Assembly: GCA_902563835.1 (NCBI GenBank)
Contig: CACEZB010000010.1
Coordinates: 1 to 39,906 of the forward strand
Reading direction: 5' to 3'
Source: an uncultured SAR86 cluster bacterium
GTDB taxonomy: Bacteria > Pseudomonadota > Gammaproteobacteria > Magnimaribacterales > D2472
Length of the DNA: 39,906 nt
Shown: positions 1-39,906 of the stretch, piece by piece
Layout of the letters: the number at the start of each line of letters is the position of its first letter
How positions within the stretch are numbered: position 1 is the first letter of the stretch
The notes under the pieces: model-generated
Databases searched by the model: none
Told to the model about the DNA's origin: nothing
What the model saw: only the letters and a program-made list of their open reading frames with translations
Translations under genes and position numbers: made by a program

Positions 1-663
1 AGGCTGAAGTCTTGTAAACATTCTTTTAATTCTTGAAATGATTTTTTTAGGATTATCAGGATCTATCACATCTATCTCTACTGCGGTTTCAATAAAATGG
101 TCAATTAACATTTGTAGTTGTTTAGAATTAACTTCTGGATAGTCTCTCCACTCTTTTATTTCTTCTCCATGAGATGCCTTTAGAATTTCATAAGCAATGA
201 TCTGGGCTGACATTGCTAAATTTAAAACAGGATATTCTGGATTAGCAGGTATTTCAATTAACGTATTTGCTAATTCGAGCTCATCATTGGTGAGCCCCCT
301 ATCCTCTTTGCCAAAGATAATCGAAACCTCTTTGTCACTCTCCACTTGGTTGCAAATTTCTTTTGCAGCCTCGCTAGCATTTATAGTTGGCCATTGGATT
401 GATCGATTTCTTGAAGAAGTTGCATACACAAATGTACTGTCTTTGATGGCCTCATCAATAGAATCAAAAATTTTTGCTTTATCAAGCACGTCTGTGGCAT
501 TGCCTGCCAGAGCGATTGCATCATCGGATGGAAAAACACGTGGATTTACTAATGATAATTTTGATAGTCCCATTGTCTTCATAGCTCTTGCAACAGAGCC
601 AATATTTCCAGGATGAATCGTATCAACTATAACAATGTTTATTAAATTACTTTTTAAACTCAT
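1..663 (-). CDS. trmJ: tRNA (cytidine/uridine-2'-O-)-methyltransferase TrmJ, 3' end outside window
   Basis: SpoU-class (SPOUT) methyltransferase that in characterised relatives 2'-O-methylates nucleotide 32 of the tRNA anticodon loop using SAM. The frame opens with ATG at 663-661 and runs 221 codons to the window edge without a stop, so only a C-terminal tail is missing (family about 240-250 aa). Visible motifs: HPGNIGSVARAMK near residues 18-29 (SPOUT motif 1), FGKEDRGLTNDE near 118-128 (motif 2) and LNLAMSAQIIAYE near 147-159 (motif 3, the knotted SAM site). It is divergent from suhB with only 35 bp between the start codons, an arrangement also known from E. coli. Family assignment is secure; the C-terminus cannot be judged. 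Confidence 0.93.
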   Translation of the reverse strand, partial: MSLKSNLINIVIVDTIHPGNIGSVARAMKTMGLSKLSLVNPRVFPSDDAIALAGNATDVLDKAKIFDSIDEAIKDSTFVYATSSRNRSIQWPTINASEAAKEICNQVESDKEVSIIFGKEDRGLTNDELELANTLIEIPANPEYPVLNLAMSAQIIAYEILKASHGEEIKEWRDYPEVNSKQLQMLIDHFIETAVEIDVIDPDNPKKIISRIKRMFTRLQP

Positions 664-686
664 ATAACTATTATCCTTATTTCTAT

Positions 687-692
687 TACAAT
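687..692 (+). promoter_or_regulatory. candidate -10 element of suhB (possible leaderless mRNA)
   Basis: TACAAT lies 6 bases before the suhB ATG at 699. Transcription would then start at or next to the start codon, which fits the absence of a Shine-Dalgarno sequence. The -35 region, falling at the trmJ start, is not convincing. Tentative. Confidence 0.3.
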
Positions 693-698
693 AGCGAC

Positions 699-1496
699 AT
701 GTCAAAACAAGCATTATTAAATGTAAGTCAGTTAGCTGCAAATAAAGGAGCGGCCGAACTAGAATTTGCTGTAAAAAAAGTTCATAGCTTAGAGACTTCT
801 AAGGGAGGTCCGGATGGTTATGTAAAAGCTATTGAAAAAAGAGTGGAAAAAATAGTTTTTGAAGAAATTTGTAAATTCAATCCTGAAGATAACCTTATCA
901 GCAAACATATTGGCCACCAGATTAATAATTCAAATGTTACATGGATATTAAAACCCATTGATGGTATTGAAAATTTTATTAATGGTTACCCACATTTTTC
1001 AATATCGCTATGTTCAATGATCGACAACGAGGTAATGTCTGCTGTGGTAATTGATCCAATAAGAAGAGAAGAATTTGCTGCATATAAAGGCGGCGGTGCT
1101 AATTTAAATAATAATAGAATACGATCAAGTAAACAGCAGGGTCTAGATGATGCAATGCTATCTTTTACAAAGCCAATACGCTCTTCAAAAGATACTAAAT
1201 ATGATTTTGACAAAAGCTATAAAGAATTAGCAAACCAGAATCTTAATATGCGTGAGACAGGTTGTTTATCATTAGATATATCATACATAGGAACTGGAAG
1301 AGTAGATGGCATCTGGTCTTATGGTGTCGATATAGCAGATTTTGCTGCAGGATCATTGATTGCCCAAGAAGGTGGCGCCTTGGTAAGCAACTTTAATGGG
1401 GATCCAAAATTTTTAGATGGAAATAATATTATTTGTGCGACAGCAAAAACATATAAATCAATTTTAAAATCAGTAAAGCCGTATTTTAAAGACTAA
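699..1496 (+). CDS. suhB: SuhB-like inositol monophosphatase family protein, probably catalytically impaired
   Basis: 265 aa, full length for the family (E. coli SuhB 267 aa). The fold is recognisable: GYPHFSISL (96-104), GGGANLNN (131-138), RETGCLSLDISYIGTGRVDG (185-204) and DFAAG (214-218). The Mg-binding site is degraded. The Glu-Glu of ITEESG is Lys69-His70, the first Asp of DPxDGT is Lys85, and the Thr after DG is Ile90; only Asp88 and Asp214 remain of the usual carboxylates. In E. coli SuhB also acts without catalysis as a NusA/RNA-polymerase partner in rRNA antitermination, so a retained scaffold role is a reasonable inference. It is divergent from trmJ, convergent with secF (4-base overlap), and shows no Shine-Dalgarno sequence before the ATG. 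Confidence 0.88.
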   Translation: MSKQALLNVSQLAANKGAAELEFAVKKVHSLETSKGGPDGYVKAIEKRVEKIVFEEICKFNPEDNLISKHIGHQINNSNVTWILKPIDGIENFINGYPHFSISLCSMIDNEVMSAVVIDPIRREEFAAYKGGGANLNNNRIRSSKQQGLDDAMLSFTKPIRSSKDTKYDFDKSYKELANQNLNMRETGCLSLDISYIGTGRVDGIWSYGVDIADFAAGSLIAQEGGALVSNFNGDPKFLDGNNIICATAKTYKSILKSVKPYFKD

Positions 1497-2407
1497 GGCA
1501 TTCCATCAAAATCAGCGCCTTCTGGTTCTGGAACTGCTAAATCATCTTGCACTAAAGTTAAAGACATCAGCATATTTGCAACAACATATATCGATGAATA
1601 TGTACCAATCAAGACACCCAGAATTAAAGCTAAACTAAATCCTCTAATTAGTTCTCCTCCAAATATAAATAACGCAAACAAAACCAATAAAGTTGTTAAG
1701 GAGGTGATAATCGTTCTTGCTAAAGTCTGATTTAAAGATAAATCTATCATATCGATTGGTTCAAGCACTCTTTCAGTTCTAAAGTTTTCTCTAATTCTGT
1801 CTGAAACAACAATCGTATCATTTAATGAATACCCTATTACGGCTAATAGTGCTGCTAATACAGTTAAATCAAAGTCCCACCCAAATATTGAGAAAAGTCC
1901 TAGGATAATTACTACGTCATGGCCTAATGCTGTAACAGCACCGAGGGCAAACTTATATTGAAATCTAAAGGCCACATAAAAAAGAATCATAAATAAAGCA
2001 ACGATCATTCCAAGTCCGCCCTGATCTCTTAACTCTTCACCAACCTGAGGCCCTACAAATTCGACTCTTTTGAGTTCACCTGAAATTCCCGCTTCATTTA
2101 AAATATTAAAAATATTCTCGCCAATTGAACTATTGCCATCTTGATCGGCAACTTTTATTAATACATCTAAATTAGTTCCAAAATTTACTACTTGAGAATC
2201 AGCATATCCATTAGCTTGCAAAGTATTCCTTATCGTCTCAAGAGGTACTGGGGTTTCATATGAAACTTCTATAAGAGTCCCGCCGCTAAAGTCTAAGCCA
2301 AGACTTAAACCTCTGAAGGTCAAAGAGAGAATAGAAATAATAAACAAAGAAATAGAGATAATGCCTGCTATCTTTCTAAATCTCATGAATTTATATTTAA
2401 TATCCAT
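1493..2407 (-). CDS. secF: protein translocase subunit SecF
   Basis: 304 aa inner-membrane RND-family subunit that, with SecD and YajC, uses proton-motive force to help SecYEG release and pull exported proteins. The sequence shows an N-terminal membrane helix (about residues 12-32), the periplasmic-domain motif GLDFSGGTLIEV (37-48), then a five-helix block with the SecF signature NDTIVVSDRIRENF. The ATG at 2407 overlaps the secD stop by one base, so the two are translationally coupled. The end is convergent with suhB. Length and motifs are normal, and nothing suggests truncation. Confidence 0.97.
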   Translation of the reverse strand: MDIKYKFMRFRKIAGIISISLFIISILSLTFRGLSLGLDFSGGTLIEVSYETPVPLETIRNTLQANGYADSQVVNFGTNLDVLIKVADQDGNSSIGENIFNILNEAGISGELKRVEFVGPQVGEELRDQGGLGMIVALFMILFYVAFRFQYKFALGAVTALGHDVVIILGLFSIFGWDFDLTVLAALLAVIGYSLNDTIVVSDRIRENFRTERVLEPIDMIDLSLNQTLARTIITSLTTLLVLFALFIFGGELIRGFSLALILGVLIGTYSSIYVVANMLMSLTLVQDDLAVPEPEGADFDGMP

Positions 2408-4263
2408 TATATTTTTAATTCCTGAATATTTTTATTGCCATAAACCATATTTACTATGCCTCTAGTACACATAATGGCTGTAAACATAGATGTAACAATT
2501 CCAATTGATAAAGTTATAGCAAACCCTTTTACTGGACCGGTTCCAATAATATAAAGAATAAGCGCAGCAATTAATGTCGTAACGTTTGCATCAAAAATAG
2601 TGACAAAAGCTCTCGAGAATCCATCTCGTATAGCGGTTTGTGGATCTTTTTCTTTTAATTCCTCTCTTATCCTTGAAAATATTAAGACATTTGCATCTAC
2701 CGCCATACCAACGGTTAACACAATTCCTGCCATGCCTGGCAATGTGAGGGTTGCGCCAAGGAGCGACATTATTCCAGTTATTAAAACTAAATTTAATATT
2801 AGCGAAACATTAGCTGCTAAACCAAATATCCTGTAATAAAAAGCCATGAATAGTACTACTAACCCAAAACCAATCATTATAGATTTCATTCCAAGTTCAA
2901 TATTCTCTTTTCCAAGACTTGGGCCGACCGTTCTTTCTTCTACGAATTTCATTGGAGCTGCGAGAGCACCTGCTCTTAATAATAGAGCTAACTCGCTTGC
3001 TTCTGCAGGAGTGCCAACACCAGTAATCCTAAAACTTGTTCCTAGAACAGCCTGAACTGTAGCTAAACTAATTATGTTTTTTTCAATATAACTGGTTTGC
3101 TTAATGACTTGTTCGCCATTTGGTTCAACAACCAACTCTGATTTATTTTTTTGCTCAACAAATAGAACCCCTAATCTTCTTCCGATATTTCCAGACGTAG
3201 CTTTTTGCATTGCCCTTCCACCTTGCATATCAAGTGTGATGTTCACTTGAGAAAAACCGCTTTCATCAAATCCAGTACTAGCATTAGTTACCCTATCACC
3301 AGATACGATTACGGCTCTTTCTAAGAAAGCTGTCTGGTATTCATTCTCTTTGAAATTAAATTCTTCTTTTCTTAATGGTGATGTTCTTGAATTTGCTTCC
3401 AATCTAAATTCTAAATTTGCAGTCTTACCAATAATCTTCTTAGCGGCTGTTGGATCTTGAACACCTGGAAGTTCTACAACAATTCTATTTGCTCCTTGTC
3501 TTTGAACAATAGGCTCGGATACACCTAACTCATTTACCCTATTCCTTAGAGTTGTTAAGTTTTGTCCAACTGCATAATCTCTTATTTCTCTAAGTGCAAT
3601 ATCTGAATATTCCAAAATAAGGATATTAGAACTAGGTCTTTCAGTAATAACATATTGCACACCATTTATAGTTTGGCTTTCGTCTCGGTATGTTTTAAGG
3701 GCTTTGTTATAACTTTGTTTATCAGAAAACTCAAAATGCAAGGCCAAGTCTTTAATAAATGAATCGCCATACTTTATTCTTTCTTCTTTAAAAGATTTTC
3801 TATAGGTGTCTAAAAGTAATTCCAGTCTACCTTGCTGAGCAGTGTCTATATCTACTTCTAATAAAAAATGGACCCCGCCAGATAGATCAAGGCCTAGCTT
3901 GACTGGATTACCGCCCAAATCCTTTAACCATTGAGGGGTTGAAGGTTCAAGAAAAAGAGCAATGATAACTTTATCTAATAAAGCATTTTGTAAAATTGTT
4001 TTTGAGCTAAGTTGAGTATCAACATCATTAAATTTGATAACAATTTTATTCTCTCTTAAAAAGATTTCTTCATAATCTGATTTAGATTCCTCAAGAATAT
4101 CTTCAAGCTCATTTAGCAACATTTGATCTGCTGATCTTGCTGAGTCAGTATAAGCTACCTGAATTGATGGTTGAGTCGGGTATAAATTGGGTAATGCATA
4201 AATTGATCCAACTACCAATACCACTAGTATTAATAAATATTGATATATGGAAAATTTATTCAC
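2407..4263 (-). CDS. secD: protein translocase subunit SecD
   Basis: 618 aa RND-family partner of SecF. An N-terminal membrane helix (about 7-25) is followed by a large periplasmic region carrying GLDLSGGVHFLLEVD (about 123-137) and RIVVELPGVQDP, then a C-terminal block of membrane helices with the SecD signature GMAVDANVLIFSRIREEL. The start is a GTG (bases 4261-4263), five bases after the yajC stop. This start gives the expected N-terminal hydrophobic segment straight away, and no upstream in-frame ATG fits. It sits in the middle of queA-tgt-yajC-secD-secF, the same order as in E. coli. Confidence 0.97.
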   Translation of the reverse strand: MNKFSIYQYLLILVVLVVGSIYALPNLYPTQPSIQVAYTDSARSADQMLLNELEDILEESKSDYEEIFLRENKIVIKFNDVDTQLSSKTILQNALLDKVIIALFLEPSTPQWLKDLGGNPVKLGLDLSGGVHFLLEVDIDTAQQGRLELLLDTYRKSFKEERIKYGDSFIKDLALHFEFSDKQSYNKALKTYRDESQTINGVQYVITERPSSNILILEYSDIALREIRDYAVGQNLTTLRNRVNELGVSEPIVQRQGANRIVVELPGVQDPTAAKKIIGKTANLEFRLEANSRTSPLRKEEFNFKENEYQTAFLERAVIVSGDRVTNASTGFDESGFSQVNITLDMQGGRAMQKATSGNIGRRLGVLFVEQKNKSELVVEPNGEQVIKQTSYIEKNIISLATVQAVLGTSFRITGVGTPAEASELALLLRAGALAAPMKFVEERTVGPSLGKENIELGMKSIMIGFGLVVLFMAFYYRIFGLAANVSLILNLVLITGIMSLLGATLTLPGMAGIVLTVGMAVDANVLIFSRIREELKEKDPQTAIRDGFSRAFVTIFDANVTTLIAALILYIIGTGPVKGFAITLSIGIVTSMFTAIMCTRGIVNMVYGNKNIQELKI

Positions 4264-4268
4264 TTTAC

Positions 4269-4562
4269 TTAATTGATTGAATCAATCGTTCCTTTTGGAA
4301 GTATATTTGCTATTGCAGATCGCTGAAGTTTAAAAACAACATTTTCACTAACTTCAATTGCAATATATTCACCTTTAATACTTTTCACTTTTCCAATAAT
4401 ACCGCTTGCAGCAATGACTTCTGAGCCGACCTCTAATTTAGAAAGCATTTCGTTGATTTCTTTATTTCTTTTATTTTGCGGTCTTATGATTACGATATAC
4501 ATAAATAAAAGCAGAAACCCTAAAAATAATAAGGGTGAAAATAATGAGGCTTGTCCTTCCAT
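4269..4562 (-). CDS. yajC: preprotein translocase subunit YajC
   Basis: 97 aa small inner-membrane protein of the SecDF-YajC complex. One hydrophobic helix spans about residues 7-27 and is followed by the family hallmark IIRPQNKRNKE and a small basic/acidic soluble domain (VGSEVIAASGIIGKVKSI). Length is within the usual 85-120 aa. It lies between tgt (9-base gap) and secD (5-base gap) in the queuosine/Sec operon. Confidence 0.96.
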   Translation of the reverse strand: MEGQASLFSPLLFLGFLLLFMYIVIIRPQNKRNKEINEMLSKLEVGSEVIAASGIIGKVKSIKGEYIAIEVSENVVFKLQRSAIANILPKGTIDSIN

Positions 4563-4571
4563 AGCTAAATC

Positions 4572-6696
<2,125 letters not shown>

Positions 6697-6729
6697 GCGA
6701 GGCTGATTTTAAAATAGATAATACTTAGC

Positions 6730-6735
6730 TACAAT
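6730..6735 (+). promoter_or_regulatory. candidate -10 element of tRNA-Leu
   Basis: TACAAT ends 9 bases before the mature 5' end of tRNA-Leu, a plausible place for the -10 box of the tRNA promoter. I see no good -35 hexamer at 16-18 bases upstream (the region is T/A-rich), so this is tentative. Confidence 0.3.
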
Positions 6736-6744
6736 GCTCGGCTA

Positions 6745-6829
6745 GCCCCATTGGCGGAATTGGTAGACGCGCGCGATTCAAAATCGCGTTCCTTCGGGAG
6801 TATCTGTTCGACTCAGATATGGGGCACCA
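6745..6829 (+). tRNA. tRNA-Leu (anticodon CAA)
   Basis: The 85 bases fold as a type II tRNA. The acceptor stem GCCCCAT pairs with ATGGGGC, followed by discriminator A and an encoded CCA (6827-6829). The anticodon stem CGCGA/TCGCG (6772-6776 and 6784-6788) encloses the loop TTCAAAA, placing anticodon CAA at 6779-6781. A long variable arm (around 6790-6801) and the T-loop TTCGACT are present. The long variable arm plus anticodon CAA makes it leucine, reading UUG. Confidence 0.95.
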
Positions 6830-6910
6830 ATAATTAAAAAATATTTATATGTAGTAAAGCTACATAAAAAATGTCATTAAAAGCTTATATTTAAAGGGTT
6901 TAAAAAAATT

Positions 6911-6940
6911 TTGACAAATTTATAGCTTTTTTTGTTTAAT
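6911..6940 (+). promoter_or_regulatory. sigma70-type promoter of the cupredoxin gene
   Basis: A perfect -35 TTGACA (6911-6916) and a -10 TTTAAT (6935-6940), separated by 18 bases, put the start of transcription near 6947. That leaves a leader of about 94 nt before the ATG at 7041, and suggests the downstream gene is transcribed on its own rather than as read-through from the tRNA. Confidence 0.6.
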
Positions 6941-6944
6941 GCAC

Positions 6945-7040
6945 TACATCAAGTCGCTTTGCCATAAACTTGGTTGGTTTGGGCACAAACCTTTCTTACA
7001 TTTTATGGACGCCCGGCAGTAAAAACTATTTGGAGATAAT
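6945..7040 (+). ncRNA. candidate structured 5' leader (possible riboswitch-like element)
   Basis: Between the promoter and the start codon two nested helices can be drawn. The outer one is CCATAAA (6962-6968) with TTTATGG (7002-7008). The inner one is GGTTTG (6976-6981) with CAAACC (6986-6991), closing a GGCA loop. The loop GGC (6982-6984) could pair with GCC (7011-7013) just 3' of the outer helix, giving a pseudoknot. A ribosome-binding site TTGGAGA lies at 7030-7036, about 17 bases after the GCCCGGC segment. I do not recognise a known riboswitch class. The pairings are seen in the sequence; function is inference. Confidence 0.35.
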
Positions 7041-7514
7041 ATGAATACTTTTAAAAAAGTTAGTGTTTTATTTGGTTTATTTTTAATTACTGCATGCGGT
7101 GGAGGTGGAGGCGGAATGGGCTCTGATGATCCATATACACCTCCTACAACACCAACACCTGGTACTGGAATGACAGCAATAGATAAAACATTTGTAATAA
7201 CAGTTGCACCAACTCAAGCTTATGGCGCAACAGGTAACAGATATTATGTTGATGGAGAAGAAAGCCCTGTGATTAGTATGGAAGTTGGTAAGCGATATGC
7301 ATTTGATCTATCAAGTTCTTCAACATCTACTCATCCTTTCAGAATATCAAGTGCAATGGAAAGTGGTATGACTTATGGCGAGTTAATGGGCACTCAAGGA
7401 ACATCAGGGGCTATTTATGTTTTTGATGCTACGAACGCCAATGCTGGAGTTACATTATATTATTGGTGTAATGCACATTCTGGAATGGGTAATGTTATTA
7501 ATTTAATTAACTAA
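7041..7514 (+). CDS. cupredoxin (plastocyanin-like) domain lipoprotein
   Basis: 157 aa, unnamed. A signal peptide ends in the lipobox LITAC, so Cys19 should be lipidated. A Gly/Pro/Thr-rich linker (20-45) then leads to a beta-rich domain. Type-1 copper ligands are in the expected order: His98 in STHPF, then Cys143, His146 and Met149 in YYWCNAHSGM (C-x2-H-x2-M). This suggests a membrane-tethered periplasmic blue-copper electron carrier; its redox partner is not evident from neighbours. It is preceded by a GGAG ribosome-binding site and by its own promoter and leader. It is convergent, with a 4-base overlap, with the dioxygenase gene. A role in copper binding is inferred from the ligands alone. 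Confidence 0.82.
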   Translation: MNTFKKVSVLFGLFLITACGGGGGGMGSDDPYTPPTTPTPGTGMTAIDKTFVITVAPTQAYGATGNRYYVDGEESPVISMEVGKRYAFDLSSSSTSTHPFRISSAMESGMTYGELMGTQGTSGAIYVFDATNANAGVTLYYWCNAHSGMGNVINLIN

Positions 7515-8578
7515 GAAAGAAGGACTAAGTTATTAGCTGCATTGTCATAAACAAAATATGCATCTTGTAAATGTCTTTTACCATTAGGAACAAATGCTTC
7601 TCTTGCATGAAGAACGCGATGACTTGCAACAATTAGCACCTCGCCACCATTAAGTCTGAATGTCGAACGATATTTGTCATGATAAATTCTTGCTGAAACC
7701 TCATGATAGGCTTTATAAAATTCTCTTATACCCTCTTTAGTTGGATTAATCATTTGCATCAATTGATTTGAAAACCTAAAACTCTCTATTGCTCCATTGC
7801 TTGCGCATTGTATTAAAGGAGCCTCTGCATATGTTTCATTATTTTCATCAAACTCTCTAAAAGGAACTAGAAATTCTTGTAAGACATTAAAAAAATCAGG
7901 CTTCTCTTTTCTTAAATCTTCAGCTAATTCCCACCCATCTACAACTATCGATTCTCCGCCCTCGCATTCATTTTCAAGCATATGGAGAGCCTGAACACTT
8001 GGTTGAGATTTATAGCTAGCAAAATCATTATGCGGTGGCAGCCCTTTTGAAGTATGAGCAACATTATAAACATGACCAGTTACTGAAACATTATGAATTC
8101 TTTCAAATAAAGTTTCATGAAGCGGTCCAAACCTTTTTGATAATAACTCAAGGGAATTAGATTCGTGAGGAGCATTGTTTAATATGATGACACCATAAGT
8201 AACAAAATCTTTTAAGCCCTCTATACAGACAGCCTGATCATCTAAAAAATCTGACCAATCAAATTTGTTTGGTTGAAAGTTAGCAGGCCAAGATTGATGC
8301 TTGGGATATCTAGAAATTTCAGATTCTTTTATTTTATCTATAGGAATAATAGACTCATGATTATCGGGCCATGTTATTAAGATATTGTTATCTTTTTCTA
8401 TAACACTTGTTGGAACAATATCAACGGGGACAGAATGGAGTAAAAATTGTTTTTCTTGGGTTTCAGTAATTCTACATTCATCACATTGACAGTTATCTCT
8501 TAGCCATAAAAAAGGTAAGTCATATTGTTTATTAGAATCTATAGAAAGTAATACTGAATCGTTTTTAACTTCTATCAT
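7511..8578 (-). CDS. gamma-butyrobetaine hydroxylase-like Fe(II)/2-oxoglutarate dioxygenase
   Basis: 355 aa. The N-terminal domain (about 1-100) carries the zinc-type cluster LRDNCQCDECR (Cys30, Cys32, Cys35), characteristic of gamma-butyrobetaine/trimethyllysine hydroxylases. The C-terminal TauD-type double-stranded beta helix has the iron facial triad: His183 and Asp185 in PPHNDF, and the distal His324 in RVLHAREAF (His320 is an alternative). Known members make carnitine or hydroxylate related betaines, and this residue pattern fits, but the exact substrate is not shown. The start overlaps the rsmJ stop by 4 bases, placing it last in the long minus-strand run. No carnitine transporter or other betaine gene is nearby. 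Confidence 0.82.
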   Translation of the reverse strand: MIEVKNDSVLLSIDSNKQYDLPFLWLRDNCQCDECRITETQEKQFLLHSVPVDIVPTSVIEKDNNILITWPDNHESIIPIDKIKESEISRYPKHQSWPANFQPNKFDWSDFLDDQAVCIEGLKDFVTYGVIILNNAPHESNSLELLSKRFGPLHETLFERIHNVSVTGHVYNVAHTSKGLPPHNDFASYKSQPSVQALHMLENECEGGESIVVDGWELAEDLRKEKPDFFNVLQEFLVPFREFDENNETYAEAPLIQCASNGAIESFRFSNQLMQMINPTKEGIREFYKAYHEVSARIYHDKYRSTFRLNGGEVLIVASHRVLHAREAFVPNGKRHLQDAYFVYDNAANNLVLLS

Positions 8579-9306
8579 ATAAAAATATCAAATCTAGTAG
8601 TTTTCCCCTTTACCTGATAATTAATATTACTATAAATTTTTTTATATTTTAAAGGTCTTTTTAAAATTATTTTTTGGTACTCGCATTGCATAAATGCATC
8701 GCATAAATCATTTGCTTCATTTGAGATATTCTCTAACTTAAGAATTGATCGAATGCTTCTCATATCACCAGAACCTTTTACATTTTTCTTCATTGTTGGG
8801 TACATAGGATCTAGATAAATTGCATCAAAACTCTCCTTGCAGGCCTTGAATACATCTAGTGAATTTCCATTTAAAAAAGATAAGTTTTTTAGAAATGGAA
8901 TTTCACTTTGCGCTCTCTTTATAGCATCCTCAACTAAATAAAAAATTATTTTACTCTGCTCAACTGCCATTACTTTATGCCCCAACGATAGAAATATCAT
9001 TGAATCTGATAAAAAACCTGCTGTTGCATCAAAAATATTTAATTCTTTCTTGGTTTTACCTAAAGCTTTCTTAAGATTGCTTTCATGCTCAGCCCTTTTA
9101 ATTCTCCAGCCTAATTTTCCTTTTAAAAAATCTATATAAACGAATTCTTTTGGGTTAGCTGCATCTTTAATAAAAGAAAGCCCATTCGCATCGTATGCTA
9201 GGTAAGAATTTTTATTAGGCTGATTGGAGATGACCTCTAGCTCCAAAGCATCGGAAATATTTTTAATATTATTATCTAAAAATCTCTTCTCTGCATAAAT
9301 ATGCAT
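8575..9306 (-). CDS. rsmJ: 16S rRNA (guanine-1516-N2)-methyltransferase RsmJ
   Basis: 243 aa Rossmann-fold SAM methyltransferase. Motifs match RsmJ: LGWRIKRAEHES, IFDATAGFLSDSMIFLSLGH (motif I region), VMAVEQSKI (acidic residue for SAM ribose) and the catalytic IYLDPMYPTMKKNVKGSGDM, where DPMYP is the family signature. Its ATG directly abuts the uppP stop. Length is normal (about 250). Target nucleotide assigned by family. Confidence 0.9.
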   Translation of the reverse strand: MHIYAEKRFLDNNIKNISDALELEVISNQPNKNSYLAYDANGLSFIKDAANPKEFVYIDFLKGKLGWRIKRAEHESNLKKALGKTKKELNIFDATAGFLSDSMIFLSLGHKVMAVEQSKIIFYLVEDAIKRAQSEIPFLKNLSFLNGNSLDVFKACKESFDAIYLDPMYPTMKKNVKGSGDMRSIRSILKLENISNEANDLCDAFMQCEYQKIILKRPLKYKKIYSNINYQVKGKTTRFDIFI

Positions 9307-10098
9307 TTAAAATAATAATAGTAATACGATTCCAAGCACTACTCGGTATGCTACAAATGGAATCATTCCAATTTTCTCAATGAAAATTAGAAAATATTTT
9401 ATAGTAAAAAAAGCTATAAGCATTGAGACTAAAAATCCTATTATTAGGTTTAAAAAGTTATAAGAAATATCAACCGTTTGTATTTCAAGCAAAAGAAATA
9501 CCAGAGCACCTAAAATTGTAGGTATGCCCAACATAAATGAAAACTTGGATGCATCTTTTAAATTTAAACCTATAAATAGAGCTGCGGTTATAGCAGTGCC
9601 TGATCTTGATGCGCCTGGAATTAAAGCAAAACATTGTACTAGTCCAATTATCAAAGCTCCATATATAGTTATTTCATATATTGTTTTGTTTCCTTTTGTA
9701 TAAACAAAGGTAAGCAACAAAAGTAATGCAAAGAATAAATTTGCTAGAGCTATAGTTGAAGTATTAAAAATTCTTTGTTCGATCATCTCTGAAGATAAAA
9801 GGCCTGCTAATACGATTGGCAAGGTGGCAACAATTAATAAGATTGCTAACTTTTTATACTCTGCAAGATTGGGTTCATATGCAATAAAGGAGTTAACCAT
9901 ATTTACAATCTCAGATTTAAAAAAATATATAACAGCCACTAATGTTCCAGCATGAACAGCTATATCAAACGATAAACCAAGATCAGCAGTACCGAAAATT
10001 AAAGATGGTAATAATAAATGTGCTGAGCTCGAGATAGGTAAAAATTCAGTTAATCCCTGTATTAATCCAAGTACTAGACTTAAAACAATATCATTCAT
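9307..10098 (-). CDS. uppP: undecaprenyl-diphosphatase UppP (BacA)
   Basis: 263 aa polytopic membrane enzyme that dephosphorylates undecaprenyl pyrophosphate so the lipid carrier can be reused for peptidoglycan and other envelope polymers. The (E/Q)-x3-E motif reads QGLTEFLPISSSAH (Gln14, Glu18, then His27), and the second active-site motif is IPGASRSGTAITAALFIGL. Hydrophobic helices fill the rest. The start overlaps the end of tsaB by 8 bases. Length is normal (about 265-275). Confidence 0.95.
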   Translation of the reverse strand: MNDIVLSLVLGLIQGLTEFLPISSSAHLLLPSLIFGTADLGLSFDIAVHAGTLVAVIYFFKSEIVNMVNSFIAYEPNLAEYKKLAILLIVATLPIVLAGLLSSEMIEQRIFNTSTIALANLFFALLLLLTFVYTKGNKTIYEITIYGALIIGLVQCFALIPGASRSGTAITAALFIGLNLKDASKFSFMLGIPTILGALVFLLLEIQTVDISYNFLNLIIGFLVSMLIAFFTIKYFLIFIEKIGMIPFVAYRVVLGIVLLLLF

Positions 10099-10522
10099 TT
10101 AATTTTTTAAAATTTATATCTTCTGAATAAGTAGGATTTGCAAAATTCGGATCAAATGCCTTTGCGTCTGAACCTGCTGATAGAAATTTTTCTTTAGCCA
10201 ATTTAACAACAACATCTGCCTGGAATTCATCATTAGAATTTTCATCGATAACAATCAATGGTTTGCCTAAGGCGACTGCTATGCCTTTCATGTAACTAGC
10301 AATAGTTCTAGTTGCGGTATAAGAATTTTGTGAGTTTCCAAATGCAAATAAATCAATATCTTTAAGTTCAAAATCTCTCTTAAAGCCGACATTAGATAAA
10401 AACATATCCCAATCAGGCCTGTCTTTTCTTGCATGAGTCAAAGAAAAAGAATTTATCTCTTCGTCTAACATAACGCTAACTGAGGTCTGGTCCCCAGAAC
10501 TTTGCATAGCTAAAATATTCAT
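10091..10522 (-). CDS. tsaB: TsaB-like tRNA threonylcarbamoyladenosine scaffold protein, miniaturised
   Basis: 143 aa against about 230 for E. coli TsaB. TsaB is the ASKHA-fold scaffold that dimerises with TsaD during t6A37 formation on tRNA. The N-terminal lobe is recognisable (MNILAMQSSGDQTSVSVML; then KDIDLFAFGNSQNSYTATRT at about 54-73, matching the GPGSFTGVR region, and GIAVALGKPLIVI). The following C-terminal subdomain is almost entirely absent, yet the last residues (ANPTYSEDINFKKL) still resemble the normal C-terminal tail. The frame is intact and sits in an overlapping operon between adk and uppP, so this looks like an internal deletion in a maintained gene rather than decay. TsaB is the best call; I am less sure than for its neighbours. 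Confidence 0.72.
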   Translation of the reverse strand: MNILAMQSSGDQTSVSVMLDEEINSFSLTHARKDRPDWDMFLSNVGFKRDFELKDIDLFAFGNSQNSYTATRTIASYMKGIAVALGKPLIVIDENSNDEFQADVVVKLAKEKFLSAGSDAKAFDPNFANPTYSEDINFKKLNE

Positions 10523-10525
10523 GAT

Positions 10526-11170
10526 TTATAAATTGTCTGAAATACTCTTAAAAACATTCTCTACTGAGTCAGACCCATCTACTTTAATAAATTTTAAAGT
10601 TCCACTATTTGCTAGATTCATATAAAAATCTGTCAGAGGTTTAGTTTGTTCCTGATAAACGTTTAAACGCTTTAATACTGTTTCAGGCTTATCATCTTCC
10701 CTTTGAATGAGTGGTTCGCCAGTATCATCATCTATTCCCTCATTCATTGGAGGATTGAACTCGATATGATAATTTTTACCAGATCCTGGATGCACCCTTC
10801 TGCCAGACATCCTATTAACAATGGTTTCATCTGCGACTTGAATTTCTATGACATGCGTAAAATCTATACCCATTGCTGCAAGTTGCTCAGCCTGTCCAAT
10901 AGTTCTTGGGACTCCATCAAACAAAGAACCATTTACACAATCAGGTTTCGTAAGCCTATCTTCTATCAATGATCCTATGATTTCATCAGATACTAAAGCT
11001 CCGCTATCAAGAATTTCTGATACTTTAATGCCTAACTCACTCCCAGATGCAACAGCTTCTCTAAGCATATCGCCGGTACTAATCTTTGGAATATCAAATA
11101 AATCGCATATCAAATCTGCTTGAGTTCCTTTTCCAGCTCCTGGGGGCCCTAATAAAATAATATTCTTCAT
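10526..11170 (-). CDS. adk: adenylate kinase
   Basis: 214 aa, exactly the usual long-lid bacterial length. It interconverts ATP+AMP and 2 ADP in the cytosol. Walker A is [10 protein letters not shown] (8-17); STGDMLREA (AMP binding), [15 protein letters not shown] (the Phe of the usual DGFPRT is Val) and the lid [19 protein letters not shown] are clear. The lid has no zinc cysteines, as in other proteobacteria. It overlaps acpS by 4 bases. Here adk sits downstream of the rnc-era-recO-acpS group. Confidence 0.97.
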
Positions 11171-11544
11171 TTTTCTAATATTGCAAAAGCAATAGCATAA
11201 TCCTTTTCGTCTGAAAGACTAACATGTGTTTTAGTAATTCCCAAGTTAGCTAAAATCTCTTTCAAATTTTCTACTGGATTAAAAATTGGTCTTCCCCTTT
11301 CATCTCGAAGTATTTCAATTTCTTTAAATTTAATATCTCCAGAAATTCCAGTACCGATTGCTTTAGAGATTGCCTCTTTCCCAGCAAATTGTTTAGAAAG
11401 ATATGTTGTTTGTTTTCCTTCTTCTAAATTACTAAATACCTTTATTTCATTTTTAGAAAGAATTTTATCAGCAAAAGCACTTAATGAATCCATACTCTTG
11501 ATTCTATTAATATCTACTATGTCAGTGCCTATTCCAAATATCAT
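11167..11544 (-). CDS. acpS: holo-[acyl-carrier-protein] synthase AcpS
   Basis: 125 aa. It transfers 4'-phosphopantetheine from CoA to apo-ACP. The N-terminal [12 protein letters not shown] supplies the Mg-binding Asp, and [15 protein letters not shown] supplies the second ligand Glu and the Lys/Ala helix; [15 protein letters not shown] forms the final strand. It overlaps both recO (4 bases) and adk (4 bases). pdxJ, which commonly separates recO and acpS in gammaproteobacteria, is absent here. Confidence 0.95.
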
Positions 11545-12236
11545 TGTTTAATTGATTTAAAAATCTCCCTGCTTGCTAGATCCTTTCCATCCATACAATA
11601 ATTAATTGCTTTCGTAGTTATTTCTTTCAAATACTTCTTAGGTACCGCATCAAGATTTCTATTTTTAATATTAGAGATATCTTTTCCTGAGAAATCAGAA
11701 TTATTAGATCTGCGAAAACCTTTCTCTGATACAAATGAATAATTTGAATTTAGATCGATTGGTTCATTTCTATCAATGTCAATATCATAATCAAAACCAT
11801 ATCCAAGCATATCTAATAAGTCTAATTCAAAATGTCTTAGGGTTAGTTCAAGATCTTTTTTAGCCCTAACATCTGCTAAAAATTTTTCGTATAACAAGAA
11901 TAAGTCTTGTTGTGTTGCATCTTTTGGTAGTAGTTTTATTAATAGCTCATTGATATATAAAAGGCTATAACTAGTTTTTGTCATAGTATTTTCTTGTGAT
12001 GATAGGTCTCTGTCTATGCTGGTTAATGTTTTAAGCTCAGACCTGCCCGAGTAAGTTATTGATAATTTATGAAATGGAGTTAAATAACCAAAAAATTTTG
12101 ATTTGGGTTTTTTTGCTCCCTTAGCAATAAGGGACATTTTTCCATGGTTCTTTGTAAAAGCCTCAACAATTATACTGGTTTCGCCATATGATCTTTGGTG
12201 AAGAAGAAAACATTCATCTGAGTTAATTTGACTCAT
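11541..12236 (-). CDS. recO: DNA repair protein RecO
   Basis: 231 aa. RecO anneals DNA and helps load RecA with RecR in RecFOR recombination. The N-terminal OB-fold has ECFLLHQRSYGETSIIVEAF and GKMSLIAKGAKKPKS; the C-terminal helical part has LRHFELDLLDMLGYGFDYD, the usual family landmark. The start overlaps the end of era by 14 bases. No zinc-finger cysteines are seen, as is common for short gammaproteobacterial RecO. Sequence conservation is low in this family, but motifs and position agree. Confidence 0.92.
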   Translation of the reverse strand: MSQINSDECFLLHQRSYGETSIIVEAFTKNHGKMSLIAKGAKKPKSKFFGYLTPFHKLSITYSGRSELKTLTSIDRDLSSQENTMTKTSYSLLYINELLIKLLPKDATQQDLFLLYEKFLADVRAKKDLELTLRHFELDLLDMLGYGFDYDIDIDRNEPIDLNSNYSFVSEKGFRRSNNSDFSGKDISNIKNRNLDAVPKKYLKEITTKAINYCMDGKDLASREIFKSIKQ

Positions 12237-13131
12237 AATTATTACCTACTCCAAGACTTTGAATAAAATTTGAATCTGTATTCCAATTCTTTTTTACTTT
12301 AACCCACGTTTTTAAAAATACTTTCTTATTTAAGTATTCTTCTATGTCAATTCTAGACTGTTCTCCTATATTTTTTAAAATTTTTCCTCCCGCCCCTATA
12401 ACAATTTGTTTTTGGGATTGCCTATTAACAAAAATAGTCGCGTATACCTCAATAATATTGGTTTTATTATTTATATCATCAATTTTTACAAAGGTATCAT
12501 GAGGCAACTCATCACCAAGTCTTCTGATAATTTTCTCTCTAATTAGCTCAGAAATCATGAATTTATCTGCTGAAGTATTTATTTGGAAATTTTCATCATA
12601 CATATGCTGATTTTCAGGCAAATGACTTTTGATAGTCTCAACTAGATCCTCCATACCATCATTCGTTTTAGCAGAAACTAATAATATTTCGATAAATTGA
12701 TATTGCGATGAGAGCTTTTCTATTAAAGGCAATAGCTTATTTTTATCCTCTATTTGATCTATCTTATTTATGACACAAATAGTCTTTTGCTCACTTTCTT
12801 TTAATTTTTCAATTATTAATTGATCTTCTTTATCTAGAGATAATCTTTGGAGCACAAAAAGAACAATATCTGAATCTTCAATAATGCTTTGAGCTGATTT
12901 ATTTAAAATCTTATTCATTGTTTTTTTTGACTTAACATGCATACCAGGAGTATCAATAAAAATCATTTGTTTATTGCCAACCGTTTTGATTCCAAGAATA
13001 TTATTTCTTGTGGTCTGAGATTTTCTAGAGGTTATTGATACTTTTTTTTCAAGTATTGAATTAATTATTGTTGATTTACCTACATTGGGTTTGCCAACTA
13101 TAGAGATATATCCACAATATTCTTTACGCAT
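12223..13131 (-). CDS. era: GTPase Era
   Basis: 302 aa GTPase that binds the 3' end of 16S rRNA and aids 30S assembly. G1 is GKPNVGKST (13-21), G3 DTPGMH, G4 NKID and G5 SAKTNDG. The C-terminal KH domain carries QKQIVIGAGGKILKNIGEQS. It overlaps rnc by 8 bases and recO by 14, the classic rnc-era-recO order. All expected nucleotide-binding motifs are intact. Confidence 0.97.
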   Translation of the reverse strand: MRKEYCGYISIVGKPNVGKSTIINSILEKKVSITSRKSQTTRNNILGIKTVGNKQMIFIDTPGMHVKSKKTMNKILNKSAQSIIEDSDIVLFVLQRLSLDKEDQLIIEKLKESEQKTICVINKIDQIEDKNKLLPLIEKLSSQYQFIEILLVSAKTNDGMEDLVETIKSHLPENQHMYDENFQINTSADKFMISELIREKIIRRLGDELPHDTFVKIDDINNKTNIIEVYATIFVNRQSQKQIVIGAGGKILKNIGEQSRIDIEEYLNKKVFLKTWVKVKKNWNTDSNFIQSLGVGNNYESN

Positions 13132-13783
13132 TGTTTAATTTCAAATTATCTAAAGCTACTTTTGCAACAGCAATTTCAGCCTGTCTTTTAGAATTTCCGT
13201 ATCCTTCATAAGATTTATTACCTAACTTTATAGAGCTCTCAAAACCATTTGCTGTTTCTTTGGTTACATATTTAGGTAGTTCAGATTTTTTAGATTGTAA
13301 TAATTCTTGTAATTCAGTCTTTGAGTCTCTAAATTCTTGGTTTGGTTCTATTGCTGATAACTCTTTTTCAAATAAATGTAGGATTAAATCATGCGCACCA
13401 CTCCAGGAGCTATCAAGGAAAACTGCCCCAATGATCGATTCAATTGAACCCTCTAGTATTGAATGTTTTCTATTTTCAGATAGATTTGCTGTACCTTTAG
13501 ACAATCTTATAAAATCAATTAACCCTATTTCATTTGCTTTATTTGTAAGAGTTTCCCCTTTGACAAGATGTGATCGCATTCTGGTAAGTAATCCTTCTTT
13601 TTCATGAGGAAATTTTTCAAAAAGATGCTGTGAGATAACTGAATTAAGAATCGTATCTCCTAAAAATTCTAATCTCTCATTATTTGAAGAGTTGTTTGAG
13701 CTTTTATGCACTAAAGCAAGCTCAAGTAACTCTTTATTGTTAAATTCATATTGAAGTTTTTTTTCAAGGCCTGTTAACGACAT
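13124..13783 (-). CDS. rnc: ribonuclease III with one substituted active-site carboxylate
   Basis: 219 aa double-strand-specific endonuclease for rRNA and mRNA processing. The N-terminal RNase III domain has the signature NERLEFLGDTIL (Glu39 and Asp43), EGLLTRMRSHLV (Glu63) and ILEGSIESIIGAVFLDS (109-125). In that last motif the Asp equivalent to E. coli Asp114 is Gly112, though Glu115 (E. coli Glu117) is kept and Glu111 is adjacent. A C-terminal double-stranded-RNA-binding domain (about 150-217) ends YEGYGNSKRQAEIAVAKVAL. It overlaps lepB by one base and era by 8. Identity is secure; the consequence for metal binding is inference. Confidence 0.95.
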   Translation of the reverse strand: MSLTGLEKKLQYEFNNKELLELALVHKSSNNSSNNERLEFLGDTILNSVISQHLFEKFPHEKEGLLTRMRSHLVKGETLTNKANEIGLIDFIRLSKGTANLSENRKHSILEGSIESIIGAVFLDSSWSGAHDLILHLFEKELSAIEPNQEFRDSKTELQELLQSKKSELPKYVTKETANGFESSIKLGNKSYEGYGNSKRQAEIAVAKVALDNLKLNNA

Positions 13784-14703
13784 TAATTAACCTTTCCAGC
13801 CTTTTTAAATGTTGGTAAGCAAGTCCAACATTCCCATGTCATCCATAAATAATCTGCCCTTCCAAAAAAGTTTTCTCTCGGAACATATGCAAAATTCCAT
13901 TTAGTACTATCATTAGAATTATCTCGATTATCTCCCATGACAAAATAATGACCTTCTGGAACAACCCACTCTTGGGGGGCTTGCTTATTTATCCCTCTGA
14001 TATTTCGGACAATATAATTAGCGGAACCATGGTTTTCAGAATATAAATCAGCTGTAAATTTCCTTTTTTGAATTACTATTTCTTCTGATTTAACTGGCAT
14101 TCTCTGTAAAACTTTGCCATTCACATATAACTGTTTGTTTATTAATCTAATTGTATCGCCTGGTTTACCGATTAAACGTTTAATAAATGGTACTGGGTTA
14201 TGCGGAGGAATCAGCACAACTGCATCACCATATTGAGGCTCAGTTCTTAAAAAATTAGGAATACCTATTCTATTTACCTTGATTCCATAAGCATACTTAT
14301 TTACTAATAAAAAATCGCCTTTTTTTAATTGGGGCTCCATTGATCCAGACGGAATCTGATAAGGCTCATAAATAAATGTCCTAAGGATAAAAATTAATAG
14401 TACTGGTATGAAATAACCTCTGGCAGTTAATGTAATCTCAGTATTTTTAAGATAGTACCCAATTAACATAACTATGAACGCAACCACAGAACCAGCAAGT
14501 AAAACAATGCCTAGGTCACCAGAGTTGTAAAATATACTTAATAATAATGCTAATCCAGATATTAAACTGATCGTTGAAATATACTTAACAACTAATGGTT
14601 CAACCTCTTCATCATTAATATTAAACCTGATCCAACTTATTAAACATATAGACATTCCAGTTAAACCAAGAATAAATAATGGGTCAGTAATCATATTAAT
14701 CAT
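13783..14703 (-). CDS. lepB: signal peptidase I LepB
   Basis: 306 aa inner-membrane serine protease that removes signal peptides from exported proteins. The Ser/Lys dyad is visible: Ser121 in [11 protein letters not shown] and Lys175 in [21 protein letters not shown] is the conserved box near the C-terminus. Ahead of the catalytic domain there appear to be four hydrophobic stretches (about 7-24, 43-59, 63-83 and 97-112) where E. coli LepB has two membrane helices. It lies directly downstream of lepA (8-base overlap) and upstream of rnc. Confidence 0.96.
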
Positions 14704-16483
14704 CAGAGCTAAAATAATTTAAAAATGCATCCTGAGGAATAGAAACCTTACCAATTTGTTTCATTTTCTTCTTTCCTTGCTTTTGTTTTTCAAGTAATTT
14801 CATTTTTCTTGTTACATCACCGCCATAAAGTTTAGCTGTTACATTCTTTCTATAAGCTTTAACGGTTTCTCTTGAGATAATTTTAGCACCAAGAGCAACT
14901 TGAATTGGAACATCAAACATTTGCCTAGGAATTAATTTCTGTAGATTTTTAGCTATTTCTCTAGCCTTGGATGTAGAAAAGGATTTATGAACAATCATTG
15001 ATAACGCATCAATCTTCTGATTATTTATTAAAACATCAATTTTGGTTAAATCTGACTTTTGAAATCCAATCAGAGAATATTCTATAGATGCAAACCCTTT
15101 TGTTGATGACTTTATTTGGTCAAAAAAATCAATAATGACTGAAGAAAGCGGCATTTCAAAAATAATTGATACTTGATTGCCAAAATACTTCATATCTTTT
15201 TGAACACCTCTTTTTGCAGTGCAAATAGTTATTATGTTACCAACATATTCATTCGGTGTAATGACTGTGGTATTAACTATAGGTTCTCTTATTTCATCAA
15301 TCTCATTCGGCACAGGTAATTGTGAAGGATTATCACACTTGATGACCTCACCATTAGTTTTAAGCACTTCATATTCAACCGAAGGTGCGGTTGATATTAA
15401 ATCTAAGTCATATTCTCTTTCTAATCTTTCGCGAACTACTTCCATATGGAGCGTTCCTAAAAAACCACACCTAAAACCAAAACCTAATGCATCAGAAACC
15501 TCAGGTTCATATATCAATGAAGAATCATTAAGAACTAATTTTGATAGCGCATCTCTAAATTTTTCATAATCATCTGAGTTTAGAGTAAAAATAGAAGCGA
15601 ATACTTTGGGGTTAACTTTCTTAAAACCTGGTAAAGGCTTAGTTTTTGCATCTTTTGATTCGATTACGGTATCTCCAACTGGAGCTCCTGCAATGTCTTT
15701 TATACCAGCTACTAAGTACCCTACCTCTCCAGCAGAAAGTCTATCTTTAGAAACTTTTTTTGGAGTAAAGATACCAACATCATCAACTAAATGTGTCTGT
15801 CCAGTAGAGTGAATTTTAAACTTTTGTCCAATTTTTATAGAACCATTTTTTATCCTTATTAAAGATACCACTCCTAAATAGGAATCGAACCATGAATCTA
15901 TTATCAATGCCTGAAGATCAGAATCAGGGTCTCCTTTTGGATAAGGTATTTTTGATACCAAGGTATCTAATAGAGTTTCAATGCCATCCCCAGTTTTAGC
16001 GCTTACCAATGGAGCAGCAGATGCATTAATACCAACCATTTCTTCTATTTCTGATTTAACCCTGTCTGGTTCGGCTTGAGGTAAATCAATTTTATTAATA
16101 ACTGGGACGACTTCTAAGCCCTCCTCAACTGCTGTATAACAATTTGCTAGTGTTTGTGCCTCTACCCCTTGAGATCCATCGACAACAAGCAGTGCGCCCT
16201 CACAGGCAGACAAAGATCTAGAGACCTCATATGAGAAATCAACATGTCCAGGCGTATCAATAAAATTTAACAAATACTCATTGTCATCTTTGGTATATTT
16301 AAGCGATACAGCCTGTGCCTTTATAGTTATACCTCTTTCTCTTTCTATATCCATAGAATCAAGAATTTGCTCAGCCATTTCTCTTGATGAAAGGCCTCCA
16401 CAAAACTCTATTAATCTATCAGATAAAGTAGATTTACCATGATCGATATGCGCTATAACTGAAAAATTCCTAATGTTCTTCAT
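14696..16483 (-). CDS. lepA: elongation factor 4 (LepA)
   Basis: 595 aa translational GTPase acting on ribosomes, with a role in initiation and elongation under stress. G1 is AHIDHGKST (11-19), switch [14 protein letters not shown]3 DTPGHVDF, G4 NKIDLP and G5 SAKTGDG. The C-terminal LepA-specific domain includes [20 protein letters not shown] and [17 protein letters not shown], ending in a Lys-rich tail ([10 protein letters not shown]). Length is standard (about 595-600). It overlaps lepB by 8 bases and starts 54 bases after the upstream protease gene ends. Confidence 0.97.
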
Positions 16484-16537
16484 AATTTGCTGCTATTTTA
16501 CAAGCAAAGTAAGAAAATAAGTAAATTCTATTGAATG

Positions 16538-17941
16538 TTAATTAAGTGTTATGGAACGAATTAATCTATTGCCACTTCTTATTAAATGAATAGCTATTTT
16601 GTTTCCTGAAGAGAAATTATCTAATGTTTCTTCAAAAGAGTTCACATCAACAACCTCATACTTTTTCCCCTTATATTGAATCATAGTGATCACATCGCCT
16701 CTATTAACTTTCCCAGAAGCAGGAGAATTAGGATTTACTCTAGAAACAATCACTCCATCAGGCATGTTGGCCATGGATGGGTTATCTCTATCAATATCAG
16801 CTACCTTTAAACCAATGGGATCTGAAGATGATTGAGTTTTAGCTGGAATAAATGATTCTTTGTTAACAGGCAACTCTCCTAATTTGAATTCAAGTGTAAT
16901 TTCTTCTCCATCTCTGATAATTTTTGCAAATGCCTTTGTTTCAGGTTTTATTTGACCAACAACATGCGGTAGGTCTGAACTAAACTTAATTTCTTTTTTA
17001 TCAAATTCAATAATAACGTCGCCGGGTATAAGACCAGCTATATCAGCAGACTCACCCTCTTCAACATCATTAATTAAAGCGCCATATGGTTTCTTCATGC
17101 CTAACGCATCAGCAAGATCACTATCTACTTCACTCATTCTGACTCCAAGATAACCTCTTGCCACTTCACCATTAGTGATTATTTGTTCAGCAACATCAAC
17201 AGCAACATTTATTGGTATTGCAAATGCTAGACCTTGGTATCCACCACTTCTTGAATAAATTTGTGAATTAATGCCTACCACCTCTCCATCTAGATTAAAT
17301 AAAGGTCCTCCAGAGTTACCTGGATTTATGGCAACATCTGTCTGTAAGAAAGGTACATAATTGCCAATATTATTATTTTGAATACTTCTTCCTTTAGCAC
17401 TGACGATTCCTGCGGTTACAGAAAAATCGAAGCTAAATGGTGATCCTATTGCTATAACCCAATCCCCAACCTTAAGATCATCACTGTTACCTACATCAAC
17501 TGTAGGCAAATTCTTACCTTTAACCTCAAGCACTGCCAAATCTGATAAAGGGTCAACCCCTATTACCTCTGCAGAAAACTCTCTTCTATCAGAAAGTGAA
17601 ACAGTAACATCTGTTGAGTCTTCGACAACATGAAAATTTGTCATAATATAATTATCTTTTAGGATGAATCCTGATCCATATGAAGTCGCCTCTCTTTTTT
17701 GCTGAGGCATTTCTCTAAATTCTCTTGGAATGCCAAATCTTTCTAACATTTCATCAGGTATGCCGCCATATCCATAAGAAGACCTTTGAGAAACTTCTTT
17801 CTTTGCTGTGATATTTACTACTGCTGGTGCAGATTCATCAACTAATTCAGATATATTGTCTGGTAATGCTGCTATTAAAAAATTAGACGATAGAATTAGT
17901 AAAAATAATAAAAAATAGTTTTTAAAAAAAATCTTATTCAT
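16538..17941 (-). CDS. mucD: periplasmic Do-type serine protease (DegP/MucD-like)
   Basis: 467 aa. An N-terminal signal peptide (about 1-25) is followed by a trypsin-like domain with the triad His104 (TNFHVV), Asp134 (DPLSDLAVLEV) and Ser210 (INPGNSGGPLF), then two PDZ domains (starting about 265 and 370). It degrades or refolds misfolded envelope proteins. It lies 6 bases downstream of the anti-sigma gene in an rpoE-rseA-like cluster, the place MucD occupies in Pseudomonas, so the name mucD follows context. The residues 50-85, Gly/Tyr/Arg-rich, fit the usual flexible LA loop. Confidence 0.92.
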   Translation of the reverse strand: MNKIFFKNYFLLFLLILSSNFLIAALPDNISELVDESAPAVVNITAKKEVSQRSSYGYGGIPDEMLERFGIPREFREMPQQKREATSYGSGFILKDNYIMTNFHVVEDSTDVTVSLSDRREFSAEVIGVDPLSDLAVLEVKGKNLPTVDVGNSDDLKVGDWVIAIGSPFSFDFSVTAGIVSAKGRSIQNNNIGNYVPFLQTDVAINPGNSGGPLFNLDGEVVGINSQIYSRSGGYQGLAFAIPINVAVDVAEQIITNGEVARGYLGVRMSEVDSDLADALGMKKPYGALINDVEEGESADIAGLIPGDVIIEFDKKEIKFSSDLPHVVGQIKPETKAFAKIIRDGEEITLEFKLGELPVNKESFIPAKTQSSSDPIGLKVADIDRDNPSMANMPDGVIVSRVNPNSPASGKVNRGDVITMIQYKGKKYEVVDVNSFEETLDNFSSGNKIAIHLIRSGNRLIRSITLN

Positions 17942-17947
17942 AATAAT

Positions 17948-18634
17948 TTACTTAGTTAACGATTCTGCAATATTTCTAGCAGATGAGGCTGAGATATTAC
18001 CATATAGAGTAACCACTCTACCATCAGACAAAGGTACAACATAAATCATTTTCTTTCCATGCTTCCAATATCTAATTTTTTTAAGGCCTAAATTCTTTTT
18101 TTCAACACGTAATTGAAAGTTTTCATTACCATTAGAGTATTTATATCCACCAGCCACATTATGCCTAAATCCAACATTTCTAAGATCTATAGCTTCTTGT
18201 GTATTCATATAATTTGGATCGTTGATAACATTTAGTATATGGTCTATTAAATACTCTTCAGATCTTTCTGCTATATCTTTTGCTTCTTTGCTATTAATTG
18301 CTGAGGCTATTTTATTTGTTGAGTCTTCGCTGATATTCATTCTAGAAATATCAACATTATTAATGATAAAGAGAGTCAATAGTATAGAAGCTGCGGCTGT
18401 TAACCCATTGCTAAACCATAGGTTTGAAAGAATAGACTTGTTTTCTCGATTGCCTGAATCTATTGAAACTATATTGTTTTCATCTTGATGAACTGCAAGT
18501 CCAGCTAAGCCATATAAAGACAATTGCTCTTGTAAATTAGGGTCTTTATCAATAATTTTTAATAAATCATCAATTTCATTATGATCTAATTCACCATCAT
18601 ATAAGGCTGATATCTTTTCTTTAATATCATTCAT
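17948..18634 (-). CDS. rseA: anti-sigma-E factor, RseA-type N-terminus with RseB-like C-terminus
   Basis: 228 aa. Residues 1-55 resemble the RseA sigma-binding domain (EKISALYDGELDHNEIDDLL, then YGLAGLAVHQDEN). One membrane helix lies at about 78-93, giving a cytoplasmic N-terminus and a periplasmic C-terminus. The last 80 residues look unlike RseA: LRNVGFRHNV, then YWKHGKKMIYVVPLSDGRVV (189-208) and TLYGNISASSARNIAESL resemble the end of RseB/MucB, where a G-rich strand is followed by an AKRIAE helix. A separate rseB is missing from the cluster. The gene overlaps rpoE by 8 bases. Anti-sigma role is secure from context; the hybrid reading is by eye. Confidence 0.8.
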   Translation of the reverse strand: MNDIKEKISALYDGELDHNEIDDLLKIIDKDPNLQEQLSLYGLAGLAVHQDENNIVSIDSGNRENKSILSNLWFSNGLTAAASILLTLFIINNVDISRMNISEDSTNKIASAINSKEAKDIAERSEEYLIDHILNVINDPNYMNTQEAIDLRNVGFRHNVAGGYKYSNGNENFQLRVEKKNLGLKKIRYWKHGKKMIYVVPLSDGRVVTLYGNISASSARNIAESLTK

Positions 18635-19202
18635 TACTGATTAACTCCTTCTTCATAAAGTCTACTATTGATTCTCTAGCTCTAAATATCCTTGATCTAA
18701 CTGTCCCTATTGGAGTTTCAGTAATTATACTTATCTCCTCATAACTTTTTCCCTCAGACTCTCTTAGTGTGAATGCAGTTTTTAATGCCTCAGGCATAGT
18801 GTTAATAAAATCCTTAATATCATCTAAAGATTGGCTATGAATCAACATAGATTCTATATTTTCATTTGAACTTATATCAATCTCAAGTTGGTCAATAGAG
18901 CTATTTACTCTCTGTTTCTTATAACCCGAGCTTGCAACATAATTTTTTGCTAAATTTATTGCAATTCTATATACCCATGTAAAAAAAGCGCTGTCGCCTC
19001 TAAATGATTGGATTTGTTGCCAAACTTTCACAAAGGTTTGTTGTGCAAGATCTTCAGAATCTTCTTTTGATTTAGTAAAAGAAAATAATGAAGCATAAAC
19101 CCTTGGATAATATTTATTCATTAAAAAATTAAACGCTCCTTCGTTACCTTCTTTTGCCTTTTCTACTAACAAGGAATCACTATCATTTGAATTTTTTTTC
19201 AT
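18627..19202 (-). CDS. rpoE: RNA polymerase sigma factor RpoE (AlgU-type)
   Basis: 191 aa extracytoplasmic-function sigma factor, directing envelope-stress genes. Region 2 includes EDSEDLAQQTFVKVWQQI and SFRGDSAFFTWVYRIAINLA, very close to E. coli RpoE; region 4 includes LRESEGKSYEEISIITETP followed by IGTVRSRIFRARE, the helix-turn-helix that reads the -35. The order rpoE, anti-sigma factor, Do-protease supports the assignment. A sigma-E-type promoter lies immediately upstream, indicating autoregulation. Confidence 0.95.
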   Translation of the reverse strand: MKKNSNDSDSLLVEKAKEGNEGAFNFLMNKYYPRVYASLFSFTKSKEDSEDLAQQTFVKVWQQIQSFRGDSAFFTWVYRIAINLAKNYVASSGYKKQRVNSSIDQLEIDISSNENIESMLIHSQSLDDIKDFINTMPEALKTAFTLRESEGKSYEEISIITETPIGTVRSRIFRARESIVDFMKKELISNE

Positions 19203-19221
19203 ATAATTATGTTTCCTATCT

Positions 19222-19252
19222 TTTCTGACAACAAATTACTTTAAAAGTTTCC
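19222..19252 (-). promoter_or_regulatory. sigma-E-type promoter of rpoE
   Basis: On the minus strand GGAAACTT (19252-19245) is followed by a 16-base spacer and TCAGA (19228-19224). The sigma-E/AlgU consensus is GGAACTT, 16 bases, TCTGA or similar, so this has one mismatch in each element at the right spacing. Transcription would start about 14 bases before the rpoE ATG. The -35 overlaps the last codons of sdhE. Confidence 0.55.
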
Positions 19253-19498
19253 TTGTTTTGAAAATTTCTTTAAGTGTTTATTTATAAATGCTTCATGAGA
19301 TTCATTGCCAATAGACTGATTTTTAAATATAAAATCAAACAAGGTTTGATCATCATAGTTCAAAACTTCATCAAAAGTTAATAAATCTTCCGAGCTTAGT
19401 TTCTTGAAAGAATTTCTAGAAAATTCTCTTAACAAAAGGTCAATTTCTCTCATTCCTCTTCTGCATTTCCACTGCAATCTATTTATTTCTACTGTCAT
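19241..19498 (-). CDS. sdhE: FAD assembly factor SdhE
   Basis: 85 aa. The conserved flavinylation motif RRGMREIDLLL (14-24) identifies the SdhE/CptB/YgfY family, which helps attach FAD covalently to succinate dehydrogenase and related flavoproteins. The following acidic helical region (LSSEDLLTFDEVLNYDDQTLFDFIF) is typical, and length is normal. It is divergent from ygfZ with 35 bp between the start codons, as in many gammaproteobacteria. Confidence 0.93.
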   Translation of the reverse strand: MTVEINRLQWKCRRGMREIDLLLREFSRNSFKKLSSEDLLTFDEVLNYDDQTLFDFIFKNQSIGNESHEAFINKHLKKFSKQGNF

Positions 19499-19533
19499 TG
19501 GTTAAAATAAAGTTTTACTTAAGGTAATTTTAC

Positions 19534-20460
19534 TTGAAAAAAGATATTCATAATAAATTAATAGAATTTGGTTCAATTTATCTAGAAGATATGCTCGTAA
19601 TAGATATTGAAGGTGATAAATCAAAGGTTGAAGAATTTCTTCAAGGTCAAGTTACATCAGATATATCATTGTTATCAGAGAATAGCGCTCAACTTTCTTG
19701 CATTTGTGATCATAAAGGCCTTGTTTTAGCTGATTTTATTATTATCAAAAAAAATGAAAAATATAAATTCATCGTATCAAAAACCGAGTCAGTTGATGAA
19801 ATTAGGTATCCTGAACCGACTGATGCAGCATTTATTCCGGAAGGTAGAAAATGGGGGGTGGATCATACCCTAATATATGAATTAACACCTTTTGCTAAAT
19901 TTTCTAATGTAAAATTCAAAAAAACAGATGAGGTGGTTATAGGATCAATATCGCCAAAAAGTAATTCAGAAGAGCCGTTTTTATCTAATGATTATTGTCA
20001 ATTATCTATCAATACCAATACTGATCTTAATGCATTTGAAGACTCAATAAGCGCTCCACAATGGGAGGCTGCAAATAAAATATTAGGCAATTTAATGCTA
20101 AGGTTTCCGCATGAAACTGAAAAATTTAGACCACTAGAGATTAATTACGACAAATTAAGAGTTTCTTTTGATAAAGGTTGTTATAGAGGGCAAGAAATAG
20201 TTGCAAGAATGAAGTATCTTGGGGTTGATAGAAGAAAGTTTTGCACATTCATAACTGAAGAGCATTTCATACGTGACATGCGCCCAGAACCGATAATTGA
20301 TAAAGATGGTAAATCCCGTAACAAAAAGAAGTTATTTAAACCGGTTGGATCTTATGTCTGGCTAGATGATATGAATGTTTGTATTTTTAATGCTATTGTA
20401 AAAAAAGATGACTTACCTAAATTGATTGATCTTCTACCTGGGGTTATACAAATTCTTTAA
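19534..20460 (+). CDS. ygfZ: tRNA-modifying/folate-binding protein YgfZ
   Basis: 308 aa aminomethyltransferase (GcvT)-like protein that binds folate and supports iron-sulfur cluster enzymes such as MiaB. The N-terminal LQGQVTSDISLLSENSAQL and the family signature DKGCYRGQEIVARMKYLG (about 212-229) are clear. The start is TTG at 19534, with AAGG at 19521-19524 suitably spaced; the next in-frame Met is residue 20 and would remove part of the first strand. The middle (about 90-150) differs more from E. coli YgfZ. It is divergent from sdhE and convergent with ung (4 bp apart). Confidence 0.9.
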   Translation: MKKDIHNKLIEFGSIYLEDMLVIDIEGDKSKVEEFLQGQVTSDISLLSENSAQLSCICDHKGLVLADFIIIKKNEKYKFIVSKTESVDEIRYPEPTDAAFIPEGRKWGVDHTLIYELTPFAKFSNVKFKKTDEVVIGSISPKSNSEEPFLSNDYCQLSINTNTDLNAFEDSISAPQWEAANKILGNLMLRFPHETEKFRPLEINYDKLRVSFDKGCYRGQEIVARMKYLGVDRRKFCTFITEEHFIRDMRPEPIIDKDGKSRNKKKLFKPVGSYVWLDDMNVCIFNAIVKKDDLPKLIDLLPGVIQIL

Positions 20461-20464
20461 TACT

Positions 20465-21142
20465 TTACCATCGAATTGGTAAATGGTTCTGCTTAACTAA
20501 GTAATTATTGCATTTAGAAAAGTGCTTGCATCCAAAAAAACCTCTATAAGCTGATAATGGAGATGGATGAGGTGCGGTTAAAACTAAATTTGTATTTTTG
20601 TTTATCTTTTTTGAATATTTTTTCGCATTGTTTCCCCACAACATGAAAACAACCCTACCTTTTTTATTTAATAAGTCTATTACATCAAAAATAAAATTAT
20701 TCCACCCAATATCTGAATGAGATCCAGGCTTATGCTCATCAACAGTTAAAGCAGAATTTAATAACAGGACCCCTTGCCTTGCCCAAGCTCTTAAATCTCC
20801 ATCCAGATTAGACACCATTCCAGTATCATTTTTAATTTCTTTGTATATGTTTCTTAATGAAGCTGGTATCGCCTCACCCTTGTTGACTGAAAATGCAAGT
20901 CCATTAGCAACGCCAGGTTGGAAATATGGATCTTGTCCAAATATGACAACTTTTGTATCTTTAAATGAGCAATATTCAAAAGCTTTAAAAATATTTTCTA
21001 CGCTAGGGGCAATGTTAATTTTATCTTTTAATATAATATCAATATGCTTGGCTGGCTCATTCAAACTCTTTAAATTTGAGTGAGTTTTCAGTGCTTTATA
21101 CCAATTATTTGGCAGTGAAGTTTTTAAAAAATTTTCTTTCAT
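20465..21142 (-). CDS. ung: uracil-DNA glycosylase, family 1
   Basis: 225 aa base-excision repair enzyme that removes uracil from DNA. Motif A reads FGQDPYFQPGVANGLAFSV, with catalytic Asp71, but the usual His of GQDPYH is Phe74. The second motif HPSPLSAYRGFFGCKHFSKC is intact, as is RQGVLLLNSALTV. Length matches E. coli Ung (229). There is no clear Shine-Dalgarno; a TATAAT on this strand (21151-21146) sits only 3 bases from the ATG and is too close to serve as its -10. It is convergent with ygfZ. Confidence 0.94.
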   Translation of the reverse strand: MKENFLKTSLPNNWYKALKTHSNLKSLNEPAKHIDIILKDKINIAPSVENIFKAFEYCSFKDTKVVIFGQDPYFQPGVANGLAFSVNKGEAIPASLRNIYKEIKNDTGMVSNLDGDLRAWARQGVLLLNSALTVDEHKPGSHSDIGWNNFIFDVIDLLNKKGRVVFMLWGNNAKKYSKKINKNTNLVLTAPHPSPLSAYRGFFGCKHFSKCNNYLVKQNHLPIRW

Positions 21143-21155
21143 TTTATTATAAAAA

Positions 21156-21191
21156 TTTATCCACAGAAACTGTGGATAAAGTTATGGATAA
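21156..21191. promoter_or_regulatory. cluster of DnaA boxes
   Basis: TTATCCACA (21157-21165, plus strand) and TTATCCACA on the minus strand (21179-21171) are both perfect E. coli-type DnaA boxes. They form an 11-bp inverted repeat (21156-21166 with 21170-21180) around AAA. A third, one-mismatch box (TTATCCATA, minus strand, 21191-21183) follows. The cluster begins 14 bp upstream of the ung start, so it could act in ung control, DnaA titration or replication. Confidence 0.55.
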
Positions 21192-21493
21192 CTACATTTA
21201 TATCATAAGAAGTAGCATAAAATAAGCTTTTCTTTAATGTTGTATAAAAATTGTACAAAAATAGTTAAAAGTACCATATATCAGTACTTTACATAAATTT
21301 TTAAAAAATAGACATATAGCTTAGGGTCTAAAAAAATTAACGCTTTTAACATTAAATTTTTCTGTTGACAAGTATTTATTAGAATAATAACCCTTTGGTT
21401 ATAAGATAAGTCTGATTTATTTTAATAATTGATTAAAAAATAAGTTTTTTATTAAAAATAATTTACTAAAGAAAGTTTATAAAAAATAGAAGC

Positions 21494-21511
21494 ATTATCA
21501 TTAAAATTATC
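21494..21511 (-). promoter_or_regulatory. candidate Fur-like operator
   Basis: On the minus strand three consecutive hexamers read GATAAT, TTTAAT, GATAAT; two match the Fur hexamer unit exactly. The site ends 17 bases before the ATP-binding-protein ATG and would cover its promoter. In such AT-rich DNA, chance matches are likely, so confidence is low. Confidence 0.3.
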
Positions 21512-21528
21512 ATATATTAACCATATAT

Positions 21529-22182
21529 ATGAGCTTAGAAGTAAGTAATCTATCCTATTCATTTAAGAATAATCTCTTAATAAGATGGTTAGATTTTAAA
21601 ATTAAAAAAAACGAGATTGGCTTCGTAAATGGCTCTAGTGGTGTTGGAAAATCTACCCTCTTAAATATTATCTCTGGCTTGAAGAGACCAGACGTAGGTT
21701 CAATAATTTGTAATAACGATTTTTTTAATACGGATGGAATATTTGTTCAACCTGAGAAAAGAAACATTGGTTATGTTTTTCAAGACTTCGCATTATTCCC
21801 TCATATCAATGCAGAAAAAAATATTAAATATGGAATGCACCAAGATAATATAAATTTTTTTGATGAGGTAGTTGATACGCTTAACCTAACAAAACATATA
21901 ACAAAGATGCCACATGAACTTTCAGGCGGTCAACAACAAAGAGTTGCAATTGGCAGAGCTATTTTAATAAAACCACAATTATTATTACTTGATGAGCCAT
22001 TCTCTAATCTTGATATAATGAATGTTAATTTGGCAATAAGATTAATAGTAAAGGTTATAGAAGATTTACAAATACCCTGCCTTCTTGTAACACATGGATC
22101 AAGTCAATCTGGTTTAGACTTTCTGCGGGGAAGATTAATGTCAAAAGAGATTTCACTAAATCACCATAAATGGGGTTATTAA
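21529..22182 (+). CDS. ABC transporter ATP-binding protein, orphan (iron/thiamine-type)
   Basis: 217 aa. Walker A GSSGVGKST (36-44), Q-loop VFQDFALFP, signature LSGGQQQRVAIGRA, Walker B LLLLDEPFSNLD and the H-loop VTHG are all intact, so it should hydrolyse ATP. It resembles the nucleotide-binding core of FbpC/ThiQ-type importers but lacks the C-terminal regulatory (TOBE) domain of FbpC. No permease or binding-protein gene lies in the window; the downstream neighbour is glpK on the other strand, with 4 bases of overlap. The ATG has no Shine-Dalgarno and lies 8 bases after TATTAA, so a leaderless mRNA is possible. Substrate unknown. Confidence 0.85.
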   Translation: MSLEVSNLSYSFKNNLLIRWLDFKIKKNEIGFVNGSSGVGKSTLLNIISGLKRPDVGSIICNNDFFNTDGIFVQPEKRNIGYVFQDFALFPHINAEKNIKYGMHQDNINFFDEVVDTLNLTKHITKMPHELSGGQQQRVAIGRAILIKPQLLLLDEPFSNLDIMNVNLAIRLIVKVIEDLQIPCLLVTHGSSQSGLDFLRGRLMSKEISLNHHKWGY

Positions 22183-23630
22183 TTTTTCAAAGAATTTAAT
22201 AAATATCCTTTCCATTTAGCATGATTATCTTCGTAGACTTTAACAAGCTCTAAATTAGGCTTATAAATTGATGGAGAATCATCAGTAATATTCGATAAAT
22301 CTTCTCCAGATCCAATCATAGCTACCTTGCATGCCCCTATAGCTGTTGATTCTACATTTGATGGTTGAATAATATCTTTTCCTAGGGTATCTGATAAAAC
22401 CTGACAAAATGTATTATTGTTTACCATGCCACCATCAACTAATAACTTATTAATTTCAATATCGTAATTCTCTAAAATTGTAGTTATCTCCTTTGTTTGA
22501 AATGTAATTGATTGAAAGGCTGCTGTGACCATATCATTAATAGATGAATCCTGAGTAATTCCATAAAAACCGCCTCTCACATCAGAATTCCAAAATGGAG
22601 CACCCAGGCCATTGAAAGCAGGCAAAAAAAGCACATTGTTTGTATTGCCATTTGGATTAAGAAACTTTTCACTGTCTTTTGAATTAGCAAAAAATTCCAT
22701 TTTGTCTCTCAACCATTGAATAATATTCCCACAAGAGTAGATACTGCCTTCAATAGCGTAATGAACTTCATCACCCAGTTTATAAGCTACTGTAGTAAGT
22801 AATCCTTCATCAATTTCATAATGCTTATTTTCTGTATTAACCATTAAAAAACACCCTGTCCCATAAGTTGACTTCATATCACCATTTTTAAAGCAACCTT
22901 GACCTACCAATGCAGCCTGTTGGTCTCCAATTACCCCTCTAATAGGAATATTAGTTGTTCCTAGTGACAAGGTCCCAAAATCACCATCACAACCCAAGAC
23001 CTCTGGCAGCATTGATTTTGGAATATCAAATAATTCTAACAATTCATCATCCCATTGCATTGTTTTTATGTTAAATAACAATGTCCTTGAGGCATTTGTA
23101 ACGTCTGTTAAATGATTTTTCTCATTTGTTAACTTGTAAATTAAATAAGAATCGATCGTCCCGAATAAAAGATCTCCTTTTTTGGCCATATCTTTTGCCC
23201 CATCAACATTATCTAAAATCCACTTGATTTTTGTTGCAGAAAAATATGGATCTAAAACCAATCCAGTTTTCTCTTTAACCTTTTTTTCAAATCCCCTTGA
23301 TTTAAGTTCATTACAAAATTCATTAGTTCTTCTATCTTGCCAAACAATTGCTGGATAGATTGGATCTCCAGTTTCTTTGGACCATACAACAGTAGTTTCT
23401 CTTTGGTTTGTTATTCCGCATGCTTCTATTACCTGACCCTCGCTGAGAACATTTACAACGGTATCTCTAACAGTTTCTAAGACATCATTTGGATTTAATT
23501 CAACCCAACCATCATTTGGATACACTAAATCGTATTGTTGTTGAGAATCATTGATTAAGTTCAAATTAGCATCAAAAATAATTGCTCTTGAACTTGAAGT
23601 ACCCTGATCTATTGATAAATATTTTTTCAT
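22179..23630 (-). CDS. glpK: glycerol kinase
   Basis: 483 aa FGGY-family kinase that phosphorylates glycerol to sn-glycerol 3-phosphate. The N-terminal IDQGTSSSRAIIFD (phosphate 1 motif), ITNQRETTVVW, AIVWQDRRT and the C-terminal LLVDGGMVNNNTFCQVLSD are typical. It is about 15 residues shorter than E. coli GlpK with no missing motif. No glpF or glpD is adjacent. It is divergent from nrdA, sharing the 259-bp control region. Confidence 0.95.
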   Translation of the reverse strand: MKKYLSIDQGTSSSRAIIFDANLNLINDSQQQYDLVYPNDGWVELNPNDVLETVRDTVVNVLSEGQVIEACGITNQRETTVVWSKETGDPIYPAIVWQDRRTNEFCNELKSRGFEKKVKEKTGLVLDPYFSATKIKWILDNVDGAKDMAKKGDLLFGTIDSYLIYKLTNEKNHLTDVTNASRTLLFNIKTMQWDDELLELFDIPKSMLPEVLGCDGDFGTLSLGTTNIPIRGVIGDQQAALVGQGCFKNGDMKSTYGTGCFLMVNTENKHYEIDEGLLTTVAYKLGDEVHYAIEGSIYSCGNIIQWLRDKMEFFANSKDSEKFLNPNGNTNNVLFLPAFNGLGAPFWNSDVRGGFYGITQDSSINDMVTAAFQSITFQTKEITTILENYDIEINKLLVDGGMVNNNTFCQVLSDTLGKDIIQPSNVESTAIGACKVAMIGSGEDLSNITDDSPSIYKPNLELVKVYEDNHAKWKGYLLNSLKN

Positions 23631-23649
23631 ACACTATCTCCAACGATAA

Positions 23650-23658
23650 TTATCCACA
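23650..23658 (+). promoter_or_regulatory. DnaA box between glpK and nrdA
   Basis: A perfect TTATCCACA lies 20 bp from the glpK start and about 100 bp upstream of the nrd -35. In E. coli the nrdAB promoter is preceded by DnaA boxes that link dNTP supply to replication, so this placement is meaningful, though it could equally affect glpK. Confidence 0.5.
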
Positions 23659-23696
23659 ATTTATTAACTAATTGCTAACAATTAAAAAACACGATA

Positions 23697-23716
23697 TATA
23701 CACTATATAGTGTATA
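23697..23716. promoter_or_regulatory. NrdR box 1
   Basis: A 20-bp perfect palindrome whose 16-bp core TACACTATATAGTGTA (23699-23714) fits the NrdR consensus acaCwATATwGtgt. Its centre is 30 bp from that of the second box, close to three helix turns, as NrdR needs for paired binding. It indicates repression of nrdAB by the ATP/dATP-sensing NrdR; nrdR itself is not in the window. Confidence 0.75.
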
Positions 23717-23729
23717 AAAATTAAATTTT

Positions 23730-23743
23730 CACAATATATTGTG
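23730..23743. promoter_or_regulatory. NrdR box 2
   Basis: CACAATATATTGTG is a 14-bp perfect palindrome (15 of 16 when extended to the 16-bp NrdR consensus). It lies just upstream of the predicted nrdA -35 and pairs with box 1 at 30 bp centre to centre. Confidence 0.75.
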
Positions 23744-23751
23744 TTTTTTGC

Positions 23752-23779
23752 TTGATTCTTTGTCCACAATTAGTATATT
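23752..23779 (+). promoter_or_regulatory. nrdAB promoter with embedded DnaA-like box
   Basis: TTGATT (23752-23757), a 16-base spacer and TATATT (23774-23779) form a sigma70-type promoter. The spacer contains TTGTCCACA (23760-23768), one base from the perfect DnaA box. The predicted leader is about 100 nt. DnaA bound here would lie between -35 and -10 and so would be expected to block polymerase. Confidence 0.5.
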
Positions 23780-23889
23780 AGTACTTACGGAGAAAAAAGT
23801 TTTAGTAACTGAAGAGACGCTTAAATTTTTCCAGAGAAATAAATGATAAAACTCAAGTAAGTTTGAAAAATAGTGGGTAAGTAATAAAA

Positions 23890-26760
23890 ATGGAAATACA
23901 ACAACAAGAAGAAAATAAAAAAATAAATCAATCAATTGGAGAGTTAGAGACAACTGCGCCAGGTAAATTAAGAGTAATAAAAAGAAATGGAAAAGTGGTT
24001 GCCTTTGAAGATTATAAAATTAAAGTTGCAATCACTAAAGCTTATTTAGCCAATGAGTCTGGGAATGCAGCAGCTAGCGAAAGAATCCATAAAAAAGTTA
24101 ATGAACTCACTGAAAATATTGTAGAAGTTTTTAAAAGAAGGATGCCTTCTGGTGGAACACTTCATATTGAGGAGATACAAGATCAAGTAGAGCTTCAATT
24201 AATGAGGTCTGAAGAGCTAGAAGTTGCAAAAAGCTATATCTTATATAGAGCTGGAAGAACTCAAGAAAGAAAAAAAGAAGCCACTTCAATAGATATACCT
24301 GATACACCTAACATTAATGTAGTAAAAAGTGATGGGAGCCTTGTGCCTTTAAATGTGGAAAAGGTTGCGGGGTTAATAAATGATGCATGTGAAGGCCTAG
24401 ATGAGGTTTCAGTAAATGAAGTGTTAGAAGAAGCATTAAAGAACCTATATGACGGTGTTTCAATTGCTGATATGAGAACAAGCTTAGTTATGTCAGCAAG
24501 AACAAAGGTTGAAAAGGAACCAAATTACTCTTTTGTTACAGCAAGAATACTGATGGATCAAATTAGATCAGAGGCTTTAGGCTTTCTTGGGGTTGCTGAA
24601 GAATCAACATATCAAGAAATGGAAGTAAATTATCCTCAAGCATTTAAAGCATATATAGATAAAGGTATTGAATTAGATATATTAAATCCTGAATTGAAAA
24701 ACTTTGATCTTGAAAAGTTAGGAAATGCTATTAATTACACTAGGGATAACCAATTTACTTATTTAGGCCTTCAAACCCTGTACGACAGATATTTTATTCA
24801 CTGTGATGATGTTAGATATGAATTACCGCAGGTATTTTTTATGAGAGTATCTATGGGATTGGCGTTAGAAGAAGATAATAGAGAAGAAAGAGCCATTGAA
24901 TTCTACAATCTACTATCTAGTTTTGACTATATGAGTTCAACACCTACTCTTTTTAATTCAGGGACTAAAAGACCTCAACTATCATCATGTTATTTAACTA
25001 CGATTCCTGATGATTTGGATGGTATTTTTTCTGCCATGAAAGATAATGCTTTATTATCAAAATGGGCTGGGGGTCTAGGCAATGACTGGACTCCAGTCAG
25101 AGCTATGAATTCTTATATCAAAGGAACAAATGGTAAAAGTCAGGGTGTTGTTCCGTTTTTAAAAGTTGCAAACGATACAGCTGTTGCTGTTAACCAAGGC
25201 GGCAAAAGAAAAGGTGCTATGTGTGGATATCTAGAAACGTGGCATTTAGATATAGAGGAATTCCTTGAATTAAGAAAAAATACTGGAGATGAGAGAAGAA
25301 GAACTCATGACATGAATACTGCAAATTGGGTACCAGACTTATTTATGAAAAGAGTTGAGCAGGATAAGAATTGGACCCTCTTCTCTCCTGGTGAAACATC
25401 TGAATTACATGATCTAATCGGCAAAGCTTTTGAAGAAAAATATGAAGAATATGAAGAGAAGGCAAAAAACGGAGAAATGGATCAGTTTAAATCTATACCA
25501 GCAAAGGAGTTATGGAGAAAAATGTTAACAATGTTGTTTGAAACAGGGCATCCTTGGATAACATTTAAAGATTCATGCAATCTTAGATCTCCACAACAAC
25601 ATGCAGGCGTTGTACATTCTTCAAACCTTTGTACTGAAATAACTTTAAATACAAGCGCTGACAACGAAATTGCAGTTTGTAATCTAGGTTCAGTCAATCT
25701 ATCAAACCATATGAAAGATGGTAAGTTAGATGAAGAGAAAGTGAAACAAACAGTCTCAACAGCAATTAGAATGCTGGATAATGTTATAAATATTAACTAT
25801 TACTCTGTTGATACTGCTAAAAATTCTAATCTTAAGCATAGACCTATAGGTCTTGGTCTTATGGGTTTTCAAGATGCTTTGTATCTTCAAGATATTCCTT
25901 ATTGTAGCGATGAAGCAATTGAATTTGCTGACAGAAGCATGGAATTAATTAGTTATAACGCAATATATGCATCTACTGAACTTGCAAAAGAAAGAGGCTC
26001 ATATGAATCCTTTGAAGGTTCTTTATGGAGTAAAGGCATCCTGCCCAAGGATTCAATTGAAATACTTGAAGAAAACAGAGGAAAAGAATATTTAAATGTT
26101 GATAGATCAGAAACATTGGATTGGGAGTCTCTTAGAAAGAAAGTTAAAAAAGATGGGATGAGAAACTCTAATGTAATGGCGATTGCGCCTACTGCGACTA
26201 TTTCTAATATAACAGGTGTTACTCAATCAATTGAACCAACATATCAAAATTTATATGTAAAATCTAACTTGTCAGGAGAATTTACAATTGTTAATCCTCA
26301 TCTTGTTAGAAAATTAAAAGAATTAGACTTATGGGATGATGTAATGATAAATGATCTGAAATATTTTGAAGGAAGTCTATCAGAGATATCCAGAATACCA
26401 GATGAAATAAAGAAATTATTCTCAACAGCTTTTGAGGTAGAACCAAGGTATATAGTTGAGTCTGCAAGTAGAAGGCAAAAATGGATTGATCAAGCGCAAT
26501 CTTTAAACTTATATATAGGTAATGCAGACGGTAAGAAGTTAGATATAACATATAGAATGGCCTGGTATTCTGGTTTAAAGACCACTTACTATTTAAGATC
26601 TATTGCTGCAACTCAAACTGAGAAATCTACTGTAGAAAAAGGAAAGCTTAATGCAGTAAGTTCTAATACCAATGAAGTTTCAACAAATGAGCTTGGAGCA
26701 CCAGCACCAATACCAGAAGCATGCTCTCTGGATGACCCAGATTGTGAGGCATGTCAATAA
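23890..26760 (+). CDS. nrdA: ribonucleoside-diphosphate reductase subunit alpha, class Ia
   Basis: 956 aa. Reduces ribonucleoside diphosphates to deoxy forms with NrdB. Two ATP-cone domains stand in tandem at the N-terminus (about 22-110, starting LRVIKRNGKVVAFE, and about 138-230, starting INVVKSDGSLVPLN), as in Pseudomonas NrdA. The second may be inactive, as it often is. Active-site residues: Cys367 (QLSSCYL), Asn579/Cys581/Glu583 (NLCTEI, the thiyl radical site), Cys597 (AVCNLGSVNL), and the C-terminal redox pair in DPDCEACQ. Tyrosines for radical transfer lie near PTYQNLY. It is followed after 18 bp by nrdB. Confidence 0.97.
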   Translation: MEIQQQEENKKINQSIGELETTAPGKLRVIKRNGKVVAFEDYKIKVAITKAYLANESGNAAASERIHKKVNELTENIVEVFKRRMPSGGTLHIEEIQDQVELQLMRSEELEVAKSYILYRAGRTQERKKEATSIDIPDTPNINVVKSDGSLVPLNVEKVAGLINDACEGLDEVSVNEVLEEALKNLYDGVSIADMRTSLVMSARTKVEKEPNYSFVTARILMDQIRSEALGFLGVAEESTYQEMEVNYPQAFKAYIDKGIELDILNPELKNFDLEKLGNAINYTRDNQFTYLGLQTLYDRYFIHCDDVRYELPQVFFMRVSMGLALEEDNREERAIEFYNLLSSFDYMSSTPTLFNSGTKRPQLSSCYLTTIPDDLDGIFSAMKDNALLSKWAGGLGNDWTPVRAMNSYIKGTNGKSQGVVPFLKVANDTAVAVNQGGKRKGAMCGYLETWHLDIEEFLELRKNTGDERRRTHDMNTANWVPDLFMKRVEQDKNWTLFSPGETSELHDLIGKAFEEKYEEYEEKAKNGEMDQFKSIPAKELWRKMLTMLFETGHPWITFKDSCNLRSPQQHAGVVHSSNLCTEITLNTSADNEIAVCNLGSVNLSNHMKDGKLDEEKVKQTVSTAIRMLDNVININYYSVDTAKNSNLKHRPIGLGLMGFQDALYLQDIPYCSDEAIEFADRSMELISYNAIYASTELAKERGSYESFEGSLWSKGILPKDSIEILEENRGKEYLNVDRSETLDWESLRKKVKKDGMRNSNVMAIAPTATISNITGVTQSIEPTYQNLYVKSNLSGEFTIVNPHLVRKLKELDLWDDVMINDLKYFEGSLSEISRIPDEIKKLFSTAFEVEPRYIVESASRRQKWIDQAQSLNLYIGNADGKKLDITYRMAWYSGLKTTYYLRSIAATQTEKSTVEKGKLNAVSSNTNEVSTNELGAPAPIPEACSLDDPDCEACQ

Positions 26761-26778
26761 TTTTTATGGAGAAATAAT

Positions 26779-28053
26779 ATGTTAAATTGGGATGAATATG
26801 GAAAAGAAGAAAATCCAACACCGCCTGTAGCAACAGAGGTTAAAACAGAGCCTGCATCGCAAAGCAAGGAATTGCAATCGCCTAAGAAAGATACCGATCA
26901 AGAAAAAGAAAGATCAACATCAGTTGATAATTCTAATATTGGAGAAGGGTCAAGAGCTGCAGCTGCAAGAAAAGCTGTAAATGAAATAGATGAAGCAGCA
27001 GGTAATGAGGAGCTTGATGAAATGATGGCAAATGCTGGTCGAGTTCAGGTTGATCAAAAAATGATGATTAATTGTAAAGCAGATCTTAATCAATTAGTTC
27101 CTTTTAAATATGATTGGGCATGGCAAAAATATCTTGATGGAAGTGCAAATCATTGGATGCCACAAGAAATAAATATGACAAATGATATCGTTTTATGGAA
27201 ATCAGAAGATGGTTTAACAGAAGATGAAAGAATGATTGTAAAAAGAAATCTTGGTTTCTTTTCAACTGCTGACTCACTTGTTGCAAACAATCTTGTGCTT
27301 GCTTTATATAGATTAATTACCAATCCAGAATGCAGACAATATATCCTAAGACAAAGTCTTGAGGAAGCTATACATACTCATGCTTATCAATACTGTATTG
27401 AATCTTTAGGAATGGATGAAGGAGAAATATTTAATATGTACAGAGAAGTACCATGTGTTGCTAGAAAAGCATCGTGGGGACTTAAATACACTCAAGAAAT
27501 ATCAGATCCTGATTTTAAAACTGGAACAGAAGAAACTGATAAGCAGTTGCTTAAAAATCTTATAGCTTTTTATTGTGTTCTTGAAGGGATATTCTTTTAT
27601 TGTGGCTTTACACAAATTTTGTCGATGGGAAGAAGAAATAAGATGACCGGCACAGCAGAGCAATTTCAATATATTTTAAGAGATGAATCGATGCATGTTA
27701 ATTTTGGTATTGATGTTATAAATCAGATAAAAATTGAAAATCCTAATCTTTGGGATGAGCAAATGAAGTCTGATGCTGCTCAGATGATTCTAGAGGGCAC
27801 GGAGCTAGAGATTCAATATGCTAGAGATACTATGCCAAGAGGCGTACTTGGAATGAATGCATCAATGATGGAAGAATATTTAAAATTCATTGCTAACAGA
27901 AGACTTACTCAACTTGGTTTAGATGAAGAATTTACAGGGGTAACAAACCCATTCCCTTGGATGTCAGAAATAATTGATCTTAGAAAAGAAAAGAATTTCT
28001 TTGAAACAAGAGTTACTGAATATCAGGTTGGCGGCGCTCTGAACTGGGAATAA
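26779..28053 (+). CDS. nrdB: ribonucleoside-diphosphate reductase subunit beta, class Ia
   Basis: 424 aa. It carries the diferric-tyrosyl radical cofactor. Residues 1-90 are a charged, low-complexity extension (starting [16 protein letters not shown]) like that of Pseudomonas NrdB; the conserved core begins around [19 protein letters not shown]. The motif [11 protein letters not shown] places iron ligands Glu196 and His199 and the radical Tyr203; the second pair is in [10 protein letters not shown]. The C-terminal tail that docks on NrdA ends GGALNWE. It has a GGAG ribosome-binding site and shares the nrdA transcript. Confidence 0.97.
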
Positions 28054-28056
28054 GAC

Positions 28057-28668
28057 TTGAAATTATATTCAAGTCAAGTTGCTCCCAGCCCAAGAAAGGT
28101 TCTCGTATTTATTGCTGAAAAAAACATAGAAAATATTGAAGTTGAGAATCTTGACATTGGCAAGATGGATCATAAAACTCCTGAATATAAAAAAATAGCG
28201 CCTAACTCAAGAATACCTGCTCTTGTCCTAGATGATGGTCAGGTGATTCTAGAAACTACAGCGATATGCAGATATCTCGAATGCCTATACCCAGAACCAA
28301 ACTTATTTGGAAAAAATCCAATGGAGATTGCAGAAATAGAAATGTGGTACTCAAGAGTATCATTTGAGTTAATGCTACCTCTTATGCATGGTTTCAGACA
28401 TACCCATCCTCATATGAGCGCGCTTGAAGAGCAAAATAATGAATTTGGCCTAGCCCAAAGAGAGCTCGCAATTAAATCTCTTAAATACTATGAAGAAATT
28501 ATTAAGGGAAATAAATTTATTGCATGTGATAAATTTTCTTATGCAGATATACAAATGACCGTATCGCTACAGTTTCTTGTAAGATTAAATAGAATAGATA
28601 TTAATGATTATGCTAATCTTAGTAAATACATTGGAAATATTTCTGCAAGACCAAGCTTTTCTGTCTGA
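28057..28668 (+). CDS. glutathione S-transferase family protein
   Basis: 203 aa. A thioredoxin-like N-terminal domain (MKLYSSQVAPSPRKVLVFIA; then NSRIPALVLDDGQVILETTA with the cis-Pro and Glu-Thr of the glutathione site, about 50-69) precedes an all-helical C-terminal domain containing KFSYADIQMTVSLQFL, the N-capping-box region of GSTs. The start is TTG, 3 bases after the nrdB stop, with a GGAA at the end of nrdB as a possible ribosome-binding site, so it probably belongs to the nrd transcript. Substrate unknown. SspA is an alternative name for such proteins, but I see no SspA-specific feature. Confidence 0.82.
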   Translation: MKLYSSQVAPSPRKVLVFIAEKNIENIEVENLDIGKMDHKTPEYKKIAPNSRIPALVLDDGQVILETTAICRYLECLYPEPNLFGKNPMEIAEIEMWYSRVSFELMLPLMHGFRHTHPHMSALEEQNNEFGLAQRELAIKSLKYYEEIIKGNKFIACDKFSYADIQMTVSLQFLVRLNRIDINDYANLSKYIGNISARPSFSV

Positions 28669-28677
28669 TTAAATAAA

Positions 28678-29577
28678 TTACTTATTAATTAATTCAAAAA
28701 ACTTTAATGTTTGCTCTCCGCCATTTTGAAGAGCTCTTGCATTCGTCATGTCAGAAATCTTATCCCAGTTAGCATGAATATTTTCCGGTGTCATATCTTC
28801 ACCAGTACCAAGAGAGACACCCATGCTTTCTTGAATATTTATTCTAGAAAAAACTCCTGCTCCTGCAGCTATAATCACTCCATTTGGAGCTTGATCGCTT
28901 GCTAAATATATTACAGCTGGGGTGATATATTCTGATTTTAAATTTTGACCAAAATCCTCAGGTATCAATCCCTCTGTCATTCTGGTATATGCAACCGGTG
29001 TTATTGAGTTTGTAAAAATATTTTTATTTTGTCCTTCAAGTTTTAAAGTATTCATCAAGCCAATCATTGCCATTTTTGCTGATCCGTAATTGGTTTGTCC
29101 AAAATTTCCATACACACCACTAGCAGAACTTGTAAAAATAATACGACCATATTCTTGTTCTCTCATTATTGGAAAAATAGTATGCGTGCAATTTAAACTG
29201 CCTTGAAAATGAACATCCATTACTAAATTAAAATCTTCTATAGAAACTTTATGAAAACTTTTATCTCTTAAAATGCCAGCATTATTTACAAGAATATCAA
29301 TTCTGCCCCATTCATCCATTGTTTGTTGCACCATATTCTTCACTGCATCTAAATCAGTTACACTAGCTCCATTAGATATAGCTTCGCCACCTTCAGACTT
29401 AATTAGCTCAACTACCTCTTCAGCAGCATCGCTTGCACCACTGCCATCAACGCTTCCACCAAGATCATTAACTACTACTTTAGCCCCTCGCCTTGCAAGC
29501 TCTAATGCATGCTCTTTACCAATACCCCCACCTGCTCCTGTAACAATTGCAACTTTATCATTGAATTCAATGCTCAT
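28678..29577 (-). CDS. short-chain dehydrogenase/reductase, peroxisomal MFE-2-like (3-hydroxyacyl-CoA dehydrogenase type)
   Basis: 299 aa. The NAD(P) site is VTGAGGGIG (12-20), with NDLGG (38-42) after strand 2 favouring NAD, NNAG (98-101), active-site Ser150/151 (FTSSASG) and YxxxK at Tyr164/Lys168 (NYGSAK). The long insert GGSVDGSGASDAAEEVV after strand 2 and an extended C-terminal tail (beyond about 240) are typical of the (3R)-hydroxyacyl-CoA dehydrogenase part of multifunctional enzyme 2. The hydratase and SCP-2 domains of that enzyme are not fused here. Substrate is probably an acyl-CoA or a steroid; not proven. It is divergent from mdh. Confidence 0.85.
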   Translation of the reverse strand: MSIEFNDKVAIVTGAGGGIGKEHALELARRGAKVVVNDLGGSVDGSGASDAAEEVVELIKSEGGEAISNGASVTDLDAVKNMVQQTMDEWGRIDILVNNAGILRDKSFHKVSIEDFNLVMDVHFQGSLNCTHTIFPIMREQEYGRIIFTSSASGVYGNFGQTNYGSAKMAMIGLMNTLKLEGQNKNIFTNSITPVAYTRMTEGLIPEDFGQNLKSEYITPAVIYLASDQAPNGVIIAAGAGVFSRINIQESMGVSLGTGEDMTPENIHANWDKISDMTNARALQNGGEQTLKFFELINK

Positions 29578-29683
29578 ACTTTTCTCCAGTTGAGTTAAAA
29601 ATTTTTGAAGTAATAGCCTATTCTAATCAAAATATATCTCATTTACTATGCAATAAATTGAGGATTACATTTTAAATTAGGAA

Positions 29684-29689
29684 TATAAT
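29684..29689 (+). promoter_or_regulatory. candidate -10 element of the mdh gene
   Basis: A perfect TATAAT lies 25 bases before the mdh ATG. The nearest -35-like hexamer, TTGAGG (29658-29663), is 20 bases away, too far for a strong promoter. The ribosome-binding site AAGGA is at 29703-29707. Confidence 0.4.
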
Positions 29690-29714
29690 TAACTATTATT
29701 TATAAGGAAATAAA

Positions 29715-30713
29715 ATGAGTGCATCAGTTAAAGTAGTAGTAACCGGAGCGGCTGGCCAAATAGCTTATTCCTTAATTCCAAGATTGGTTAATGGCAGGAC
29801 ATTTGGAGATAAAAAAGTTGACTTGGTCTTAGTGGAAATACCCCAAGTCGTCAATAAGCTTAAAGGATTGATAATGGAATTGGAGGATTCTTATTTTCCT
29901 AATATGGGAAATGTAACCTATACAGATAACTTTGACGAGGCTGCCTCGGATGGAGATTGGTTTTTGCTTGTTGGTAGTATTCCTAGAGGAATCGTGTATA
30001 ACGGTAAAAAAATAGAAGAAAGATCTGATCTTTTAAGTATAAATGGAGGAATTTTCGTTGGCCAAGGCCAAGCAATAGGCAGGCATGGGAAAGGTGATGC
30101 AAAAATATTAGTTGTTGGAAATCCTGCAAATACAAATGCATTTATTGGAAGAAATGCCGCTAATAAAGATTCGCAACTTTGGATGGCAATGACAATGTTA
30201 GACTCAAATAGAGCTAAATCAATTATCTCTAAAAAAACAAATAAAAATATTTCAGATATCAAGAATATGATTATTTGGGGTAATCATAGCCCAACAATGT
30301 ATCCAGATGCTGAAAATACAATTATTGCAGGCGAATTAGGAAATAGCGTTATTAACGATATGAATTGGATAGAGTCTAATTTTATTCCCACTGTTCAGCA
30401 AAGAGGTAAGGCTGTAATAGATGCAAGAGGAGCCTCTTCAGCCACCTCGGCTGCCAAAGCTGCAATTGATACGATAATAGCCTGTGAGAACCCTACTGAA
30501 TCAGGAGAGTGCTTTAGCGCAGCAGTAGCAAGCGATGGATCATATGATGTTCCAGAAGGACTTATTTGTGGCTTTCCACTAATTACTCAAAAAGATGGCA
30601 CTATTGATATTAAAAGAGATATCGCATTATCAGATTTTGGAAAGACAAAAATTAAAATATCAATTGATGAGTTGCTTGCTGAGAAAGAAGCAGTAAAACA
30701 TCTAATGAAATGA
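29715..30713 (+). CDS. mdh: malate dehydrogenase, type 2, with enlarged substrate loop
   Basis: 332 aa. NAD-binding motif VTGAAGQIAYSL (9-20); catalytic Asp163 and Arg166 (MLDSNRA) and His191 (WGNHSPTMYPD) are present; NPANTNAF is the type-2 MDH hallmark. In the mobile loop over the active site the family normally has two arginines about 7 residues apart (PRGPGMER). Here Arg91 and Arg103 are separated by a loop about six residues longer (IVYNGKKIEE), which may change substrate choice. The gene starts the plus-strand group and its stop overlaps the next ATG. The malate name is probable, but another 2-hydroxyacid is possible. Confidence 0.85.
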   Translation: MSASVKVVVTGAAGQIAYSLIPRLVNGRTFGDKKVDLVLVEIPQVVNKLKGLIMELEDSYFPNMGNVTYTDNFDEAASDGDWFLLVGSIPRGIVYNGKKIEERSDLLSINGGIFVGQGQAIGRHGKGDAKILVVGNPANTNAFIGRNAANKDSQLWMAMTMLDSNRAKSIISKKTNKNISDIKNMIIWGNHSPTMYPDAENTIIAGELGNSVINDMNWIESNFIPTVQQRGKAVIDARGASSATSAAKAAIDTIIACENPTESGECFSAAVASDGSYDVPEGLICGFPLITQKDGTIDIKRDIALSDFGKTKIKISIDELLAEKEAVKHLMK

Positions 30714-31171
30714 CAAACAAAGATAAAATTATTTATAGCTTTATAAATAACATTATTGAAGATGAAAAAGCCTCAAATATAAATCTTCTAACAAAAAAAG
30801 ATATTTCAAAATTACTAAAAAGAATTGAAAAGACAAATATAAAATCTTTATCTGTAACTCCATTAATTGATGACAAGGTTAATACAAATTGCGATCTTTA
30901 CATTGCACTTGATGATATAGAAAATTCTGAATCCGATATAGGAATTATTAAAAACCTTTTAAGTCAAAAAATTGTTATCTTTACCAACTTTAATAAAGAT
31001 AAAAGAACCGATGAGATGATGTTAAAACTTGGATTTCAAACAGAGTTATTGGATAAAAGTAATAAGTTAAAGTGTTTTTCTTATAACCTTAAAACATATA
31101 ACAATAAAAGATCATGGAATAATCCTAAAGGTTGGGCTAATCCAGAAAATTTTGATAAATTTAGATGGTAA
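30710..31171 (+). CDS. hypothetical protein with conserved-looking Trp-rich C-terminus
   Basis: 153 aa, soluble, Lys/Asn/Ile-rich, no signal peptide. I do not firmly recognise it. The middle (about 60-110) has alternating strands and helices (CDLYIALDDIEN; KIVIFTNFN) like a small alpha/beta fold. The last 20 residues (WNNPKGWANPENFDKFRW) recall the tail of an uncharacterised Pseudomonas family (DUF6231, from memory). Its ATG overlaps the mdh stop by 4 bases and its stop overlaps the next gene by 7, so it is translated within that operon. Confidence 0.7.
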   Translation: MTNKDKIIYSFINNIIEDEKASNINLLTKKDISKLLKRIEKTNIKSLSVTPLIDDKVNTNCDLYIALDDIENSESDIGIIKNLLSQKIVIFTNFNKDKRTDEMMLKLGFQTELLDKSNKLKCFSYNLKTYNNKRSWNNPKGWANPENFDKFRW

Positions 31172-32655
31172 GACTTCTTTTAGTTACTTTTTTAACTTTT
31201 AGTAGCAATAATTTGCTTCCAAATGAATTAAAAGTTGGATTTGCAAAAATTTCTATCACGCCAGATCTTATTGATAAGTGGGAAGATATAGATAACGATG
31301 CTCAATTTAATTCAAATATTGATTTATGGACAGATGTAAATGGTAATGGGCAATTTGATGCTGTGTGGATGGCAGGTTTTCAAAATAATCGGCCTGCTCA
31401 AGGAATTAAAGATGAATTGATGGCTGTAGCCGCAGTCATTGATGATGGCAAAACTCGAATTGGAATCATAAGCGCTGATACCATTGGGCTAATGCGAAAA
31501 TTTGTACTCAGTGTCCGTAAGGATCTTCCTGCTGAATGGGGTCTAGATTATCTCATGATACATGCAACCCACAATCATGAGGGTCCAGATACACAAGGCC
31601 TCTGGGGACCAAGTTTATTTAAAAGTGGTGTTGACGATAAATATATGGGTCAACTGAAACAAAATTTTCTAAACGCTTTAAATCTAGCAATAGACAACTT
31701 AGAGCCTGCTAAAATGAGCCTAGCTTTAATCCCAACCAATCCTCTTACCCCTATCAAAGATAAACGCAAACCCATTGTTATAGATGATGGCATTAGAGCG
31801 GTATTATTTAACCGTCCTGATGGCTCGATTATAGGCTCGTTAATTAATTTTGGAATTCACGTTGAACTTACCTGGGATAAAAATCTCGAACTGACCTCTG
31901 ATGTTGCAGGCTATTTAAGAAGAGGTATCAGCGATGGTATTTATTATGAGAATCAACTCGTTAAACCTGGACTTGGTGGAACCACATTATGGCTAACTGG
32001 GAATATTGGAGGCTTAATGACATCAGGACCAAGTGATCCAATCTATGATACTTTTATGAAAGAAACAATTACTAAACCAAGTCATGCAAAAGCCCGTGCA
32101 TATGGCTATAGCCTTGCCAGTAGTGTTATAGATGCTTTTCATGCAGGTAATTTTGAGCCATCCCCTGATCCAACATTAACTGTTCGCACACTCGAATTAG
32201 AATTAGGCATAGAAAATTTTATGCTTTCATTGAGTACTATACTTGGCATCATCGATAGCGATCCTAAATTTAATTTAAAGCCTCCATTCATTCACTATCT
32301 TAGTGAGATAGCATTTATAGAATTAGGGGATGCAACCATCACCGGCATACCTGGAGAACTTTATCCAGAGATTGCAGTTGGTGGTATAGAAAATCCTCAA
32401 GGTGCTGATTACTCCATAGATCCTCAAGAAGTCCCACATTTGCGTAGTCAACTTCCAGACAAGCTCAATCTAATGGTAAATTTAGCAAATGATGCTATCG
32501 GCTATATCATTCCCAAAAGCGAATGGGATGAAAAGGCTCCCTGGATCTTCGGAGAAAATGAAGAAACTTATGGTGAGATTGTGTCTTTAGGTCCTAATAC
32601 TGCCCCGATAATACATCAAAATATTATCAAGCTAATAGAAGATTCGAAAGATTAA
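31165..32655 (+). CDS. secreted neutral/alkaline ceramidase-like protein
   Basis: 496 aa. Signal peptide about 1-20. The body begins VGFAKISITPD, then a stretch with two Ca-binding-loop-like motifs: DIDNDAQFN (41-49) and DVNGNGQFD (57-65). The metal motif IHATHNHEGPDTQG (132-145) matches the H-x-H-(S/E)-GP signature of neutral/alkaline ceramidases; INFGIHVELTW probably supplies another His. The C-terminal immunoglobulin-like domain of Pseudomonas ceramidase is not evident. By eye the base composition is clearly richer in G+C than its neighbours (about 40% in sampled lines), hinting at transfer. Activity on sphingolipids or another amide is inference. It is convergent with lysS. Confidence 0.72.
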   Translation: MVRLLLVTFLTFSSNNLLPNELKVGFAKISITPDLIDKWEDIDNDAQFNSNIDLWTDVNGNGQFDAVWMAGFQNNRPAQGIKDELMAVAAVIDDGKTRIGIISADTIGLMRKFVLSVRKDLPAEWGLDYLMIHATHNHEGPDTQGLWGPSLFKSGVDDKYMGQLKQNFLNALNLAIDNLEPAKMSLALIPTNPLTPIKDKRKPIVIDDGIRAVLFNRPDGSIIGSLINFGIHVELTWDKNLELTSDVAGYLRRGISDGIYYENQLVKPGLGGTTLWLTGNIGGLMTSGPSDPIYDTFMKETITKPSHAKARAYGYSLASSVIDAFHAGNFEPSPDPTLTVRTLELELGIENFMLSLSTILGIIDSDPKFNLKPPFIHYLSEIAFIELGDATITGIPGELYPEIAVGGIENPQGADYSIDPQEVPHLRSQLPDKLNLMVNLANDAIGYIIPKSEWDEKAPWIFGENEETYGEIVSLGPNTAPIIHQNIIKLIEDSKD

Positions 32656-34142
32656 TTTTTTAATTGTGGGAATAACAGAACATCTCTTATAGATGATTGA
32701 TTCGTTAACAACATAACCAGCCTATCAACACCCAATCCAACACCTACCGCTGGCGGCATACCATGCTCTAGTGCAGTTATATAGTCTTGATCAAAATCCA
32801 TTGCTTCTTTATCACCAGAATCCTTTGCAGCAACTTGATCTTCAAATCTTGATGCCTGATCATCAGGATCATTCAATTCACAAAAGCCATTAGCAAATTC
32901 CTTACCACCTATAAATAATTCAAACCTATCAGCAAAATCTGGATTATCTTCATTTCTTCTTGATAGAGGTGAAACCTCGACAGGATACTCAGTAACAAAT
33001 GTTGGATCAATTAATTTAGATTCTACTGTTTCTTCAAAAACTTCAAGCAGCATTCTGCCAATTTTCCAACTCTTTTCAACTTTTATTTTTTTATCTTTTA
33101 AGAATTTCTCAAGCTTCTTTTGGTTGTTTATATCATCTTTTGAAAGATCTTTATTATGCTCTAGTATTAAATTTGTTAAGCTGGATTGTGTAAAATTATT
33201 TAAATTAATCTTTATATCACTCCACTCTATTGTTGATTCACACCCAGCAGCAGAAGAGGCATTTAATATTATGTCTCGGGTTAAATCCATCTGATTCTGC
33301 ATGGTTGCATATGCTTCATACCATTCCATCATAGTAAATTCAGGATTGTGTTTGGTTGAAAGCCCCTCATTCCTAAAACTCCTATTAATCTCAAATACCT
33401 TTTCAAAACCACCAACTAAAAGCCTTTTTAAATATAATTCTGGAGCAATTCTTAAATAAAGGTCTCTGCCCAAGGCATTATGTTGAGTTTTAAAGGGCCT
33501 TGCCACTGCTCCACCTGCAAGAGGATGCATCATTGGAGTTTCAACCTCTAAGTAACCAACTTGATTCATCTTTTGTCTCATTGAATCTATTATCTTTGTT
33601 CTTTTTATAAAGATTTCTTTAGTATTAGTATTAGTCATTAAATCAAGATATCTTTGTCTATACCTTGCTTCTATATCAGTCAAACCTTTAAATTTTTCTG
33701 GCATTGGTCTTAATGATTTAGTAATCATTTCAAGATCCCATACATCGATGGTTAGTTCATCTGTTTTTGTTCTAAATAATGAGCCTGAGACACCAACTAT
33801 ATCTCCAAGATCCCATGTCTTGAAATCTTCATAGACCTTTTCATCTACATTATTTTTAGTTACATATATTTGTATCTCTCCTGAAGCATCTCTTAGGGTT
33901 GCAAAACTAGCATTCCCCATAACTCTTTTTAGAACTATTCTTCCGGCAATAGAGATATTTTTTATATTCTTTTCTGCTAGCTCATCCTTTGTCAAATCGC
34001 CATATTCCTCTAGCAAACCCTTTGAATTATTTTTAGGTTTAAATGAATTACTATAAGCATCACCTTTTTCTCTAAGTTGCTCTAATTTTTTTCTTCTTTC
34101 TTCAATTATGGCTTTTTCGCCACCTAAATTATCATTAACCAT
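32652..34142 (-). CDS. lysS: lysyl-tRNA synthetase, class II
   Basis: 496 aa. The N-terminal OB-fold anticodon-binding domain (about 60-150, ISIAGRIVLKRVMGNASFAT) is followed by the class II catalytic core. Motif 1 is around RTKIIDSMRQKMNQVGYLEV, motif 2 reads FRNEGLSTKHNPEFTMMEWY, and motif 3 is GVGLGVDRLVMLL. Length is normal. The ATG is adjacent to the prfB stop, the usual prfB-lysS pairing. Confidence 0.97.
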   Translation of the reverse strand: MVNDNLGGEKAIIEERRKKLEQLREKGDAYSNSFKPKNNSKGLLEEYGDLTKDELAEKNIKNISIAGRIVLKRVMGNASFATLRDASGEIQIYVTKNNVDEKVYEDFKTWDLGDIVGVSGSLFRTKTDELTIDVWDLEMITKSLRPMPEKFKGLTDIEARYRQRYLDLMTNTNTKEIFIKRTKIIDSMRQKMNQVGYLEVETPMMHPLAGGAVARPFKTQHNALGRDLYLRIAPELYLKRLLVGGFEKVFEINRSFRNEGLSTKHNPEFTMMEWYEAYATMQNQMDLTRDIILNASSAAGCESTIEWSDIKINLNNFTQSSLTNLILEHNKDLSKDDINNQKKLEKFLKDKKIKVEKSWKIGRMLLEVFEETVESKLIDPTFVTEYPVEVSPLSRRNEDNPDFADRFELFIGGKEFANGFCELNDPDDQASRFEDQVAAKDSGDKEAMDFDQDYITALEHGMPPAVGVGLGVDRLVMLLTNQSSIRDVLLFPQLKN

Positions 34143-35240
34143 TTATATTCCTGCTTTTAATGATGATTTTATAAAATCATCTATATCTCCATTTAGAACA
34201 GCTGAAGTGTTTCCTGTTTCATAACTTGTTCTTAAATCCTTTATTCTAGACTGGTCTAGTACATATGACCTAATCTGACTGCCCCAACCTATATCTGATT
34301 TACTTTCTTCAAGCATCTGCTTTTCTTCATTTTGTTTTTGTAATTCTAACTCGTATAGCTTTGATTTTAATTGTTTTAATGCATTTTCTTTATTTTTATG
34401 TTGTGATCTATCGCTTTGAGATTGAGCAACAACACCGGTAGGAATATGTGTCAGCCTTACAGCAGAATCTGTTTTATTTACATGCTGTCCTCCAGCTCCT
34501 GAAGCTCGATAAGTATCAGTTCTAATATCTGAGCTTTTTATGTTAACTTCTATAGATTCATCAATTTCGGGTGAAATAAATACAGAAGCGAATGAAGTAT
34601 GCCTTCTGTTCCCAGAATCAAAAGGAGATTTCCTTACCAGCCTATGTACACCTGTTTCTGTTCTTAACCACCCATAAGCATAGTCGCCATCAACATGTAA
34701 TGATGCTGATTTGATCCCAGCCACATCACCATGTGAAATGTCTACAATTTTAATTAAAAACCCCTTACTTTCTGCCCACTTTGAATACATTCTTAAAAGC
34801 ATTTCAGCCCAATCTTGTGCTTCAGTTCCGCCAGAGCCAGATTGGATTTCAATATAAGCTGATGCTGGATCCATTTTATTTGTAAACATTTTGCTGAACT
34901 CTAATTCTTCAATAGACAACTGGATATCTTGAATATCATTTGATATATCATCAATTGAAGAATCATCATTTTCTTCTATAGAAACATCCAATAGAACCTC
35001 GCAATCTGATAATTTATTAGCTACATCATTGTATGAGGCAAGCGTTTTTTGTATTAATGTTTTCTCTTTGCTAAGTTTTTGAGAAAGCTCTAAATCTGAC
35101 CAAACCTCTTCTTTTGATAAGTCATTATCAATCACAAGCAGTCTTTTTTCCTTTGTAGTAATTTTAAAAACATTTTCTTTAATCTCATCCAGTCTTGATT
35201 TAAGATCTATAAGACTAGCTTTTAATTCGTTAATATCCAT
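34143..35240 (-). CDS. prfB: peptide chain release factor 2
   Basis: 365 aa. Releases peptides at UGA and UAA. The codon-recognition tripeptide SPF (205-207) and the peptidyl-transferase GGQ (250-252, in RASGAGGQHVNKTDSAVR) are present. Most relatives contain a programmed +1 frameshift near codon 25; here the frame runs through that region (VFKITTKEKRL) without an in-frame TGA, so RF2 is made without frameshift autoregulation. It lies 4 bp after thrC and immediately before lysS. Confidence 0.96.
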   Translation of the reverse strand: MDINELKASLIDLKSRLDEIKENVFKITTKEKRLLVIDNDLSKEEVWSDLELSQKLSKEKTLIQKTLASYNDVANKLSDCEVLLDVSIEENDDSSIDDISNDIQDIQLSIEELEFSKMFTNKMDPASAYIEIQSGSGGTEAQDWAEMLLRMYSKWAESKGFLIKIVDISHGDVAGIKSASLHVDGDYAYGWLRTETGVHRLVRKSPFDSGNRRHTSFASVFISPEIDESIEVNIKSSDIRTDTYRASGAGGQHVNKTDSAVRLTHIPTGVVAQSQSDRSQHKNKENALKQLKSKLYELELQKQNEEKQMLEESKSDIGWGSQIRSYVLDQSRIKDLRTSYETGNTSAVLNGDIDDFIKSSLKAGI

Positions 35241-35244
35241 ATTA

Positions 35245-36630
35245 TTAATTATTTTGTTTTATGAATTCAAAAACAGAATCATCTAAGACGCTTAATTTTG
35301 TAGCAATCTCATCCTTATCTATAACCGAACTTAATCTTGATGGTATATCAGAGAGATATAAGCCAGCCTTATCTATAATTTTAGGAAATTTTGCTGGATG
35401 GGCGGTTGATAAAATAACTGTTTTATTATTTAAAGTCTTATCAAAATGAGATAATGCTTCTGCTGCAACAGCTGTATGTGGGTCCATAATATAATCATAT
35501 TTTTTACTAAATAATCTCATACATTCATATGTATCAGAATCATCTACGCTATAACTTAAAAATAATTTTGGAGTTTTTTCCCATATATTCTTATCAACTC
35601 TAATAGGTTGACTTGGAAATCCTGAGTAAACCTCAGAACATAATGAAGAATTTCTATCTAAATAGAAATCATATAAGAGTCTTTCAAAATTACTTGCGAC
35701 ACTTATGTCCATGCTTGGTGATATTGTTTCAATAACTTCAGTTTTTGAATAATCATTTTCATTAAAAAATCTGTCCAAAATATTATTTTTATTAACTGCA
35801 ACTATAATTTTTGAAACCGGTAGACCCATTTTAGAAGCAGCATAACAGGAAAATACATTTCCAAAGTTACCGGTAGGTATTGAAAAATTTAATTGCTCAT
35901 ATAACTGATTAATTTTTAATCCAGCATAAAAGTAATAGCAGATTTGACCTATTATTCTTACCCAGTTTATTGAATTAACAGCTAATAAAAATTGATCTTC
36001 TTTTAAAAAAGATCTCTCTTTGAAGCCTTTTTTAACAATATCTTGGCAATCATCAAAAGTTCCATCAGCTAATATTGGAAAAACATTAGAATTTTTAACA
36101 GTAGTCATCTGTTTTCTTTGTATTTCTGACATATTTCCATCAGGAATTAAAATGAAACTTTTAATTGAACTAAATTTTTTACATGCATCAATGGCAGCTG
36201 ATCCTGTATCACCTGATGTAGCACCAAAAACAATTGCTGTCTTATTTTGTTTTATTAATGATTTATTAAAAAATGCTGCTGCTAACTGTAAACCAAAGTC
36301 TTTAAAAGCTGCAGTTGGTCCATGGAATAACTCTAAAATATCAATTGATTTATCAATAGGTGATATTTTAATAAAATCTTCTACATCAAAATCATGCCAA
36401 GTATCATTTAATATGTCTTTTACTTCATCATCATTAAATGACGATTTAGTAAATAATGGAACTATATATTTTGCGACATCAATAAAAGATTCTTGTTTTC
36501 TTAAATAATCTAAATCAACTTGAGGCCAATTATCTGGCATAAAAAGACCGCCATCATCAGCAAGGCCTTGAATTAAAACCTCTTCAAAGGTTTTGTTCTT
36601 ATCTTTTCCCCTTGTGCTATGAAAAAACAT
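35245..36630 (-). CDS. thrC: threonine synthase
   Basis: 461 aa PLP enzyme that converts O-phosphohomoserine to threonine. The N-terminal FHSTRGKDKNKTFEEVLIQG is typical; the PLP lysine is Lys110 in FHGPTAAFKDFGLQ; FGATSGDTGSAA binds the cofactor phosphate, and VSIPTGNFGNVFSCYAA and ILSTAHPAKFP are also conserved. It directly follows hom (one-base gap), making a hom-thrC unit. Confidence 0.96.
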   Translation of the reverse strand: MFFHSTRGKDKNKTFEEVLIQGLADDGGLFMPDNWPQVDLDYLRKQESFIDVAKYIVPLFTKSSFNDDEVKDILNDTWHDFDVEDFIKISPIDKSIDILELFHGPTAAFKDFGLQLAAAFFNKSLIKQNKTAIVFGATSGDTGSAAIDACKKFSSIKSFILIPDGNMSEIQRKQMTTVKNSNVFPILADGTFDDCQDIVKKGFKERSFLKEDQFLLAVNSINWVRIIGQICYYFYAGLKINQLYEQLNFSIPTGNFGNVFSCYAASKMGLPVSKIIVAVNKNNILDRFFNENDYSKTEVIETISPSMDISVASNFERLLYDFYLDRNSSLCSEVYSGFPSQPIRVDKNIWEKTPKLFLSYSVDDSDTYECMRLFSKKYDYIMDPHTAVAAEALSHFDKTLNNKTVILSTAHPAKFPKIIDKAGLYLSDIPSRLSSVIDKDEIATKLSVLDDSVFEFIKQNN

Positions 36631-36631
36631 T

Positions 36632-37897
36632 TTAATTTGGTTCTATTCTTATGGACCTAATTTTATTTACAGATTCAAGCTCTAAGACTTGAGCTAATAG
36701 ATCTGAATGTTCTTTCTCTATAAAAGCATCTGAAATTAATACTATGGGAACCAGATTTTTATCTAGGTTTTCTTTTTGTACTATTGATTCTATTCCAATA
36801 TTTTTTTTAGCAAAAATAGATGTTATAGATGCCATTACTCCTGGTATATCTTCAGCTTCAATATAAAAATAATATTGGAATGATAAGTCATTAAATGATC
36901 TCATGGTATATTTTTTGTTTGAGTTATTATCGTCATATGTATTTGTATTTGCATTTGCAAGATGAACTAAATCTGAAATTATTCCTGATGCTGTTGATTC
37001 CTGACCTGCCCCAGATCCAGCTATATGAAGGGTTCCAAGAAGATCTGTATCTATCTCTATTCCATTTCTAACACCTTTTAAATTTGCTAAATAAGAATTC
37101 AGGCTAATAAGAACTGGATGCGCTCTTAACTCAATCTGATTATTACTAATTGAAGAAACTGCTAAATGTTTTATTGTATAGCCCATCTCCATAGCATATC
37201 TAAAATCACTATTATCAATTTTTGAGATACCTTCAACATAAAAATCTTCTGGTGGTAAAGTAGTTCCATAACAAAGAGCAGATAGGATTCCTATCTTATG
37301 CGCTGCATCCAAGCCCTCTATATCGAAAGTTGGATCTGGTTCGGCATAGCCTTCTTTTTGTGCAAAAGATAAAGTTGAATCAAATTCTGCACCATTTTCC
37401 ATATTAGAAAGTATAAAATTAGATGTTCCATTTAACATTCCAGATATTTTTGATACTTTATTTGCAGCAAGCTCTTCGGTTAATAACTTAATAATAGGTG
37501 TTCCAGCACAAACTGCGGATTCATATAGAACCTTTACATTGTTTTTGCGTGCTTCTCTGAAAATTTCATCCCCATGATGATATATGACAGCTTTATTGGC
37601 AGTAACAACATGTTTCTTAGATTTAATTGCGGTTAAAATTAATTTTTTTGCCGTTTCAACTCCACCTATTAGCTCGACTACAACATCTATATCATGATCT
37701 ATAACTTTAAAAATATCTCTTTCTATCTTAACTTTCCCTGGGTCACATTTAGGATTATCTCTTCTAGCTCCAATAACTTCTATCTTAATGTCTATTCCAC
37801 TATTTATATTAATTTCATTCTTATTATCTTTAATCGATCTAAATAGTCCCGTAGCAACATTTCCCCATCCACATACTCCAATTCTTATTGTTTCCAT
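36632..37897 (-). CDS. hom: homoserine dehydrogenase
   Basis: 421 aa, monofunctional. It reduces aspartate semialdehyde to homoserine. The Rossmann motif is GVCGWGNVATGLF; catalytic-domain motifs include TANKAVIYHHGDEI, LYESAVCAGTPIIKLL, LNGTSNFILSNME and AEPDPTFDIEGLDAAHKI. A C-terminal ACT domain starts around residue 345 (FYIEAEDIPGVMASITSIF) and suggests allosteric control by threonine. It lies between dsbC and thrC, as in Pseudomonas. Confidence 0.97.
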   Translation of the reverse strand: METIRIGVCGWGNVATGLFRSIKDNKNEININSGIDIKIEVIGARRDNPKCDPGKVKIERDIFKVIDHDIDVVVELIGGVETAKKLILTAIKSKKHVVTANKAVIYHHGDEIFREARKNNVKVLYESAVCAGTPIIKLLTEELAANKVSKISGMLNGTSNFILSNMENGAEFDSTLSFAQKEGYAEPDPTFDIEGLDAAHKIGILSALCYGTTLPPEDFYVEGISKIDNSDFRYAMEMGYTIKHLAVSSISNNQIELRAHPVLISLNSYLANLKGVRNGIEIDTDLLGTLHIAGSGAGQESTASGIISDLVHLANANTNTYDDNNSNKKYTMRSFNDLSFQYYFYIEAEDIPGVMASITSIFAKKNIGIESIVQKENLDKNLVPIVLISDAFIEKEHSDLLAQVLELESVNKIRSIRIEPN

Positions 37898-37900
37898 AAT

Positions 37901-38614
37901 TTATCCTTTTAACTTTTCTAATAATTCATTAGGTGGATAGTATCCTGGTAATAATTCACCTGATGATGTAACAATAGCAGGTGTTCCAGTAATACCTATT
38001 TTTTTACCTATTGCATAATGTTTTGCAACAGGTTGAGTATCACAAAATCCTAAACTAGGATTTTTACCCTTTTTTAAATTTGTAATCATCTTTTTTGGAT
38101 TATCTGAGCACCATGCACCAACCATTTTTGTAAAAGCCCCTGTACCAATACCTGATCTTGGAAAGGCTGCATAATGTATTGAAATACCAATGTCATTATA
38201 TTCATTAATTTGATCATGTAGTTTTCTACAATAACCACACTCAACATCAGTAAATACTGTAACTTTATATATTTCATTATTAGATGGAAAGGATATTAAT
38301 TCATTTGAACTTATATTATCTATAATTTCTAACCTTCTTTGATTGATTTCAATATCGGTGATATTTAAAATTCCATTTTTGGAGAGCTTAAACATATCTC
38401 CAAAAATAAAATAATCTCCATTATCAGATACATAGATTGGTTGAATATCGCCATAATAAACTTTATAAATACCTGGAAATTCAGACTGAACAATTGATTC
38501 AATTTCAGCACCTTTTGGAAGAATTGTTTCAACTTTTTCTTTAATAATAGTTTCGTCAGCAAAAAATGATATAGAAAAAAATAATAATATATATATTGAT
38601 AATCTTATTTTCAT
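37901..38614 (-). CDS. dsbC: thiol:disulfide interchange protein DsbC
   Basis: 237 aa periplasmic disulfide isomerase. Signal peptide about 1-19 (IYILLFFSISFFA). The N-terminal dimerisation domain (about 20-85) is followed by a thioredoxin domain with Cys126-Gly-Tyr-Cys129 (VFTDVECGYCRKLH) and the cis-Pro in GITGTPAIV. Two further cysteines (AWCSDNP and LGFCDT) correspond to the structural disulfide of DsbC. Downstream of xerD with a one-base gap. Confidence 0.94.
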   Translation of the reverse strand: MKIRLSIYILLFFSISFFADETIIKEKVETILPKGAEIESIVQSEFPGIYKVYYGDIQPIYVSDNGDYFIFGDMFKLSKNGILNITDIEINQRRLEIIDNISSNELISFPSNNEIYKVTVFTDVECGYCRKLHDQINEYNDIGISIHYAAFPRSGIGTGAFTKMVGAWCSDNPKKMITNLKKGKNPSLGFCDTQPVAKHYAIGKKIGITGTPAIVTSSGELLPGYYPPNELLEKLKG

Positions 38615-38615
38615 T

Positions 38616-39506
38616 TTACCCTCGTGGATGATGTTTCTTTAAGACCTCACTTAATCGTTGTTTTGCAATGTGAGTATATATTTGAGTAGTAGATAAGTCA
38701 CTATGGCCAAGCAGTAATTGAACAGATCTAAGGTCCGCACCTCTATTCAATAAATGAGTGGCAAAAGCATGTCTTAATGTATGTGGTGATATTGAATCCT
38801 TAAGCCCCTCTCTTCTTAAATATACCTTCATTCTTGACCAAAAGGCCTGTCTTGACATTTTTGTACCCCTATTTGATAAAAATATTTCCTTTGAAGATGA
38901 ATCCTGTCTATCTTTCATATAATCATTTAATGCCTCTGATGCTACTTCACCAAATGGAATTAACCTTTCTTTAGAACCTTTGCCTAAAACTTTAACTACA
39001 CATCTTTGTATATCTAGGTTGGTAATCTTTAGGTTTACTAATTCAGAAATTCTCATACCTGTTGCATATAACATTTCGATCATAGCCCTATCTCGTTTCT
39101 CAATTTTTAATTTTGTATTTGGGCTTTTCAATAATTTTTCAATTTCTGATTCAGACATTGAATTTGGTAAATATTTTTCTTGTTTTGGGGTAACAATCTC
39201 AGCGATAGGTGAAACCTTAAGTATATTTTTTTTCATTAAAAAAAGATAAAAAGCTTTTATAGAAGATATTTTTCTATTGATTGAAGAACTTTTTAGATGT
39301 GTTTTGAAAAGATACGAAATATATTTATTAATTTGTGTTTCTTTTGCATTTAAGTAATCTGATTTATTATTTTGCTTTAACCATTGTATAAACCTTTCAA
39401 TATCAACCTCATAAGCTTTAATGGTATTTTTAGATAGTCCTTTTTCAATAAATAAGTAATCAAAAAAAGACCTAAGATTAGAATCTTCTTTTATTGAATG
39501 TTGCAT
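38616..39506 (-). CDS. xerD: site-specific tyrosine recombinase XerD
   Basis: 296 aa. An N-terminal core-binding domain (about 8-95) precedes a catalytic domain with all tyrosine-recombinase residues: Arg152 (GMRISEL), Lys176, His242 and Arg245 (SPHTLRHAFATHLL), His268 (LGHSDLSTTQIYTH) and nucleophile Tyr277. With XerC it resolves chromosome dimers at dif. The gene order xerD-dsbC supports D rather than C; no dif site or mobile element is seen, so it is the housekeeping copy. Confidence 0.93.
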   Translation of the reverse strand: MQHSIKEDSNLRSFFDYLFIEKGLSKNTIKAYEVDIERFIQWLKQNNKSDYLNAKETQINKYISYLFKTHLKSSSINRKISSIKAFYLFLMKKNILKVSPIAEIVTPKQEKYLPNSMSESEIEKLLKSPNTKLKIEKRDRAMIEMLYATGMRISELVNLKITNLDIQRCVVKVLGKGSKERLIPFGEVASEALNDYMKDRQDSSSKEIFLSNRGTKMSRQAFWSRMKVYLRREGLKDSISPHTLRHAFATHLLNRGADLRSVQLLLGHSDLSTTQIYTHIAKQRLSEVLKKHHPRG

Positions 39507-39510
39507 TATA

Positions 39511-39906
39511 TTATTCTAATCTTTCTTTGATTCTTGCAGATTTTCCAGATCTATCTCTAAGATAGAAAAGCTTCGCTTGACGAACATCACCTTTTCTTTT
39601 GACTTTAATTGAATCAATCATTGGGCTATGTGTTTGAAATGTTCTTTCAACACCTATTCCACTAGATATTTTTCTCACAATAAATGAAGAGTTTAATCCT
39701 GCTTTCTTTACACTCATTACAACACCTTCAAAGGCTTGAAGTCTTGTCCTTTCACCTTCTCTTACTTTTACAGATACTACAACGGTATCACCTGGCCTAA
39801 ATTCCGGCAGGTCTGTTTTCATTTGTTTTGATTCAAAGTTACTAATTATTTGAGATGGTGTTTGTTCTTCAAGAGATACTTTAACTTCTGCTGGTGCTTC
39901 TTCTTC
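39511..39906 (-). CDS. rplS: 50S ribosomal protein L19, N-terminally extended, 5' end outside window
   Basis: The L19 core is complete: [65 protein letters not shown] and ARIKERLE. A start at the ATG at 39822 would give 103 aa, but the frame stays open to the window edge, and codons just upstream encode [11 protein letters not shown], matching the normal L19 N-terminus, where this Met is internal. Further upstream comes an acidic, Glu/Ala-rich stretch ([15 protein letters not shown]). So the true start lies beyond the right edge and this L19 has an unusual N-terminal extension or fusion. 132 codons are visible. Confidence 0.93.

Follow-up and report, generated by a model that had tools for sequence, protein, structure and literature searches.

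TsaB (YeaZ in E. coli) meets TsaD through α-helices of the N-terminal lobes of both proteins, its tail reaches onto TsaD, and TsaE sits at the TsaD–TsaB interface (PMC9654439); how TsaB assists is described as still incompletely understood (PMC11648230). In Aquifex TsaB, residues 1–90 and 161–195 make up the N-subdomain and residues 91–160 the C-subdomain, and helices α1 and α2 have a role in the TsaD–TsaB helical bundle (PMC11648230). In the E. coli complex an ADP lies at the interface, in contact with the GPGS motif, with Arg118 and His34 and with the Arg32 carbonyl; the TsaB motif that contacts ADP reads GPGS(Y/F)TG(I/L/V)R in full, and GPGS is the best-conserved motif of YeaZ (PMC4330362). 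The same source reports that the R118A variant of YeaZ is fully active in t6A synthesis, that YeaZ 1–219 shows slightly improved TsaD binding and remains able to form the ternary complex, and that E. coli TsaE binds only the TsaD–TsaB heterodimer (PMC4330362). Removal of the tail from T. maritima TsaB abolishes tRNA binding (cited in PMC11648230).

Here we describe a tsaB orthologue of 143 amino acids, hereafter mini-TsaB, encoded in a 39,906-nucleotide stretch of contig CACEZB010000010.1 (the window) from an uncultured SAR86 cluster bacterium. It is probably a TsaB reduced to a single ASKHA lobe that serves as a TsaD-binding adaptor for t6A synthesis, where we infer both the binding and the activity. 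No description of a single-lobe TsaB was found in the literature searched, which covered few subscription journals.

A short tsaB gene between adk and uppP

The place of mini-tsaB between adk and uppP is that of full-length tsaB in relatives, and the gene is nested among full-length orthologues in the trees described below; it is a tsaB orthologue by descent. A first-pass annotation, made from the letters of the window, had already proposed an intact 143-aa tsaB frame, and the ORF itself, the TsaB family model, a profile of orthologues and the adk–tsaB–uppP position all confirm this. It had also spoken of overlapping neighbours, which holds for uppP but not for adk (Table 1).

The NCBIfam TsaB model TIGR03725 matches residues 3–93 with E=1.1e-5 and 25.5 bits, below its curated cut-off of 69.3 bits. 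Short forms also occur in three further genera of the family (g2, g17 and g12; the window's genus is g1), and these score 21.8, 30.8 and 35.0 bits, respectively, against 93.4 for the full-length protein of G070. Annotation that relies on the cut-off would therefore probably not call the short forms TsaB, and because the curated definition fails in score, C-subdomain and motif, we set the mini form apart from ordinary TsaB members. A profile of 23 orthologues ranks YeaZ/TsaB structures first (3r6m, E=1.9e-6, profile positions 2–94), with E. coli TsaB at 0.011 and Aquifex TsaB (8iey) at 0.66, and these matches lie within the N-terminal positions 1–95. Pfam returned only sub-threshold matches to mini-TsaB (TsaD, E=0.063; Flavodoxin_1, E=0.034); a flavodoxin identity (PF00258) was discarded in favour of TsaB, the match being under its own cut-off. 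Among named records, which are of SAR86 cluster bacteria, the closest relative is the protein of isolate AG-365-D17 (99% identity), and that of SAR86A (JH611156.1) is 62% identical over 143 residues. Elsewhere in the window, positions 7041–7514 of the plus strand hold an ORF for a lipoprotein-like product of 157 aa that finds nothing in Pfam at 1e-3; its end (YYWCNAHSGMGN) resembles a cupredoxin copper site.

Table 1. Positions in the window of mini-tsaB, its neighbours and the segments of its product.
Feature	Position	Strand	Remarks
mini-tsaB, 143 aa, complete ORF	10091..10522	-	ATG start, no stop inside
adk, upstream neighbour, synteny conserved	10526..11170	-	3 bases separate adk from the mini-tsaB start
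uppP/bacA, downstream neighbour, synteny conserved	9307..10098	-	8-base overlap with mini-tsaB
Residues 1–93, N-terminal lobe part 1	10244..10522	-	TIGR03725 match 3–93; AlphaFold block pLDDT 80–97
Residues 62–72, GNSQNSYTATR, at the site of the TsaB GPGS(Y/F)TG(I/L/V)R motif	10307..10339	-	GPG lost, S-Y/F-T-A-T-R kept
Helix 68–85, by position probably α2 of the TsaD–TsaB helical bundle	10268..10321	-	Model; PMC11648230
Linker, residues 94–101, replaces the ~74-residue C-terminal subdomain	10220..10243	-	Poorly conserved (0.48)
Residues 102–115, last helix, completes the N-subdomain	10178..10219	-	Model block pLDDT 92–95; pairwise alignments
Residues 116–143, C-terminal tail; F.P..NP.Y and a K/R-rich end are conserved	10094..10177	-	Low confidence past residue 130

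The C-terminal subdomain is absent and one lobe is predicted

Alignments, the ORFs at the locus and a C-lobe profile agree that the C-terminal subdomain of TsaB is absent from mini-TsaB. Since the N-subdomain of TsaB is discontinuous, the deletion takes out just the C-subdomain. The missing stretch amounts to about 74 aa relative to G070, whose 217-aa protein is the closest full-length one in the tree, and to 88 aa relative to E. coli YeaZ (231 residues; PMC4330362), which makes the first-pass estimate of about 85 residues a fair one. Its statement that the N-terminal lobe and the C-terminal tail are kept was right in that both are present; however, the tail is the last element of the N-subdomain, the whole C-subdomain is gone, and the N-lobe is itself altered by the loss of GPG. 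The retained end FDPNFANPTYSEDINFKKLNE aligns without gaps with YNPNDANPVYLKDTSYKKLND of G070. In most pairs the deletion is broken up by plain pairwise alignment, and we therefore took the boundary after residue 93 from the model and from the G034–G070 alignment, the cleaner one, which places a 76-residue gap after residue 94.

AlphaFold predicts mini-TsaB as one lobe (pLDDT 88.0, pTM 0.84) with strands at residues 3–8, 12–19 and 22–29, a helix at 38–45, a strand at 58–63, a helix at 68–85, a strand at 89–93, a helix at 102–115 and a short helix at 120–123, the tail being poorly modelled (block pLDDT 65 and 53). The predicted order of three strands, helix, strand, helix, strand and helix is that published for the TsaB N-subdomain (PMC11648230). 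Judged on predicted models, the TsaB N-subdomain fold (βββαβαβα with the last helix) is present in the mini form and likewise in the short lineage of g12. The best 25 PDB matches in Foldseek were all TsaB/YeaZ chains (top 5br9_D, E=3.4e-8). In VIA-align, E. coli YeaZ (4wq4_C, residues 1–228) aligns with 139 of the 143 model residues at Z 17.9 and rmsd 2.5, and P. aeruginosa YeaZ (4y0w_C) with 129 of them at Z 18.5 and rmsd 2.1; TsaB chains took ranks 1–14 (Z 16.0–18.5), and TsaD/Kae1 chains followed from Z 15.7 with two more TsaB chains among them.

The GPG of the nucleotide motif is absent in all 36 proteins read from g1, g2 and g17, and GPGS is present in every full-length protein read apart from the frame-broken one of G102. 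The short form of g12 keeps GPG in a loop one residue longer (GPG-S/K-S-Y-T-A, 8/8). Among 23 aligned orthologues of mini-TsaB, 29 columns are invariant, and the fast-evolving parts are the linker (conservation 0.48) and residues 116–123 (0.43). A weakened or changed function is another possible reading of the loss of the best-conserved YeaZ motif.

Distribution of short forms and constancy of the locus

A search of 107 family genomes with a short-form profile gave a match in 85, of which 49 carry short forms in four genera: 24 in g1, 1 in g2, 16 in g17 (open frames of 141–155) and 8 in g12 (frames of 150–172). No stop lies inside any short frame listed. The remaining 36, in g3, g13, g14, g15, g16 and g18, have frames of 216–232 except for G108 (frame 111, where the contig ends) and G102. 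At the latter locus (L145), the tsaB frame contains two stops and the C-lobe is still found; the assembly has few contigs and is 59% complete, and the stops may be an assembly error.

Within the window's genus the short gene was present in 24 of 34 genomes, that is, in all in which tsaB was found. Loss of tsaB from the other ten was considered, but a gap in the assembly explains them more simply, since nine gave no adk match either and in the tenth (G033) the contig ends inside adk; this inspection covered the ten same-genus genomes among the 22 family genomes without a match. Gene order (lepA-lepB-rnc-era-recO-acpS-adk-tsaB-uppP-rsmJ) is constant in 60 loci whether tsaB is short or full length, genes missing from some of them mostly lying at contig ends or beyond the reach of tblastn. 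In the outgroup, where tsaB was located by position alone in eight of nine loci, the ORF between adk and uppP measures 216–227 aa (f2, f3) or 189–190 aa (f4).

We also surveyed 397 evenly sampled genomes from across the phylum, taking a TIGR03725 match over the cut-off to mean full length. TsaB exceeded it in at least 389, and the other eight were the window's genome and seven more, three of which have TsaB-type frames of 234–270 aa that score below the cut-off. G239 and G271 have a TsaD-type match, G271 with one further match at chance level. G452 (3.0 Mb, listed as 100% complete) gave no TIGR03725 match of either TsaB or TsaD type. The complete 1.2-Mb genome G435 (locus L251) has a 171-aa TsaB-like frame that retains GPG but is shortened in its C-terminal part, and it may represent another lineage of reduction. 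Among the matches listed for this small sample of 397 genomes we recognised no other single-lobe TsaB.

Two apparent origins of the short form

In a tree of 59 rows and 2235 columns, built from eight neighbour proteins, g1, g2 and g17 group together (SH-aLRT 99) and are joined in turn by the full-length genera g13 (96), g3 (86) and g15 (99), with g12 outside. A mixture-model tree of 28 rows agrees (98 for g1+g2+g17, 100 with g13, 99 with g15). Holding all short forms together was rejected by the AU test with p=1.4e-4 on the eight-gene set of 59 rows and p=8.0e-5 on the 28 rows with the mixture model; TsaD alone gave p=0.040, in a tree with long branches in which the outgroup did not fall on one side of a branch. 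The tested group was defined by protein length, yet the test was run after the first tree had been seen. A single origin of all short forms is rejected on these values, and the short form seems to have arisen twice, once in the g1+g2+g17 lineage with loss of GPG and once in g12 with GPG kept and one residue inserted. Near the root of the family, the trees give no firm placing of g12. Regain of the full-length form is formally possible, and would need the same C-lobe to have come back. The g12 protein has 150 aa (158 in G066, from a start chosen by script) and is likewise predicted as one lobe (pLDDT 87.9 for the best of five models, 62.5 for the lowest), with YeaZ 4y0w_A as its best structural match (Z 16.1).

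Purifying selection on mini-tsaB

Mini-tsaB is under purifying selection. Calculated by NG86 on pairs within 0.05<pS<0.55, the dN/dS values are rough, because the method is simple and the pairs overlap in ancestry, though far from 1: the median was 0.214 for g1+g2+g17 (50 of 630 pairs, range 0.038–0.525), 0.132 for g12 (21 of 28 pairs) and 0.182 for the full-length genes of g13–g16 and g18 (7 of 136 pairs). Pooled over ten hand-picked close pairs, dN/dS was 0.132 overall, 0.106 for approximately residues 1–93 and 0.177 for the retained helix and tail. In four g17 pairs, tsaB (0.136) can be set beside adk (0.046), era (0.024), recO (0.055), uppP (0.111), rsmJ (0.115) and acpS (0.23).

The first-pass annotation had argued that the gene is no pseudogene and had suggested dN/dS as a check. 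With the pooled value of about 0.13 and 49 short forms in open frames across four genera, its argument is borne out. A recent deletion, which it had named as an observation that would speak against its reading, is not what we find, as the short form occurs in 24 of 24 same-genus genomes with the gene and in g2 and g17 as well.

Searches for a second TsaB and a separate C-lobe

A second, full-length tsaB elsewhere in the genome was the other such observation, and it was not found among the listed TIGR03725 matches (E≤1) of 25 short-form genomes of g1 and g2, each of which had at most two, a TsaD-type protein and the mini gene. For g17 and g12, searched with the short-form profile alone, there was one match per genome.

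With a C-lobe profile built from 15 sequences, the best match in 11 short-form genomes was no better than 0.027 (weak matches in frames of 373–385, 792 and 45 aa), and that in 31 short-form loci no better than E=8. The profile matches eight full-length genomes at E≤2.5e-17, which are no independent control because all were in the profile. Rebuilt with each genus omitted in turn, the profile recovered 17 of the 20 omitted loci at E≤1e-6, with G130 at 1.4e-4, G035 at 0.0098 and G108, where the contig ends, giving none; of nine outgroup loci only G037, G051 and G036 scored about 1e-3 or better. A family-like C-lobe would therefore be visible in most cases, and a strongly diverged one would not.

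Partner proteins

Short tsaB co-occurs with TsaD, TsaE and TsaC in most genomes, the misses falling in incomplete assemblies. PF00814 exceeds its cut-off in 56 of 60 relatives, of which we count 55 as TsaD (E≤4.7e-85) because the match in G028 is weak and lies in another kind of ORF; the five without a strong match (G000, G022, G024, G025 and G028) are 60–84% complete. All 20 chosen family genomes have TsaD. There was no TsaD match in the window's own genome (73% complete), where TsaE and TsaC are present, or in the short-form genome G024 (66% complete); G018, whose mini-TsaB is 99% identical to that of the window, has TsaD. TsaE is over its cut-off in 56 of 60 relatives and TsaC in 35 of 40, and all misses are in assemblies less than 90% complete except that of TsaE in G058 (92%).

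The SCDET and H-x3-H motifs are unchanged in 25 aligned TsaD proteins. One column passed a strict filter, a Thr to Gly change (CTDN to CGDN) where the surrounding sequence is otherwise highly conserved, found in the ten g1+g2+g17 proteins and also in full-length G070 (e.g. L263, L264, L254, L255). Judged by its position, the neighbouring Asp is presumably the third metal ligand of the H-H-D motif described in the literature. Compensation by TsaD for the mini form was considered and set aside, the change being a single filtered column and common to full-length G070.

Discussion

We propose that an in-frame deletion of the C-subdomain in the common ancestor of g1, g2 and g17 left residues 1–93, the last helix and the tail. 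Mini-TsaB would then pair with TsaD via the conserved helical bundle and keep it in its active form, the TsaD–mini-TsaB surface and the tail would offer the docking place for TsaE and tRNA, and the chemistry and ATP-driven cycling would stay with TsaC, TsaD and TsaE. That TsaB meets TsaD mainly by its N-terminal lobe, as the first-pass annotation had stated, is published (PMC9654439; PMC11648230). The proposal implies that the C-lobe and the interfacial ADP site, formed in E. coli by the GPG loop and a C-lobe arginine, would be dispensable. By analogy, the full activity of R118A indicates that the arginine, at least, can be dispensed with; taken together with the ternary complex formed by YeaZ 1–219, it suggests that loss of the interfacial ADP site is tolerable. 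Against the proposal stand the tail, which T. maritima TsaB needs for tRNA binding and which is retained but poorly modelled in the mini form, the missing TsaD match in the incomplete genomes of the window and of G024, and the loss of GPG from the best-conserved YeaZ motif. We lean, if only slightly, towards the wider view that SAR86 has twice independently made a one-lobe adaptor functionally like Pcc1 of KEOPS and that its t6A synthase runs without the C-lobe of TsaB or an interfacial nucleotide site; if so, the TsaE–ATP reset of TsaD cannot depend on that site.

The short ORF might instead be a functionless remnant of a tsaB gene on its way out of streamlined genomes. The fast evolution of the linker (0.48) and of residues 116–123 (0.43) and the loss of the best-conserved TsaB motif would fit such decay. 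Yet short forms account for 49 of the 85 matched family genomes in four genera without a stop in the frames listed, dN/dS is about 0.13, and 29 columns are invariant in 23 orthologues, and we give decay almost no weight. A C-lobe made from another locus that joins up again with the mini form is also unlikely: although a strongly diverged lobe could escape the profile, which scored G035 at 0.0098, missed G108 and found most of the nine outgroup loci weakly or not at all, none of 11 short-form genomes gave a match better than 0.027 and the 31 short-form loci gave nothing better than E=8, which makes a split gene very improbable.

A retained lobe could also have taken on another conserved role, for instance as a regulatory partner of TsaD or TsaE, with TsaD working as a homodimer like mitochondrial Qri7. 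TsaD and Qri7 homodimers do use the same helical bundle (PMC11648230, PMC4330362), and the nucleotide motif has been lost. However, no same-genus genome with a visible locus lacks the gene, TsaE is kept too even though in E. coli it binds only the TsaD–TsaB heterodimer (PMC4330362), and the sole TsaD column past the strict filter for g1+g2+g17 is common to full-length G070, so that repurposing appears unlikely. The reading of mini-TsaB as a one-lobe adaptor of TsaD is the one we prefer.

Evolution thus appears to have arrived at a minimal TsaB helper. A natural, selected single-lobe TsaB of 140–158 residues says which part of the protein is indispensable, and it could be a small reagent for reconstitution and for testing whether the interfacial nucleotide site matters.

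Compared with described TsaB/YeaZ proteins (E. coli YeaZ, 4wq4; Aquifex TsaB, 8iey), the mini form shares the N-subdomain fold, the last helix, the tail, the locus and, in most genomes, the partners, but it is without the C-terminal subdomain, has S(Y/F)TATR in place of GPGS(Y/F)TG(I/L/V)R and falls under the curated cut-off. TsaB of f4 (179–196 aa) and of G435 (171 aa) resembles it in having a shrunken C-terminal part in a small genome, but unlike the mini form of g1+g2+g17 both keep GPG and part of the C-lobe region; the f4 genes (L028, L076, L077, L078, L082 and L083; lengths from script-chosen starts) belong to other relatives within the same taxonomic order. Pcc1 of KEOPS is likewise a small partner, and its contact with the N-terminal lobe of Kae1 is similar to that between TsaD and TsaB; according to the same source it is unrelated to YeaZ (PMC4330362), whereas the mini form is a TsaB that has been shortened. 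In the 50 entries that our structure search listed, the KEOPS chains were of Kae1 length and the best matches were TsaB chains. Finally, Qri7/OSGEPL1 illustrates that a TsaD-type enzyme works with the bundle contact alone, but it does so as a homodimer of catalytic subunits, without TsaB (PMC9654439, PMC4330362).
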